A DNA stretch of 57,997 nucleotides from positions 1 to 57,997 of the forward strand of contig CAMEVC010000015.1 in the NCBI GenBank assembly GCA_945939115.1, given 5' to 3'. Each line of letters opens with the position of its first letter. Position 1 is the first letter of the stretch. The stretch comes from an uncultured Eubacterium sp. GTDB lineage: Bacteria > Bacillota > Clostridia > Lachnospirales > Lachnospiraceae. Below are positions 1 to 57,997 of the stretch, piece after piece. Below the pieces are notes generated by a model, which was not told where the DNA came from, did not search any database, and worked only from the letters and a program-made list of their open reading frames with translations. Both the position numbers and the translations under genes were made by a program.

Positions 1-14
1 TTCTTGCCATAATA

Positions 15-57
15 AAAGGCCTCCTATGATTTATTATTTTATCATAGAAGACCTTTA
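15..57 (+). terminator. hairpin terminator of a gene left of the window
   Basis: The arms around 15-30 and 41-57 form an imperfect hairpin with a core of ATCATAG paired to CTATGAT, and the plus-strand side is followed by the T-rich stretch GGTTTTATTT. It probably ends a plus-strand transcript that enters from outside the window. Confidence 0.5.
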
Positions 58-160
58 TGGTTTTATTTAATTTACAGAAAAAGTTTCATACACTCCTTCA
101 GTAGGTATTTTTTTGCCTACTAAATACTCAAAATGCGACTACTTGTAGGTAACATGATAT

Positions 161-1162
161 TTAGAAATCAAGATCAATCTCTATTCCCTTGATATCCTCA
201 TTAATCAATTTATTTTCTTTCATTATCCTGACAATCTGCTGTTGGGCTTCTGTTACATAGTCAACATCGTTGTCTCTAATACCGGCACTAATTTCTAATT
301 TATCCGTCTCTGCCTGTCCTTCAATAATTTTCTGCTGTTCTTTTCTTTCTTTGCGTTTCTCTTCTATTTTCTCCTGCTGCTCTTCCTGCTTTTCATCTGC
401 CTTTTCAGCCTTCTCTTTATTCTCTTCCATCTGTTCGTCAATATTATCTTTACCTTCAGCAACAAGCAAGCCTTTAACTTCTCCCTCCACAGCATCTACT
501 ATCTGATCTGCTGAGTCTTTAGCTTTTAACATTTCCTGCGACTTATCTCTTTCTATCTTGGCAAGTGCTATTGACGAAGTTGTACAGGCAATCTTAAGCT
601 GCTTCTGGTCTATTTCGTCCTTGAAATGTATCTGGGATGAATTAATTTTAAGCGCTTTATCCTGATACTCTGTAAGCGGAGTATTCTCCAATTCCTTTAA
701 CCGGTCAAGCTCTTCCTTTGAAAATGTATCCTCAGCCGAACCATATCTGTTATTCTGATACTTTTCTAATAATTCAAGGTCTTTCTGTTCCTGGGAATCT
801 TTTTCAACTCCATATTCAATACGATATGCTTCTTTTTCATTCTCCAGGTCAGAAACTTTTGCTTTAAGTTCTGTAATTTCATCCAGCTTGTTAAGCTTAT
901 CCAGTTTCATATCATCGATATTCTTATCTGTCTTATCAGCGGATTTCCATGCATCTGAAATAAGCTTCATAGCCTGTTTTCTTGCACGAAGTCTTTTAGA
1001 ATTAATCTGATTATCCTTATATGGTCTAAGATTAAGCTCTGATGCATTAATTGTTTTCTTGTTCTTAGAATGGCTTCTGGTATTGTCTGCTTTCTTATCT
1101 GCATTATTTACATCCTGTACACCAGCCTGATTATTCATTGTGCTTCTTATCGTAAGTGACAT
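161..1162 (-). CDS. hypothetical coiled-coil protein, 333 aa
   Basis: I do not recognise this family. The protein is very rich in Lys, Glu, Asp and Gln and has no membrane segment or signal peptide. Residues about 70-120 and 180-290 look like long helices with coiled-coil potential; the stretch around 235-280 is almost wholly E/K/Q. The first 50 residues are Asn/Ser/Lys-rich and probably disordered. The start is backed by an AGGGAGG ribosome site six bases before the ATG. It is a single gene, divergent from the membrane protein gene at 1331, with a TATAAT box (1252-1257, minus strand) in the shared upstream region. A structural or surface-appendage-related role is possible, but nothing in the sequence shows it. 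Confidence 0.75.
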   Translation of the reverse strand: MSLTIRSTMNNQAGVQDVNNADKKADNTRSHSKNKKTINASELNLRPYKDNQINSKRLRARKQAMKLISDAWKSADKTDKNIDDMKLDKLNKLDEITELKAKVSDLENEKEAYRIEYGVEKDSQEQKDLELLEKYQNNRYGSAEDTFSKEELDRLKELENTPLTEYQDKALKINSSQIHFKDEIDQKQLKIACTTSSIALAKIERDKSQEMLKAKDSADQIVDAVEGEVKGLLVAEGKDNIDEQMEENKEKAEKADEKQEEQQEKIEEKRKERKEQQKIIEGQAETDKLEISAGIRDNDVDYVTEAQQQIVRIMKENKLINEDIKGIEIDLDF

Positions 1163-1213
1163 ATGCCCTCCCTGTTATAAACCTTTTATCCCAAACTCCA
1201 TTTCGGGATTCCC

Positions 1214-1294
1214 AATTGTTTACATATATATCGGCTTAGTGAACAATTATCATTATAGTCGCTTCTTGTATATAGTAAATTAATATGGTATAGT
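1214..1294. promoter_or_regulatory. divergent promoter region with inverted repeat
   Basis: On the plus strand TTGTAT (1266-1271), a 17-base spacer and TATAGT (1289-1294) precede the membrane protein gene at 1331. On the minus strand TATAAT (1252-1257) with a weak TTTACT box 16 bases upstream precedes the coiled-coil gene. The two promoters overlap. An inverted repeat with arms AATTGTTTAC (1214-1223) and GTGAACAATT (1240-1249; 9 of 10 bases pair) lies just downstream of the minus-strand -10 box and could be an operator or a leader hairpin. Confidence 0.5.
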
Positions 1295-1330
1295 CTTACT
1301 GTCAATGTCTTATGAGGGGGACTGAATATC

Positions 1331-1852
1331 ATGAAATTTGCGAAAAGAACTGATATAGTTATGACCATTATATATACCGTTATTAGCATTTTACTTATTG
1401 CCGCATTTGTATTATCACTTATATATGCTAACAGCATGATGAATTACTTTGATGCCGGAAAGCTTAACAGCAGCAATTATTCTCCTGATGATGTCACTGC
1501 AGGCTACAGATTATTAGGTCATCTGTTCTATGGTGGATTTTCTTTTGCAGCATCACTTGTACTATATGTAGTTGCAATCTATGTTGCCATTTTCGGATTG
1601 CCACTTGTTATCATTACTATTTTTGCTTACATTGGCATGGCATTATTCAAGAAAACTAAGAATCCAAAGCATATCAGAAGAAATCTTATTGTCAAAATCA
1701 TATACACAGGCATATGGACTATTCTTGCTCTTATTATGACAATCAAGGATATCGGATTTGTTATTATATTTGCAATACCTGCAGTTATACTTTCCATTCT
1801 TATTGCCGCTGTTTATGGCATGAGAGAACATGAATATTTCTCTGAATATTAA
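1331..1852 (+). CDS. small multi-pass membrane protein, 173 aa
   Basis: The protein has about four to five hydrophobic segments: residues about 10-33, 68-90 and 85-108 (adjacent), 122-143 and 145-163. Short charged loops (KKTKNPKHIRRN near 108-119) suggest positive-inside orientation. No catalytic motif or known domain is visible. The ATG follows a GAGGGGG ribosome site. Its stop overlaps the stop of the convergent ABC ATPase gene by four bases. It could be unrelated to the transporter, because it is on the opposite strand with its own promoter. Function unknown. Confidence 0.75.
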   Translation: MKFAKRTDIVMTIIYTVISILLIAAFVLSLIYANSMMNYFDAGKLNSSNYSPDDVTAGYRLLGHLFYGGFSFAASLVLYVVAIYVAIFGLPLVIITIFAYIGMALFKKTKNPKHIRRNLIVKIIYTGIWTILALIMTIKDIGFVIIFAIPAVILSILIAAVYGMREHEYFSEY

Positions 1853-2478
1853 GATACTACTCTTCCTTCACTTATTTCAATAATTTCATCTGATAGCATC
1901 TCCAGTTCTTCTTTATCATGACATGCAATTATAATCACTGCACCTCTTTTCTTTTGTTCCTCTAGAATTTGATGTATTTTTTTTGCACCATCTTCGTCCA
2001 ATGCATTTATCGGTTCATCTAAAATAATAATATCAGGATTTTCCATAAAAGCTGCTGCAATTCCAAGCTTTTGCTTCATACCTAACGAATACTTCCTATA
2101 TATTCTCTTGTCATCTGGATCTAATCCAACCTGCTCCAAGGCTTTTCTGATTTGGTTATCATCAATTTTATTTTGAATAGATGCAAGAACCTTTAAATTT
2201 TTAAATCCGGTATAATTATTTATAAATGATGGATTCTCAATAAGTACGCCTATACTTCTTGGGAATGATATTTCTTTTCCCAAAACCTCTCCATCAATTG
2301 AAATTGTTCCACTTGTCGGCGTTATCAGACCACATATTGCGCGCATAAGCATTGTCTTTCCAGAACCATTCTTGCCTTTCAAACCATAAACCTTCCCACT
2401 TTCAAATTTCAAATTTATATTTGAAAGTATCTCATTCTTTTTTATTGTCTTTGACAGATTATTGATTTGAATAACCAT
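1849..2478 (-). CDS. ABC transporter ATP-binding protein
   Basis: This is a single nucleotide-binding domain of 209 residues. Walker A is GKNGSGKT (35-42), the signature is SLGMKQ (131-136), Walker B is IIILDEP (150-156), and the H-loop His is near 187. Such short NBDs with an LGMKQ-type signature go with ABC-2-type membrane subunits in peptide export or immunity systems. A good GAGGGAAA ribosome site precedes the ATG. It is the last gene of a leftward set that starts with the 74-residue peptide at 6449, so it most likely energises the three membrane proteins encoded at 2502, 3295 and 5375. The substrate is unknown. Confidence 0.9.
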   Translation of the reverse strand: MVIQINNLSKTIKKNEILSNINLKFESGKVYGLKGKNGSGKTMLMRAICGLITPTSGTISIDGEVLGKEISFPRSIGVLIENPSFINNYTGFKNLKVLASIQNKIDDNQIRKALEQVGLDPDDKRIYRKYSLGMKQKLGIAAAFMENPDIIILDEPINALDEDGAKKIHQILEEQKKRGAVIIIACHDKEELEMLSDEIIEISEGRVVS

Positions 2479-2501
2479 TTTCCCTCTTTTCTTTTACATC
2501 A

Positions 2502-3290
2502 TTATAAAAAATCAATATAATTAATTTTTCTTATTGATTCACATGTAAATAATATACTTAATAAAATTCCAATAACTAAACCAGCTGTAATATTTATACC
2601 ATTATCTGTTATCAATGAATTTCTAAATAACATAGATATGTTCCCCAAAAGAAAAGGTGATGTAATATAAACACATAAAATGTTGTAGCCCAAAATAAAT
2701 GCAAATGCTAATACCCTTCCAACATAAATATTTAAAAATATCTGAATAATTGCCTCAAATATTCCATATATCCATGGAAATACTGCAATCCACAAACCTA
2801 TATCCTTTTCTATTTTAACTCCGCAGATATACGAAAAATAATTATAATGTATACTAGAAAAATCCGTACTATAAAATACTGTATAAATCATTACCCCTAA
2901 AAATACACATAAATATATCATTGAAACTTTTAGAAATACATCTCTTATCTGACATATCATATAATGTTTACGCGAATTTGATTTTATTAAAATCCATTCA
3001 TCTTTAATAGAATTTTTTACATATGGAGCAAAATATCCACTTGCCAATATAAATAATTGAAGAGTAATCCATATGAATGGAATCTTAAAATTCCGGTCTT
3101 CAACATTTTTTAATTTCGGAATTCCTCCAAGAATATATAATATATTGTCTTTAAATGATATATTGCACTCTGATAATCCATTAATTGGGGTCACACTATC
3201 AATTCTAATCTGAAAATAAAAGCAACACATAATGGTAAAAAATATAACCGCCAGATATAAAAAAATATTTTTTCGAAAAAAATTTTTCAT
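2502..3290 (-). CDS. ABC-2-like membrane subunit, 262 aa
   Basis: The protein has about six hydrophobic segments (roughly residues 10-28, 70-90, 113-135, 165-190, 195-215, 230-250). Segment number, the lack of other motifs and the neighbouring ATPase fit an ABC-2-type permease. The ribosome site is weak, and the gene begins four bases after the stop of the previous gene, so translational coupling is likely. It is one of three membrane subunits in this operon; the three are not obviously copies of each other. I infer that it forms part of the transporter with the ATPase at 1849; a self-protection role is an alternative. Confidence 0.75.
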   Translation of the reverse strand: MKNFFRKNIFLYLAVIFFTIMCCFYFQIRIDSVTPINGLSECNISFKDNILYILGGIPKLKNVEDRNFKIPFIWITLQLFILASGYFAPYVKNSIKDEWILIKSNSRKHYMICQIRDVFLKVSMIYLCVFLGVMIYTVFYSTDFSSIHYNYFSYICGVKIEKDIGLWIAVFPWIYGIFEAIIQIFLNIYVGRVLAFAFILGYNILCVYITSPFLLGNISMLFRNSLITDNGINITAGLVIGILLSILFTCESIRKINYIDFL

Positions 3291-3294
3291 TATA

Positions 3295-4035
3295 TTATTT
3301 ATGACCTTTTTCTATAAATTCTTTGTGCTCCGAATAAATATATCCACAACAATATATACATAGAGCAATAATAAACAATCTAACTATTGCGTTTATTGAC
3401 TTAAGACTATTAGTTCCCCAATCCGTAATAATATAATTAAACCGCGAAAAGAACAGAGGAACATATGTAGGATGGATATCACTAATTGCTGCACCTATTA
3501 TAAATATCAAAGGTAAGAAACGCAAATCCGTTATCCATATAATCAACTGCGAAAAAGAAAAGCATACTACAGTCTGCATCATCAAAATCATCAGCGCCTT
3601 CAAAATAACAATGACAAAGCTGATATTGCTTGTTTTTCCCATGCTTTGTAATGCATATGAACTATTAAACTGATTCCAGTTAATTAACCCTCCGTCTTTA
3701 CAATAAAACATAGCAAAACTCATAGTAATTATCAGAACAAATGTGCACAACCCTAAAGAAATACAAAAACTTGTTTTTATCTGTTTATTCCATAGTCTGC
3801 GTCTATTCTTCACCTTTAAGACTTTCATGATTTGAAAATCATCTCTTGTCACATATAAATAATAAATTTCAAATAATGCAATAATTTTAGATATATTAAC
3901 AGCATTTGTTATAAATCTCAATTCATCTAAAATACATTTTTCTCCCGGATATTTTATAAAGCTGGCAGCAAACAAAATATAACCGGTAAGCATAATTACA
4001 ATCATGCCAAGAATTTCATTTATATACTTTCTCAT
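3295..4035 (-). CDS. ABC-2-like membrane subunit, 246 aa
   Basis: About six membrane helices are visible (roughly residues 8-28, 45-63, 90-112, 140-162, 170-188, 210-232). A basic cytoplasmic loop, KVKNRRRLWNKQIKTS, near 73-88, resembles the coupling region of ABC-2 permeases that contacts the ATPase. The AAAGGGA ribosome site lies five bases before the ATG. It sits between an anchored extracytoplasmic protein (4046) and another permease (2502). The family cannot be named from the sequence alone; the assignment rests on topology and operon context. Confidence 0.75.
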   Translation of the reverse strand: MRKYINEILGMIVIMLTGYILFAASFIKYPGEKCILDELRFITNAVNISKIIALFEIYYLYVTRDDFQIMKVLKVKNRRRLWNKQIKTSFCISLGLCTFVLIITMSFAMFYCKDGGLINWNQFNSSYALQSMGKTSNISFVIVILKALMILMMQTVVCFSFSQLIIWITDLRFLPLIFIIGAAISDIHPTYVPLFFSRFNYIITDWGTNSLKSINAIVRLFIIALCIYCCGYIYSEHKEFIEKGHK

Positions 4036-4045
4036 ACTATCCCTT

Positions 4046-4819
4046 TTATCTTTCTTTTCCAGTCAAATCAAGGGCAATAAACCGGTTTTGCTTTTTAGTC
4101 ACTGATGATATTCCTGTCTGTCCATCATTAGGAAATATACATATATCATTCTTTTTCACAGCATTTTCCGGAACCAGATATACCAATTCAAAACTAATCG
4201 AATCATTTACCCCAAAATCATATAATATTCCATTATTTCCAAATAAATCTTCCGTATTGGGTCTGTATATATAATCATCTGAACTATGGTATTTGTATTG
4301 CGCAATTCCTTCTTTGCTAACTTCAATATAGCAGTTTTTTTTAGGTAAATATGAAATGCTTTTTTCCCCTATATTTTTTACTGTAAAGTCAACATATAGA
4401 TAATAATAATCCTTTAATATTGTTCCATCATTATCAAAATTATCCTGTCCAAAATCTTCTTTTAATCTTTCTTTAAATTTAATACCATCATCTAATTTCC
4501 TGCTATATGAATAATCTGTCACTGTAATTTGTTGTCTTTCAATTGGTTCCGACTTCCCATTATAATAAAATTCTACTTCAACAGGTTCTCCTGCCTGAAA
4601 TATCTGCGAGACATCAATCTGTACCTCTCCATCATCAAAAACAGAAGTTTGCTTTTGGTTTTCTTGTACTGAACTGCTTTTTCTATCTGTTTCATTATCT
4701 TTATTATCTTCTTTTGCTACAAACCATCCGTTTTTTAATGCAATTATCATGCAAACAGACATAACAATAATTAATACAATCGAAATTATTTTTTTATATT
4801 TTCCATTATTCATATTCAT
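4046..4819 (-). CDS. membrane-anchored extracytoplasmic protein, 257 aa
   Basis: Residues about 10-30 form one hydrophobic anchor without a lipobox. A polar linker (DNKDNETDRKSSS) follows, and then an extracytoplasmic domain of about 190 residues made mainly of beta strands, with YLYVDFTVKNIGEKSISYLPKK-like wording typical of DUF4352/DUF5067-type immunoglobulin-like domains. The run just quoted is split here as YLYVDFTVKN and IGEKSISYL. I chose the second possible ATG because AGAGG lies six bases before it. Together with the similar-sized protein at 4832 it probably sits on the outer face of the membrane beside the ABC subunits, perhaps as a substrate- or immunity-related factor. Confidence 0.7.
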   Translation of the reverse strand: MNMNNGKYKKIISIVLIIVMSVCMIIALKNGWFVAKEDNKDNETDRKSSSVQENQKQTSVFDDGEVQIDVSQIFQAGEPVEVEFYYNGKSEPIERQQITVTDYSYSRKLDDGIKFKERLKEDFGQDNFDNDGTILKDYYYLYVDFTVKNIGEKSISYLPKKNCYIEVSKEGIAQYKYHSSDDYIYRPNTEDLFGNNGILYDFGVNDSISFELVYLVPENAVKKNDICIFPNDGQTGISSVTKKQNRFIALDLTGKER

Positions 4820-4831
4820 AGCCATCCTCTT

Positions 4832-5365
4832 TTATTTACACTTCATAATAATTGCCTGCGGATATGTGCTTAAAACAAGCTCACATTTTTCTAACGGTGG
4901 GGAATCCCAGCTTTTTTTTGATATAGCATACTTTGAATTTACAATACTTGTAATAAGATACACTGTTTTTGTTTCTCCTTTAATTAACTCTCTATCTTTC
5001 CGCAGCCTTGCTGTATTCCACATACCATTTGAACATGCACCTATCTGAATACGATTTTTTGATACTAACAGCGTCGTTTTCTCCTCATCCCCGACATAAG
5101 TAACATCAACACCTATTACTACAATCTTCTGTTCATAAAAATTTTCTTCCTGCTGGCTTTTTTCAAAAAATTGCCTTGCTTCTTCTATATCATCATATAC
5201 ATTTACACTACGAATCTTATAAACAATGTCATTAAAGCAGCACTTCTCACCAAATTCGTATACATATTTATCCACCTTATCACTATATACATTAACATAG
5301 ATTATTCTCGAAACTATACATATAATAATTATAATTACTGCAATTATCTGTATTCTCCTTTTCAT
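4832..5365 (-). CDS. membrane-anchored extracytoplasmic protein, 177 aa (DUF5028-like)
   Basis: The protein starts MKRRIQ and has a very hydrophobic helix (about residues 7-27, rich in Ile) and an outer domain of about 145 residues. The pattern VVIGVDVTYVG followed by a long beta-rich tail resembles the small anchored proteins often annotated DUF5028 beside ABC-2 permeases; this is recalled, not searched. The ATG chosen follows AGGTGG by five bases; an upstream GTG in frame overlaps that site and is less likely. It has two cysteines (near 42-43) and others near 130 and 160. It lies between a permease and the other anchored protein in one operon. Confidence 0.7.
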   Translation of the reverse strand: MKRRIQIIAVIIIIICIVSRIIYVNVYSDKVDKYVYEFGEKCCFNDIVYKIRSVNVYDDIEEARQFFEKSQQEENFYEQKIVVIGVDVTYVGDEEKTTLLVSKNRIQIGACSNGMWNTARLRKDRELIKGETKTVYLITSIVNSKYAISKKSWDSPPLEKCELVLSTYPQAIIMKCK

Positions 5366-5374
5366 ACTCACCAC

Positions 5375-6208
5375 CTAAAGCATATCTTTTCTTTTTCTTA
5401 TCCTATTAATATAAACAAGCATCAATATCGATAAATATATTAACATCTGAAGAATTATCTGTAATAAATCGTCCTTCAAAACATCATTAAATCGGAGATA
5501 TTCCCACGAAGGGACAAAATCATCTTTCCAAAAATTACTAATAATAAACCCGAAAAAATATATGCAAAAAGGTGAAATCATTACAACATAACTGTTAGAA
5601 AAAATATATGTTGCTATATAACAAAACAAATTCAACAATCCGAATCCAACAAATGTTGCAACCATAAACAGCAAACAATATAATACCGGTTTACTATAGA
5701 ATAATTCGGAAAAAAAATACGCATCACCCATAAATTGTTTCAGACAAGGAAAAACATTTTCAAATGGAAGAAGCATTGCACTGAGTAAAAAGCTTAATAA
5801 AAAAGGAAATACTGCACATATTCCACCAGATAAAAACATTACTATCAGCTTTGCCGAATAGAAATTAATTTTTTTCGTTCTGGTAATAATATTGTAATAA
5901 TAATGATTATTTTCATCTATATATAATGAATCACCATATGGAAAAGCTGCTAAAATTGGCAGCACTGAATATATTATTGTTCTCATTTGTCCATAATGCA
6001 GTCCAATCCATATTGAAAATGCTCCCGGAATATTATCGACTTTTCCAGTCCACGAATTATCAAGCAAAAAAGGTATTGTTTTCGTTTTTATATCAATACC
6101 GTATGAAATAAAATCATATATAATCAGCGCCGTCTCAATTATTAAAACAATTAACATTCTTTTATTTTTAAATGCTCTGTCAAATTCTATCTTAAATAGC
6201 TGCTTCAT
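5375..6208 (-). CDS. ABC-2-like membrane subunit, 277 aa
   Basis: The N-terminus, MKQLFKIEFDRAFKNKRML, followed by a first helix at about 19-38, is the usual opening of ABC-2-type permeases: an amphipathic membrane-surface helix and then TM1. Five further hydrophobic segments follow (near 78-95, 118-145, 180-205, 208-232, 250-270). It is the first membrane gene after the 74-residue peptide, 16 bases downstream, and its ribosome site (GGAAT) is weak. It probably pairs with one of the other two membrane subunits and the ATPase at 1849. Confidence 0.8.
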   Translation of the reverse strand: MKQLFKIEFDRAFKNKRMLIVLIIETALIIYDFISYGIDIKTKTIPFLLDNSWTGKVDNIPGAFSIWIGLHYGQMRTIIYSVLPILAAFPYGDSLYIDENNHYYYNIITRTKKINFYSAKLIVMFLSGGICAVFPFLLSFLLSAMLLPFENVFPCLKQFMGDAYFFSELFYSKPVLYCLLFMVATFVGFGLLNLFCYIATYIFSNSYVVMISPFCIYFFGFIISNFWKDDFVPSWEYLRFNDVLKDDLLQIILQMLIYLSILMLVYINRIRKRKDML

Positions 6209-6224
6209 CTTTTTTTAATTCCTT

Positions 6225-6449
6225 TTACCATTGATCACTGTCCGGCATCCACATACCATGACCTTCATACATAGCGTCTGTCACAGACTCTCCTCTCAAT
6301 ACTGCTTTAGAATATCCGCTTTCTCTTACCCAATTATATATATAACTATTCTCACCAGGAAATAACTTCACTTCCTGTTTTCTGATAGTTTCATCTATCC
6401 CATACTGTCCATATCCAACAACCGTCATAACCCTTCTATCATTATACAT
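6225..6449 (-). CDS. 74-residue peptide of unknown family, first gene of the transporter operon
   Basis: The peptide has no cysteine, no hydrophobic signal, no Gly-Gly leader site and no membrane segment. Its N-terminal third contains VVGYGQYGIDE; the C-terminal end, GHGMWMPDSDQW, is rich in Met, Trp and acidic residues. An AGGAGA ribosome site lies six bases before the ATG, which together with the promoter and the operator-like repeats upstream argues for a real gene. Being the first gene after a LytTR-controlled promoter and before an ABC export-type system, it could be a secreted signal, a bacteriocin-like product or an intracellular partner. No modifying enzyme (radical SAM, LanM, YcaO) or AgrB-like protease is nearby. 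Confidence 0.7.
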   Translation of the reverse strand: MYNDRRVMTVVGYGQYGIDETIRKQEVKLFPGENSYIYNWVRESGYSKAVLRGESVTDAMYEGHGMWMPDSDQW

Positions 6450-6488
6450 AGAATCTCCTTTTTTAGTAAAAATTGATTCATATAAAAG

Positions 6489-6514
6489 AGAGCATCCAAA
6501 TCACTAGATGCTCT
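6489..6514 (-). terminator. hairpin between kinase gene and peptide gene
   Basis: A perfect eight-base-pair stem (AGAGCATC 6489-6496, GATGCTCT 6507-6514) with a ten-base loop is followed on the minus strand by CTTTTATA. It can act as a weak terminator for the regulator/kinase transcript. Its 5' arm begins only two bases after the -10 box of the peptide promoter, so a transcript started at that promoter would lack part of the arm. Confidence 0.5.
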
Positions 6515-6516
6515 AC

Positions 6517-6522
6517 ATTATA
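6517..6522 (-). promoter_or_regulatory. -10 box of the peptide/ABC operon
   Basis: TATAAT on the minus strand, 68 bases before the peptide ATG. No good -35 box lies at 16-18 bases, as expected for an activator-dependent promoter; the LytTR-type repeats end 33 bases upstream. Confidence 0.6.
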
Positions 6523-6551
6523 ACGATAAAATTATTCATTTTATATACGCT

Positions 6552-6584
6552 TGGCATAAACTGTTTATTTCTGGCACAAACTGT
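6552..6584 (-). promoter_or_regulatory. candidate LytTR-regulator binding site (two direct repeats)
   Basis: Read on the minus strand, ACAGTTTGTGCCA is followed 20 bases later (start to start) by ACAGTTTATGCCA; 12 of 13 bases agree. LytTR-family regulators such as AgrA and ComE bind two ACAGTT-like direct repeats about two helical turns apart, upstream of activated promoters. The pair ends 33 bases before the -10 box of the peptide operon and reaches into the stop codon of the histidine kinase gene. A LytTR regulator is encoded at 7843. Confidence 0.7.
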
Positions 6585-7828
6585 CATGATTTCAACAAAA
6601 TAACCTTACAATTCATCATTTGGTTATTTTCCTCATATGTAATTTCTCCGCTGTACTTGTCAACTATTTCTGTTATACTTTTCATGCCATATCCATGTAA
6701 TTCATGGTTCCTCTTTGTAGTCAAAAAAACAGGATTAGTTTTTAACACACTTTTTGCTATTGAATTTTCAACTACAATCTCAATAAAACTTCTATCATAG
6801 ATTTCCAAATTCACAATTTTATCTTTTGATCGTTCTGCAGCTTCAATTGCATTATCTAACAGATTTCCTATTAGTATGCTAAGATCAACGTCATGCACAT
6901 CTTTTATTTTTCCAAATACAACACATTTAAACTCCACATCACTCTGTAAGCATTTAGTTCTTTTGTCATTAATAATGTAATTTATCACTTGATTATCACA
7001 ATATTTTGTATATCCGAATGCATCCACCTTAGTTTCAATTAATTCATCCATATATTTTTTTGCATTCTCGTATTCATGTTCGTCAATAAATCCTTTTGCT
7101 ACAATAATACTATGTTTTATATCATGTCTTAGTTTTTTTGCCTCATCATACATCTTTTCTATGCGTTCTATCTCGCTATATTTATACACATATTCAAGCT
7201 TTTCTATTGTTTCATCCATTCTTATCATTGTATGCTTATAGTTAAATATCAGTAAAAATGATACAATAAATTCTATAACAAGAGTAATTCTCAGAAATTT
7301 ATTATTCTGATTTACCCATTCTCCAACAGGTACTACCGAATAATATACCATTATAGAATAACAAATTGAATTAACCAAAATGCTTAGTATTATTTTATTT
7401 TGCGCTGACTGTTCTGATAAAAATCTATTTATTACTCTGAACAGCACTTCATTAAATACAATGTACACTCCATATAAAAGAAAAGTCAGCATCACATCAG
7501 CAAAATTTCCATAAAAAAAACACTGAATGTATCCTGTCGTACACAAAACAATTACCATTGAAGCGATTATTTCTTTCGTCAGATATTTCATTTCTTTTAT
7601 AATCAGAGTCATAGTCAGAATAAACAATACCGGTATATTGACTGAATACCCTCCAATCCGCATTTTCTCATTTCCTTGAAATCCAAACCCAATTAATAGA
7701 ATTGCCAATACAGATACAAGTAATGTTAAGCGTTTCTTTTTTTCTATAACATCTAATACACTTTCTGCAGCAATACATATAATTGAGATATATGCAGCAT
7801 ACATAATCACAGGAAATATCTTATTCAT
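6584..7828 (-). CDS. AgrC-like GHKL sensor histidine kinase
   Basis: The N-terminal half holds about six membrane helices (residues about 1-200). A linker helix leads to LRHDIKH, with the phosphoacceptor His near residue 235, and then a GHKL ATPase domain with the N box NLLDNAIEAA and the G box YGMKSI. This order is that of peptide-sensing kinases of the AgrC/ComD type. I place the start at an ATG preceded by AGAAGG; a TTG 18 bases upstream would overlap the regulator stop. It should phosphorylate the LytTR regulator encoded directly upstream and signal to the peptide operon downstream. The ligand is unknown. Confidence 0.9.
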   Translation of the reverse strand: MNKIFPVIMYAAYISIICIAAESVLDVIEKKKRLTLLVSVLAILLIGFGFQGNEKMRIGGYSVNIPVLFILTMTLIIKEMKYLTKEIIASMVIVLCTTGYIQCFFYGNFADVMLTFLLYGVYIVFNEVLFRVINRFLSEQSAQNKIILSILVNSICYSIMVYYSVVPVGEWVNQNNKFLRITLVIEFIVSFLLIFNYKHTMIRMDETIEKLEYVYKYSEIERIEKMYDEAKKLRHDIKHSIIVAKGFIDEHEYENAKKYMDELIETKVDAFGYTKYCDNQVINYIINDKRTKCLQSDVEFKCVVFGKIKDVHDVDLSILIGNLLDNAIEAAERSKDKIVNLEIYDRSFIEIVVENSIAKSVLKTNPVFLTTKRNHELHGYGMKSITEIVDKYSGEITYEENNQMMNCKVILLKS

Positions 7829-7842
7829 TTTATCCTTCTCAC

Positions 7843-8562
7843 TCAACTGTTATTTTTCACTTTAAATCTTTCATATTTATCTATAAAATTCTGATAATAA
7901 TTTCTACTTATAGCCATTGATTTTTTATTCGATAATATTAGATTGTGTTTATCAATTTTATCAATATGCTTCATATTAACCACGACCCCTCTATTTATTT
8001 CTACGAAACCTCCCGATATTAGTTCATCAATATGATTACTTATTTTATCCCTGATTTGTACATCTTCTGCAAATGTTGATACAATCACGTCATGCCGGAA
8101 ATTCTGAATCATACATACATCGTTTACCATAAACATTTTCTTGTGTTTCAGCTCTCCCATAACAATAATTGTATTATTTATAGTCAACTGTTTAATTACA
8201 CGAATCATAGCCAGCCTAAATTCCTTAGAAAACAACCTCTTCCTGACAAACCCTAATGGTCTGTATTCAAAAGAATCATACACAAGATTTTCATAAGTCG
8301 TAACAAATATAATGCTTAACTTCTCATATTTTTTTCTCATTTCATTTGCAATTTGAAAACCATCCTCTGACCCTAATTCAATATCCAAAAAAACTACATC
8401 TATTACTACGTTATCTAATAGCTCTTTTAAATCCTGTCCTGAATTACAACATATCAGTTCGTAATCAATCTCCGCAAATTCTAATTTCATTATTTGGATA
8501 ATCGTATCTTGTTCTTGCTTACAGAAATTTTCATCATCATCACATATAGCTATTTTAATCAT
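7843..8562 (-). CDS. LytTR-family response regulator
   Basis: Receiver domain at residues 1-120 with the acidic pocket CDDDE and the phosphorylated Asp in VVFLDIELG (near residue 60). Residues about 135-239 form a LytTR DNA-binding domain (VEINRGVVVNMKHIDKID, then LILSNKKSMAISRNYYQ). I chose the ATG at 8560-8562, eight bases after GGGA; an in-frame TTG two codons earlier is an alternative. The gene is followed directly by the kinase gene. The direct repeats at 6552-6584 are its likely target. Confidence 0.93.
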   Translation of the reverse strand: MIKIAICDDDENFCKQEQDTIIQIMKLEFAEIDYELICCNSGQDLKELLDNVVIDVVFLDIELGSEDGFQIANEMRKKYEKLSIIFVTTYENLVYDSFEYRPLGFVRKRLFSKEFRLAMIRVIKQLTINNTIIVMGELKHKKMFMVNDVCMIQNFRHDVIVSTFAEDVQIRDKISNHIDELISGGFVEINRGVVVNMKHIDKIDKHNLILSNKKSMAISRNYYQNFIDKYERFKVKNNS

Positions 8563-8586
8563 AATCAATTTCCCATATTGAAGAAT

Positions 8587-8609
8587 AAGCAGGCCAATAT
8601 GACCTGCTT
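8587..8609 (-). terminator. hairpin after nrdD
   Basis: AAGCAGG (8587-8593) pairs perfectly with CCTGCTT (8603-8609) across a nine-base loop. It lies 31 bases after the nrdD stop and upstream of the regulator gene. The minus-strand tail, ATTCTTC, is only modestly T-rich, so termination may be partial. Confidence 0.5.
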
Positions 8610-8639
8610 TTCATCTTCTCCAATCACATTTATCAATTT

Positions 8640-10817
8640 TTATAAATGAAGCACTCTTTCTTTAATCTCCTGAGTTCTTCCCTGATTCCAGAACTGTGTT
8701 CCGATATAACCGCAGGTACGTCTTGCAACATTCATCTTATCCTGATCACGGTTTCCGCAGTTAGGGCACTCCCATATAAGCTTTCCGTCATCATCAGTAA
8801 TAATCTGAATCTGACCTGTATAACCACACTCCTGGCAATAATCACTCTTTGTATTAAGCTCGGCATACATTATATTCTCATAAATATACTGCATAACCTT
8901 AAGAACGGCAGGAATATTGTTCTGCATATCCGGTACCTCAACATAGCTGATAGCTCCACCTGGTGACAATTTCTGGAACTGTGCTTCAAACTTGAGTTTC
9001 TCAAATGCATTTATATTCTCTGTGACATGTACATGATAACTGTTAGTAATATAATTTCTGTCTGTTACTCCAGGAATCTTGCCGAATCTCTTCTGGAGAC
9101 ACTTGGCAAACTTGTAAGTTGTTGACTCAAGCGGCGTTCCATAAAGCGAGAAATCAATATTGGTCTCTGCTGCCCACCTCTTGCAGGTATCGTTGAGATA
9201 CTGCATTACCTTAAGTGCGAATTCTGTTCCTTCCGGATTAGTATGTGTAACACCCTTCATGTAATATGTACACTCACATAATCCTGCGTATCCTAAGGAT
9301 ATTGTCGAATAGCCTCCATAAAGAAGCTTATCTATTGTCTCACCCTTCTTAAGTCTTGCAAGCGCACCATTCTGCCAGAGAATAGGAGCAACATCTGAAG
9401 GTGTGCCCTTTAACCTGTAATGTCTGCACATAAGCGCTCTCTTACACAGTTCAAGCCTTTCATCAAGAATGCTCCAGAACTTATCCATATCCTTTCCTGA
9501 TGAGCAGGCAACATCCACAAGGTTGAGTGTTACAACTCCCTGATTGAATCTTCCATAATACTTAGCCTTATTGTTCTCATCAAGATACGTTGTAAGGAAT
9601 GAACGGCATCCCATACATGGATAACAGTTGCCATTGCCGTTAGCATCAACCTTAAGTTCCTTCATAATCTTTTCTGAAATGTAGTCCGGAACCATTCTCT
9701 TAGCTGTACACTGTGCAGCTATCTGTGTGAGGTACCAGTACTTAGAATCCTCATGTATATTATCCTCCTCAAGAACATATATAAGCTTAGGGAAAGCTGG
9801 TGTAATATACACGCCCTGCTCATTCTTAACACCCTGTATTCTCTGTCTTAACACTTCCTCTGTAACTAATGCAAGGTCATCTCTTGTCTGTCCTTCCGGA
9901 ACCTCATCAAGATACATGAATACTGTTACAAACGGAGCCTGTCCGTTAGTTGTCATAAGGGTAATTACCTGATACTGTATCATCTGGACACCGCGCTTAA
10001 TCTCATCTCTTACGCGAAGCTCAGCTACCTCTCTTATCTTATCATCTGATGCCTCTATGCCTGTCTTTTCAAACTCTTCCCTTACCTGTGAAATAAACTT
10101 TTCACGGCTTACCTGTACAAAAGGAGCAAGATGCGCAAGGGATATGCTCTGTCCTCCATACTGGGAACTGGCAATCTGCGCAATAGCCTGCGTTGCAATA
10201 TTACATGCAGTTGAGAAGCTATGCGGTTTCTCAATCATTGTCTCACTTATAACAGTACCATTCTGGAGCATATCCTCAAGATTGACAAGGCAGCAGTTAT
10301 GCATATGCTGTGCAAAATAATCCGCATCGTGGAAATGTATAAGTCCCTGCTCATGTGCATCCACAATATCTGCCGGGAGAAGAAGTCTCTTAGTGATATC
10401 CTTGCTGACCTCTCCAGCCATATAATCTCTCTGAACACTGTTGACAGTAGGATTCTTATTGGAATTCTCCTGCTTAACCTCCTCGTTATTGCACTCCAGA
10501 AGGCTCAGAATCTGTTCGTCCGTTGAATTAGACTTACGAACAAGTGCTCTCTTATAGCGGTATGTTATATACTTTCTTGCAACTGCAAATGCTCTTAAAT
10601 TCATAATCTGGTTCTCGACAAGATCCTGAATTTCCTCAACGCTTAATGACCTGTTCATCTCTTTACAGATATTCTCAACATTATTAGATATTGTCTCAAT
10701 CTGTTCATCTGACAGTCTCTCACTGTGAACCACTTCATTGTTGGCTTTAGACACGGCAGCCATAATCTTTGTGATATCAAATGTTACTTCTGATCCACTT
10801 CTTTTAATAATCTTCAT
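8640..10817 (-). CDS. nrdD: anaerobic (class III) ribonucleoside-triphosphate reductase
   Basis: This glycyl-radical enzyme reduces ribonucleoside triphosphates to deoxyribonucleotides in the absence of oxygen. Residues about 3-95 form an ATP-cone (KRSGSEVTFDITKI), which senses dATP/ATP. The C-terminus holds the zinc site CQEC...CPNC and the glycyl-radical motif RRTCGYIG with the radical Gly near residue 703. At 725 residues it is full length. A GAGGG site lies eight bases before the ATG. The partner activase gene nrdG, often next to nrdD, is not in the window. The upstream promoter carries NrdR-box-like sites. Confidence 0.98.
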   Translation of the reverse strand: MKIIKRSGSEVTFDITKIMAAVSKANNEVVHSERLSDEQIETISNNVENICKEMNRSLSVEEIQDLVENQIMNLRAFAVARKYITYRYKRALVRKSNSTDEQILSLLECNNEEVKQENSNKNPTVNSVQRDYMAGEVSKDITKRLLLPADIVDAHEQGLIHFHDADYFAQHMHNCCLVNLEDMLQNGTVISETMIEKPHSFSTACNIATQAIAQIASSQYGGQSISLAHLAPFVQVSREKFISQVREEFEKTGIEASDDKIREVAELRVRDEIKRGVQMIQYQVITLMTTNGQAPFVTVFMYLDEVPEGQTRDDLALVTEEVLRQRIQGVKNEQGVYITPAFPKLIYVLEEDNIHEDSKYWYLTQIAAQCTAKRMVPDYISEKIMKELKVDANGNGNCYPCMGCRSFLTTYLDENNKAKYYGRFNQGVVTLNLVDVACSSGKDMDKFWSILDERLELCKRALMCRHYRLKGTPSDVAPILWQNGALARLKKGETIDKLLYGGYSTISLGYAGLCECTYYMKGVTHTNPEGTEFALKVMQYLNDTCKRWAAETNIDFSLYGTPLESTTYKFAKCLQKRFGKIPGVTDRNYITNSYHVHVTENINAFEKLKFEAQFQKLSPGGAISYVEVPDMQNNIPAVLKVMQYIYENIMYAELNTKSDYCQECGYTGQIQIITDDDGKLIWECPNCGNRDQDKMNVARRTCGYIGTQFWNQGRTQEIKERVLHL

Positions 10818-10918
10818 ACGTCAAACCCTCACATATATCTATAAAACTATCGCTACTTATTCCGCAAACGAAGTTAATTCGCATCACTTATGCTTCCCCT
10901 TAAAACTTACAATTCACG

Positions 10919-10968
10919 AAAAAACCTGCCCCGGTGCGCTGTAAAGCGTATTGTCCCCGAGCAGGTTT
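10919..10968 (-). terminator. terminator whose 5' arm overlaps the nrdD promoter start region
   Basis: On the minus strand AAACCTGC (10968-10961) pairs with GCAGGTTT (10929-10922), followed directly by more T's. The long loop contains a small CGCT/AGCG stem. It should terminate read-through from the diguanylate cyclase gene. The 5' arm starts two bases after the nrdD -10 box, so RNA begun at the nrdD promoter would lack most of that arm. Confidence 0.7.
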
Positions 10969-10969
10969 C

Positions 10970-10998
10970 ATTATACAACATGTAGTTTATCAAGTCAA
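10970..10998 (-). promoter_or_regulatory. nrdD sigma-A promoter
   Basis: TTGACT (10993-10998), a 17-base spacer and TATAAT (10970-10975) on the minus strand. Nearly consensus. The leader before the ATG is about 145 bases. Confidence 0.8.
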
Positions 10999-11020
10999 TC
11001 AAAAACACAATATCTTGTAA
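10973..11020 (-). promoter_or_regulatory. pair of NrdR-box-like sites
   Basis: Two 16-base sites, 10973-10988 and 11005-11020, begin 32 bases apart (three helical turns). The second (ACACAATATCTTGTAA) fits about 13 of 16 positions of the NrdR box as I recall it, the first about 12. One overlaps the -10 box and spacer of the nrdD promoter; the other lies just upstream of the -35 box. NrdR represses ribonucleotide reductase genes through such paired boxes. Confidence 0.6.
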
Positions 11021-11041
11021 TAAAAAAGTATCTATATTAAA

Positions 11042-12850
11042 TCATCTTCTCTCAGTTTCAGCAATAACGCTAATAAGGGAGGCTGCAATAACAGCACACT
11101 CTATTTCATACTCTGCCCACTGGGAAGATTCTTTACACCTGTCAATAGTGAATAATCCTTTAATATCATCTTCAGAACCGATAATACACTGCACTGTGGA
11201 GAATACTCTCTTCTCTCTCATGGCTGTTCCAAATTCCGATGCCATATCTGTCTGTCTTCCCACAAACCCTACCACAGCATGGTTCTTTCCATCAAGAAGC
11301 TTCTTAAAGCCTTCCGTATATACATAATCGGCATTCAAAGAGCCTCCAAGCTCAGCCCCAAGGAAGTATGCCTTATTAAGATTAGGTCCCCAATACAGAT
11401 TAATGCTGTCTAATTTAAAGGAATCATACATATGGCTAAGCAGCTCTGATACCGCTTTTCTCTTATCAGAAGAGAAATTCTCCATGATTCCTGAAAGGAA
11501 ACGAAGTTCCTTCATCTCCCTTCCATCATTAACATTCTTCTCCTTAGAATTAAGAGAATTCTCATAGGATTCCTTGTGAAGATCATCCCTGAAGAATACA
11601 TATCTGTCTCTGCCCTTCTCCTTAGCAACATATAGGCAGTAATCCGCTTTTCTGAACAGTTCCTCATATTCAGTTCCGTTGTTAGGGCTGAATGACGCTC
11701 CAATAGAGCAGGTTATCGTTATATCCTCAAAGTCATTAACAAACTCCCACTTAATCTGGGTTCTTATTGCCCTTAACATTCCTCTTAATGCATGTTCATC
11801 GTTAATGCCGTTGAATACAATAATGAATTCATCTCCACCAATACGTCCTACAACGCCATCTTCACCGACCACCTCTTTCAGCTTCCTTCCAACTCTGGCA
11901 AGAACCTTGTCTCCATACATATGACCATATGTGTCATTAACCTTCTTAAAATGGTCCACATCAAGCACGGCAATAGTGACTCTGTTCTTCTTTTCTTTCT
12001 TAAGACACTTGACAGCATATTCCGTTACAGTCTTCTTATTGTATACATGAGTAAGAGAGTCATACTGAAGCTCTTCAATCATATCAGCAACCTGATTGTA
12101 ACTGTTGAGTCCCTCTTCAGGTATAACCCTGCCAATAACAATCTTGCTTCCATCGTTCTTATTCATGACAGTACCTATAAACCTCAGCGTCTCCATGACC
12201 TTATTATAGGTGCGCATGCTTGTATTGAACTTAATTGAAAACATCTGAGCATAAGATCTCACTTCTGATATGAAATTAGTAAACATCTCTCTGTCATTCT
12301 CCGCTATATAGCCCTCTGACAACATCTGATGTTTCCACTCATCAATGTCACTCTTATATATTACATCCCTTGAATCCACATCGTACCGGTACATACTGAA
12401 TATGTTGTTGTCCTTGTTATATGTAAATGTATATTCCTTATCCAGTCCAAGAAGAATCTTATGCTTTGATACATCGTCTCTTAAGCTCTTATTGGTGTCC
12501 TCCATAGACTCAACATCCATAAGTTCTATATCCATATTATTGCCGTTGCCAACACCACGCTGTGCATATATATACATATGGTTATAACGCAATCTTTTCT
12601 GTGCATCTGTAAAACGGAACATCTCGCTCTTGGCAGCTCCGTCATAACTGTCAATAAATGCCATCAGTCTTTCCTTGTCTTCAGGTACCACAACATCCAG
12701 CAGCGTCTCAACAATCTTGCCAAAGTATTCTTCAAATGCCTTATTAGCAACACCGATAACATAATACTTGTCAATAGATGCTATTCTTCTGTTCATCTTG
12801 TGAACTATTTCAAATTTCTCATTTGACATAACCCCATCATTATCACTCAT
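11042..12850 (-). CDS. diguanylate cyclase with PAS-like and GAF-like regions
   Basis: The GGDEF domain (about residues 260-425) has an intact RIGGDEF active site near 340-344 and LDVDHFKKVNDTYGH, so it should make cyclic di-GMP. The typical inhibitory RxxD site five residues before GGDEF is absent. Residues about 15-120 look like a PAS fold, 140-250 form a second sensor-like region, and about 450-600 is a GAF-like domain. There is no membrane segment, so it is cytoplasmic. I chose the second ATG, six bases after AGAGGGA. A promoter TTGTAA-17-TATAAT lies at 12911-12939. No PilZ or EAL protein is encoded nearby. Confidence 0.9.
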   Translation of the reverse strand: MSDNDGVMSNEKFEIVHKMNRRIASIDKYYVIGVANKAFEEYFGKIVETLLDVVVPEDKERLMAFIDSYDGAAKSEMFRFTDAQKRLRYNHMYIYAQRGVGNGNNMDIELMDVESMEDTNKSLRDDVSKHKILLGLDKEYTFTYNKDNNIFSMYRYDVDSRDVIYKSDIDEWKHQMLSEGYIAENDREMFTNFISEVRSYAQMFSIKFNTSMRTYNKVMETLRFIGTVMNKNDGSKIVIGRVIPEEGLNSYNQVADMIEELQYDSLTHVYNKKTVTEYAVKCLKKEKKNRVTIAVLDVDHFKKVNDTYGHMYGDKVLARVGRKLKEVVGEDGVVGRIGGDEFIIVFNGINDEHALRGMLRAIRTQIKWEFVNDFEDITITCSIGASFSPNNGTEYEELFRKADYCLYVAKEKGRDRYVFFRDDLHKESYENSLNSKEKNVNDGREMKELRFLSGIMENFSSDKRKAVSELLSHMYDSFKLDSINLYWGPNLNKAYFLGAELGGSLNADYVYTEGFKKLLDGKNHAVVGFVGRQTDMASEFGTAMREKRVFSTVQCIIGSEDDIKGLFTIDRCKESSQWAEYEIECAVIAASLISVIAETERR

Positions 12851-12910
12851 TCGCATTCCCTCTTATTCTATCTATTATTGTAACAGCACCATTTCAAAAT
12901 CCTTATTAAA

Positions 12911-12939
12911 ATTATATTATATATATTGCCGTTTTACAA
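12911..12939 (-). promoter_or_regulatory. promoter of the diguanylate cyclase gene
   Basis: TTGTAA (12934-12939), 17-base spacer, TATAAT (12911-12916) on the minus strand, about 60 bases before the start codon. Confidence 0.65.
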
Positions 12940-12966
12940 GTGCCTCAAATGAGTTTTGTTAAATTT

Positions 12967-12984
12967 TTAGTACTTTGGTACTAA
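12967..12984. promoter_or_regulatory. perfect inverted repeat between divergent promoters
   Basis: TTAGTAC (12967-12973), four bases, GTACTAA (12978-12984). It lies 27 bases upstream of the diguanylate cyclase -35 box and about 15 bases upstream of the -35 box of the 53-residue gene. The size and symmetry suit a dimeric repressor or activator; there is no T-run, so it is unlikely to be a terminator. Confidence 0.5.
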
Positions 12985-12999
12985 TACAAAATATAGTAT

Positions 13000-13027
13000 T
13001 TGCTTTTCTCTTACGCTGTGATATAAT
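13000..13027 (+). promoter_or_regulatory. promoter of the 53-residue gene
   Basis: TTGCTT (13000-13005), 16-base spacer, extended -10 TGATATAAT ending at 13027. The ATG follows at 13083. Confidence 0.65.
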
Positions 13028-13082
13028 ACAACATATTGTTGATTTGCGTTTGATTGCACTATAAATATGAGGAGGTTTTCTA

Positions 13083-13244
13083 ATGGAACGCGTAAAGTAT
13101 AACAGAGTTGAGGTTAATCACGGAAACATGGCTAAGAAGTTTCCGGTATATGAAATTTATCTTGATGGAGTTATAGTGACAAAGGTGTCATCTGAGAATG
13201 AAGCCTTAGAGATGGTGTCACGTTGGCAGGAAATCTACAAGTAA
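13083..13244 (+). CDS. conserved-looking small protein, 53 aa
   Basis: This short gene has a strong GAGGAGGT ribosome site seven bases before its ATG, an extended -10 promoter and a terminator directly after the stop, so it is very likely expressed. The product is mixed alpha/beta with KFPVYEIYLDGVIVTKVSS in the middle (19 residues) and a helical end (ENEALEMVSRW). No cysteine, membrane segment or known motif is present. It is divergent from the diguanylate cyclase gene and may share its operator. Function unknown. Confidence 0.75.
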   Translation: MERVKYNRVEVNHGNMAKKFPVYEIYLDGVIVTKVSSENEALEMVSRWQEIYK

Positions 13245-13259
13245 GATGTAATCAAAAAT

Positions 13260-13289
13260 GTGCCGGATACTTTAATTGTATTCCGGCAC
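13260..13289. terminator. bidirectional terminator
   Basis: GTGCCGGA (13260-13267) pairs with TCCGGCAC (13282-13289). On the plus strand TATTTTTAT follows; on the minus strand ATTTTTGATT follows. It serves both the 53-residue gene and the convergent corA gene. Confidence 0.85.
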
Positions 13290-13294
13290 TATTT

Positions 13295-14236
13295 TTATAA
13301 CATTTTCTTTTTTCGAAGAACCCACATTACAACAACACATATAAGAAGAATTATTCCCGTTATTATCTCGAATCCAAAAGGTGTCTTTGCAAAGGGCATC
13401 CACTCTTCAGCCACATTCATTCCATATATTCCTGATATTATCGTTGGAATTGCCATTACAATAGTAATTGAAGTAAGGTACTTCATGACATTATTCAGTT
13501 TACTGTCAATTACAGATGACATAAGTTCCCTTGTACCATCTATGACATCTCTGTATATAGTTGTCATCTCTATAGCCTGCTGATACTCGACCATGACATC
13601 CTCAAGAAGTTCCATATCCTCAGGATACTGTTCAAGTCTCTTATATCTTCTTAATCTCTCCAGCACAATACTGTTAGCTCTTAAAGAAGTCGCAAAATAT
13701 ACCAGTGTGGATTCCAGTTCGTGCAGCTCAATAAGGTCTGTATTACTTGTGTCCCCGTCAACACGCTCCTCTATCTCAATTCTTTTCTTATCAATCAGGC
13801 GAAGATTAGACTGATAAACAAATGCTGAGCGGAACAATATCTGGTATATAAAACGCATTTTCTTCTTCGTGCTGAATTCCCTTACTTTATTCCTCACGAA
13901 ATAATTGATAATAGGCGTGTCCACCTTGCACACAGTAATAATTGCATCACTCTTTAATATAATACCAAGAGGAATTGTTGTGTACATCTTCTTCTCATGT
14001 CGCACCTCAGTTGTAGGAATATCTACAAGAATCAGAGTGTATCCATCTTCCAGACTTATACGCGAGCTTTCCTCTTCATCCAGTGCCGATGCAATATCTC
14101 CCGACTCAATCTCATAAAGCTCTGCCACTCTTGTCATTTCCTGGCTTGTCGGATTAACCATATTAATCCAGCAGCCCTCCTGTACCTCACTCAGTTTACT
14201 TAACACCTGTTGATCTGTTCTGTAAATCTCTACCAT
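13295..14236 (-). CDS. CorA-family divalent cation transporter
   Basis: The 313-residue protein has a long N-terminal cytoplasmic part with the acidic and helical character of CorA, and two C-terminal membrane helices (about 248-268 and 283-305). The family signature GMN follows the first helix in IYGMNVAEEW. It forms a pentameric Mg2+ (or Co2+/Ni2+) channel. The start lies inside the 3' end of the upstream regulator gene (41 bases overlap), with AAAGG nine bases before the ATG, so the two are probably translationally coupled. The tail ends RKKKML, typical of the basic sphincter region. Confidence 0.92.
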   Translation of the reverse strand: MVEIYRTDQQVLSKLSEVQEGCWINMVNPTSQEMTRVAELYEIESGDIASALDEEESSRISLEDGYTLILVDIPTTEVRHEKKMYTTIPLGIILKSDAIITVCKVDTPIINYFVRNKVREFSTKKKMRFIYQILFRSAFVYQSNLRLIDKKRIEIEERVDGDTSNTDLIELHELESTLVYFATSLRANSIVLERLRRYKRLEQYPEDMELLEDVMVEYQQAIEMTTIYRDVIDGTRELMSSVIDSKLNNVMKYLTSITIVMAIPTIISGIYGMNVAEEWMPFAKTPFGFEIITGIILLICVVVMWVLRKKKML

Positions 14237-14942
14237 AAATCCGGCCTTTCATAATTATTATTTCATCATAATCGTCCCTGATGCGTCTCATAATAAACTG
14301 TTTCAAAGGCTCATCGAAACTTCTGTATATACGGTTTATTACTTCACATATAAGAGGATTTCTGGTCATCATATATCCTGTATTAAAGCCAAATGTGTCA
14401 AATATATCCTGGATTGTACCCACATCCGGCTTAGACTGTCCATTCTCGATAGCAGAATATCTTCTCTCCGATATTCCCAGAAGCTCTGCCATCTTTCCCT
14501 TCCCCATATTGTTAATCCGTCTTATCTCTGCAAATGTATAATTAACCATAACATTTTCCGGCACATCAAGTTCCATGCCATTAATAATCTCAAGTATGAC
14601 TCTATGGTAATAAGCCATCTTCCTTTCATCTTTATACCCGAATTCCAGCAAGCTGTCAAATAAACAAAGCATATTTCTGACAAAAACTTTTTTCCTTGGG
14701 CCTGGACACGCCCCATACAATTCCATAAAAGGATTATCCTCTTCTATACCATGCAATATATAGTCGGGATTCCAGTCCAGCTCTCTTACAATTCTCTCAA
14801 CCATCCTGTATGTCACCGGCTGTTTTCCAGTCTCAAGTCTCGCCAGATAATCAGGCGTAATGTGAAGCTTCTCCGCCGCACATTCTCTTGTCATTCCTCC
14901 CAGACTGCGGCACTTTCTGAGTCTTGCACCTATCTCGTACAT
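14196..14942 (-). CDS. XRE-type regulator with two HTH domains
   Basis: Two Cro/CI-type helix-turn-helix domains lie at about residues 2-60 (ARLRKCRSLGGMTRECAAEK, then YLARLETGKQPV) and 160-220 (KMAELLGISERRYSAIENGQ). Between them is a helical segment of about 90 residues. It may bind two half-sites as one chain. The ATG at 14940-14942 follows GGAGG by six bases, so I prefer it to the ATG four codons upstream. It overlaps corA, which it may control in response to metal or envelope signals; that is inference from position only. Confidence 0.85.
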   Translation of the reverse strand: MYEIGARLRKCRSLGGMTRECAAEKLHITPDYLARLETGKQPVTYRMVERIVRELDWNPDYILHGIEEDNPFMELYGACPGPRKKVFVRNMLCLFDSLLEFGYKDERKMAYYHRVILEIINGMELDVPENVMVNYTFAEIRRINNMGKGKMAELLGISERRYSAIENGQSKPDVGTIQDIFDTFGFNTGYMMTRNPLICEVINRIYRSFDEPLKQFIMRRIRDDYDEIIIMKGRIYGRDLQNRSTGVK

Positions 14943-15047
14943 AAATTCCTCCATGTATCACACGACCTGTAATATATGACTATAATATACGATAAGTGTT
15001 AATTCCCCAGTACTACATCCTGTAAGGTATACACGATTAATCTATAA

Positions 15048-15224
15048 TTATTCAGTATCCTTCTTTTCAGATGTACATTTGCTGCTTCTTAAGCCGCAGG
15101 AACCGCAGTTACCATCGCAGCCTTTACCAAGCCCGCTTTTCTCATGTTTATAAGAAACCGCCATGTACATACCTATTACAATAACCAGCAGAATTCCTGC
15201 TGACAATATTGAACCCAGATTCAT
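15048..15224 (-). CDS. FeoB-associated-type Cys-rich membrane peptide, 58 aa
   Basis: One membrane helix (about residues 6-25) is followed by a basic stretch and the cysteine cluster GKGCDGNCGSCGLRSSKC. This layout is that of the small FeoB-associated Cys-rich membrane proteins. No feoA or feoB gene lies in the window; the gene is instead the last of the potassium-uptake operon, starting directly after the stop of the hydrolase gene. ATG chosen because AAGGG lies eight bases before it; a GTG three codons upstream is less likely. It may bind metal or be a redox-active membrane peptide. Confidence 0.75.
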   Translation of the reverse strand: MNLGSILSAGILLVIVIGMYMAVSYKHEKSGLGKGCDGNCGSCGLRSSKCTSEKKDTE

Positions 15225-15225
15225 G

Positions 15226-16323
15226 CTACTCACCCTTATATGCCTTTCCTATCTCACCTGTAAGAGACGCCAGTATCTTTAATATCATTGTACGTTCCGT
15301 TCTGTCTAAAGCCCTGAAAGATTTCAGCACTGTATTGATACTCTTAAACTTCGCAATGCTGATTTCTGACAGATTCTTAGCCCCACTGGCAGATACCAGT
15401 GCGAACAATGTATCTACAAATTCCGCTCTCTGCTCATATGACAGACCTTCTATCCATGCACTTAATGCCTTGTTAAGCTTACGGCTTCTTGGACTTAAAT
15501 CCTCCATCTTCTCGAACTCAGGACCGATAACCTGCCATGACATGGAATCATGCTGCATCACACCTGTCTGGCTGCTCTTAACAACATCATAATCCTCTCC
15601 GTGGTTAAGCAGCATTCCGACAACTGAACCATATGGTACAATGCTTTTAATCTTAGGGAGAATTGCAATGTAATCGTCTTTCTTTACAAATTCACTGTCA
15701 AATCCCGGACCGTCATTATTGTAAACAGCAATAATCCTTTTCTTAATTGACGGTCTCGCAAAAACTGCGGCATATACCGCCAGGTTTCCTCCCTTGGAAT
15801 GTCCTCCGAATATAAGCTTACCCTCCGGTCTCTCAATAGTTGTATCCACATATTTCACCGCATCTTTCTGCGACGGAACAGGAGATATGAAGCTCATATT
15901 AAAATCTTCTTTCCAGCCAACAAGTGTATCATCTGTACCCCTGAACGCGATATAAGTAGTTCTGTTATCAATTCTTATATGAAAAGCTGAGAACTGCTCC
16001 TCCTTGCCGCCATCTACATAATCAACATAATTAGTAAGTACTAATGAACCAAATCTCTTTGTGGCTGCCGCTTCACGCATAAGAAATGGTGCTTTGCCAA
16101 TAAATGACTTACACCTTTTTATCTCCTTCTCATCGTGGATATCAAAAAAAGTAGCTGATGCCTCAGCCAGGGTAATACTTTCAACACTTCCGGGTACCGG
16201 AACAATTCCAGCCATATCTACATACGCAATCTGTGCAAGTATTAGATTGTCCACATCATTAAAGGGCGCCTGGCTAAAATCCAGATCTCCTCTCCATTTT
16301 AAATAATCGGAAACATTGCTCAT
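15226..16323 (-). CDS. Mbeg1-like (DUF2974) alpha/beta hydrolase
   Basis: The 365-residue protein contains the nucleophile elbow GGHSKGG (Ser near residue 170) and the sequence ITYIAFRGTDDT-like wording upstream (RTTYIAFRGTDDTLVGWKED), both typical of the DUF2974/Mbeg1 lipase-like family. A catalytic Asp and His follow (NNDGPGFDSE, and QHDSMSWQV near 270). It has no signal peptide. It is the fourth gene of the trk operon, five bases after trkH. The natural substrate is unknown; lipase or esterase activity is the family expectation. Confidence 0.88.
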   Translation of the reverse strand: MSNVSDYLKWRGDLDFSQAPFNDVDNLILAQIAYVDMAGIVPVPGSVESITLAEASATFFDIHDEKEIKRCKSFIGKAPFLMREAAATKRFGSLVLTNYVDYVDGGKEEQFSAFHIRIDNRTTYIAFRGTDDTLVGWKEDFNMSFISPVPSQKDAVKYVDTTIERPEGKLIFGGHSKGGNLAVYAAVFARPSIKKRIIAVYNNDGPGFDSEFVKKDDYIAILPKIKSIVPYGSVVGMLLNHGEDYDVVKSSQTGVMQHDSMSWQVIGPEFEKMEDLSPRSRKLNKALSAWIEGLSYEQRAEFVDTLFALVSASGAKNLSEISIAKFKSINTVLKSFRALDRTERTMILKILASLTGEIGKAYKGE

Positions 16324-16328
16324 AAAAA

Positions 16329-17813
16329 CTACCTCATATGTCTACGCATTTTCCTCTCGGAAATCTTCTTGGTTACAAGCTCCTTCCATACAGAAGGGGT
16401 AAATAATATAATCAGTGGAAACAATTCCAGACGTCCCGCAAGCATATCAAACATCAAAACATATTTGCTAAAATATGTATAGCTGCTGAAATTCTGTGTA
16501 GGACCTACTCCCGCAAGTCCCGGGCCTATATTGTTAATTGTTGCCGCCACTGCTGTAAAGTTGGTCACCAGGTCTTTCCCCTCTATGGATATAAGCATAA
16601 GGGAACCTGTAAATATTATTATAAATGTAATAAAATATATACATACAGACCTGGAGGTCTCACTGTCCACCGGCTTTCCTTCTATCTTGATTGTTCTGAC
16701 GCTCTTAGGATGAATGTATAGCTGAATTTCCCTTACAATCGTCTTGAACCCTATTATACATCGTGACACCTTAATTCCGCCACCTGTACTTCCTGCACAT
16801 GCACCGATGAACATTATAAGAACAATCACCGTTTTGGACAAGGACGGCCACAGGTCATAATCCACGGAAGAAAATCCTGTAGTAGTGATAATCGAAGCTA
16901 CCTGAAACATGGCAGTTCTCAGTGTGCGCTCGACAGCTCCGAGGCTTCTGTATATATTTGCAAATATAATGGCTGTGGATACTATAATTATTCCCAGATA
17001 GCATCTTACCTCTTCCATTCTGACAGCCTTCTTAATCTGACGGAGTACAATCAGATAATACGCATTGAAATTAACTCCGAACAGTATCATAAATATCGTT
17101 ACAACCCACTGAATATATGGTGAATAGCCGGAAAGACTGTCATTTCTCACACCAAATCCACCGGTTCCTGCTGTTGCCATAGCAGTATTGACAGCATCAA
17201 GAAATGACATTCCTCCAAACAGAAGCAGTATAATCTGCATTACTGTCATTCCAAAATATATAATATACAAAATTCTTGCTGTATACCGCATTTTAGGCAC
17301 CAGTTTCCTGACAGATGGCCCCGGGCTTTCCGCTTTCATCAGATTGATATTGGAGCCTCCCGTAAGAGGGATAATTGCAAGCAGAAATACCAGAACACCC
17401 ATACCTCCAATCCAGTGTGTGAAGCATCTCCAGAACATTATACTCTGTGACAGGCATTCCACATCATTGAGAATACTTGCTCCGGTTGTTGTGAATCCTG
17501 ATACTGTCTCAAAAAGTGCATCTGTAAATGAGGGAATCTCCCCGCTGATAAAGAAAGGGAGACATCCGAATATACTCATTAATATCCAGCAAAGCGCTGT
17601 AGTGACACATCCTTCTTTCAGATAAAATACAGTGTTACGAGGCTTTTTAATTGTCATGAGTACACCGCACAGGGTACACAGTACAATAGTAACCAGAAAT
17701 GCGTATGTAGCATCCTCCCTGTACACAATTCCGACAATTACAGGAATCAGCATAAGTGCGGCTTCTATTTTTAAAACATGCCCAAGAATATATCTGACAA
17801 TAGAACTGTTCAT
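16329..17813 (-). CDS. trkH: TrkH-type potassium uptake membrane subunit
   Basis: The 494-residue protein has about ten to twelve membrane segments and the repeated pore loops of the TrkH/KtrB family: TVSGFTTTGAS, ATAGTGGFG, SIITTTGFSSVD and NNIGPGLAGVGP. Those are the four selectivity-filter repeats, and each has the conserved Gly. It conducts K+ (perhaps with Na+ or H+) under control of the TrkA regulatory ring. It lies 18 bases after trkA and 5 bases before the hydrolase gene, on one operon. The start has no competing upstream ATG. Confidence 0.96.
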   Translation of the reverse strand: MNSSIVRYILGHVLKIEAALMLIPVIVGIVYREDATYAFLVTIVLCTLCGVLMTIKKPRNTVFYLKEGCVTTALCWILMSIFGCLPFFISGEIPSFTDALFETVSGFTTTGASILNDVECLSQSIMFWRCFTHWIGGMGVLVFLLAIIPLTGGSNINLMKAESPGPSVRKLVPKMRYTARILYIIYFGMTVMQIILLLFGGMSFLDAVNTAMATAGTGGFGVRNDSLSGYSPYIQWVVTIFMILFGVNFNAYYLIVLRQIKKAVRMEEVRCYLGIIIVSTAIIFANIYRSLGAVERTLRTAMFQVASIITTTGFSSVDYDLWPSLSKTVIVLIMFIGACAGSTGGGIKVSRCIIGFKTIVREIQLYIHPKSVRTIKIEGKPVDSETSRSVCIYFITFIIIFTGSLMLISIEGKDLVTNFTAVAATINNIGPGLAGVGPTQNFSSYTYFSKYVLMFDMLAGRLELFPLIILFTPSVWKELVTKKISERKMRRHMR

Positions 17814-17831
17814 ATCTGTTCCTGACCTCTC

Positions 17832-19223
17832 TTACTTAAGAATATCTGTTATTGCATCAAAACCGGTGTGAGTAGTAACAATAACAACAGTATCTCCAAC
17901 CATAACGCAATCTGTACCACTCGGTATAATTATCCTGCCATTGCGGTTTATAAGTGCAATAAGCAGATTGCTTTTTAATTTAAGTTCCATAAGAGGTATA
18001 TCTGTCACTGCTGACTCCTTGTCGACATTAAACTCTATCGCTTCTGCCTTCTGGTCAAACAAATGATACAATGTCTGAATATTATTACTTCCCATGGACT
18101 CTTTCTTAGCTCTGACATATGCAATAATTGCTTCCGATGTGATATATCTTGGATATATGACACTTCCTAAATCAAGGCTTTCAATCACACTGCCAAATCC
18201 CATTCTCGTAATCTTGGTTATACATTTGGCTTTAGAGATCTTTCTGGCATAAAGGGTAAGCATTACATTCTCCTCATCGATTCCTGTGAGCGGAACAAAG
18301 CTCTCTACATACTCTATTCCCTCTTCCCTTAACAATCCCTCATCGGTACCATCCCCATTGATTACAACTGCCGCTGGCAGCTCTTCGCTGAGTTTCATGG
18401 CTCTGTCTTTATCATTCTCAATAATCTTGACATTAATACCCATGTTGATAAGCTGCTTAGCCAGATAATAAGCTACTCTGCCACCACCTACAATCATGGT
18501 ACTCTTAACCTGATGTGTCTGTAATCCAACACTGGAAAGAAAATGTTTAGCATTTTTTCTTGAAGCTATAAACGAAATCTTGTCCTCGGCATGAATAACA
18601 AAATGTCCGGAAGGAATAAACACCTCTCCATTCCTCTCTATGGCGCATATAAGCACCTTTGATGATGCAGCCTTGGAAATCTCCGCAAGAGTGTGGTCAC
18701 ACATCAGATTGCCGGATGGAACCTTAATCTTAATCATCTCCGCCTGTCCATGTGCAAATGTACATATATCCAGTGCTGTCGGCATACACAATACACGTGC
18801 AACTTCATTAGCTGTTTCTAATTCCGGATTAATAATCATTGCAAGCCCAAGTCTTCCCCTGAGGAACGAAGCTTCCTGACTGTACTCAGGCGTCCTTACT
18901 CTTGCTATTGCTTCACATCTTCCTGCCCTCCTGGCAAGCGTACAGCAGAGAAGATTAAGCTCATCAGAATCCGTAACTGAAATCAGAAGGTCAGCATCAT
19001 CAATTCCCGCTTCCTTCTGAACTGCAAAGCTTGCGCCATTCCCCTCTACCCCCATAACATCATATGTGCTGGTTATATCCTCAAGCCTCTTTCTATTCTT
19101 ATCAATAAGAGTAATGTCATGATTCTCTCTGCTAAGCCTCTCAACAAGGGTGGCACCCACTTTGCCACCGCCAACAATAATAATATTAAGCCCTTCTTTT
19201 CTGGACTTACCCCTCAATAGCAT
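17832..19223 (-). CDS. trkA: TrkA-type potassium transport regulator
   Basis: Two tandem RCK units are visible: the first Rossmann domain starts IIVGGGKVGATL (about residue 15) and the second STMIVGGGRVAYYLAKQ (about 240). Each is followed by a TrkA-C-like domain. The protein binds NAD(H)/ATP on the cytoplasmic face and gates TrkH. The length of 463 is normal for two-RCK TrkA. AGGGAGGAT lies before the chosen ATG. It lies 22 bases after the 75-residue gene and 18 bases before trkH. Confidence 0.97.
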   Translation of the reverse strand: MLLRGKSRKEGLNIIIVGGGKVGATLVERLSRENHDITLIDKNRKRLEDITSTYDVMGVEGNGASFAVQKEAGIDDADLLISVTDSDELNLLCCTLARRAGRCEAIARVRTPEYSQEASFLRGRLGLAMIINPELETANEVARVLCMPTALDICTFAHGQAEMIKIKVPSGNLMCDHTLAEISKAASSKVLICAIERNGEVFIPSGHFVIHAEDKISFIASRKNAKHFLSSVGLQTHQVKSTMIVGGGRVAYYLAKQLINMGINVKIIENDKDRAMKLSEELPAAVVINGDGTDEGLLREEGIEYVESFVPLTGIDEENVMLTLYARKISKAKCITKITRMGFGSVIESLDLGSVIYPRYITSEAIIAYVRAKKESMGSNNIQTLYHLFDQKAEAIEFNVDKESAVTDIPLMELKLKSNLLIALINRNGRIIIPSGTDCVMVGDTVVIVTTHTGFDAITDILK

Positions 19224-19245
19224 AATATCCTCCCTGTTCCTGATA

Positions 19246-19473
19246 TTATTTTGATATATCCTTTAATTCCGAAAGCAGTTCCAGATCAGACTGCTGCACC
19301 TTAATATTAGACGTTATAGGCTGCTCTCCCGGATTAGTCACTGTAATCTCAATAACAGTTCCCTCTCTCAATCCTCCGGCAAAACACCTGTTTAGAAAAG
19401 CAACAAATTTCGGATGATTATTTTGAAACTTGTTCCTGGCATTCATTAACTTAATAATTGACCCTGGATTCAT
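19246..19473 (-). CDS. conserved small protein upstream of trkA, 75 aa
   Basis: I place the start at an ATG seven bases after GGAG; an in-frame extension to 19575 would add 34 hydrophobic residues without a ribosome site and run into AT-rich leader. The protein has a helical N-terminus (MNPGSIIKLMNARNKF, NHPKFVAFLNRC) and then strands around ITVTNPGEQPITSNIKV. No known domain is recognised. It is the first gene of the trkA-trkH operon and may be co-regulated with potassium uptake, but nothing shows a direct link. Confidence 0.7.
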   Translation of the reverse strand: MNPGSIIKLMNARNKFQNNHPKFVAFLNRCFAGGLREGTVIEITVTNPGEQPITSNIKVQQSDLELLSELKDISK

Positions 19474-19568
19474 AAGTAATCTCCATTCTTTTTCATTAAT
19501 ATTTAACAGTATGCAAAGTATACCATATTCTTTAAAATTAATAAATTTAAAAAAAATCAAAAAAATTG

Positions 19569-19597
19569 TTGACAAGATGTTCTTAATCCGTTATTAT
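19569..19597 (+). promoter_or_regulatory. tRNA-Gly promoter
   Basis: TTGACA (19569-19574), exactly 17 bases, TATTAT (19592-19597), 13 bases before the first tRNA base. A near-consensus sigma-A promoter. Confidence 0.85.
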
Positions 19598-19610
19598 CAT
19601 AAATGTGCTT

Positions 19611-19682
<72 letters not shown>

Positions 19683-19694
19683 CTTTTTAATTTT

Positions 19695-19722
19695 AGCGGA
19701 AATGCTTTAAAGCATTTCCGCT
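19695..19722 (+). terminator. tRNA-Gly terminator
   Basis: A perfect 28-base palindrome (arms 19695-19708 and 19709-19722, AGCGGAAATGC and its complement) followed by ATTTTGATG. It may also serve the convergent pepF gene that ends at 19760. Confidence 0.85.
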
Positions 19723-19759
19723 ATTTTGATGTATAAGAAAAATTGTGGGACATAAAACT

Positions 19760-21532
19760 TTACCACTGTGAAAGCAGCTCTCCAAACACATCAAGTGCAT
19801 CCTGCACAACCTGTGGTGAATTCATATCTATTCCGCACAGCTTGAGAAGTTCAATCGGATGTTTACTGCAGCCACCAGATAAAAACTGTCTGTATCCTTT
19901 AATGACTGACTCATCCCCGGCAAGTATTCTGGAAGATATAGCAATTGCCGCAGAATACCCTGTTGCATACTGATACACATAAAACGGCGTATAAAAATGC
20001 GGTATTCTAGCCCATTCACAGGCTATTTCCTCATCTATCACCATATTTTCACCAAAATACTTCTCGTTGAGCTGTCTGTACATTTCGCACAGGCTTTCGG
20101 CTGAAAGCACCTCTCCCCTCTCGGCTCTTGCGTGGGCTTCCATCTCGAATTCAGCAAACATTGTCTGCCTGTAGAGGGTTCCCTTGAACTGCTCGTAGAA
20201 ATGATTGAGAAGATATCTTCTCCTTTTCTCGTCCTCCGTGTTCTTTAACATATACTGCATAAGCAGCGCCTCATTACAAGTTGAAGCCACCTCTGCCACA
20301 AATATCTTATACCCCGCATAAATATATGGCTGGCTTGTATTGGAGTAATATGTGTGCATTGCATGTCCCATCTCATGAATAAGTGTAAACACATCATTAA
20401 GCGTATTCTGATAATTAAGAAATACATATGGATGTGTCCCATAGGCTCCCCATGAAAATGCTCCCGAGCGTTTTCCCGTATTCTCATACACGTCCACCCA
20501 GCCATTGTCAAAGCCTTCCTTAATATGGGAAACATACTCCTCTCCCATTGGCTCTAGTGCCTTAATCACTATTTCCTTGGCCTCTTCATAGGTTATTTTC
20601 CATGATATATTCTCTACCATCGGTGCATATATATCATAAAAATGCAGTTCATCCACTTTGAGGGCATTTTTCCTTATTTCCACATATCGGTGCATCTTGT
20701 CAAGGTTCTTATTTACAGTGTCAATAAGATTCTTATACACACTCTCAGGTATGAATGAGCCATCAAGATACATATCAAGCGTTGATGCATATCCCCGGGC
20801 TTGTGCATAGAACATCGCCTGCTTTACATTCCCGTAAAATGCCGATGCAAGAGTGTTTATATAAGCCTTATACTGCTTATAAAGCGCCTCGAAAGCATCT
20901 TTTCTTACTGTCCGGTTCTGGCTTTCCATAAATGTAACGTAATTGCCGTTAGTAAGTTCTATTTCTGTTCCATCCTCACTCTTTATTTCCCCGAACCTGA
21001 CATCTGCATTGTTAAACTTAGAGAACACCTCATTTGGAACTGTGGACATCTGTGAAGCCTTTGCAAGAAGAGCCTCCTCCTTCTCAGAGAGAGTATGCTC
21101 CTTCTGTGCCAGACAATCCTCTATAAAATGTCTGTATTCTGACAATTTATCATTACATCTGAAGAAATCTGCCAGTTTTTCCTCAGGAATAGATACAAGC
21201 TCCGGCTCTAAAAATGCGTATTTCTCTGACACTTTCATGACTGCTATCTGCGCTTTTCCGGACATTTCCTGATATGTTGCATTGCCTGTATCCTCGTAAT
21301 ATTTCATAAATGCATATACGTACACTTTCTCCGCCACATACTCTGCGTTCTCATATTCCTTTAATGCATTGTATAGATTATCGGATGAATCCCCTATATG
21401 TCCCTTATATGTTCCGGGCTGTCCTGCATCCCCGCAAACCTTTTTATAGTCCTTTTCCCAGGCCTCATCTGTAGAATACAGGTCATTTACAGCCCATTTA
21501 AACTCATCGTCAATTTCACTTCTTACTGGCAT
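19760..21532 (-). CDS. pepF: oligoendopeptidase F
   Basis: This M3-family zinc metallopeptidase cuts oligopeptides in the cytoplasm. The zinc site LIHEMGHAMHTYYS lies near residue 385, with a downstream Glu-rich helix that holds the third ligand. The 590-residue length fits PepF. I start at the ATG of MPVRSEIDDEF, six bases after GGGAGGG; the upstream in-frame extension (33 residues) crosses a hairpin element and lacks a ribosome site. Gene is monocistronic. A terminator and a dispersed hairpin element lie upstream. Confidence 0.96.
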   Translation of the reverse strand: MPVRSEIDDEFKWAVNDLYSTDEAWEKDYKKVCGDAGQPGTYKGHIGDSSDNLYNALKEYENAEYVAEKVYVYAFMKYYEDTGNATYQEMSGKAQIAVMKVSEKYAFLEPELVSIPEEKLADFFRCNDKLSEYRHFIEDCLAQKEHTLSEKEEALLAKASQMSTVPNEVFSKFNNADVRFGEIKSEDGTEIELTNGNYVTFMESQNRTVRKDAFEALYKQYKAYINTLASAFYGNVKQAMFYAQARGYASTLDMYLDGSFIPESVYKNLIDTVNKNLDKMHRYVEIRKNALKVDELHFYDIYAPMVENISWKITYEEAKEIVIKALEPMGEEYVSHIKEGFDNGWVDVYENTGKRSGAFSWGAYGTHPYVFLNYQNTLNDVFTLIHEMGHAMHTYYSNTSQPYIYAGYKIFVAEVASTCNEALLMQYMLKNTEDEKRRRYLLNHFYEQFKGTLYRQTMFAEFEMEAHARAERGEVLSAESLCEMYRQLNEKYFGENMVIDEEIACEWARIPHFYTPFYVYQYATGYSAAIAISSRILAGDESVIKGYRQFLSGGCSKHPIELLKLCGIDMNSPQVVQDALDVFGELLSQW

Positions 21533-21578
21533 TCTTTTCCCTCCCATATATTGAATAAAATGTGCGCTAAAAGGAGCT

Positions 21579-21597
21579 ACGTGCGCCGCAAGGCGCA
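21579..21597. repeat. dispersed hairpin element, copy 1
   Basis: ACGTGCGCCGCAAGGCGCA, identical to 35001-35019. The stem TGCGCC/GGCGCA has a GCAA loop on the plus strand. On the minus strand it follows a terminator-like hairpin and T-rich tail, as do the two other copies. A second GCGCACA lies 15 bases further on. Confidence 0.75.
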
Positions 21598-21605
21598 AAC
21601 AAAAT

Positions 21606-21637
21606 GAGTCCATAACAGCCCAGGCTGTCACAGACTC
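21606..21637 (-). terminator. degV terminator
   Basis: Outer stem GAGTC/GACTC (21633-21637 and 21606-21610) and inner stem ACAGCC/GGCTGT (21615-21620, 21623-21628), followed on the minus strand by ATTTTGTTTG. It lies 13 bases after the degV stop. Confidence 0.65.
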
Positions 21638-21649
21638 TTCTTTCGTATA

Positions 21650-22525
21650 TTAGTCAAGTTCCGGCAGATATGCTGATAATGCTATCGCAAGTGCTCCCTG
21701 GCCTATATGGCATGCAACCGAAAGCGACAGTGGGTCCATATGGAAATCATACTGTGGGAAAGTCTTCTTCACAAGTTCAGCCAACTCCTGCGCCTCCTCC
21801 GGATTACCTGAATAAGCCACCTCCATATGCATCTTACCTGCCTTGGCATATTCTGCAAATCTTGTATCGAGATCATCCTGAATGGCCTTCAGCATTATCT
21901 TCTTAGCCGATGCCTTTCCTCTTGCCTTGGCAAACGCATCAAGCTTCTCCCCCTGTATCTGGAGTACCGGATTCAGCTTTAACATTGTTCCTATTGCCGC
22001 TGCTGCCGGTGTTATTCTTCCACCTTTCTTAAGATACTTAAGGGTTTCCAACGTAATATATATACTGGACTCCATCTTATGCTTTTCAAGAATATCCTTA
22101 ATCTGCTCTGCACTATAACCTCTGTCAGCCAGCTTCATTGCATCAAGAACAGACTGCCTCATAGTTACAGATATTCTCTGGTTATTGACTACCTGCACCT
22201 TACCGTCATAATCCTGTGCTATCATAGTTGCTGTCTGACATGTGCCACTCAGTCCACTGGACATAGGAATATATACCACTTCATCATTATCCTTAAGAAG
22301 CTCGTCAAATGCGTCCTGCATCTCACCGATTGACGGCTGTGATGTGGATATGTCAGCATCACCCTTTAATCTCTCATAGAATTCTTCCTGTGACAGACTG
22401 ATATCTTCAAAATACTGCTCACCATCAATAAAAAACGGCATTGGCAGTACTTTTACTCCTAATTCCTTAGACTGTTCCTGTGTAATTCCGCTATTACTGT
22501 CTGTAAGTATGGCTACTCTACCCAT
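21650..22525 (-). CDS. DegV family fatty-acid-binding protein
   Basis: The N-terminus VAILTDSNSGITQEQ and the motif YIPMSSGLSGTCQTA (Ser near residue 95) are those of DegV proteins, which bind a fatty acid and act as FakB-like partners of fatty-acid kinase. Length of 291 is normal. A GGAGG site lies before the ATG. It is a single gene with its own terminator; no fakA gene is in the window. Which fatty acid it carries cannot be told from the sequence. Confidence 0.93.
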   Translation of the reverse strand: MGRVAILTDSNSGITQEQSKELGVKVLPMPFFIDGEQYFEDISLSQEEFYERLKGDADISTSQPSIGEMQDAFDELLKDNDEVVYIPMSSGLSGTCQTATMIAQDYDGKVQVVNNQRISVTMRQSVLDAMKLADRGYSAEQIKDILEKHKMESSIYITLETLKYLKKGGRITPAAAAIGTMLKLNPVLQIQGEKLDAFAKARGKASAKKIMLKAIQDDLDTRFAEYAKAGKMHMEVAYSGNPEEAQELAELVKKTFPQYDFHMDPLSLSVACHIGQGALAIALSAYLPELD

Positions 22526-22677
22526 GTATATCCTCCCAACAACCTATTGCCTGTTATTCTTTAATTCTGTTATACTTTCATATATACTTTTATATAGTAA
22601 GGCATTTTAGCTTTTTTGTAAACCAAAGTTCCTTATTACAATGTAATTTTTTATAAATCAGGAGGATATATATTAAC

Positions 22678-23472
22678 ATGGAATACATTTTTATTGAATC
22701 CATGGACAAGAAAATACAGGCAGCTTTCACATCTTTAGTAAATGCCTGTGATGGCTATGAGCCTTTCTATTCTTACGAAGCTGATTCAAGGTTTCTACAG
22801 TGTGCTCTTATCAGTTCAGATTGTGACAGGGTAATCATTCATGGATTTGTTGGCGTTATGATTGACCCAGAATCCAAAACCGCCGAAGTCTCGGGAATGG
22901 TGGAGCCTGCTTACAGGCTGAAAGGTCATTTCCGTGAAATGATTACGATGTGTCTTAAATGTATTAACAGACAGGGAGATTTTAAACTTCTTGCACCGGT
23001 TAGTGCATCCTCCCCTATAGGCTCACTATGCGGTGAATATGCATTTTCTGAATATTTATATAAGATTAATTATTCTGATTATTCTTCTTTTCCGGCACCG
23101 GCATGCCTGGAACCTGAAGGAGCAGAATATTTTCTGGATGAAAATGAATTTCTTATGTATCTTCCGGCATATGAAGAACCTGTGGGAATTCTTGAACTGG
23201 ACAGGCAGAACACATTTGTCAATATATACGGTGTATATGTAGATAAATCCTTAAGAGGCTGCGGTATCGGCACCTGCCTTATGACACATTTTCTCAGGGA
23301 ATACTTCAGCAAGGAATACTTCGGTAATAACCGTCTACCGCTTGTGCTTAATGTCTCAGGACGCAACCCTGCTGCCCTGTCATTATATAAAAAATGCGGC
23401 TTTACCGAAGCAAGCCGCATTAATTATCATTATATCAATTGTCGGTTCAGTCCTGATTCTTTGCTGCGATGA
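22678..23472 (+). CDS. GNAT-family N-acetyltransferase
   Basis: The C-terminal part has the GNAT pattern: NIYGVYVDKSLRGCGIGTCL (acetyl-CoA loop RGCGIG near residue 198) and LNVSGRNPAALSLYKKCGF (end of the fold). The N-terminal half, about residues 30-140, may be a second, degenerate GNAT domain. An AGGAGGATATATATTAAC leader with ribosome site precedes the ATG. Its 3' end overlaps the convergent dapB gene by 26 bases. The acetyl acceptor is unknown. Confidence 0.9.
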   Translation: MEYIFIESMDKKIQAAFTSLVNACDGYEPFYSYEADSRFLQCALISSDCDRVIIHGFVGVMIDPESKTAEVSGMVEPAYRLKGHFREMITMCLKCINRQGDFKLLAPVSASSPIGSLCGEYAFSEYLYKINYSDYSSFPAPACLEPEGAEYFLDENEFLMYLPAYEEPVGILELDRQNTFVNIYGVYVDKSLRGCGIGTCLMTHFLREYFSKEYFGNNRLPLVLNVSGRNPAALSLYKKCGFTEASRINYHYINCRFSPDSLLR

Positions 23473-24217
23473 CATCGCCCATATCATACATTCCAGCCGG
23501 CTTTCCTGCAAGGAACTTGGCAGCTTCAACTGCTCCCTTTGCAAATACTGCCTTGGAATGTGCTGTGTGCTTGAACTCTATAACCTCATCCTCACCGGCA
23601 AATATTACTTCATGCTCACCGACGATTGTTCCGCCCCTTACTGCGCTGATACCGATTTCCTTAGGGTCTCTCTTCTGCCTTAACTGGCTTCTGTCATATC
23701 TGTAGAAATATCCATCATCCAGAACTTCCTTCATGGAATCTGCAAGTGCAAGAGCTGTTCCGCTCGGCGCATCCAGCTTCTGATTGTGGTGCTTCTCAAC
23801 TATCTCGATATCATATCCCGCAGATGCAAATACCTTGGCTGCATCCTGAAGAAGTTTAAATAACGTATTAATTCCTAAAGACATATTAGCTGACCTTAAC
23901 ACAGCAGCCTCCTCTGACGCTGCATTAATTGATGCTATCTGCTCATCGCTAAGACCTGTTGTGCATATTACAGCAGGTATCTTAGTCTCCTTAATATAAT
24001 CTATAAGTGCATCCACAGCTTTAGCTGAAGCGAAATCAATGATAACGTCCGCCTCCACGCTGCACTCCTTAAGAGAAGCATATACCGGGTATGGGTTATG
24101 TCCATCATCGCGAAGGTCAATACCTGCCACAATCTCTACATCAGCATCATTAGCAGCTATTCCTGTGATAACCTGACCCATATGGCCGTTACAGCCATGC
24201 ATAATTATTCTTGTCAT
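23447..24217 (-). CDS. dapB: 4-hydroxy-tetrahydrodipicolinate reductase
   Basis: DapB reduces the DapA product with NAD(P)H in the diaminopimelate/lysine pathway. Visible are the nucleotide loop GCNGHMGQVI (about residues 8-17), ICTTGLSDEQ, and the signature EKHHNQKLDAPSGTAL (about 140-155) with the catalytic His and the Lys. The length of 256 is usual. It lies 17 bases after dapA, in one operon behind the lysine riboswitch. The 3' end overlaps the GNAT gene on the other strand. Confidence 0.98.
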   Translation of the reverse strand: MTRIIMHGCNGHMGQVITGIAANDADVEIVAGIDLRDDGHNPYPVYASLKECSVEADVIIDFASAKAVDALIDYIKETKIPAVICTTGLSDEQIASINAASEEAAVLRSANMSLGINTLFKLLQDAAKVFASAGYDIEIVEKHHNQKLDAPSGTALALADSMKEVLDDGYFYRYDRSQLRQKRDPKEIGISAVRGGTIVGEHEVIFAGEDEVIEFKHTAHSKAVFAKGAVEAAKFLAGKPAGMYDMGDVIAAKNQD

Positions 24218-24234
24218 CTTAATTCTCCTGTCTG

Positions 24235-25119
24235 TTAAAGTATTCCGTAATTAACCATTGCCTTCTTTAATTTCTCAAGATTAGCTTCCTCCATCTCGCA
24301 AAGAGGGCTTCTGAGTGGTCCCATATCCCATCCCATAAGATTAAGAGCATGCTTAACAGGAATTGGGTTAACCTCACAGAATAACGCATCTACAAGCTCA
24401 AGTGCCTTAAACTGAAGTTCGGCTGCCTTAGCCACGTCTCCTGCTGCAAATGTTGCACAGATATCATGTGTCTGCTTAGGCGCTACATTTGACAACACAG
24501 ATATAACTCCCTTTGCACCGATTGACATCAGCGGAACAATAAGTCCATCCTCGCCTGAGTACATATCAAGTCTTCCCTCTGTGAGTGCCATTGTCTTAGT
24601 CTCCTGAGCAAGATTGCCTGTGGCTGCCTTGATACCCACAATATTGTCAACATCCTTTGCCAGCTTTGCTGCAGTCTCCGGCAGAATGTTGCAGCCGGTT
24701 CTACTCGGAACATTGTACATAATAATTGGAAGGTCTACGGACTTCGCAACTGCTGTATAGTGCTGGATAAGTCCCTTCTGTGTAGCTTTATTGTAATATG
24801 GTGTCACAACAAGACATCCGTCAACTCCTGCCTTCTGCGCTTCCTTTGAAAGATAAATTGCTGTCTCTGTACAGTTAGAACCGGTTCCTGCAATAACAGG
24901 CACTCTCTTCTTAACATAATCAGCAGTAAACCTTATTGCCTCCACATGTTCTTCGTGTGTGAGTGTAGAAGCTTCCCCTGTTGTTCCACAGATTACTATT
25001 GCATCTGTTGAGTTGTTAATCTGATAATCGAGGAACTCTCCAAGCTTTTCATAATTAACTTCTCCATTTTCTTTCATTGGTGTAATTATTGCTACACCTG
25101 CTCCGGTAAATACTGACAT
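24235..25119 (-). CDS. dapA: 4-hydroxy-tetrahydrodipicolinate synthase
   Basis: DapA condenses pyruvate with aspartate semialdehyde, the first committed step to diaminopimelate and lysine. The TIM-barrel motifs CGTTGEASTLTHEEH (about residues 43-57), VTPYYNKATQKG (130-142, with the catalytic Tyr) and GIKAATGN (Schiff-base Lys near 162) are present. The length of 294 is normal. A GAAGGA site precedes the ATG. The lysine riboswitch upstream controls it and dapB by feedback. Confidence 0.98.
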   Translation of the reverse strand: MSVFTGAGVAIITPMKENGEVNYEKLGEFLDYQINNSTDAIVICGTTGEASTLTHEEHVEAIRFTADYVKKRVPVIAGTGSNCTETAIYLSKEAQKAGVDGCLVVTPYYNKATQKGLIQHYTAVAKSVDLPIIMYNVPSRTGCNILPETAAKLAKDVDNIVGIKAATGNLAQETKTMALTEGRLDMYSGEDGLIVPLMSIGAKGVISVLSNVAPKQTHDICATFAAGDVAKAAELQFKALELVDALFCEVNPIPVKHALNLMGWDMGPLRSPLCEMEEANLEKLKKAMVNYGIL

Positions 25120-25156
25120 ACCATCCTTCTTTCCGCTGTTTACAGCATTTAATTAT

Positions 25157-25403
25157 GTAAAATGAGCCAATCTGCTCATACAGACTGGCTCTTAAAGAAA
25201 TCATTGTAATAGTCCTTTAAGTAGCTCTCCATCTATCTGATGACAGTCGTAAAACTATTAATCCTACGCCCAGCAAGACTGCTCCGGAAACACTCCCCTT
25301 CGGCACTTTCCCCTTTTATCATCCTTCACATGCCTTCCGGGGCATCCGGATAACTACTCTTGAATCGTGCAACCTCTACCTTCCGTAGGGATAACCCCTA
25401 CAA
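25157..25403 (-). promoter_or_regulatory. lysine riboswitch (L box) with terminator
   Basis: Read on the minus strand, the conserved pieces occur in order: TAGAGGTTGCACG, TTCAAGAGTA, AAAGTGCCGAAGGGGAG, TTGCTGGGCGT, GACTGTCA and GGAGAGCTACTT. P1 pairs AGGTAG (25376-25381) with CTACTT (25219-25224). A terminator hairpin follows (GAGCCAATCTG 25164-25174 with CAGACTGGCTC 25181-25191, then T-rich). An extra hairpin (25385-25402) precedes the aptamer. Lysine binding should stop transcription before dapA. Confidence 0.96.
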
Positions 25404-25411
25404 TTAAGTTG

Positions 25412-25440
25412 ACTATATCACTCTGATAATGTTATGTCAA
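25412..25440 (-). promoter_or_regulatory. promoter of the dapA-dapB operon
   Basis: TTGACA (25435-25440), 17-base spacer, TATAGT (25412-25417) on the minus strand, directly before the riboswitch. The -35 box ends eight bases from the stop of the SSB-like gene. Confidence 0.8.
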
Positions 25441-25447
25441 TATAAAA

Positions 25448-26092
25448 TTAATCTTCGTCCTCGACAATGTCAATCTTGCTTACTGACACCTCGTATGCTA
25501 CTCTTCTCTCAACCTCATCCTCACCTATCTTCTTAGTGTATTCCCTGCTCTGTACTCTGCCACACACCTGCAGATGTGAACCAACCTCAAGTCCACCGGC
25601 AAATCTGGCATTCCTTCCCCATGCTATACATGGTATGTAGTCAGACTTACCATACGGTCTGTTAACAGCAACTAAAACATCCGCTATCTCTCTTCCAAGA
25701 GGTGTTTTCCTGTATATTGGAGGCTTGCAGACATATCCGTCAAGAAAAATCTGGTTAGACTTTGACTGCTCTTCCGGCATCTCATCTTCTTCTAAGAATC
25801 TTAACTCCCTTACAAATATTGAAAGTACAAGCTTGTTCTTAGTTCCCTCGTGACGGTTGTATGATCTGAACTGTCCAGCGACTTCAATCTTCATTCCTCT
25901 GTAGTCTTTAGTGACATCTATGAGCCTTTCTGAAATCATTAATGGAATTACATCCACCATGTCACTCAATCGGTTCACAGACACATTTGCAATGTAGAAG
26001 CCTTCTCCAAAGACCTCATGGCTGAATGTGAACTCTGATACAATCTCCCCTATGATGCACACTCTGTTGTTTTCAATTACTTTATCAAGCAT
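25448..26092 (-). CDS. SSB-like single-stranded DNA-binding protein with two OB folds
   Basis: The second half (about residues 112-205) reads as an OB fold of the SSB type: FLDGYVCKPPIYRKTPLGRE, then YIPCIAWGRNARFAGGLEVG and LQVCGRVQSREYTKK. The first half (about 5-100) looks like a second, weaker OB fold. The acidic tail, KIDIVEDED, resembles a partner-binding tip but lacks the final Phe of classic SSB. It is a single gene with a GGGAG ribosome site. It probably acts in DNA repair, recombination or as an accessory SSB; it is not the standard ssb in the rpsF-rpsR operon. Confidence 0.85.
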   Translation of the reverse strand: MLDKVIENNRVCIIGEIVSEFTFSHEVFGEGFYIANVSVNRLSDMVDVIPLMISERLIDVTKDYRGMKIEVAGQFRSYNRHEGTKNKLVLSIFVRELRFLEEDEMPEEQSKSNQIFLDGYVCKPPIYRKTPLGREIADVLVAVNRPYGKSDYIPCIAWGRNARFAGGLEVGSHLQVCGRVQSREYTKKIGEDEVERRVAYEVSVSKIDIVEDED

Positions 26093-26245
26093 TCTGTATT
26101 TCTCCCTTCTTTGCCAGCATTAAAATGCTTTATGGCATGTGCTTTATTTTCTCTAATATGTATATTCATCTTTTCCTGCAAATATTACAAAAAATTTTTG
26201 AATTATCTGTGTACAAAAAATGAAAAAAAATTTATAGACTTAGTA

Positions 26246-26273
26246 TTGTTTTTTAATAATATTGTGATAGAAT
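26246..26273 (+). promoter_or_regulatory. typA promoter
   Basis: TTGTTT (26246-26251), 16-base spacer, TAGAAT (26268-26273) with a TG two bases upstream (extended -10). 58 bases before the ATG. Confidence 0.55.
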
Positions 26274-26330
26274 ATAAAAGTTGCTAATCATAGAAAATTT
26301 ATATAAGTATTATCAGGAAGGACTTTATTG

Positions 26331-28160
26331 ATGAAAACAAAACGTGAAGACATTCGTAATATTGCAATTATTGCCCACGTTGATCACGGTAAGACTACCC
26401 TTGTTGATGAGCTGTTAAAGCAGAGCGGAACTTTCAGAGCTAATCAGGAAGTTGCAGAACGTGTAATGGATTCCAATGATATCGAGAGAGAGAGAGGAAT
26501 CACTATTCTTTCTAAGAATACAGCTATCACTTACAAGGATACTAAGATTAACATTATTGATACTCCCGGGCATGCAGATTTCGGTGGTGAAGTTGAACGA
26601 GTACTTAAGATGGTTAATGGCGTTATACTTGTTGTAGATGCATTTGAAGGTGTTATGCCTCAGACCAAGTTTGTTTTACAGAAAGCTCTTGACATGAATC
26701 TTTCTGTTATAGTATGTATTAATAAGATAGACAGGCCTGAAGCAAGACCTGAAGAGGTAATTGACGAAATCCTCGAATTGTTTATTGATTTAGATGCCAA
26801 TGAGGAACAGCTTGACTGTCCTTTCATCTTTGCATCAGCTAAGTCAGGTTATGCAATGGCTAATCTCGGCGACGAGAAGAAGGACATGCAGCCTCTGTTT
26901 GACTGTATTATCAATAATATTCCGGCTCCGGAGGGTGACCCTGAGGCGGATACACAGATGCTCATCTCTACTATAGATTATAATGAATTTGTGGGCAGAA
27001 TCGGTGTTGGAAAGATAGATAACGGTAAGTTAAAGGTTAATCAGGAGGCTATGATTGTTAATCACCATGACCCAAGTGTTAAGAAGCGTGTGAGAATAAC
27101 TAAGCTCTACACATTTAACGGTCTTAACAAAATAGAGGTCAATGAGGCAGGAATTGGAGAGATTGTAGCTGTTTCAGGTATTGCAGATATTCATATTGGA
27201 GATACTATCTGTTCTGTAAACAACCCTGTAGCCATTCCATTCCAGAAGATTTCTGAACCTACTCTTTCTATGGATTTCATGGTTAATGACAGTCCTCTTG
27301 CAGGTAAAGAAGGAAAGTTTGTTACTTCAAGACATTTGCGCGACAGACTTTTTAAGGAATTAAATACTGATGTCAGCCTTAGAGTTGAAGAAACTCCTGG
27401 TGTCGAGAACTCATTTAAGGTTTCTGGGCGAGGTGAGCTTCATCTTTCTGTTCTTATCGAGAATATGAGAAGAGAGGGCTATGAATTCGCAGTAAGCAAG
27501 GCAGAGGTACTCTACCATACTGATGAGCGTGGCAAGAAGCTTGAACCTATGGAACTTGCCTATATTGATGTTCCGGATGACTGTTCAGGCTCAGTTATAC
27601 AGAAGTTAAGCCAGCGCAAGGGCGAGCTTCTCGGTATGACACCAATTAATGGTGGCTACACAAGACTTCAGTTCTCTATACCATCAAGAGGTCTTATCGG
27701 ATACAGAGGTGAATTTCTTACAGACACCAAGGGTAACGGTATTATCAATTCTTCATTTGAAGGATATGAAGAATACAAGGGTGACATTTCTTATAGAAAG
27801 AATGGTTCCCTTATCGCTTATGAAAGCGGTGAAGCAATCACCTATGGTCTTTTCAATGCTCAGGAGAGAGGTACTCTCTTCATCGGACCTGGTGAGAAGG
27901 TATACGCCGGCATGATTGTTGGCGAAAATCCTCGTACAGAGGATATAGAGGTTAATGTATGCAAGACAAAGCATCTTACCAACACTCGTTCTTCAAGTGC
28001 TGATGAGGCTCTCCGTCTTGTTCCGCCTAAGATTCTTAGTCTGGAGCAGGCACTGGATTATATTGACACCGATGAATTACTTGAAGTAACACCTAAGAGT
28101 CTCAGAATCCGTAAGAAGATTCTGGACCACACACTAAGATACAGAGCTAACAAAAAGTAA
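26331..28160 (+). CDS. typA: translational GTPase TypA/BipA
   Basis: This ribosome-associated GTPase is involved in ribosome assembly and stress adaptation. G motifs are complete: [10 protein letters not shown] (G1), RERGITI (G2), [12 protein letters not shown] (G3), NKIDRPEAR (G4) and ASAKSG (G5). The rest follows elongation-factor-like domains and the TypA C-terminal domain. The length of 609 is usual. I take the ATG rather than the TTG directly before it, eight bases after AGGAAGGA. The small XRE gene follows after 23 bases and may be co-transcribed. Confidence 0.98.
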
Positions 28161-28183
28161 TTTATTATTAAGGAGGATTAATT

Positions 28184-28507
28184 ATGGATAGCGATTTAGG
28201 AGCAAAGGTTAAGAAGTTAAGAATAGCACACGGACTTACACAGGAAGATGTTGCCAAGGCATTAGAGGTTACTCCGGGCTACATAAGCAATGTAGAAAAC
28301 GGCCGTAATCTCATGACTCTCAGAATGCTTTCATACTATGCAGAACTCACTGGTGTATCTCTTGATTATCTTGCAGGAAGCGTTGACAAATCATACCAGA
28401 ACACAGCTCTTGATAATGAAATCATGCAGCTTGTGCAGAAAATGGATGTTGACTCTAAGGAAAAGCTCATCTCAACTATCAGAATCTGGTTTTCAGAGAA
28501 TAAGTAA
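28184..28507 (+). CDS. small XRE-family transcriptional regulator, 107 aa
   Basis: A Cro/CI-type HTH lies at residues about 7-62 (KVKKLRIAHGLTQEDVAKAL, then TPGYISNVENGR). The remaining 40 residues are helical and probably dimerise. AAGGAGG precedes the ATG. It lies 23 bases after typA on the same strand, so it is probably read from the typA promoter. Its targets cannot be deduced. A bidirectional terminator follows at 28559. Confidence 0.9.
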   Translation: MDSDLGAKVKKLRIAHGLTQEDVAKALEVTPGYISNVENGRNLMTLRMLSYYAELTGVSLDYLAGSVDKSYQNTALDNEIMQLVQKMDVDSKEKLISTIRIWFSENK

Positions 28508-28531
28508 TTAATTTCATGTATATTTAGAAAC

Positions 28532-28557
28532 ATGTGCCTCTAGGCGCAAGACGCACT
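28532..28557. repeat. dispersed hairpin element, divergent copy
   Basis: ATGTGCCTCTAGGCGCAAGACGCACTAAAAA (given here in two parts: ATGTGCCTCTAGGCGCA and AGACGCACTAAAAA) is related to the elements at 21579 and 35001. It has the same CGCACTAAAAA join to the adjoining terminator as the copy at 35001, but its stem is shorter. Confidence 0.5.
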
Positions 28558-28558
28558 A

Positions 28559-28595
28559 AAAAGCTCGTCAAGACAAATTATCCTGACGAGCTTTT
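28559..28595. terminator. bidirectional terminator
   Basis: AAAAGCTCGTCA (28559-28570) and TGACGAGCTTTT (28584-28595) pair fully. T-runs follow on both strands. It separates the typA/XRE genes from the convergent polysaccharide operon. Confidence 0.85.
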
Positions 28596-28632
28596 ATTAT
28601 ATTCATTATTGTCTGATTTGATATTATTATTA

Positions 28633-30423
28633 TCAGCTTTGAATTGATTTCATCTGATAGAATTCTCCCTTGAGAGCCATAAGCTCGTCATAAGTTCCAT
28701 ATTCAACACAATGTCCATCCGCAATAACTGCTATCCGGTCTGCACCCTTTATTGTTGACAGTCTGTGAGCAACAATAAATGTTGTTCTGTCTTTAGTCAG
28801 ATTATTAAGTGCCTCCTGTATCAGCTTTTCAGATATACTGTCTAATGCTGATGTTGCTTCATCCAGCACTATTACCTTAGGATTCCTCATAAGTGCACGG
28901 GCAATAGAAATCCTCTGTCTCTGCCCTCCTGACAGCTTTCCGCCATGCTCTCCTACAACAGTATCAAGACCATCCGGCAAGGAATCGACCAGTTCTCTTA
29001 AATTAGCGGCATCAACAACCCTGTCAAGAGTCTCATCATCCACATTTTCAATTCCATAGGTTATATTATCCCTTATAGTTCCTGAGAATAATATTGAAGT
29101 CTGAGGAACAACTGCCAGATGCTTTCTGTATGTACGAAGATCAATATCTCTCATGTCATATCCATCCACAGTGACTTTTCCTTCATTGGCAAAATTAAAC
29201 CCTATAACCAGATTGAGAATCGTTGATTTACCTGCACCGGACTCTCCTACCAGTGCTATTGTCTGCCCTTTGTCTACATGCAGGTTAAGCTCGTGCAAAA
29301 CCGGCTTTTCTGTATTATTATATTTAAATTTAACATCCTTGAAATCAAACTCACCCTCAACCTTTTCCAGTTCGAGCTTGCCATCATTGCATTCTACATC
29401 CTCCTCCAGCAGAACCTCTCCTATAGAATTAACGGATTCCACGCCCTTGGCGATAACCGGTATGAGAGACATAAGAGATGATATCTGGCTGACTACGGTT
29501 GCAAAATAGCTCTGGTAAAGCGTTATATCGCCTGGTCCAACTGTTCCCTTTAATGCGAGAAAACCCGTAAATCCAAGACATACAACCTGAAATATCTGGA
29601 ATATGGCCCAACCCACTGAGCCAAACAGAGATTGTATTATATCCAGCTTATAACCTTTTTCTGCCACAGCAAAAAGCTGCCCACTCATTTTGTTGACTTC
29701 TTCCTCCTCAAGTGCATGCGCTCTTGTGACAGGAATCAGTTCAACCATCTCCATCACCCGGGCAGAGGTTTCCTCCATCTCTTTACGGAACTCTGTGTTT
29801 CTCTTTTTCATTACATTTCTAAAGAAAACCATTGTTGCTGCAGCTAAAGGCGTTGTCAGCAGGAAAAACAGAAATACAATCAGGCTCTTTGAGATTGTCA
29901 CCACAAGTGCAACCCCTATATTAAGTGCGATATTTAGTATGCTTAAGAACATCTGCGTTGAAAGGGTTTCCACTGCTTCAACATCCCTCATTATCTTAGA
30001 CTGCAGCCTTCCTGACTGCGTCTCCTTATGAAATGAGATTGAAAGCTGCTGCAATTTCCTGACCAAAGCTTTTCTAAGACCTGTCTCTGCATATCTTGTA
30101 GCAAGCGACTTATATCTTGTGTACATATAATTCATAGGCACATTAAGAACAACCAGTGCTACCATGATAACAGCCTGAATAATAATATTTCTCAATGTAT
30201 CTGCTGAACCGCTTGTAATATCATTAATAATATTGGCTGTGACAATTGGCAGAACCCATACCGGTGCATGCTTAATAAAGAAGAAGAAAACTGCAAGAAA
30301 AAACTTGTTATAATTGCCTCTGTACAGACCGATAAGAATCCTGATTGGATGGCCTTTATGCTTTTTATAACACTCTATAAACCAGTTTTCAACATCAATT
30401 CCCTTTGGTGCGTGTAAATTCAT
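28633..30423 (-). CDS. exporter-type ABC half-transporter (membrane and ATPase fused)
   Basis: The 596-residue chain has six membrane helices in about residues 35-330 and an ATPase domain at about 355-590: Walker A GESGAGKST, signature LSGGQRQRISIARAL, Walker B VIVLDEATSALD, and the H-loop IVAHRL. This is the MsbA/lipid-A-exporter-like layout and works as a homodimer (no partner gene is adjacent). It lies 14 bases after the GH28 gene, so it is the last gene of the polysaccharide operon, which is unusual for an exporter. The substrate is unknown. Confidence 0.93.
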   Translation of the reverse strand: MNLHAPKGIDVENWFIECYKKHKGHPIRILIGLYRGNYNKFFLAVFFFFIKHAPVWVLPIVTANIINDITSGSADTLRNIIIQAVIMVALVVLNVPMNYMYTRYKSLATRYAETGLRKALVRKLQQLSISFHKETQSGRLQSKIMRDVEAVETLSTQMFLSILNIALNIGVALVVTISKSLIVFLFFLLTTPLAAATMVFFRNVMKKRNTEFRKEMEETSARVMEMVELIPVTRAHALEEEEVNKMSGQLFAVAEKGYKLDIIQSLFGSVGWAIFQIFQVVCLGFTGFLALKGTVGPGDITLYQSYFATVVSQISSLMSLIPVIAKGVESVNSIGEVLLEEDVECNDGKLELEKVEGEFDFKDVKFKYNNTEKPVLHELNLHVDKGQTIALVGESGAGKSTILNLVIGFNFANEGKVTVDGYDMRDIDLRTYRKHLAVVPQTSILFSGTIRDNITYGIENVDDETLDRVVDAANLRELVDSLPDGLDTVVGEHGGKLSGGQRQRISIARALMRNPKVIVLDEATSALDSISEKLIQEALNNLTKDRTTFIVAHRLSTIKGADRIAVIADGHCVEYGTYDELMALKGEFYQMKSIQS

Positions 30424-30437
30424 TATATTACCCTCGA

Positions 30438-31994
30438 TTAGTATCTCTCTATCTTGTCAACATTATCTGCAACAATTGCTTCTCCATCACAGCCCTCGAT
30501 ATTGACATTCTTTAATATAAGCTTCTCAACATTGCTCACAATAAGCCCCTGTCTGCTTGCCTCATCACAGCCCAGCATCATGGCAGCAACCCCTGATTTG
30601 GCATCATCAGCATAGCTGAAATTAATATTCTCAAATGTGAGCTTTTCAACTTTACTTTCCGGAAGACCACAGATATAAGCTCCGGCAACATGACAGTTCT
30701 TAGCATCAATATCCTTGAACGTCAGACTCTTGATTGATGGTGTCCTGTCGTCAACCGGCAGAGGTTTTCTTGAGCCAACATACTCAGTCTTTCCATCAGG
30801 GTCGCAGAAATAGAAGCTGTTCACAACAAAAGGTGTCATGACATTATCCATGTCTATGTTCTCAAATGAAATATCATCAAGGACTGACAGCTTCCCTCTT
30901 CCTCTTCTTGTCTTAACACGAAGACCTCTGTCCGTGTTCATAAACACACAATCTCTTATATGAACATCCTTAACACCGGCAGCAATCTCACTTCCCACTG
31001 TCACGGCACCATGTCCGTCTCTCATACAGCACTGGCGTACCGTCATATCCTGTGTAGGCGTCTTCTCCTTCTGAGCCATATATATCTTGCCGGATTTAAT
31101 TGCTATACAGTCATCTCCTACAGAAATATATGTACCGAGTACAAGTACATCCTCACAGCTCTCCGGATCAAGACCATCAGTGTTATGTGAATTAGCAGGA
31201 TTAAGTATCTTAACATCAATAAACTTAAGATGTTTACTGAAGTACGGATGGATTGTCCATGAAGGTGAATTCTGGACTGTTATTCCATGCATTGTAACAT
31301 TACTGCAATTATTGATAAAAAATAGTCTTGGTCTCCATGCTGTATTTCTTATCTTACAGTTCTTCCACCAGTTATCGTGTGTTGTACAGCCATCGATAAC
31401 TCCCTCTCCTGTAATCGTCACATTTGAACAGTTAATACCACATACAATCGCAGAAAACATATCAAGTGGATTGCCTTCCCATGAACCAAGGTTATAGTAA
31501 TCAGACTCGTCATAAGTCTCAATCTGCCCTGGAAGAATAGGAAATTTCTCTCTGTCTGTAAAAGCAGAAAGCACTGCTCCTTTTGCCAATTCTAATGTTA
31601 AATCGTCTTTTAAGAAAACACTTGATATCTTGTAAACTCCCTCCGGCACTAATACTCTAGATTTCTTAGGTGCAGCCATGATAGCACACTGTATTGCATT
31701 GGTATCGTCATGCTCGCCATCTCCATATGCTCCAAATTCTCTTACGTTAAGAGTAACATACTCATAATCTGTCCTGAATTCAAGCTCTCCGCATGTCTGT
31801 CCTGCATATTCAGCCGTAATCCTGTAATCTGTATCCGGCTTTAATCCATAGATTGATGTTACAACCTTATTAGTCTTAATACATTCACCGCCGTTAACAC
31901 ACAGTGTATATTCTTCTTTTGAATAATATTTCCCGCCATCGTCCAGTTCTACCACAGCACTTCTTCCTGTTGCCATAACTAATTTTAATTCCAT
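30438..31994 (-). CDS. GH28 family polygalacturonase, cytoplasmic
   Basis: This right-handed beta-helix hydrolase should cleave galacturonosyl bonds of pectin fragments. The GH28 motifs are all there: NTDG (Asp near 273), GDD (294-295), GHG (His near 328) and the RVK-type RxK (359-361). Residues 1-80 are a small beta-sandwich domain. There is no signal peptide, so it acts inside the cell on imported oligosaccharides, perhaps as an exo-acting enzyme. The start overlaps the upstream gene by 10 bases and has GGAGGTG before the ATG. Confidence 0.93.
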   Translation of the reverse strand: MELKLVMATGRSAVVELDDGGKYYSKEEYTLCVNGGECIKTNKVVTSIYGLKPDTDYRITAEYAGQTCGELEFRTDYEYVTLNVREFGAYGDGEHDDTNAIQCAIMAAPKKSRVLVPEGVYKISSVFLKDDLTLELAKGAVLSAFTDREKFPILPGQIETYDESDYYNLGSWEGNPLDMFSAIVCGINCSNVTITGEGVIDGCTTHDNWWKNCKIRNTAWRPRLFFINNCSNVTMHGITVQNSPSWTIHPYFSKHLKFIDVKILNPANSHNTDGLDPESCEDVLVLGTYISVGDDCIAIKSGKIYMAQKEKTPTQDMTVRQCCMRDGHGAVTVGSEIAAGVKDVHIRDCVFMNTDRGLRVKTRRGRGKLSVLDDISFENIDMDNVMTPFVVNSFYFCDPDGKTEYVGSRKPLPVDDRTPSIKSLTFKDIDAKNCHVAGAYICGLPESKVEKLTFENINFSYADDAKSGVAAMMLGCDEASRQGLIVSNVEKLILKNVNIEGCDGEAIVADNVDKIERY

Positions 31995-32872
31995 AATACA
32001 CCTCCATGATTGCGGCCATAATCCTGATACTCCCGGTTTCTGATATATTCGCTGTATGCGAATATATATGCTGCAGTCTCATACACCTTGTCCTTAGCTG
32101 CCACTTTTGTCTTAGTCGCCTGTTCGAAAATGCTTTCTGCTAAACCAGCATATTTCTCTGTCTGTATGACTCTCATTCTGCAGCCCTTAAGAATTGCATA
32201 AGAATATATCAGCTTTAATTCTTCGCTCTTTCCGGCAACGGTACTCTTCAATATCTGGACAGTTTCCTTAAATATATCTCTTAATCTTGCAAATATCTCA
32301 TATAACGCCTGATCCATTACCTCCATAGTGTCAATAGTTCCTGCAGCGTACAAAGAAAGCGCTTTGAATGCATCCTTATCGCCTGCTAAAGCCGCCTTCT
32401 TAACCTGTGGGAAGAGATTATTGTGAAGGGCGTTAAACTGGGCAATTATATCGTTATAATGCTCTTTGCCACCATTCCTTGTCTCATAATTCATATAAAA
32501 GCTGAGTGCGGTAAATGCTGTGCACAGGCATTCCCTGCCCTCCTGCGAAATAAAATATCCAGCTTCAGTTCTTGGCTGAGATATTGTCTGCCTGGCGATA
32601 TTCACGGCCACATCTGCCATCCCTGCACTGTAACATACATTACCATACATATAATTGATAAAACTATTCTCTGAGACAGAAATATTGTCCTCTGCGACTA
32701 CCTTATCAAGTCCCCTCCTGATATATTCCTCATACTCTCCATTGTACATAGCTTTGTCAGCAGCTGCTAAAGCATTAAGAAGCATAGCTCTGTCATAATC
32801 ATCTGCACTCTCACAGTCAATTTCCTGTAATACACTATTAATGTATTTCTTGATTTCCTCAATATCTTTCAC
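31985..32872 (-). CDS. unrecognised helical protein in the polysaccharide operon, 295 aa
   Basis: The protein is almost wholly alpha-helical and cytoplasmic. No catalytic motif is certain; the run IARQTISQPRTEAGYFISQE (20 residues, near 98-117) faintly recalls the QPRT-GGF stretch of GH88/GH105 unsaturated uronyl hydrolases, but the length is short and their WxRGNGW motif is missing. It starts with GTG after AGGAGG, 23 bases downstream of the GH43 gene, and overlaps the GH28 start. Tight packing suggests that it takes part in the same pathway. Confidence 0.75.
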   Translation of the reverse strand: MKDIEEIKKYINSVLQEIDCESADDYDRAMLLNALAAADKAMYNGEYEEYIRRGLDKVVAEDNISVSENSFINYMYGNVCYSAGMADVAVNIARQTISQPRTEAGYFISQEGRECLCTAFTALSFYMNYETRNGGKEHYNDIIAQFNALHNNLFPQVKKAALAGDKDAFKALSLYAAGTIDTMEVMDQALYEIFARLRDIFKETVQILKSTVAGKSEELKLIYSYAILKGCRMRVIQTEKYAGLAESIFEQATKTKVAAKDKVYETAAYIFAYSEYIRNREYQDYGRNHGGVLWN

Positions 32873-32895
32873 TCTTCAATCCTCCTATTATATGT

Positions 32896-34869
32896 CTATT
32901 CAACCGGCTTATAATTAAAATAATCAAATTCGGCATACATTGGTAAATCTGCCTTTCCTGCATAACCGTAAACACCTCTGTCCGAAGTCGTATTACCTGC
33001 GTGGGCGTACATTCCAACCATAGCTCCCGTAAAGCGCTTACCTGCAGATAAGCCCTCATCACATAAGTAATATACATTATTAAGTACTGTCAGCTTTTCG
33101 TAATTCTTTTCATCATAACTATACAGAAAAACTCTTGTCAGATAGTTAGTCTCAATCCTAAAGAAAATGTGTCTTTCCTTTGCATTCACATCAATCTCTT
33201 CATGGCTAATTACCTCATCCCCAATCACTTCAACCACCCTGACAACCATATTGTCGCCATCTGATGGTCTGAATACTCCGAACTTAAGAAATGTATTCTC
33301 ATCATAATAACATGTGAGTCCACAATCCTGGCCCGGTTGAAGGACAGGTATTCTCATCTTAGCCTCAACATTAAACCTGAAATGCTGTTGCCTCCTTAAA
33401 AGCACATTTTTCGCATAAATGCTGTTTAAGTCATATCGGCTTCCCTTAATCTTAACGTAGGAATTAGCCAGCACAATTCCATCCATCTCTGGAACTCTGG
33501 GAAAACACCAGTCACAGCCAAGGTATGAATTCCTGAAATCATCGTTATATTCATCCTCAGCATTTTCTATATCCTGTGGCAAATCCGGCTTAATCTGTAA
33601 TGCACTCGGACCATCAAGATTATTAACTATCGGCCATCCGTCTGCTGTCCAGGTTATGGGATCAAGAGCAGTCTCTCTTCCCAAAATACTGTATCCGGCA
33701 CCAATTTTCCTTCCACACAGATAAACCATATACCACTGTCCATTCTGTGTCTGAACAGGTTTGCCGTGTCCACACCGCTGGATAATGGCACTCTCGTCAT
33801 TCTGCCTCATAATAGGATTATATGGACATGGTTCATATATTCCCATCAACTCACGGCTTCTTGACACAGTGATTCTATGCCCCGGACCTGTGCCGCCCTC
33901 CGCTTCAAACAGATAATAATATCCATCTTTCTTAAGCAAATGTGGTCCTTCAGGAGCTCTCTTATTATCTCCATAATAAAGCATCGTAGCCTTGGAAATC
34001 TGTCTTGTTGCATCACTGCTAAGTTCAAATATTCTGGCTCCCCTGTTAAGAAGCATATATCTCTTACCGTCATCATCGTTAAAAATTGATGGATCAATTC
34101 CATCTTCATCAATAATGGCAGGCTTTGAGTAAGGTCCCTCTGGGTGTTCTGAACTTACCACAATCTGTTTTCTATAAACAGTCCCATCATCATTCATGCG
34201 ATATGTAGCTGTTATATAATATCTTCCCTGATAATATGAAATATCCGGGGCCCAGTAACCTCTTCCTCCAGACAATTCATCAATATTAGCCCAGTCAGGA
34301 TTAGTTATTGCATAACCAATAATTTTCCAATGTATAAGATCTCTTGAATGGGAAACAGGTATACATGGATAATATATAAAGGATGAGTTGACCATATAGT
34401 AATCTTCTCCAACTCTTACAACTGATGGGTCAGGGAAAAAACCTGTTCTTACCGGATTATGATAACAATCCTTTAGGTCAGCTCCCACCACACTCTTAAA
34501 ATACTGCTCCAATTCAAAGAATCTGTTCTGATGAGCTATCTCATAGGGAGTGAGCAGATTATTATTCCCCTCTGTAGGAGAAAGCCCTACACGTTCTACA
34601 AGATACCGGCACGAATTAACATTTCCTGACATAGCGGCATAATGCAACATACCATTATGATTATTATCATATATGTTCATGCTGGCTCTCGAATATTCAA
34701 CAATATATTTGATTATATCAATGTTGCCTGTCTTAGCAGCAAGAAAAGGCATTGCAATCCCACTAGAATCGACTTCATCAATAAGATTAGGGTTTCTTTC
34801 AAGAATCCTTTTAATTTCACTGACATTCTCTATGTATATAGCATCTTCAAGTGTTCTATTAGTATTCAA
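32896..34869 (-). CDS. ankyrin-repeat / GH43 fusion protein, 657 aa
   Basis: Residues about 5-125 hold three to four ankyrin repeats (IAMPFLAAKTGNIDIIKYIV; NGMLHYAAMSGNVNSCRYLV). Residues about 135-470 form a GH43 five-bladed propeller: base Asp near 147 (FPDPSVV), pKa-tuning Asp near 259 (GIDPSIFND) and acid Glu near 307 (APEGPHLLKK). A C-terminal beta-sandwich (about 470-657) resembles the GH43 C2/DUF1349 domain. No signal peptide. It probably acts on arabino- or xylo-oligosaccharides. The start is TTG after GGAGG by six bases. Confidence 0.88.
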   Translation of the reverse strand: MNTNRTLEDAIYIENVSEIKRILERNPNLIDEVDSSGIAMPFLAAKTGNIDIIKYIVEYSRASMNIYDNNHNGMLHYAAMSGNVNSCRYLVERVGLSPTEGNNNLLTPYEIAHQNRFFELEQYFKSVVGADLKDCYHNPVRTGFFPDPSVVRVGEDYYMVNSSFIYYPCIPVSHSRDLIHWKIIGYAITNPDWANIDELSGGRGYWAPDISYYQGRYYITATYRMNDDGTVYRKQIVVSSEHPEGPYSKPAIIDEDGIDPSIFNDDDGKRYMLLNRGARIFELSSDATRQISKATMLYYGDNKRAPEGPHLLKKDGYYYLFEAEGGTGPGHRITVSRSRELMGIYEPCPYNPIMRQNDESAIIQRCGHGKPVQTQNGQWYMVYLCGRKIGAGYSILGRETALDPITWTADGWPIVNNLDGPSALQIKPDLPQDIENAEDEYNDDFRNSYLGCDWCFPRVPEMDGIVLANSYVKIKGSRYDLNSIYAKNVLLRRQQHFRFNVEAKMRIPVLQPGQDCGLTCYYDENTFLKFGVFRPSDGDNMVVRVVEVIGDEVISHEEIDVNAKERHIFFRIETNYLTRVFLYSYDEKNYEKLTVLNNVYYLCDEGLSAGKRFTGAMVGMYAHAGNTTSDRGVYGYAGKADLPMYAEFDYFNYKPVE

Positions 34870-34897
34870 TTTACGCCTCCATACAATAATTTATATT

Positions 34898-34903
34898 ATT
34901 GTA
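34898..34903 (-). promoter_or_regulatory. extended -10 promoter of the GH43-GH28 operon
   Basis: TGGTACAAT on the minus strand (TACAAT with TG one base before), about 29 bases before the TTG start. No clear -35 box. It sits downstream of the importer terminator, so the hydrolase operon has its own start. Confidence 0.5.
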
Positions 34904-35000
34904 CCATGACACAGATTAATATTCTACTATTTGCATTATTTTGGCAGATAAAAATACAGTTTTTTCTTCATATAAAACAGATATGCCTCCTTAAGAAGCG

Positions 35001-35019
35001 ACGTGCGCCGCAAGGCGCA
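35001..35019. repeat. dispersed hairpin element, copy 2
   Basis: ACGTGCGCCGCAAGGCGCA, identical to 21579-21597. On the minus strand it follows directly after the T-run of the importer terminator. Confidence 0.75.
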
Positions 35020-35025
35020 CTAAAA

Positions 35026-35054
35026 AAGGCGGTTCCGATAAACGGAACCGCCTT
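35026..35054 (-). terminator. terminator of the sugar importer operon
   Basis: AAGGCGGTTCCG (35026-35037) pairs with CGGAACCGCCTT (35043-35054) around a five-base loop, then TTTTTTAG on the minus strand. It lies 17 bases after the permease stop. Confidence 0.9.
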
Positions 35055-35071
35055 AAAATCCAAAATATTAA

Positions 35072-35938
35072 TTACTCCTTAACAGCACCTACATTAACAC
35101 CCTGTACGAAATACTTCTGACAGAATGGGTAGATAATCATGAAAGGAAGAATAGCAACAATAGTAGCTGCATTAGAGATTGTCTCTGGGTTAACAGCACC
35201 ATCATTAGGAATATCACTATCAATAACCATACTTCTCAACTGAATCTGGAAATTGAAAAGATCATTCTTGTTAATATATAACTTGAAGTTTGTATAATCA
35301 TTCCAGAAGCTTACTGCAAACATCAAACCGATTGATGCAAGAGCAGCCTTTGAAAGAGGAAGAACTATCTTGAAGAAAATACCCATTGGTGAGCATCCAT
35401 CAATCTGAGCTGCCTCAAAAAGTGACTCAGGAATACCTTCAAAGAAGTTTCTCATAAGTACTAAGTTATATACATTAATTGACATTGGCAAAATAACCGC
35501 CCACAATGTATTGATTAATCCTAAATCCTTAATAACAAGGAACTTTGGAATCATACCACCATCGAAAATCATTGTGAACAGAAGCATGTATGCGAAGAAG
35601 TTTCTTCCCGGCATATTCCACTGAATCAATACATAACCACCAAGTGTTACAACTAAAAGTCCGACAAATGTTCCAATAATAGTTGTAATTACTGAAATCA
35701 TGAATGGATGATACAATGTTGATCTTGTGATAACTGCCATGTATCCGCCCCATGAAAACTGCTTAGGTAACCATGTGAAACCATATGATGACTGTGCATC
35801 AATTGAGCTAATAATTACTCGGTAAATAGGAATCATAATTGCACATGCAATGATTATAAATAATACTGCATTGACAATTGGGAATATTTTGAATTTCTTC
35901 TTTTTCTTTTTATATACTAATGTTGTATTATCACTCAT
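35072..35938 (-). CDS. LplC-type carbohydrate ABC permease
   Basis: The 288-residue protein has six membrane helices (first near residues 15-38) and the cytoplasmic EAA loop FEAAQIDGCSPMGIFFKIVL (near 177-196), which docks the ATPase. The basic start KKKKKKF is normal for this subgroup, as is the family's end FVQGVNVGAVKE. It pairs with the permease at 35952 and the binding protein at 37600 to import oligosaccharides. No ATPase gene is nearby, so a shared MsmK-like ATPase from elsewhere is expected. Confidence 0.93.
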   Translation of the reverse strand: MSDNTTLVYKKKKKKFKIFPIVNAVLFIIIACAIMIPIYRVIISSIDAQSSYGFTWLPKQFSWGGYMAVITRSTLYHPFMISVITTIIGTFVGLLVVTLGGYVLIQWNMPGRNFFAYMLLFTMIFDGGMIPKFLVIKDLGLINTLWAVILPMSINVYNLVLMRNFFEGIPESLFEAAQIDGCSPMGIFFKIVLPLSKAALASIGLMFAVSFWNDYTNFKLYINKNDLFNFQIQLRSMVIDSDIPNDGAVNPETISNAATIVAILPFMIIYPFCQKYFVQGVNVGAVKE

Positions 35939-35951
35939 TATCTATTCCCTC

Positions 35952-37448
35952 CTATACAATTCCACGTCCACGTACTTTCTTACTTGCCCAGTTACAACTG
36001 AGAACTAAGATCATACCTACGAACGATTTAAATAAACCTACGGCAGTTGTATAACCATAATCTGAGTTACCACCACCGAATGTCTTAACATAAACATATG
36101 TCTGTAATACCTGTGACTTAGAATATGTTATAGGTGACTGTAATACGAATACAGATTCGAAAAGGTTCATAACCTTAGCAAGGTTAAGAATGAATACTGT
36201 AATAATAGTATTAGCAAGGGCTGGTAATGTAATGTAAATAAGTCTCTTATATCTGTTAGCGCCATCAATCTGGGCTGCCTCATACAGATCAGGACTGATA
36301 CCAGACAATGTAGCCAGGAACAAGATTGTTCCCCAACCTGTATCCTTCCAAATATTCATGATATAGAATGTACCACGCCAATAAGCTGTTGTATTCATGA
36401 AATCGACTGGCGAATTAATCAATCCTAAATTTATAAGAATTGAGTTGACTGGCGCATTATCATATGGAGCCAGCATCATCTTAAATACAGATGCTACAAC
36501 AACCCATGACATGAAGTGAGGAAGATAGATAATTGTCTGTACTGTCTTCTTGAAAAGCATGTTCACAATCTCGTTCAGAAGAAGAGAAATAATTACGGCT
36601 GCACCAGTATTTAAAATCAACTTAATAATTGACAAAATTAATGTATTTCTAAATGCCTGCCAGAAATACACATCGTTTGTAAACATTGTCGCAAAGTGGT
36701 AAAGACCAATATAATATGGATTACCTATGACATAGCATGTGAATGCATAACGACAACCAAGCATTGGCCAGTAGTTAAATAACATAATCATTACAAATAC
36801 TGGCAAGAACATAAGATAAAAGCCTCTGTGATAATAAATCTTACTTGAGAGACTCTGGTTAATTGAATTAGAAAGATACTTAGCATCTACATTAAGCTCT
36901 TTCTTAAAAGGTTTCATAATATCAATGAAGCAGCCTATAACAGCAATAATAACACCTATTGCAAAAACAATGACTCCACATCCTATATGATATGAATTGC
37001 CCTTATAGCCACTGCTGAGAAGATCCATAAGATTATGAGATACATAGTTAAGTCCACCACCCATAACCTTACCTTCTACACTGTCAAAATCAAAGGCAAC
37101 AAATGATACAACTGTTAATACTGTTGCAGCAACTGTTGGAATAATAGAAAACTTTTCTTTTCTGGCAACTACAAGAATAATGCCAACAACGATACATGCA
37201 ATGAATAAATACCATATTACCGGCATACTGATATTCATGTAGCCGAAAGCATATGCCTTTGGATATACACCTTCCTTAAGCTTCTCACCTGACTGTACGA
37301 ATGGTAAAAGGCTGGCAATAAGCATTATAATAAGTCCGATGATGGCCATCAGTTTAATGTTGCCCTTTGGCTTTCCTACTGCTGTACCGCACTTTGGGCA
37401 TATTTTAGCTTTCTTAGGAAGCTCTGTCTTACAAGATGGACACTGCAT
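35952..37448 (-). CDS. LplB-type ABC permease with N-terminal zinc ribbon and extra membrane domain
   Basis: Residues about 200-498 are a normal permease domain with six helices and the EAA loop YEAAQIDGANRYKRLIYITL (about 390-409). In front lie a zinc ribbon (CPSC and CPKC, residues 3-21) and four extra hydrophobic segments (about 31-50, 73-95, 100-120, 155-178). Usual members have about 300 residues. The added part might sense metal or assist assembly. The gene lies 13 bases before the second permease. A long spacer with hairpins divides it from the binding-protein gene. Confidence 0.92.
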   Translation of the reverse strand: MQCPSCKTELPKKAKICPKCGTAVGKPKGNIKLMAIIGLIIMLIASLLPFVQSGEKLKEGVYPKAYAFGYMNISMPVIWYLFIACIVVGIILVVARKEKFSIIPTVAATVLTVVSFVAFDFDSVEGKVMGGGLNYVSHNLMDLLSSGYKGNSYHIGCGVIVFAIGVIIAVIGCFIDIMKPFKKELNVDAKYLSNSINQSLSSKIYYHRGFYLMFLPVFVMIMLFNYWPMLGCRYAFTCYVIGNPYYIGLYHFATMFTNDVYFWQAFRNTLILSIIKLILNTGAAVIISLLLNEIVNMLFKKTVQTIIYLPHFMSWVVVASVFKMMLAPYDNAPVNSILINLGLINSPVDFMNTTAYWRGTFYIMNIWKDTGWGTILFLATLSGISPDLYEAAQIDGANRYKRLIYITLPALANTIITVFILNLAKVMNLFESVFVLQSPITYSKSQVLQTYVYVKTFGGGNSDYGYTTAVGLFKSFVGMILVLSCNWASKKVRGRGIV

Positions 37449-37524
37449 TTTTTTACCTTCTTTCCTAATAATTTATCGTATGCCTACCAAATAAATTTCA
37501 TAAGCAAATCTTTTTTCAATACAA

Positions 37525-37577
37525 GCGGCGCGGATTTCTCTGCGCCGCCATATTGAATATTGTGATGCTTACGCATC
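37525..37577 (-). promoter_or_regulatory. intercistronic hairpins in the importer operon
   Basis: GCGGCGC (37525-37531) pairs with GCGCCGC (37542-37548); a small GATGC/GCATC hairpin lies at 37562-37575. Neither has a T-run on the minus strand. They probably stabilise the upstream binding-protein mRNA so that it is made in excess over the permeases. Confidence 0.55.
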
Positions 37578-37599
37578 ATAAATTGAGTTTTAAGTTAAA

Positions 37600-39228
37600 T
37601 TACTTAACTGTCTCGTTTAAAGACTCGATAACAGCATCAACCTTAGCACCAACCTGCTTATTGTAATCAGCCATTGCCTCATCATATGACTTCTCACCAA
37701 GAACTACCTGAGAAAGAACCTCAAGTCTCTTTGTGTTGATATCAACGATGTTATTGTTAAGAACTTCTGTAGCAGGAAGTACTTTTGCAATTTCGCTGTT
37801 AGCATTGAACATCTTATAGCAGTCTGTGATGATTGGATTTACTACCTTGTTACCTGGGTCTTCCTTGCTGCCGAAGTCAGCGATTGCAAGCAATGGATCA
37901 ACATGGTTCTTTGTCATAAGTTTTGTTGGATCCTCTGGTGATGGAAGGAAGTGGAACTGTCCTTCTGTTGCTGTATATGACTTTCCTTCTTTTCCGTCCT
38001 TACCCTTTAATGTGTAAGTCTCAGCCTTGTCATCCCAGTGAGTTCCCTTAGCACCATACTGCCAAGCCATCTGAATGTCACCACCATCAAGCATTGTATC
38101 GATGAAGTACTTGAAGATTCCCTCAGCCTTTCCATCCTCATATGCCTTGTATGTGATTGACCATGCTGGAGCAAGACGCTCAATGTACTTACCAAGTTCC
38201 TTGATAGGCTTGATAGCGATAAGGCTATCTGTCTTATCTGGAAGGTTGTTTGTAAGATTGAGTGCCCATGTACCTGCCCAGTATGTGAATACTGCAGATG
38301 TTGTAGCCTTGTCTGATGACTGCCACTTCTTACGAGCATCTGATGTTGACTGGTTCTGTGATGCCTTATCAAGGATGTTATCACTAACTGCAGTCTTAAG
38401 TCTCTCCATAGCCTTCTTCATAGAATCCTGAGCAAATCCATCAACATACTTGTTTGTCTTAGAATCAAGATAGAATGTGAACTGTGCATCCTGATAGAAC
38501 TCTGGAAGGTAGTTAGTATATGGTGCCTCTGGCTTACCCTGGTGACCACCAGCTACGAAACCTGATGTAGAGATAACGAAGTTCTTGTTATCTGAAGCAG
38601 CCTGAATCTTCTTAAGCATTGAATAGTACTCATCATATGTCATTGTCTGCTCAGCAACCTTAGCTGGATCTAAACCAGCAGCCTTTAATGCAGAAGCCTT
38701 GATATATGTACAGCAACCATTACCACGTGTTGGAGAAAATCCGTAAAGTGCCTTCTCACCGTCTGGACCTGCAACAACGTTAGCAGCCATAACTGAATCA
38801 GCCATCTCTGTAAGTCTTCCTGAATTCTTAGTAGCTGACTGCTCCCAAGCATCTGTCATATCCCAAAGATAACCGTTAGATGCAAAGTTAGCAAGATAAT
38901 CTGAGCTAAGAAGAACTACATCTGGAAGATCTCCTGATGCGAATGTGTTCTTAACTGAATCATAGTAGCTTGAATGCTCTGGACGAATCCACTCGATGTC
39001 AAGACCTGTAAGTTCTTCATAGTACTTATAGAACTCTGCAGCACCGTTAGTTTCCTTAACAACAGTACCATCTACCATAACTGTGAACTTACCAGGCTTC
39101 TCAACTGATGCCCAGTCTACTGTTTCCTTCTGGTTCTTTGATTCCTTGTTTGATCCACAAGCAACAAGACCAACTACTGATGTAAGTGTTAAGCCTACAG
39201 CAGCAAACTTCTTTAATGTCTTTTTCAT
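37600..39228 (-). CDS. extracellular sugar-binding lipoprotein of an ABC importer
   Basis: The signal peptide (residues 1-24) ends in the lipobox LVACG, so Cys24 is lipid-anchored on the outer face. The 542-residue length, the PGKFTVMVDGTVVKE start and the YEELTGLDIEW segment are those of the large solute-binding proteins of the LplA/family 1 type that go with LplB/LplC permeases. AAGGAGGG precedes the ATG. From the next genes, pectic or arabinose-type oligosaccharides are the likely ligand; that is inference. Confidence 0.94.
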   Translation of the reverse strand: MKKTLKKFAAVGLTLTSVVGLVACGSNKESKNQKETVDWASVEKPGKFTVMVDGTVVKETNGAAEFYKYYEELTGLDIEWIRPEHSSYYDSVKNTFASGDLPDVVLLSSDYLANFASNGYLWDMTDAWEQSATKNSGRLTEMADSVMAANVVAGPDGEKALYGFSPTRGNGCCTYIKASALKAAGLDPAKVAEQTMTYDEYYSMLKKIQAASDNKNFVISTSGFVAGGHQGKPEAPYTNYLPEFYQDAQFTFYLDSKTNKYVDGFAQDSMKKAMERLKTAVSDNILDKASQNQSTSDARKKWQSSDKATTSAVFTYWAGTWALNLTNNLPDKTDSLIAIKPIKELGKYIERLAPAWSITYKAYEDGKAEGIFKYFIDTMLDGGDIQMAWQYGAKGTHWDDKAETYTLKGKDGKEGKSYTATEGQFHFLPSPEDPTKLMTKNHVDPLLAIADFGSKEDPGNKVVNPIITDCYKMFNANSEIAKVLPATEVLNNNIVDINTKRLEVLSQVVLGEKSYDEAMADYNKQVGAKVDAVIESLNETVK

Positions 39229-39616
39229 AAACCTTAAAACCCTCCTTAATTTGGTTCGCGAGGCGACAAACCTCGTGTCGTGTTTTTGACATAGTTATAT
39301 TAGCATTTTTGTACTATTTTAACAAGGCTAATTTTAACAAATCTTGTATTTTTTTTGCTCTTTCTGTGAAAACCCTGTATTTATGCGCCTTCCCATGTTC
39401 ACATTTTTTTAATTTTTTTCAAAAATTAAGGTGCAATCATTTCATGAGAATAGTTTTTCTTCATATAATTTTCAAAATTTTATGTAAAAAATGCACTATC
39501 ACCATCTGCATTTTTATATTTTTTTATATCACTTTTACATAAGAAAACAACAATTTCAGAAAAAGCAGCCACAGTATTGTTATTTTTTACCACTGTTAAT
39601 TATTTATTCACATTTT
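39229..39616. other. 388-base AT-rich gap between importer operon and yigZ-type gene
   Basis: Holds the importer promoter, two direct repeats (see next entry), a short leader hairpin CGAGG/CCTCG (39259-39263 and 39271-39275), and very AT-rich sequence from about 39400 on. I see no gene in it. Confidence 0.6.
39297..39340 (-). promoter_or_regulatory. importer promoter with two direct repeats
   Basis: On the minus strand TTGTTA (39320-39325), 17 bases, TAATAT (39297-39302). The sequence TTGTTAAAAT occurs twice, 15 bases apart (39331-39340 and 39316-39325); the downstream copy includes the -35 box. Direct repeats of this kind suit an AraC-type or other sugar-responsive regulator. Confidence 0.5.
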
Positions 39617-40255
39617 CTATACAGTAAGACTGCCTGTGTCGTCTCTGTACATTTTCATATCTGTGGCGTTGCGCAGGCATACTTTCCCGGATGATATTTC
39701 TGTCATCTGCTTTGCAAGAAGAGCCTCTGCCTGTTTTTCCATCATCAGTTCAAATGTTACATTTTCTGCATATTCTGTATTCACAATTGTAATATCATTC
39801 TGAGAACACAGATATTGTACCTTACCAACGTAATTATAGTCCACATCAAGAAAAGCGTGGACTCCTTCCGTCAATTCCCCAAGTCTGCAGTTTTCCAGTG
39901 CTTCCTTTGACGCAGCCGTATATGCGCGTATCAGTCCGCCGGTTCCAAGGAGCACTCCGCCGAAATATCTCGTTACAACACACAGACAATTACCGCATCC
40001 GCTCCCGGAAAGCACTTCCAGTATAGGCTTTCCTGCTGTTCCCGAGGGTTCTCCGTCATCTGAAAATCTCTGTATCTCGCATTTATCCCCAAGAACGTAG
40101 GCATAACAGTTATGCCTTGCATCCCAGTATTTTTTCTTTAGTTTCTCTATGATAAGAGCAGCCTGTTCCTCACTTTCAATATTATAAATGTTTGCGATAA
40201 ATCTGGATTTCTTATCCGTAAATTCACCTGTTCCGCCTGTAATAATCTTTTTCAT
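39617..40255 (-). CDS. YigZ/IMPACT family protein
   Basis: The first domain has the IMPACT signature DARHNCYAYVLG and FSDDGEPSGTAGKPIL, followed by VVTRYFGGVLLGTGGLIRAY, all classic for this family; the second (about residues 138-200) is a DUF1949-like ferredoxin fold. I use the internal ATG of MKKIITGGTG; an in-frame TTG upstream would extend it by eight residues. The ribosome site is weak. Proteins of this family bind ribosomes or nucleic acids; the exact job is unclear. Confidence 0.92.
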   Translation of the reverse strand: MKKIITGGTGEFTDKKSRFIANIYNIESEEQAALIIEKLKKKYWDARHNCYAYVLGDKCEIQRFSDDGEPSGTAGKPILEVLSGSGCGNCLCVVTRYFGGVLLGTGGLIRAYTAASKEALENCRLGELTEGVHAFLDVDYNYVGKVQYLCSQNDITIVNTEYAENVTFELMMEKQAEALLAKQMTEISSGKVCLRNATDMKMYRDDTGSLTV

Positions 40256-40295
40256 AATATTATAATCCCTCTTCAACAATGTAATTTCATATTGT

Positions 40296-40324
40296 TTGCC
40301 TGTAATTTCTTTTTATGTTATAAT
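40296..40324 (+). promoter_or_regulatory. promoter of the class A PBP gene
   Basis: TTGCCT (40296-40301), 17-base spacer, extended -10 TGTTATAAT ending at 40324; 29 bases before the ATG. Confidence 0.75.
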
Positions 40325-40352
40325 ATCATGACTTTATTAAGGAGGACAATAT

Positions 40353-43040
40353 ATGAATTATGGTGGTAAAGGCATAAAACAAAAGAAAAAACTGCTTAAT
40401 TCAGCTACTACCAAGCTGGGCACCAAATTAGGTATATTTTTCATAAAGCTGGCTCTGGTCGTTTTAATTGCTCTGATAGTTTCCGGATCATGTCTGGCTT
40501 TCGGAGCTTTTCAGGGAATTATCGAAAGCGCCCCGGATATTGAATCTATCAATGTAGAGCCGGAGGGCTTCGCGACCATAATATATGATTCGGAGGATAA
40601 TGAGATTCAGACTCTTTCCTCTGCCGGAGCTAACAGAATGTATGTGACGATTGACCAGATTCCAAAGAATCTCCAGCATGCATTTATCGCTATTGAGGAT
40701 GAGCGGTTTTATGAGCATAACGGTATTGATATGAAGGGTATCCTTAGAGCCGCTTCTGTCACATTGACAAACGGACAGCTCTCACAGGGTGCCAGTACTA
40801 TAACCCAGCAGCTCCTCAAGAACAATGTTTTCAACGCATATAACGAATCTACAATAGAGAAGATAAAGCGTAAGGTTCAGGAACAGTATTTAGCTGTAAA
40901 GCTTGAAACAGTAATGTCAAAGGACAGTATCCTTGAGAATTATCTCAACACTATCAATTTGGGCAATGGTTATTATGGCGTACAGGCTGCTGCCAAAGGT
41001 TATTTTAACAAGGATGTTTCAGAGCTTACAATAAGTGAGTGTGCGGTTATTGCATCTATTACAAAGAGCCCAACCGGACTTAACCCGATAAGATATCCTG
41101 AAAAGAATAAACCAAGACAGAATCAGGTGCTTCTTAATATGAAAGACCAGGGTTATATCACTCAGGCTGAATATGATGAGGCCATGGCGGATGATGTCTA
41201 TGCAAGACTTGAGGGAATTGAACTTGCAGGTTCATCTACAGTTACTTATTCATACTTTGTGGATGAGCTTATTGAGCAGCTCACCTCTGACCTTATGACA
41301 CAGAAGGGTTACACTGAATCCCAGGCTACTAATCTTATATACCGCGGCGGTCTTCAGGTTTACTCAACCCAGAATACAATGATGCAGGATGTTGCCGATG
41401 AAGTTATAAACAATCCTGATAATTATAATGACAACACACATTTTTCAATTAATTATGCTCTGACAATTAAGCAGACTGATGGCACATTCTCATATTATTC
41501 ACATAACTCAATGTTAAACTGGTACAACAAGACATTGGGTGATACATCCTTCAGTCTTACTATGACCGATGAGGAAGCTGCCCGCTCTTATGTTGAGGCA
41601 TATAAGGCGGAGCTTCTCAAGGAAGGCGGAACCGTTTATTCAGAGACATTGACATTTACTTTACAGCCACAGATTTCTTTCACCATAATAGACCAGAAAA
41701 CCGGTCAGGTTAAGGTTATGGTCGGAGGCCGCGGCGATAAGACTTTAAACAGAGGATTAAATCGTGCAACTAACGATGTTGCCAGACAGCCGGGTTCAAG
41801 TATTAAGCCTCTTGCAGTTTATGGACCGGCACTGGACACAGGAACATACTCACTTGCTTCAGCTATCGACGATGCTCCTTACTATTACACAGGAACTGAT
41901 GCGAAGCTTGTAACCAACTTTACCAAGGGCGAGTACCGCGGATATATGACACTCAAGGCCGCCCTCACCGCTTCACAGAACGTTCCTGCAGTAAAGATTC
42001 TGACAGCCATCACTCCGCAGGTAGGTTATAACTACCTTGAGAAATTCGGTATATCAACTCTTGTATCACCGAAAAATGCTATCAATGGCTGCCATGATGT
42101 TGTACAGTCTCTCGCACTTGGCGGTATGACAAGAGGTGTATGTAATATAGATATGTGTGCTGCATATGCCACAATAGCTAATAAAGGAACCTACACGAAG
42201 CCAATATACTATACTAAAGTTCTTGATTCAGATGGCAATGTTATTATCGACAACTCTGTTCCTGAGACAAGAAAAGTACTCAACGAGAATTCTGACTGGC
42301 TTCTTATTCAAGGACTAAGGTCCGTAGTTACATCCGGTACAGGAACAAGCGCCGGATTTTCGAGCCAGCCTGTTGCAGGTAAGACAGGAACCACCCAGTT
42401 TGACAGCGACAGATGGTTCTGCGGTTTCACTCCATATTACACAGCCGCAATATGGGTTGGTTATGACGATAACTCAAGAGCATTAGGTAATGTCGTAAGC
42501 CATAATTATATATGGCGCACAATCATGCAACAGATACATGAGAATCTCAACCTTGATGAGGGCACATACGAACAGCCAAGTGGAATTGTGGAAGCTGCTG
42601 TATGCTCTAAGTCAGGACTTCTCCCTGTTGAGGGATTGTGTGACCACGATCCTAATGAGAACTGTATTATTACAGAATACTTTACAGAGGACACTGTTCC
42701 TACAGAATACTGTTCTACCCATATTAAAGTTACATTCTGTAACCAGTCAGGAGATATTGCAACATCGGGATGTCTTAGCACAACAACTAAGATAATGCTT
42801 AAGAAATCTGCAAGCAGTCAGTTAGGAGCAGGTGTGGAAGGCTCAGAGTTCAAGACATGGGATGCAGACCGTTCAATAACAGATACAGAATTATCTAAGT
42901 TATGTTCACTGCACAGTGCTTCAACCAAGAAGCCATCAACCGGTACATCCGGAAACGGCACAACTAATGCCACTACCGGATCTGGTAGTACCACTAAATC
43001 AACACATGATACCTCTTCTTCCACAAATAGAAGACCATAA
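40353..43040 (+). CDS. class A penicillin-binding protein (transglycosylase/transpeptidase)
   Basis: This bifunctional peptidoglycan synthase has one N-terminal membrane helix (about residues 28-52), then a GT51 domain with IEDERFYEHNGID and GASTITQQLLKN, and a transpeptidase domain with SSIK (Ser near 482), SQN (near 541) and KTGTT (near 677). The last 50 residues are a Ser/Thr-rich tail, probably a flexible outer-face extension. The length of 895 is on the long side. AAGGAGG precedes the ATG. The gene is monocistronic with its own terminator. Confidence 0.96.
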   Translation: MNYGGKGIKQKKKLLNSATTKLGTKLGIFFIKLALVVLIALIVSGSCLAFGAFQGIIESAPDIESINVEPEGFATIIYDSEDNEIQTLSSAGANRMYVTIDQIPKNLQHAFIAIEDERFYEHNGIDMKGILRAASVTLTNGQLSQGASTITQQLLKNNVFNAYNESTIEKIKRKVQEQYLAVKLETVMSKDSILENYLNTINLGNGYYGVQAAAKGYFNKDVSELTISECAVIASITKSPTGLNPIRYPEKNKPRQNQVLLNMKDQGYITQAEYDEAMADDVYARLEGIELAGSSTVTYSYFVDELIEQLTSDLMTQKGYTESQATNLIYRGGLQVYSTQNTMMQDVADEVINNPDNYNDNTHFSINYALTIKQTDGTFSYYSHNSMLNWYNKTLGDTSFSLTMTDEEAARSYVEAYKAELLKEGGTVYSETLTFTLQPQISFTIIDQKTGQVKVMVGGRGDKTLNRGLNRATNDVARQPGSSIKPLAVYGPALDTGTYSLASAIDDAPYYYTGTDAKLVTNFTKGEYRGYMTLKAALTASQNVPAVKILTAITPQVGYNYLEKFGISTLVSPKNAINGCHDVVQSLALGGMTRGVCNIDMCAAYATIANKGTYTKPIYYTKVLDSDGNVIIDNSVPETRKVLNENSDWLLIQGLRSVVTSGTGTSAGFSSQPVAGKTGTTQFDSDRWFCGFTPYYTAAIWVGYDDNSRALGNVVSHNYIWRTIMQQIHENLNLDEGTYEQPSGIVEAAVCSKSGLLPVEGLCDHDPNENCIITEYFTEDTVPTEYCSTHIKVTFCNQSGDIATSGCLSTTTKIMLKKSASSQLGAGVEGSEFKTWDADRSITDTELSKLCSLHSASTKKPSTGTSGNGTTNATTGSGSTTKSTHDTSSSTNRRP

Positions 43041-43053
43041 ATATATACCATAA

Positions 43054-43087
43054 AAGGCGGTGCATGACTCTAACCATGCACCGCCTT
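43054..43087. terminator. bidirectional terminator of the PBP and spoVAE genes
   Basis: AAGGCGGTGCATG (43054-43066) pairs fully with CATGCACCGCCTT (43075-43087), followed by ATTTTA on the plus strand and TTATGG on the minus strand. Confidence 0.9.
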
Positions 43088-43103
43088 ATTTTATGCCGGT
43101 ATA

Positions 43104-43463
43104 TCATTCTTTCTTCATCTTCGGTTCAAACACCAGTGATGCTATAAATCCGAATATCAGTGCCGCCGATACTCCAACTGCACAGGCTGTAAATCCTCCG
43201 GTAAACAATCCAAGAAATCCCTGTTCATCAACCGCTTTCTTCATACCTTTCCACAATACATTTCCGAAGCCTGTCAAAGGAACAGTTGCTCCTGCTCCGG
43301 CAAACTTTGCAAAAGGTTCATACACCCCGATAGCGCCAAGAACTACCCCTGTTGTGACAAGAATAACCATTATTCTTCCCGGCATGAGTTTTGTTTTCTC
43401 CATAAGAATCTGTGTCAGCACACATATTATGCCGCCACACACAAATGCCCTTATATAATCCAT
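43104..43463 (-). CDS. spoVAE: stage V sporulation protein AE
   Basis: The 119-residue membrane protein has four hydrophobic segments and the SpoVA core FAGAGATVPLTGFGNVL. It belongs with SpoVAC to the pair of related channel subunits that move dipicolinic acid into spores and out at germination. It is the last gene of the spoVA cluster, 4 bases after spoVAD. A bidirectional terminator follows. The short form corresponds to SpoVAEb of other species. Confidence 0.93.
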   Translation of the reverse strand: MDYIRAFVCGGIICVLTQILMEKTKLMPGRIMVILVTTGVVLGAIGVYEPFAKFAGAGATVPLTGFGNVLWKGMKKAVDEQGFLGLFTGGFTACAVGVSAALIFGFIASLVFEPKMKKE

Positions 43464-43467
43464 GTTG

Positions 43468-44481
43468 TCATTTCTCCTTTCTCTCCAGAATTACACCATG
43501 GGCTATACCCGGTACACTTTTTCCTTCATTGTAGCTCACTGTCGACAACAACGCTCCTGTAGGAACAAATAACACTCTTCTGTATTCACCTGATTTGAGC
43601 TTTTTCATAATATAAGTGCTTAGCACTACTGCGCTGCACCCACATCCGCTTCCTCCGGAGCATTTAGTTTCACCCTCATAAATAATCATACCGCAGTCCT
43701 TTAACTTGTCTGCAATATTAATCCCCCGCTCCACAAGAAGGTCATTCAATATTCTGTTTCCTACCTGCCCCAGATCTCCTGTGTATATGGCATCATAATA
43801 ATTTCCCTTAACTCCCAGATCCTTAAAATTAGTCTCAATAAGGTCTGCTGCCGCCGGAGCCATACACGCTCCCATATTCATCGAATCCTTCACTCCGTAA
43901 TCTACAATCTTTCCTGTAGTTACTCCTCTTATAATCACGCCTGTTTCACTCTCAGGATTCTCTGAACTGACAATATAGGCTCCGCTTCCTGTTACGGTCC
44001 AGGTTGAAGCCTCCGGCCTCTGATTACCGTATTCCAGAGGATACCGGAATTGTTTCTCTGCACTTGCAAAATGACTTGAAGCAAGAGCAATAACATTATC
44101 TGAATACCCTGCGTTGATACTCATTGCTGCAAGACAGAGAGCTTCTCCCATTGTAGAGCAGGCTCCATACAAACCAAATAAAGGCTTTCCGTATTTTTCA
44201 AGGCCAAAAGATGTTGCAATAAGCTGTCCCAGCAAATCTCCTGCATAGATATAATCCACATCATCAATATTAAGTCTTGATTTAATAAGCAATTTATCCA
44301 CAGCCATCTCCTGAATTCGGCTCTCCGCCTCCTCCCAACTGTTAGCTCCGAACATATCATCCTTGACAATTACATCAAATTCTTCTCCCAAGGGGCCTTT
44401 TGCCTCCTTGTTACCCACCACAGTGGCACTGCATCGTATATATACATCTTTTTCAAACAACAGACTCTGCTTTCCTACCAT
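43468..44481 (-). CDS. spoVAD: stage V sporulation protein AD
   Basis: The 337-residue protein has the thiolase-like fold of SpoVAD: IAGDLLGQ-type wording (YIYAGDLLGQL), ACSTMGEALCLAAMSI with the former active-site Cys region, and KCSGGSGCGCSAVV. SpoVAD binds dipicolinic acid. It lies between the methyltransferase gene (73 bases upstream) and spoVAE. The GAGGATT site precedes the ATG. Confidence 0.96.
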   Translation of the reverse strand: MVGKQSLLFEKDVYIRCSATVVGNKEAKGPLGEEFDVIVKDDMFGANSWEEAESRIQEMAVDKLLIKSRLNIDDVDYIYAGDLLGQLIATSFGLEKYGKPLFGLYGACSTMGEALCLAAMSINAGYSDNVIALASSHFASAEKQFRYPLEYGNQRPEASTWTVTGSGAYIVSSENPESETGVIIRGVTTGKIVDYGVKDSMNMGACMAPAAADLIETNFKDLGVKGNYYDAIYTGDLGQVGNRILNDLLVERGINIADKLKDCGMIIYEGETKCSGGSGCGCSAVVLSTYIMKKLKSGEYRRVLFVPTGALLSTVSYNEGKSVPGIAHGVILERKEK

Positions 44482-44554
44482 AATCCTCGTTTCCGCGCCT
44501 TCGCCGCGCCATAGTATTTTTATTTAGTCTGTCCTGAAAAAGTCATAATATTCA

Positions 44555-45343
44555 TTATTTTATCAATATATCCAGCGTATGCGCTGCTGCCCCTAACAGT
44601 TCACTTCTCTCACAGGTTGCAAGATGATATTTATAAAACATCTCAAATTCTTCTTCGTCAAGCTGGTTAAGATACTGCCTGATATAATTAGCCGGCCCGT
44701 CAGGCGTGACAATCTTTACCCTTTCAAGTCCGGCATCTCTGTTTAGCTTATCAATATCCTCAAGACGCACATAATCATATAAATCCTGCGGTGAAGATTT
44801 CGTGTGAAAATCATCTGTCAGCCTGCCCTGCTCCATACATTCCCTGATATGACGCTCTTTGAAAGCATATGTAATAACACCATATTCATTCATAACATAT
44901 GCGACTAATATGTATCCACCCTTTTTAGTTATCCGGCACGCTTCCCGAAGTGCCTTAAGCTTGTCCTCATGTCCGAAAAGATGATACATCGGTCCAAAAA
45001 GAAGGGTCACGTCAAATGTTTCATCACTGAATCTTCTAAGCTTCAACGCATTTCCCTGATACGCCTTAACCGCTGAATTCTTTGCCTTAAGCAGCCCAAG
45101 ATTATGCTTTACAAGCTCAACCGCTGTTACATCATATCCTTCCTCAGCCAGCGCCACACTGTAACGTCCTGTTCCTGCGCCGATATCCATTATTCTGATA
45201 TCCTGCACACCCGCCTCCTTAAGACTGTCTATGCACTGATGAATATATCTCATGGATGTGCGGTATTCAATCTGTCCGTGGCGCGAGCCAAGCCTTTTTT
45301 CTTCATTAAATTTATTGTAATAATCCTCTAAAAAAGTTCCCAT
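44555..45343 (-). CDS. class I SAM-dependent methyltransferase inserted in the spoVA cluster
   Basis: The 262-residue protein carries the methyltransferase motif I IMDIGAGTGRYSVALAEE (about residues 49-66), then AVELVKHNL and VTLLFGPMYHL (motif for the post-I and II region). It is cytoplasmic. It sits between spoVAC and spoVAD with gaps of 102 and 73 bases on the same strand, an uncommon place. It may be read with the operon or be a recent insertion. The substrate is unknown. Confidence 0.9.
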   Translation of the reverse strand: MGTFLEDYYNKFNEEKRLGSRHGQIEYRTSMRYIHQCIDSLKEAGVQDIRIMDIGAGTGRYSVALAEEGYDVTAVELVKHNLGLLKAKNSAVKAYQGNALKLRRFSDETFDVTLLFGPMYHLFGHEDKLKALREACRITKKGGYILVAYVMNEYGVITYAFKERHIRECMEQGRLTDDFHTKSSPQDLYDYVRLEDIDKLNRDAGLERVKIVTPDGPANYIRQYLNQLDEEEFEMFYKYHLATCERSELLGAAAHTLDILIK

Positions 45344-45445
45344 CTATAACCTCTTCTATTCCTTTGTCTCTAAAGATACGCTGTCTCTCATAATAAACGC
45401 AAATTTCCCTGATTCTATCATACCTATGGCTGTTTATCAAGAATT

Positions 45446-45952
45446 CTAAATCACATGAATAAGTTTTAACGCCCAGTAAATAAGTCCCGCACACCAGCTA
45501 AAGAAAATACCATACAGTATTACCGGACCTGCAATAGTAAATATCTTGCAGCCAATTCCAAAGACCTTTCCCTCTTTCTTATACTCGATAGCCGGAGCGG
45601 CTACGCTGTTTGCGAAACCTGTTATTGGTACAAGACTTCCCGCCCCTCCAAATGTGGTAATTGTCGGATATATATTTAACCCGGTGAGAAGCACGCTTAT
45701 AAACACCAGAATAATTGTTGTATATAATGCTGCGTCTGTATCAGGAACCTTCATGCTCTTACATACATTTAAAATAATCTGTCCAATAAGGCATATAATT
45801 CCGCCGACAATAAATGCTTTAAGACATTTTAACGCACAGTTTCCCTTTGGTGTAACATTTTCAACATAAGCATTATAGCTTTCATTTCTTTTTTCAACAT
45901 CTACAGGTTCAGTTGTTTTTCCTGCAAAATCATTTCCCATCTTCTCTTCCAT
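45446..45952 (-). CDS. spoVAC: stage V sporulation protein AC
   Basis: The 168-residue protein starts MEEKMGND with GGGGG before the ATG; a longer in-frame start 24 residues upstream would overlap spoVAB. After a polar N-terminus of about 45 residues it has four membrane segments and GGAGSLVPITGFANSV, matching SpoVAE. Together they form the dipicolinic-acid channel. It starts 10 bases after the spoVAB stop, in the same operon. Confidence 0.95.
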   Translation of the reverse strand: MEEKMGNDFAGKTTEPVDVEKRNESYNAYVENVTPKGNCALKCLKAFIVGGIICLIGQIILNVCKSMKVPDTDAALYTTIILVFISVLLTGLNIYPTITTFGGAGSLVPITGFANSVAAPAIEYKKEGKVFGIGCKIFTIAGPVILYGIFFSWCAGLIYWALKLIHVI

Positions 45953-45962
45953 GATACCCCCG

Positions 45963-46370
45963 TCAATACATATACAGATAATATAAAAGCTGCCCCAATG
46001 CCTTTCCCGCCGCAACAGAGGCAACTATGAATCCCAAGCCGGCTCCTGCACCTGCCCTGTGAATAAATATCGGCAGCCCTTTCATAGTCTCTGCAAGACT
46101 AATAAGGAATGTTCCGATAAATATTCCTGAGATTAATCCAAATATAATGCATCCAACTATGCCAACATTCACATGAAATCCCAGCACATACATTACATTG
46201 GCAACAGTCGCACCAATTATTATAAATTCCTCATACACAAAAACATACTCCGGAGTATCGCTGACATCTGCATATCTGTTTATCACTCCTACACTTGTTA
46301 TAAGAGAAAACAGACCACCCGCAGTAACAACTCCGGAAAACAGGCCAATTAACACAATAAGAACTATCAT
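45963..46370 (-). CDS. spoVAB: stage V sporulation protein AB
   Basis: This 135-residue integral membrane protein has four hydrophobic segments (about 1-22, 45-63, 70-92, 105-130) and the family wording LISLAETMKGLPIFIHRAG (19 residues near 90-110). It overlaps the end of spoVAA by four bases (ATGA-type), showing coupling. GGGGTGATTC precedes the ATG. It is part of the membrane machinery for dipicolinic acid uptake; its own role is not well defined. Confidence 0.93.
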   Translation of the reverse strand: MIVLIVLIGLFSGVVTAGGLFSLITSVGVINRYADVSDTPEYVFVYEEFIIIGATVANVMYVLGFHVNVGIVGCIIFGLISGIFIGTFLISLAETMKGLPIFIHRAGAGAGLGFIVASVAAGKALGQLLYYLYMY

Positions 46371-46975
46371 GAATCACCCCTGCCCTTCCTGTCTATAACA
46401 GAGCTTGCAACTTCCTTATTATACTTGTCCATCTCAACCTCCAATGGCGTAGGTGCCTTAGAAATCTTATGTCCGGCAAAATGGTCGTAGAATATAACTA
46501 TTCCTGCAAATAATCCTATTGCATAGGCTATTTCCATTACATTGGTACTTTCATATGATGACGCGCCAAGGAGTTCATATACCCTGTCAAATATGTCCGT
46601 TGTGCTTACATCATTGTTGTATGCTATAATTCCATATCCACTGCCCACCATAGTAATAAAGCATATAGCAGCCACCTTTATCCAGTGAGCAGCACCCTTC
46701 TTCTCTTCTTTCTTATATTCCACGACAAAGTCGCATTCTCCCAGAAACTCCACATCCATCTGGGGATATTTCTTCTGTATTTCATCCACAACGTAAATAG
46801 CATCAAATACCTTTCTTCCAAATACTTCCGGCTGGAATTCTGTCAGAACAACATGTCCGATTTTTTCAATCATCTTTTTATCCTGACAATAGATTCTTGC
46901 GACATCTCCCATGGTCACCTTAGGCTTATACACATCTTTTTGCTGTTCAAACTTTAAATATATCTTTTCCGGCAT
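46367..46975 (-). CDS. spoVAA: stage V sporulation protein AA
   Basis: The N-terminal 105 residues form a soluble domain (KPKVTMGDVARIYCQDKKM and FYVVDEIQKKYPQMDVE-like text), followed by two to three membrane helices (about 115-135, 155-175). The order matches SpoVAA: cytoplasmic domain and membrane domain. It is the first spoVA gene, 50 bases after sigF, with a candidate forespore-type promoter in that gap and GGAGGG before the ATG. Confidence 0.93.
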   Translation of the reverse strand: MPEKIYLKFEQQKDVYKPKVTMGDVARIYCQDKKMIEKIGHVVLTEFQPEVFGRKVFDAIYVVDEIQKKYPQMDVEFLGECDFVVEYKKEEKKGAAHWIKVAAICFITMVGSGYGIIAYNNDVSTTDIFDRVYELLGASSYESTNVMEIAYAIGLFAGIVIFYDHFAGHKISKAPTPLEVEMDKYNKEVASSVIDRKGRGDS

Positions 46976-46991
46976 AATTACCCTCCGATGC

Positions 46992-47020
46992 TATTATCTG
47001 CCACATCCCTGAAAATATAC
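46992..47020 (-). promoter_or_regulatory. candidate forespore (SigG/SigF-type) promoter of the spoVA genes
   Basis: On the minus strand GTATA (47016-47020), 17 bases, GATAATA (46992-46998). The forespore sigma factors recognise boxes close to GHATR and CATNNTA at this spacing. It lies in the sigF-spoVAA gap, where the spoVA operon promoter is known to lie in Bacillus subtilis. Confidence 0.5.
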
Positions 47021-47025
47021 ATTTT

Positions 47026-47757
47026 TTATGCAAAAAGCCTTTTTCTCATCCCGCTAAGTATTTTTTTCTCCATTCTGGACACCTGCACCTGTGATATCCC
47101 GAATTTTGCCGCAACCTGACTCTGAGTCTGGTCATCATAATACCTCAGTGTAATAAGTTCTCTTTCTTTTGCCGAAAGGTTTTCCATAATCTGCCCAAGC
47201 GCTACCCTTCCAGAGGCTTCCTCCCCAATATCGCCTCTCTGCTCAAGCCTGTCCATAAGCATTATCTCGCTTCCGTCCCCCTGGTAAATTGTTTTGTATA
47301 TAGATTCCACTTCAAGGGAAGCTGACATCGACAGCGTTATATCTTCCACTGAAAGCTCTGCTTCACTTGCAATCTCTTCCACCGAGGGCTCTCTGCCAAG
47401 TCTCTCCCTCAGTGTCTGTGCTGCCCTCATGCTTTTCACTGCATTTTCTTTTATAGAACGGCTTACCTTCACCATTCCGTCATCCCTCAGAAACCTTCGT
47501 ATCTCGCCCGTTATCATGGGAACTGCATAGGTTGAAAATGCGACATCCATATCAAGATTAAAATTGTCAATCGCTTTAATTAGTCCTATACATCCTATCT
47601 GAAAAAGGTCTTCCTGTTCAACTCCTCTTCCTTTAAATCGTTTTATAATATTCCATATAAGTCCCATATTCTCTGTAACCAGCATTTCCCTGGCATTCTG
47701 GTCATTCTTGTGTGCTTTGGCAATCAATTCCCTGGTACGATCCTTAGCTTGATCCAT
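47026..47757 (-). CDS. sigF: forespore sigma factor SigF
   Basis: A sigma-70 family factor of 243 residues. Region 2 has DLFQIGCIGLIKAIDNF and VAFSTYAVPMITGEIRRFLR, region 3 GREPSVEEIASE, and region 4 TQSQVAAKFGISQVQVSRME (HTH). Together with the SpoIIAA and SpoIIAB genes directly upstream this identifies it as the first forespore-specific sigma factor. It is held inactive by SpoIIAB until SpoIIAA is dephosphorylated. Confidence 0.97.
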   Translation of the reverse strand: MDQAKDRTRELIAKAHKNDQNAREMLVTENMGLIWNIIKRFKGRGVEQEDLFQIGCIGLIKAIDNFNLDMDVAFSTYAVPMITGEIRRFLRDDGMVKVSRSIKENAVKSMRAAQTLRERLGREPSVEEIASEAELSVEDITLSMSASLEVESIYKTIYQGDGSEIMLMDRLEQRGDIGEEASGRVALGQIMENLSAKERELITLRYYDDQTQSQVAAKFGISQVQVSRMEKKILSGMRKRLFA

Positions 47758-47771
47758 AACACACGCTCCGA

Positions 47772-48197
47772 TTACTCTCCTATTTTCTTTCTCATAAGTA
47801 CCGTTGTTCCCTTTCCCGGTGCGGATGCCACGCGAAGGTCATCCATGAAAGCTTCCATGAAAGAGAAGCCCATTCCGGACCTTTCCTGTTCAGGTCTTGT
47901 TGTATACATTGGCTCCATTGCCTTTGCTACATTTTCAATCCCGGCACCATCATCGTGAACCTCAATTATTATCTGGTTTTTGATTCCTTTTAGACGCATC
48001 CTCACCTTTCCCGGGCCATTATCATAACCATGGACTATGGCATTCGTAACCGCCTCTGACACAGCAGTCTTGATATCCTGAAGTTCCTCTAATGTGGGGT
48101 CAAGATATGTAACAAAAGCCGCCGCAACAACCCTTGCAAATGCTTCATTCTCAGATTTAGCCTCAAATAATAATTCTACATTGTTATTCTCCATCAT
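47772..48197 (-). CDS. spoIIAB: anti-sigma F factor / kinase SpoIIAB
   Basis: A GHKL-fold serine kinase of 141 residues: N box EAVTNAIVHGYDN, G1 box DDGAGIENV, G2 box ERSGMGFSFM. It binds SigF and phosphorylates SpoIIAA. Its ATG overlaps the spoIIAA stop by four bases, with GGAGG before it; sigF follows after 14 bases. The arrangement is the standard spoIIA operon. Confidence 0.97.
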   Translation of the reverse strand: MMENNNVELLFEAKSENEAFARVVAAAFVTYLDPTLEELQDIKTAVSEAVTNAIVHGYDNGPGKVRMRLKGIKNQIIIEVHDDGAGIENVAKAMEPMYTTRPEQERSGMGFSFMEAFMDDLRVASAPGKGTTVLMRKKIGE

Positions 48198-48598
48198 AAT
48201 CTTGCCTCCTGCCCCTTTAGCTCATATATATTGACTATCTTATGAAGCCCCGAAATAAGCAGTATTCTTTTCACGCTCTCCCTGACTCCCACAATGGTAA
48301 TATCTCCTTTGTCCATGACTTTCTTGTATCTTCCCATAATCAGACCAATCCCTGCACTGTCCATAAAATCCACTTTGGTAAAATCAAATACTATATGCTT
48401 TACCCCTCTTTCATCTATGACTTCATCAATTATCTGGCGCATCTCCTCTGCAAGATGATGGTCTAACTCTGCATTCATACTGATTATCATCTTATCTCCA
48501 TTAACCATGTATATATAATCCATATGCTGTAATTCTTCCTGCTCATTTAAAGCATTACTCTCATGAGAATCTCCCTGTATAATATCCTGTCTTAACAT
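48194..48598 (-). CDS. spoIIAA: anti-sigma F factor antagonist SpoIIAA
   Basis: STAS-domain protein. The phosphorylated Ser lies in FMDSAGIGLIMGRY (near residue 81). The annotated form has a 25-residue N-terminal extension before MDYIYMVNG; other SpoIIAA proteins start close to that point. GGGGAA lies six bases before the longer start, and the shorter ATG (at 48523) has only a distant AGGA, so the start stays open between 48598 and 48523. It frees SigF from SpoIIAB. Confidence 0.94.
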   Translation of the reverse strand: MLRQDIIQGDSHESNALNEQEELQHMDYIYMVNGDKMIISMNAELDHHLAEEMRQIIDEVIDERGVKHIVFDFTKVDFMDSAGIGLIMGRYKKVMDKGDITIVGVRESVKRILLISGLHKIVNIYELKGQEARL

Positions 48599-48638
48599 AC
48601 CAATTCCCCATTTCTATCATTAATAAAAATTGCGCAAA

Positions 48639-48671
48639 AACCCCTGACAAAGTTATTCTCTGTCAGGGGTT
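48639..48671 (-). terminator. terminator of the TPR protein gene
   Basis: AACCCCTGACA (48639-48649) pairs with TGTCAGGGGTT (48661-48671), followed on the minus strand by TTTTGCG. It lies directly upstream of spoIIAA. Confidence 0.85.
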
Positions 48672-48689
48672 ATCTGTAAAAGTATCTTA

Positions 48690-50081
48690 TCAATGTGAAC
48701 TAACATATTCATTAGCTTCTTTGTAATATCCGCTTGTTGCGTAATCGTCCACAATATATTTGTAGTATTTCTTGGCATCCTCAGTCTTAGCAAGAGCTAC
48801 ATATGATTTAGCTGCATAGTAGGCCGCATCTGCGCTGTTATTACATTTGTATGATTTAACAAAATTATCTGCTGCCACTTCATAGTTGGACTTATAATAC
48901 TCAGTCATTCCCGTATTATAGAATGTCTGGGCTGCTGTCGGAAGAACAGCAGAACCAATGGTATTATAAAGAGTCTTGGCCGAATCGCTAGGAAGCGCAC
49001 TCACATCAACATCCACAAGCTTCTGGGCTGCCTGTGTCGGATTATTAGCAATATATGCATTAGCCGCCTCTATTACCGCTATAAGCAGTTTATTGCTTCC
49101 CTCCGTACCGTTAACTATATTATACTGCTCCTCAAGCGCCTCCTTCTGGGCTCTGATATCTTCCAGTTCCTTCTGCATGGAATTAAGCTCAACATTACTT
49201 GAAGAGAGCTGTTCACTGTATTCCTGAAGACTTTTCTTATAGTCTTGTGTAATACCCTTATTTCTTGCCGGAACTATCAAAAACCATATAAGCGCGGCTC
49301 CTATTACAACGCCCACAAGAACATTAATAATTGTAATTGCACCATTGCTTGGCTCCTTGTAAGAAGATTTCGGAAGTATAACATCATTGCCGCTAAGAGG
49401 CTTTTTATCAGGTATTTTCTCCTTTCTCTTAGGAAGAAATGTACCGGATACATCTGCTTTCTTAAGGGCAGTTCTCTCATCTATCTCCTTAAGGTACATA
49501 CGCGCAAGCGTATTATTCCTGTCTATGGCAATAACACAATTCAGGGTTTTCTTCGCTCTGGCAAGCTCATCCTGCTTAATATACAGAAGTGCAAGCAGAA
49601 GCTGTGCCTTAATGAGCTGTGGATTATTGGCCACAACCTTCTTCAACTGAATAAGTGCCATATCATAATTACCTTCTTTGGCATACTTCAGAGAAAGGTT
49701 ATACTTCTTAATTGTACCGGTAATCATCTCAAACCTGTTCTGATTCATCTGAATCTTCTTGATATATGTTCCCGCGATATTGTCATCAGGCGAGAAATTC
49801 TTACTTACAACCCACTGGCTGAGTGCCTCCACAACATCTCCCATCTCGCAGTATACAAGACCGAGAAGATTTCTTGCATTAGTGTTATACTTATTAATCA
49901 TCAGACTGAGCTTAAGACTCTCCACCGCACCCGTCAGATCCCTGACTCTCGCTTTATATAATCCTGCATTATAATATGCATCTGAAGCCTTAGCCGTTTT
50001 CTTATAGACTCTGACATCCTCTCCACATTTCGGGCATGTATCATTCTCTGTAAGAAGGCTTCCACATTTAAAACATCTCAT
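48690..50081 (-). CDS. zinc-ribbon, TPR and coiled-coil membrane protein
   Basis: The 463-residue protein starts MRCFKCGSLL with a zinc ribbon (CxxC twice, residues about 3-21), then TPR repeats at about 35-205 (AVESLKLSLMINKYNTNARN; ALIQLKKVVANNPQLIKAQL), a membrane helix near 255-275, a coiled coil (about 285-325) and more TPR-like helices outside (about 340-463). The ATG follows AGAGGTGG by five bases; a GTG upstream overlaps that site. It may scaffold envelope complexes. Function not established. Confidence 0.85.
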   Translation of the reverse strand: MRCFKCGSLLTENDTCPKCGEDVRVYKKTAKASDAYYNAGLYKARVRDLTGAVESLKLSLMINKYNTNARNLLGLVYCEMGDVVEALSQWVVSKNFSPDDNIAGTYIKKIQMNQNRFEMITGTIKKYNLSLKYAKEGNYDMALIQLKKVVANNPQLIKAQLLLALLYIKQDELARAKKTLNCVIAIDRNNTLARMYLKEIDERTALKKADVSGTFLPKRKEKIPDKKPLSGNDVILPKSSYKEPSNGAITIINVLVGVVIGAALIWFLIVPARNKGITQDYKKSLQEYSEQLSSSNVELNSMQKELEDIRAQKEALEEQYNIVNGTEGSNKLLIAVIEAANAYIANNPTQAAQKLVDVDVSALPSDSAKTLYNTIGSAVLPTAAQTFYNTGMTEYYKSNYEVAADNFVKSYKCNNSADAAYYAAKSYVALAKTEDAKKYYKYIVDDYATSGYYKEANEYVSSH

Positions 50082-50095
50082 ATGTCCACCTCTCA

Positions 50096-50239
50096 CTATT
50101 TGTCCGAATTCTTTCCATTAAGTATCCTGGTTATGAGGTCTGTGATATCAGGAACATCATTATTGTAAATGGCATCCTCTGCATCTTCCACTTCTAGACT
50201 TGGCTGAAACTTCTGTATCTCTTCATCAAAATTAATCAT
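50096..50239 (-). CDS. 47-residue protein overlapping folC and the TPR gene
   Basis: This small frame (MINFDEEIQKFQPSLEVEDA at the start, ITDLITRILNGKNSDK at the end) starts eight bases inside the folC 3' end and stops next to the TPR gene start. AGGAAGG lies ten bases before its ATG. The gap it fills otherwise has no gene, and its strongly acidic composition and codon use look protein-coding. No motif is recognised. Confidence 0.6.
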   Translation of the reverse strand: MINFDEEIQKFQPSLEVEDAEDAIYNNDVPDITDLITRILNGKNSDK

Positions 50240-51518
50240 TATCTGTTTTCCTTCCTTTCAATGCGCTCTTTACATCTCCAACAAGATATAACGAGCCTGT
50301 AGCAAACATTAATCCGTTATCCCATCTTTCTATTGCCTCAGACACATCTTCACACACACATACTGCACCTGATGTCAGATGTGCCTCAAAGACTCCTCTG
50401 ATTATATCAGCCGAAAGCTTTCTTGCACCTCCTGTAACAGTGACATAAATCTGCTTAAAATGCTTGCAGCCGCATAGTATATCAACCATTTCATCATAGT
50501 TCTTATCGCTGACTACAGAAAAAAGAAGTGTTGAAGGCGGCAGTCTGCCGTTGTCATACAGGCTGTTCACAGACTCTGTAAAACTCCTTATCCCCTGTGG
50601 ATTATGAGCCCCATCCACATAAAGCCCATCCGCGACAAGTTCCATTCTTCCTTCCCATTTCGTCAGTTTTACTGCTTCCCTGACTGAGTCCATATCAAGA
50701 ACAAGTCCATATCTGTCACTAAGAACGGCACACACTGTCAATGCAAGGCTTGCATTCTCCATCTGATACAATGCATTCGTGCTTAACCGGAAGCAATCAT
50801 TCTTATAATACTCATTATGAATCAAAAAATCAATATAACCATATGTATTTTGTATCAGTTCAAATGTATTGTTGTCCACCACATAGCAGTCACTGCCCTC
50901 TCTGTCTGCCTTTTCTTTTATTACCTTAAGGGCATCTCCTACTATTCCACTGCACACAACAGGAATTCCCTTCTTGATAATTCCTGCTTTCTCACCTGCT
51001 ATCTTCTCAATCGTATCTCCAAGAATAGCAGTGTGTTCCAGAGAAATAGTTGTTATAACTGATATTAACGGGAATTCCACCGCATTAGTTGCATCAAGCC
51101 TCCCACCAAGACCTGTTTCCATAACAACATAATCCACCTCTGCCTTTTTGAAATAATACATTGCAATCCCCAGCAGATAATCAAAATACGCAAGCTCTGT
51201 ACTCCTCACCCGCTCCACATATTCATAGGCTTCCTCAAATTCCCGACTGGAAATCTTTTCTCCGTTAATCTGTATTCTCTCACGTATATCAACAAGATGT
51301 GGAGACGTAAAAAGCCCTGTTTTATAGCCGTTCTGCTGTAATATTCCGGATATATACGCACATGTCGAACCCTTTCCGTTAGTTCCGGCAACATGTATAA
51401 TCTTTAAATCTCTTTCCGGGTTTCCCATATCTGAAAGCAGTCGTTTTCCCCGTTCCAACCCTGTAAGCTGTGCATATTGACCTATTGAATTAAGCTTGTC
51501 CACAATCTTATCGTACAT
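50232..51518 (-). CDS. folC: folylpolyglutamate synthase / dihydrofolate synthase
   Basis: A Mur-ligase-type enzyme that adds glutamate to folates. The ATP loop HVAGTNGKGSTCAYIS lies at about residues 42-57, with the family motifs YVVMETGLGGRLDATNAV (130-147) and DGAHNPQGIRSF (near 307). Length of 428 is normal. GGAAGG precedes the ATG. The 47-residue gene and the TPR gene follow closely on the same strand. Confidence 0.96.
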   Translation of the reverse strand: MYDKIVDKLNSIGQYAQLTGLERGKRLLSDMGNPERDLKIIHVAGTNGKGSTCAYISGILQQNGYKTGLFTSPHLVDIRERIQINGEKISSREFEEAYEYVERVRSTELAYFDYLLGIAMYYFKKAEVDYVVMETGLGGRLDATNAVEFPLISVITTISLEHTAILGDTIEKIAGEKAGIIKKGIPVVCSGIVGDALKVIKEKADREGSDCYVVDNNTFELIQNTYGYIDFLIHNEYYKNDCFRLSTNALYQMENASLALTVCAVLSDRYGLVLDMDSVREAVKLTKWEGRMELVADGLYVDGAHNPQGIRSFTESVNSLYDNGRLPPSTLLFSVVSDKNYDEMVDILCGCKHFKQIYVTVTGGARKLSADIIRGVFEAHLTSGAVCVCEDVSEAIERWDNGLMFATGSLYLVGDVKSALKGRKTDND

Positions 51519-51560
51519 TTAAGAAAACTTCCTTTCCCCTGCTATATTCTCTGCAGCATA

Positions 51561-53093
51561 TCACATACACCCTATTCCGGTTATTGTCCTGTTATCAAAT
51601 GTTATGACAGCCGTCCTCCGGCTCCCGGTATAGGCGCGTATACTATCATCGTCAGACACAGCACGCATTGAAGCTGAATCGTGTGCTTCCTTCAGTACTT
51701 CCTCAATATATCTTAGTTCCTCCGTACTAAACTGTTTTACTGCAGCTTCAAATACCTCTTCATCAAATGTAAATCTGAAAAAGTATGCACACCATTTTAT
51801 TTTCAGTTCTTTGGCACGTTTTGCAGTCTCTTTATTCACCGTCTCACTGACAATTTCCAGATACCGCCTCTTCTCCCCGGTATTCTTCTTACTCTCATCA
51901 AGTTCTCTGCTCGCATCATGAAGTTTCTTTTTCTTTTTGTCATAGTCGTCCATGCTTCTGTCAAGAGAGCGCTTTGTCTCGTTAACTTCTGCGTAATAGC
52001 GTTTTGTTTCATCCTCAGGCTTTCTGTTGCTCATATAATCTTCCTTGACACTCTCGAGCTTTAAGAACTCTTCCTGAACTCTGTCGTATGATTCTGATGC
52101 CTCCTCATATTTCTGCCTTGCATCCTCTAACCGTTTCTTCTTTATCTCCTCTTCTCTCTCACATTGCAGCAGTTCCTTTGTTGCATTATCAGCCTGAATG
52201 CATGCATTTCTGTACTCTTTTTCTTTCTCCTCTGATTCTTCCTTTTTATCTGCTGCAACGTAGGATGGCATTAAGTCGGCAGGAACATAGAATTTCTTAT
52301 CTCCGCCCATACTTACCTTCCATATATACCTCACAGCCTGCATCTTAGATATCCTTGTCATGTTTCTGACAGCCTGATACATTGTCCTGATTTCCGCTTC
52401 CGCTGCCATAAATGCATCTGCTCCAAGCAGCTTTATTGCAGTTTCAAGCTTCGCGGTACCCTTCTGCTTTCTTAGGGAATCTATAATACCTTCACCATTG
52501 AACTTTTCCGGTACAAGTGCCTTCTGAAGCTGCCTCTTCACTTCCATAGACACAATTCCGAGCTTCCTGCCTGTCAGCTCCCCATATGCTTTCTTCTGGG
52601 ATGGTGTAAGATTCTTCAACTGGTTCATCAGGTTGTTTAAAAATGCATTGTTATATTTTATGCTTATTTCCTCAATTTTATGAGCGGGAGACATATATTT
52701 GTTGATTCCATACACAGAAGCCGCCTCATCGATAATTCTTCTGGAAATCAATTCTCTTTCAGCCTTATTATTCCTTTGCTCCGGTTCCGGAGTACAGGCA
52801 GCCATCGACTCAATTCTCTGTATAAGCATACTCTCAAGCTGTTCCCTGTCGCAGACCTTATATTTGATGCAGTCATCCCGCACTATATCTGATACTCTTT
52901 TTATATCATAATCAATAGAATTCTTGAAACCAAAGCTTTGCGTAAATGTATTGGCAACATCTGCAAGGGCATTAATAACCCTGTGCCCTGTCTCCTTTAC
53001 CGCATTAGACAGATTGACATTGTCTATCAGCGCTATCTGCATACGTATATCATCATCTGTCATATTGCTAATCTCTGAAACAATATCTGCCAT
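51561..53093 (-). CDS. hypothetical coiled-coil protein, 510 aa
   Basis: I do not recognise this family. The first 270 residues are globular and helical (LGADAFMAAEAEIRTMYQAV near 223-242 recalls nothing certain). Residues about 285-425 form a long charged coiled coil rich in Glu, Lys and Asp. The end (about 430-510) is globular again and closes with TGSRRTAVITFDNRTITGIG (about 488-507). There is no membrane helix. GGAGGCGG precedes the ATG. It lies 42 bases upstream of folC on the same strand and could be co-transcribed. Confidence 0.75.
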   Translation of the reverse strand: MADIVSEISNMTDDDIRMQIALIDNVNLSNAVKETGHRVINALADVANTFTQSFGFKNSIDYDIKRVSDIVRDDCIKYKVCDREQLESMLIQRIESMAACTPEPEQRNNKAERELISRRIIDEAASVYGINKYMSPAHKIEEISIKYNNAFLNNLMNQLKNLTPSQKKAYGELTGRKLGIVSMEVKRQLQKALVPEKFNGEGIIDSLRKQKGTAKLETAIKLLGADAFMAAEAEIRTMYQAVRNMTRISKMQAVRYIWKVSMGGDKKFYVPADLMPSYVAADKKEESEEKEKEYRNACIQADNATKELLQCEREEEIKKKRLEDARQKYEEASESYDRVQEEFLKLESVKEDYMSNRKPEDETKRYYAEVNETKRSLDRSMDDYDKKKKKLHDASRELDESKKNTGEKRRYLEIVSETVNKETAKRAKELKIKWCAYFFRFTFDEEVFEAAVKQFSTEELRYIEEVLKEAHDSASMRAVSDDDSIRAYTGSRRTAVITFDNRTITGIGCM

Positions 53094-53122
53094 ACAACCG
53101 CCTCCGATTATCTTATTATATG

Positions 53123-54277
53123 CTACATCAGCCAGCAGTCAGAATTATACCACAGGAAAAGCAGGTACACCTCTATAGCTGCAAGAACTGCCATAACAAT
53201 CCATCTAGCCACCCTGTTTATGCGCATGAGAACATCATGGATTCCCACAAATACAACGTATGTTCCTATAGTAAATCTGCATGTACTCATAACATGGGAT
53301 GTAAGTGGCACCAATAAAGATATTATCCCGAATACAGCCATGGCATAATATTTTCTGTAAAACATGTAACCATACAGCACTAACACAGCAATACAAAACC
53401 ATCCCATATAGGTATATCTTGGTTCAATCTGTCCGGTACAGGCTTTCCACAGAACTCCCACAATCGGGAAGTACTCATCATCACGCCATGCGATCTGTAC
53501 ATTCTTGAATGCCCATGCATCCCCACAGAAGAAATAAAGATACATCATATAACAAAATGTGCCTAACGGGCATAAGAGAACCGAGAGTATTTCTTTAGGT
53601 CTTGCAAGCATTTCAACAATGAACTTTTTCAATGAGCCAAAGCTTACCCTTGTATGAATAATATCAATATACAACTGTACAATCAATGCGAATACAAGAA
53701 GGCATCCCACTATTCTGGTTGCACTTGAAAATGCTGCCATCAGACCTGCCAGCATATATCTCTTGTTTGACAGGAAATAGAAGAACAGCACTATAAACAT
53801 TATAAACATAGCTTCTGTATATACTGAACTGCAGTAAAATGTGTATGGTGCCATAAACATCAAGGCTGCCATCAGCGATGCGCTCTCTTCAGTAACCTGT
53901 GTCTGCTTCGCAAGAATCCTGACAGCGAAGAATACAGCGATTATAATACAGCAGTTAGATACAGCCATCCCTATTACATACGTGTTTACAAGATTAAATG
54001 TTATTGTCTTAAAAAATGCACACACAATTACATATAACGGAAAAAACGCCCAGTTTGCCTGAGGGTCAATATCTGTAGGAAATGTGTATCCATTATTGAT
54101 TATATATGCATATTTCTTGGCATCCCATTCATTCATAAGAAATATAAATGAATGGTCTGTCCCCTTAATGACATTATAGACAGGAACCATAATAAGCATA
54201 ATCCCTCTGGATATAGCAAATATGATGAGAATTCTTAACAGCAGTTTTATATTCTCATTATTCTTTATATTGCTCAT
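53123..54277 (-). CDS. PIG-V-like (GT-C fold) membrane glycosyltransferase
   Basis: The 384-residue protein has about nine to ten membrane segments. The first outer loop contains EWDAKKYAYIINNGY followed by NWAFFPLYVIVC, the typical WD-x-Y-x-x-I-x-x-GY and FFPLYP pattern of PIG-V/mannosyltransferase II relatives; the acidic residue of EWD is the expected catalytic site. The ATG was chosen because GTGAGG lies close upstream. With the YfhO-like protein next door it probably adds sugars to envelope glycans or lipids from a polyprenyl phosphate donor. Confidence 0.85.
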   Translation of the reverse strand: MSNIKNNENIKLLLRILIIFAISRGIMLIMVPVYNVIKGTDHSFIFLMNEWDAKKYAYIINNGYTFPTDIDPQANWAFFPLYVIVCAFFKTITFNLVNTYVIGMAVSNCCIIIAVFFAVRILAKQTQVTEESASLMAALMFMAPYTFYCSSVYTEAMFIMFIVLFFYFLSNKRYMLAGLMAAFSSATRIVGCLLVFALIVQLYIDIIHTRVSFGSLKKFIVEMLARPKEILSVLLCPLGTFCYMMYLYFFCGDAWAFKNVQIAWRDDEYFPIVGVLWKACTGQIEPRYTYMGWFCIAVLVLYGYMFYRKYYAMAVFGIISLLVPLTSHVMSTCRFTIGTYVVFVGIHDVLMRINRVARWIVMAVLAAIEVYLLFLWYNSDCWLM

Positions 54278-54321
54278 ATAATACCTCACTTCACTATAAC
54301 CATTGTGCTATAGCTTACCCA

Positions 54322-57039
54322 CTATAATAATTTCACTACAATACGGTATATTGCTGACGGTATTGTACATATTGCAGGTATTAAAAACATTGCAACAACT
54401 ACAATTCCAAACAATCCAATATATATATATTGTGCACAGTACTTAGCCCACTCAGGTGCTTCTGTTTTTCTGAAGTGTCCAAACACAAGACACGCCACAA
54501 GTGTAAAAAGAACCAATGCAGAGATAAGTGCGCCGGTTTTTCTGCCCTTAGGTACGAATGTAAACACCAGAGTATTTTCACCCTCATGCACTTCCACACC
54601 GGTAAACAGACCAGCCACTTCCTTCGTCTTAACTTTCTTGCCATCAAGCGTCACAATCCAGTTATCACTTTGGACAACAGGAATAAGTGCGCAGTTTTCA
54701 CCCGGACCTGCCGTTATCTTTACTGTGAGAGAATCATTGGTGTATGACACCTGTGTCTTTTTATTCTCATACATTTTACACAGGGAAGACATTTTATCCA
54801 TGTCAAGATATCCCAATGTAATCTTGCATTTTCTAATGTATTTTGACTGATCATATTCAACCTTTATCTCGACATTCTCGTCCTCAAATATACCAAGATA
54901 TACAAGATTATTGTTGTAATCCGTAAAATACGCTGTATTATTCACATCTCCCAGTGTAGGGATAACCACAGGATTTTCATTGACATAAATATGAATTCCG
55001 CTTTCGAGTTTAGATGCATTGGCGTCGCCATCTATATTGGACATATCAGAAATACTCATATATACTGCATTTCTTCCATCAACATATATATTAGTAGTCT
55101 TTACATTACCGTTTCTTACCGTTTCCGGATATACTCTTCTTACAAATGTTTCATTATCACCAGTCATTGCCTTATACATTCTGTTGTGATATGTTATCCA
55201 GTCAACATTTGTCATATCAAGCTTAGTAAAACTGTCATCCACACAGAATCCAAAAGGCAGATTATAATTAGTGCTGTACAGACTGTAATCGCCTTCTTTT
55301 CTCTCCAGCGTGTACAGGTTGCTGTCAAGCTCATTAATATTGACTGCCTCCGTCACATGAAGAATTGAATTGGTAAACACGGTTCCACCCGAATCAAGCA
55401 GCCAGAGGAAATACTTAGAGTATCCCCATCTTCTTGCATAGCTTTGTGTGTCATCCTCAAGGGCTGCCGTAAAGCTTGATAAGGCTCCTCTTCTTAATAT
55501 AAGAGGATAATTAGCATTAAGGCTTATATCCGGATTAACAATACGGTCTGTAGCCGACTCAGCAATGTCCAGACTATCCGATACATTATTGGCATACTGT
55601 ACATAATCACCTATCTGGTAATCCTCATATGTGTAGAACTTAGGCGGGCCAATGAGGGAATATGCACCTATAAACAGTTCAACCGCTATAAGCAAAATAA
55701 CTGATTTGCAGTTAAATTCCTTCTTCCTGACGGTAAGCATATATATATACACAGCAGTCATTATAATAAGCACAGCCATAAAAAATGCAATCGCTATGCG
55801 CTCATTGTTATCAGGAATTAAATTGTACGCTGCAGCATATCCTGCACATATCAGAATAGCTGCAACAGATTGTATTATTATTAAAGACTTATTAATTGCG
55901 AAATCGCTAAACATCTTTTCGCCGTATTTAGCAGCGATACATATTAATGTAAATGCTATAAGATATCCGTTTCTTAAGGTATACCCGTTATAAGAGCCAA
56001 AATGCCACATAAGGTTAGCTGCTTCCATAATAACAGGTCCTAACGCAACCACAAGCATGGCAATAATATACTTAAGTTCCTTCTTATCTGCTTTGTATTT
56101 CCTTATTCCCATCACTATTACTGCAATGACAAAAGCCATTCCGTAAAGCATCATCCATCTTTGCAATGATGCCATTGCACCGTCAGTAACTATGGAACTT
56201 CCAAGCCATCCAAGATATTGCGAAAGAATACCCTTTCCTGAGCCTCCGCGCTGTGATGAGCTAAGCTGCATAAGAACAGGCACCAGCACAAATGCTGACA
56301 GCCCTATTCCGGTAAAGGTTCCAATTCCCACATTCCATGCAGTATCCTTCCACTTTTTCTTCTCCTGCTCAAGAACCATTCTCACTCCACATATAAGGAA
56401 AATATATACGAGTGACATTGCGCTTAAGTAATAGTTAACTATAAAACAAAGCGCAACCATACATATATAGGACAATTTCTTTCCTGTTTCTATCATATGG
56501 TCATATGCCATTATGAGCAATGGGAATAAAGCAACAAGGTCCATCCATGGTGTAAAGCATGAGCCATAGAGAATTACATATCCACAGAATGCATACATAC
56601 ACGCAAAGGTTACTTTCATGCAATACTGAAGCTTACTGTATCTTCTGTTAAGAAGCGCATACATTGCCACTGCCATAAATACCATCTTAATAACAGTGAG
56701 CAGTGAAATGCTCTCTAATATATAGTTTCTCGGTATCAGATATAACAACAGATTGAAGGGACTTAACATCGAAAATGCTGATATACTCATAGACACATTT
56801 GTTCCAAGACCAGTGTACCAGTCAAACCACAAAGACGCCTTTCCATGCATCCAGTCCCAAAGGTGTGCATACAGTGGAGCCACCTGCTGCATATTATCAA
56901 AATAATCTATACGGTTGCTGCCAAATGGCCATATTCCTTTAGATATGAGAATGATTACCATGACGATACAGGTAATTACACCCGGCAGAGCATATTGTGT
57001 AATTTTCTTAAACACTGACTTCTTATCCAACTTTTTCAT
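54322..57039 (-). CDS. YfhO-family membrane protein
   Basis: The 905-residue protein has about twelve membrane segments, a large outer domain (about residues 470-830) and a final helix. The start, with SNRIDYFDNMQQVAPLYAHL and FDWYTGLGTNVSMSIS, is the YfhO signature (loops with catalytic acidic residues). YfhO proteins take part in glycosylation of lipoteichoic acids or related polymers. GAAAGG precedes the ATG. It lies between the PIG-V-like gene and an anchored protein gene. Confidence 0.94.
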   Translation of the reverse strand: MKKLDKKSVFKKITQYALPGVITCIVMVIILISKGIWPFGSNRIDYFDNMQQVAPLYAHLWDWMHGKASLWFDWYTGLGTNVSMSISAFSMLSPFNLLLYLIPRNYILESISLLTVIKMVFMAVAMYALLNRRYSKLQYCMKVTFACMYAFCGYVILYGSCFTPWMDLVALFPLLIMAYDHMIETGKKLSYICMVALCFIVNYYLSAMSLVYIFLICGVRMVLEQEKKKWKDTAWNVGIGTFTGIGLSAFVLVPVLMQLSSSQRGGSGKGILSQYLGWLGSSIVTDGAMASLQRWMMLYGMAFVIAVIVMGIRKYKADKKELKYIIAMLVVALGPVIMEAANLMWHFGSYNGYTLRNGYLIAFTLICIAAKYGEKMFSDFAINKSLIIIQSVAAILICAGYAAAYNLIPDNNERIAIAFFMAVLIIMTAVYIYMLTVRKKEFNCKSVILLIAVELFIGAYSLIGPPKFYTYEDYQIGDYVQYANNVSDSLDIAESATDRIVNPDISLNANYPLILRRGALSSFTAALEDDTQSYARRWGYSKYFLWLLDSGGTVFTNSILHVTEAVNINELDSNLYTLERKEGDYSLYSTNYNLPFGFCVDDSFTKLDMTNVDWITYHNRMYKAMTGDNETFVRRVYPETVRNGNVKTTNIYVDGRNAVYMSISDMSNIDGDANASKLESGIHIYVNENPVVIPTLGDVNNTAYFTDYNNNLVYLGIFEDENVEIKVEYDQSKYIRKCKITLGYLDMDKMSSLCKMYENKKTQVSYTNDSLTVKITAGPGENCALIPVVQSDNWIVTLDGKKVKTKEVAGLFTGVEVHEGENTLVFTFVPKGRKTGALISALVLFTLVACLVFGHFRKTEAPEWAKYCAQYIYIGLFGIVVVAMFLIPAICTIPSAIYRIVVKLL

Positions 57040-57087
57040 ATAAAAAACCTTTCTATTATTCTTACATAAAATCTATCATCTTTGGAA

Positions 57088-57666
57088 TCAGTTATTATAA
57101 GCCTTATCATCCAGGCTTATGCTGTAAAGCGTAAATGTTACATTGTCCGATACAAACTTTACCGTAAGCAGTTCATCTGCATTAACATGCCCTATATCTA
57201 TCTGTGTTACACCCTTTTTGTCAATACTGCCAGCCAAGGTGTCGTTGACATAAACTAAAACTCCATAATCCAAAGCATTATTTACCTCATAGTCTGTTAT
57301 GTCACATACAAGCACAGCATTGTCTGCAGATGTCTTAGGCACATAGTATACATATGACTGTCCTGCTGTGTTCCTTGTTCCTTCATATCTTTTTTCCTTC
57401 TGCCATCCCTGTCCTTTACGGCTGCACACAGTTTTATTTATCTCCCATCCTGCTCTGTCTTTATATTCGAGACAGTACTCTTTTGTTCCAAAACTATACT
57501 CAAGATTGCCATATCCCGGCCAGTCTGTCAATTCATGTGTAATATAATACATTCTGTATTCTCTTCCAACCTGCGGGTTTTTTCCCCACCATAAAACCAA
57601 TACATAAAATGCAGCAAGAACCACACATGCTATATACAGCACATACCTTGCCATATTCTTCTTCAT
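57088..57666 (-). CDS. membrane-anchored extracytoplasmic protein, 192 aa
   Basis: One N-terminal hydrophobic helix (about residues 9-28) with basic residues in front anchors a beta-rich outer domain of about 160 residues. Two Cys (near 64 and 80) could form a disulfide. The ATG follows GGAGGT; a GTG four codons upstream overlaps this site and is less likely. It lies 48 bases upstream of the YfhO gene on the same strand, so a role in the same glycan pathway is probable but unproven. Confidence 0.75.
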   Translation of the reverse strand: MKKNMARYVLYIACVVLAAFYVLVLWWGKNPQVGREYRMYYITHELTDWPGYGNLEYSFGTKEYCLEYKDRAGWEINKTVCSRKGQGWQKEKRYEGTRNTAGQSYVYYVPKTSADNAVLVCDITDYEVNNALDYGVLVYVNDTLAGSIDKKGVTQIDIGHVNADELLTVKFVSDNVTFTLYSISLDDKAYNN

Positions 57667-57750
57667 ACATACCTCCACACAATTTATTCAGATATGTCTA
57701 CGATATTATAATATAAAACATTTTTATTAATCTGCCAACCAAAATAAATA

Positions 57751-57781
57751 AAGTCCCGGAAATTCACCATTTCCAGGACTT
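57751..57781 (-). terminator. glutamate dehydrogenase gene terminator
   Basis: AAGTCCCGGAAAT (57751-57763) and ATTTCCAGGACTT (57769-57781) pair with one C-A mismatch; the minus strand continues TATTTATTTTGG. 52 bases after the gdh stop. Confidence 0.8.
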
Positions 57782-57832
57782 CTCCATATAATCTTTATTT
57801 TAGATTTCTATTAATTAGCTGTTAATCACAGA

Positions 57833-57997
57833 TTAACATACACCCTGAGCGAGCATAGCATCAACAACCTTCTCAAAACCAGCGATATTAGCACCAGCAA
57901 CGAGGTCAGCCTTTCCGCCTACTGTCATGTTATATCTCTTAGCAGCATCTGAAATGTTAGCGTAGATTGTCTCCATGATTCCCTTAAGCTTTCCATC
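57833..57997 (-). CDS. gdhA: glutamate dehydrogenase, C-terminal end (partial)
   Basis: Only the last 54 residues are inside the window. They end GGKADLVAGANIAGFEKVV, then DAMLAQGVC and a TAA stop. GANIAGF and DAMLAQGV are the well-conserved end of NADP-type hexameric glutamate dehydrogenases, which join ammonia to 2-oxoglutarate. The coding frame is open to the window edge. Confidence 0.93.
   Translation of the reverse strand, partial: DGKLKGIMETIYANISDAAKRYNMTVGGKADLVAGANIAGFEKVVDAMLAQGVC

Follow-up and report, generated by a model that had tools for sequence, protein, structure and literature searches.

Small unmodified proteins that are secreted by the Sec route, and whose genes are followed by membrane and ABC transporter genes, have been described for the lactococcin 972 cassette of plasmid pBL1 and for mediterrocin, identified by mass spectrometry in Mediterraneibacter gnavus, a member of the Lachnospiraceae (PMC12345188). 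The family DUF2712 (PF10916) has no function assigned in Pfam and was not named in any paper of the literature searched. Leaderless bacteriocins are small cationic peptides that are active from their Met. Here we describe a nine-gene cluster in a stretch of 57,997 nucleotides from an uncultured Eubacterium sp. of the Lachnospiraceae (hereafter the window). On balance, we take it to have been acquired horizontally, as one copy of a widespread type of cluster that would normally make a Sec-secreted, unmodified antibacterial protein together with ABC transporter and anchored immunity proteins. In the window the product is truncated, which probably leaves an immune non-producer.

Results

Organization of the cluster

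All nine genes were present on the minus strand at the coordinates in Table 1, in the transcribed order regulator, kinase, 74-residue ORF, membrane subunit A, anchored proteins 2 and 1, subunits B and C, and ATPase. A first-pass annotation, made from the letters of the DNA, had listed a LytTR regulator, an AgrC-like kinase, a peptide ORF, three membrane subunits, two anchored proteins and an ATPase, all running leftward, and each of these was found. The described order needed a slight correction, as the anchored pair follows the first membrane subunit and precedes the second. The peptide gene is adjoined by three ABC-2-like subunits, the ATPase and both anchored proteins, the gene set that characterizes the cluster family. 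The regulator is listed as starting with TTG at 8568, and an in-frame ATG is found at 8562. The kinase scored 38.1 bits against the AgrC model, a staphylococcal model whose cut-off of 500 lies far above this value. The cluster forms an insertion of ~6.8 kb with 29% GC beside nrdD, and is absent beside nrdD in three relatives.

A PADLOC search for anti-phage defence genes matched the ATPase alone, to models of ATPase-type proteins, and a defence function was rejected on this ground. The PHROGs search gave nothing better than E 7e-4 and nothing for the 74-residue ORF. Solved structures searched by sequence returned a single match (E 1.3), and the best hit in a viral fold library had an E of 2.5e-4, with TM-scores of at most 0.5.

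Table 1. Features of the cluster, in transcribed order (positions in the window)
Feature	Position	Strand	Evidence
LytTR response regulator	7843..8568	-	Response_reg 4.3e-11, LytTR 7.2e-11
AgrC-like GHKL sensor kinase	6584..7846	-	HATPase_c_5 1.1e-19
LytTR-type direct repeats, probable operator	6553..6584	-	Unique motif matches in window
TATAAT, possible -10 element	6517..6522	-	Read by eye
Terminator-like hairpin in leader	6489..6514	-	11 pairs, 0.0 expected in shuffles
74-aa ORF, C-terminal half of DUF2712-like secreted protein, without signal peptide	6225..6449	-	Homology, profile coverage
ABC transporter membrane subunit A, 277 aa	5375..6208	-	No Pfam family
Anchored outer-face protein 2, 180 aa	4832..5374	-	Hydrophobic segment at N-terminus
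Anchored outer-face protein 1, 259 aa	4046..4825	-	One helix and beta-sandwich
Membrane subunit B, 246 aa	3295..4035	-	Relatives in 18/24 loci
Membrane subunit C, 262 aa	2502..3290	-	Relatives in 22/24 loci
ABC ATPase	1849..2478	-	ABC_tran 7e-33; Walker A, signature and Walker B intact

The 74-residue ORF

The ORF product has a pI of 4.9, a charge of -3.4 and no hydrophobic stretch, and it contains no Cys, as the first-pass annotation had noted. It shares 41% identity with a relative over residues 9-71 (E 4.1e-8), and is therefore not a chance ORF. Taking into account that this relative and most others are ~145 residues long and carry a signal peptide, the ORF represents the C-terminal half of what is normally a longer protein. 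It covers positions 70-143 of the 144-position family profile, which leaves the modelled domain without strand 1 and with only a small part of strand 2. Against PF10916 it reached 17.8 bits, below the curated cut-off of 22, and covered only the back of that model (44-111 of 111). No hydrophobic N-terminus was seen in the ORF, nor an upstream frame that could supply one. Since only ~100 bases lie between the operator and the ATG, a single sequencing error was ruled out as the cause. As judged from homology and profile coverage, the ORF is a copy that has lost the N-terminal part of the protein, which in its normal form is exported by a signal peptide; the secreted leaderless product that had first been proposed was not supported.

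We nevertheless considered whether the ORF might encode a working leaderless peptide that leaves the cell through the ABC transporter next to it. The frame is open, its C-terminal features are conserved, and a ribosome site and ATG stand at normal spacing behind a promoter-like leader. However, the relatives carry signal peptides and so would not need the transporter for export, and their length, the missing strands and the acidic product, unlike cationic leaderless bacteriocins, led us to reject this assignment as very improbable.

Upstream of the ORF, the operator-like site that had been proposed was substantiated by two LytTR-type repeats, ACAGTTTGTGCC at 6584-6573 and ACAGTTTATGCC at 6564-6553, spaced 20 bp apart. 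No other site on either strand of the window fits the degenerate motif AC[AC][AG][CT]TT[AG]TGCC. When the 260 bp upstream were base-shuffled 200 times, an equally good pair arose in 7 cases. Repeats with the same motif were also present in L050, L052 and L064; none were seen ahead of the remaining peptide genes that were checked, such as those of L011, L012 and L014. The TATAAT at 6522 was not among the 2 promoter-like hits of the promoter scan, for which 1.8 were expected. Folding z-scores indicated clear leader hairpins in the window (-3.35), in L011 (-4.87) and before an anchored gene of L050 (-5.57). No clear hairpin was obtained before the peptide gene of L050 (-1.21), in L061 (+0.88) or in L064 (-1.03), where the folded stretch cut into the locus's own hairpin. 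The operator repeats and ribosome site ahead of the truncated ORF look intact.

Distribution of the family and its companions

The peptide family was found in 29 of 397 Lachnospiraceae genomes and 26 of 334 genera, and the clusters constitute a large, uncharacterised family in the Lachnospiraceae. A typical member is a protein of ~145 residues that carries a signal peptide, ends in W-S-P-D-S and falls in or near DUF2712; its usual neighbours are ABC-2-like subunits, an ATPase and anchored outer-face proteins, in many cases joined by a LytTR/AgrC-like pair. The frames of the relatives range from 122 to 152 aa. Of the first five relatives, four carry a signal peptide, and in the remaining one a stop falls within it; two of the five exceeded the PF10916 cut-off (L014, 47.5 bits; L012, 29.7 bits). 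PF10916 was matched at E<=10 by 14 of the 24 aligned relatives and, when scanned over the class, at E<=0.001 in 1 of 391 genomes. Within the genus, 12 of 22 genomes matched at E<=0.05, of which 10 are firm, because the matches in G399 and G406 are weak and lie within frames of 645 and 576 aa. No relatives were confirmed when genome contigs were scanned with the 74-residue ORF or with the kinase. A role as an extracellular binding or structural protein, acting for example on glycans or the cell wall beside an ABC set for envelope stress, is improbable in our estimation.

Transporter genes adjoined the peptide family in each of the 24 long loci and in 21 of 24 further loci. Relatives of subunit A were found in 23 of 24 peptide loci, with a model trained partly on the same 24 loci; those of anchored protein 2 in 22 of 24, and the ATPase in 18 of 24 long peptide loci. 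Response regulators accompanied the peptide in 14 of 24 loci and kinases in 13. This co-occurrence, with the AgrC-like character of the kinase, would be consistent with the secreted protein being a signal for the cluster's own kinase, with no toxin involved and the transporter answering some other stress. We regard this as unlikely: 10 of the 24 loci had no regulator within 9 kb on the stretch covered, Lactococcus lactis cassettes contain no two-component pair, the protein is a folded domain of ~105 residues, and AgrD-like peptides, the usual ligands of AgrC, adjoin it in agr-type clusters.

Lesions near the N-terminus were found in 8 of 51 copies, and the other 43 look intact there. The copies comprised 27 in 24 loci and 25 in 24 loci (52), less L058, which runs off its contig; L092-L097 duplicate loci that the count includes, and family copies without a locus were left out of the lesion count. 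In addition, no peptide gene was seen in two further transporter sets in the genome of the window (L016 and L017), in which anchored genes are present. The first-pass annotation had named a missing or broken peptide gene in close relatives with a persisting operon as evidence against its proposal; this was borne out in part, by these two sets and by the lesioned copies, but not in the majority. The two sets suggest that the transporter may have other uses. Together with the resemblance of the ATPase to lantibiotic-protection ATPases, they would suit a cluster serving mainly as a detoxification or immunity transporter against foreign bacteriocins, with the peptide gene as a passenger. Taking into account that the peptide gene heads the operon in most related loci, we consider this quite improbable. 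For the window copy, it overlaps with the explanation that we favour.

Comparison with known systems

The first-pass annotation was right that the locus matches neither the agr nor the lantibiotic nor the class II type, as parts of each are missing. The window resembles agr in its AgrC-like kinase and LytTR regulator. It differs in that no window ORF of at least 50 aa matched the AgrB model at E<=1e-3, and no AgrD-like frame was seen at 6584-6450, between the kinase and the 74-residue ORF; an agr assignment was rejected accordingly. The reported absence of AgrB therefore holds for the window but not for the family: AgrB occurs in 4 of 24 related clusters, 2 of them among the three clusters that come nearest to the window in their peptide and subunit A. 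AgrD-like ORFs lie just upstream of the peptide gene in the sister clusters L011, L061, L067 and L051.

With LanFEG-type immunity transporters the window shares an ATPase closest to the lantibiotic-protection family, but its score (178.3 bits) is below the family cut-off of 309.75. The anchored outer-face proteins are reminiscent of LanI. A lantibiotic system was rejected, as the ORF is not a Cys-bearing precursor and no lantibiotic modification enzyme is found among the nine genes. A class II bacteriocin was likewise rejected, with no double-glycine leader in the ORF and no peptidase domain on the ATPase.

Family relatives were also found on small L. lactis plasmids, annotated as hypothetical proteins; a cassette is carried, for example, by pLlaUC109V. 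One plasmid relative had an hhalign probability of 97.6% (E 3e-12). Its cassette has a matching subunit A and ATPase and no match to the two anchored-protein models. The plasmid of this relative shares backbone pieces with pBL1, and its cassette occupies the lactococcin 972 slot of pBL1. Another copy adjoins a Blp bacteriocin. In the accessible part of an L. lactis plasmid survey (PMC6458302), UC109 is not among the six inhibitory strains and no UC109 plasmid is in the bacteriocin table; UC109 may have been unassayed there, or may be a strain other than that of the record.

Membership in lactococcin 972 itself was rejected by profile (hhalign probability 0.8% and 8%). TIGR01653 was matched by 1 of 24 members (E 0.32), and the lactococcin 972 structure 2LGN was not among the 50 fold matches listed, which excludes nothing. 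The cassettes differ in their membrane partners, a DUF1430 protein for lactococcin 972, unmatched in our nine genes, and three ABC-2-like subunits with anchored proteins here. The window copy further differs from lactococcin 972 and mediterrocin in its lack of a signal peptide.

Discussion

Our preferred explanation is that intact clusters secrete, via Sec, a folded and unmodified DUF2712-like antibacterial protein, which would form a beta-sandwich after signal cleavage. The producer would be protected by the dedicated multi-subunit ABC transporter and the membrane-anchored outer-face proteins. The membrane kinase would sense a signal, and the LytTR regulator would bind the repeats at 6584-6553 and switch on the peptide-transporter operon. 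In the window, the peptide gene has lost its signal peptide and N-terminal half and kept the operator, leader and ribosome site. The 74-residue fragment may still be translated, but as its signal peptide is lost it is probably not exported and presumably inactive, leaving a regulated transporter/immunity module without a product. The initial suggestion of a bacteriocin-like system with its own immunity is thus best supported for the family, through the signal peptides, the ABC set and the lactococcin 972 slot, with antibacterial activity being what we infer from these. Neither Pfam nor NCBIfam names family members as bacteriocins, and no activity of any DUF2712-like protein was reported in what was searched. 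Further points that weigh against our explanation are the survey of L. lactis plasmids, the lack of a sequence relation to lactococcin 972, the L. lactis cassette without matches to the anchored-protein models, and the two transporter sets without a peptide gene.

The window regulators are nearest to one cluster type, and the peptide and permeases to another, agr-linked type. We tentatively propose, as a quite possible but not the likelier case, that gut Lachnospiraceae and dairy lactococci share a new and widespread class of folded bacteriocins secreted through Sec, the DUF2712-like proteins, with ABC and anchored beta-sandwich immunity and exchangeable regulators (a LytTR pair or a full agr). 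The window copy would then be a natural mosaic, in which the regulator and leader of one cluster were joined to the structural genes of another just behind the start codon, so that the agr genes were lost together with the part of the toxin gene that serves export.

The make-up of the window copy points to an exchange of regulator and toxin modules among clusters, and illustrates how an 'orphan peptide' can turn out to be the end piece of a secreted protein of greater length. If our reading of the family is true, ~7% of the sampled Lachnospiraceae genomes (29/397) would carry an unnamed class of secreted antibacterial proteins with relevance to competition in the gut, and the window copy would be a natural immune non-producer.

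Gene set and leader of the cluster

All nine genes described in the first-pass annotation were found within 1849-8568, each on the minus strand, and its observation of the gene set was upheld. Searches against Pfam and NCBIfam identified a LytTR response regulator (RR), a GHKL kinase (HK) with weak likeness to AgrC, and an ABC ATPase. The ATPase was nearest to lantibiotic-protection ATPases (178.3 bits, below the family cut-off of 309.75), and no firm family was found in either database for the three membrane subunits (A, B and C) and the two anchored proteins. The operator-like site was also confirmed as two direct repeats, the sole matches to their motif within the window. Leader folding revealed a terminator-like hairpin, and strong hairpins were found in cluster-gene leaders of two related loci from other contigs or genomes, L050 and L011. 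These are possibly attenuators; a strong hairpin was absent from some of the leaders folded.

Features of the window cluster and of related loci (L handles)
Feature	Location	Strand	Remark
Direct repeats of the operator-like site	window 6584-6573 and 6564-6553
TATAAT	window, between repeats and ORF	minus	by eye
Terminator-like hairpin	window 6514-6489	minus	leader folding, z -3.35
Ribosome site, then ATG of 74-residue ORF	window, ATG at 6449	minus
Open C-terminal domain	window 6225-6449
Strong leader hairpin	L050:8105-8170		z -5.57; precedes an anchored gene
Strong leader hairpin	L011:7450-7526		z -4.87
748-aa protein	L011:5091-7337		GxxGSGKS P-loop (by eye); between AgrB and peptide gene
Two anchored-1 genes	L016:1371-3006		near-identical
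Two anchored-1 genes	L017:9023-10706
ATPase end at contig start, then AgrB, LytTR regulator, kinase, sugar kinase	L018:1-2691		window's genome, contig 28; genes ordered as in the E. eligens plasmid cluster
Unannotated DUF2712-like ORF	L049:9696-10171		[Eubacterium] eligens plasmid NC_012780.1; 130 aa from first ATG, without signal peptide

The 74-residue ORF is the back half of a longer protein

The ORF had been read as a leaderless secreted peptide of a bacteriocin-like system. This reading fails, as its relatives are longer and carry a signal peptide, and the ORF is their back half. When the 74-residue sequence was searched against 397 genomes of the family, six matched, the window's own and five relatives with frames of 122-152 aa. 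An N-terminal hydrophobic signal peptide is present in four of the five and is interrupted by a stop in the fifth (L013). Towards the C-terminus, the ORF and its relatives have in common a G, an N-x-V-x-E motif after it and a terminal W-x-x-D, which in most of them reads W-S-P-D-S. Two of the five exceed the cut-off of PF10916 (DUF2712), and the window ORF falls below it (17.8 bits versus 22); at E<=10, DUF2712 matched 14 of 24 aligned members. On a profile of these 24, the window ORF itself included, the ORF corresponds to positions 70-143 of 144. Upstream of its ATG the in-frame reading is open for only 17 codons, with no signal peptide in them, and its peak 15-residue hydropathy is 0.24; in signal-bearing members, the peak within the first 70 residues is 1.66-2.79. 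In the AlphaFold model of L014, a full-length relative, the domain is all beta, with pLDDT block means of 78-94 for residues 31-130. The window ORF starts near residue 60 of L014 (59-63 by alignment), so that strand 1 is missing, as is most or all of strand 2.

Lesions at or near the N-terminus were found in eight of 51 copies, some from draft genomes (window, L013, L051, L062, L107, L115 and both L121 copies). Four are in-frame stops, one is a frame-shift and three copies have no front in frame; the C-terminal domain stays open in all eight. No lesion was found in the back two thirds of the gene, although the searches used are less able to detect copies broken there. With eight of 51 copies affected, loss of export may therefore be common; the domain that is left might have retained a function, but this is unsupported. 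In L049, the annotation 'cyclic lactone autoinducer peptide' (WP_012740377.1) overlaps the DUF2712-like ORF in another frame.

Spread and gene content of the cluster family

The peptide family was matched in 12 of 22 genomes of the window's genus (E<=0.05, two of the 12 weak), which takes in [Eubacterium] (Lachnospira) eligens, and in 29 of the 397 genomes sampled over the family, or 26 of 334 genera (E<=1e-5). We then counted cluster genes in 24 peptide-bearing loci with long flanks, window included, using our own models, which were trained on part of the same loci. Subunit A was present in 23, C and anchored 2 in 22 each, B and the ATPase in 18 each, RR in 14, HK in 13, anchored 1 in 10 and AgrB in four; several loci reach contig ends, and the anchored 1 model misses divergent ORFs in its place. 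Among a further 24 loci with flanks of ~1.5 kb, 21 carried at least one such gene, the remaining three being short. As loci were picked by the peptide gene, these counts test whether the peptide occurs with the transporter, not the reverse. L016 and L017 are further transporter sets of the window's genome in which no peptide gene was found. L067, another cluster of this genome, carries a peptide gene of 149 aa with a signal peptide.

Origin of the window copy

The operon has a GC content of 29.1%, versus 41.0% in nrdD and 40.0% from nrdD to the window end. In three relatives (L071-L073), nrdD and the sequence following it are 48-59 bp apart; in the window, that sequence lies ~6.8 kb away. A fourth, L074, fits the same arrangement through a match further on, and the other 14 of 18 loci gave no match on that side of nrdD. 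Operon DNA (2502-8640) had no match at E<=1e-10 in any of the 21 other genomes of the genus; matches fall at the nrdD end.

The window RR and HK are nearest to those of L050 and L052 (RR 35-36%), clusters without AgrB and with similar operator repeats. For the ORF (42%) and subunit A (40%), the closest counterparts are in L061 and L011, and those of L058 are also close; L061 and L011 carry AgrB. By eye, the window leader as far as the ATG is built from the same elements as the L050 leader (repeats, hairpin, AAGGAG and ATG); on folding, the hairpin of this L050 leader was no better than chance. One inferred origin of the window copy is a join of two clusters, in which the regulator and leader of one would have been joined to the peptide gene of another, just behind the start codon. 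Such a join would account for the absence of the agr genes as well as that of the signal peptide.

The window ATPase is 77-79% identical to those of L050 and L051. The membrane subunits, anchored proteins and peptides of the same clusters are only ~20-44% identical to the window's; the outer parts diverge and the motor does not.

Link to bacteriocins

L014 gave whole-length but weak matches to four L. lactis plasmids (E 0.02-0.07, 25-26% identity), and profile comparison placed the relation on a firm footing (hhalign 97.6%, E 3e-12). In the L. lactis cassette, subunit A and the ATPase matched our models. On the mobilizable 8.5-kb plasmid pLlaUC109V, the peptide gene comes first, followed by subunit A, a further two membrane genes, the ATPase and a protein of 179 aa whose N-terminus is hydrophobic; the last three unlabelled genes had no match to our models, and no anchored-1 counterpart was found. 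The plasmid shares two segments with pBL1, which carries lactococcin 972, one of 296 bp (82%) and one of 264 bp (80%). The 264-bp segment stops ~90 bp short of the peptide gene in pLlaUC109V and ~160 bp short of the lactococcin 972 gene in pBL1. The DUF2712-like cassette thus occupies the place of the bacteriocin cassette of pBL1. Profile comparison detected no recognisable sequence relation between lactococcin 972 and the DUF2712-like protein. On another L. lactis plasmid, the DUF2712-like gene adjoins a Blp class II bacteriocin, HlyD and a peptide exporter.

The nearest studied gut-bacterial analogue is mediterrocin. It has a 114-residue precursor with a 25-residue signal peptide and was identified by mass spectrometry; its immunity is probably conferred by a DUF1430 protein (PMC12345188). 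Counting against the bacteriocin link, the accessible part of a survey of L. lactis plasmids, in which available strains were screened for inhibition, does not place UC109, possibly not screened, among six producers, nor a UC109 plasmid in its bacteriocin table (PMC6458302). In the literature searched, we found no paper on DUF2712, PF10916 or WSPDSV, nor one that combines LytTR, a bacteriocin and an ABC transporter in Lachnospiraceae; a search on autoinducers likewise gave none.

As the L. lactis cassette has no matches to the anchored-protein models, we hold our best explanation and the wider reading as a new class to be slightly less likely. The window cluster probably represents a truncated and presumably non-producing member of a widespread, uncharacterised family of putative bacteriocin-type clusters.
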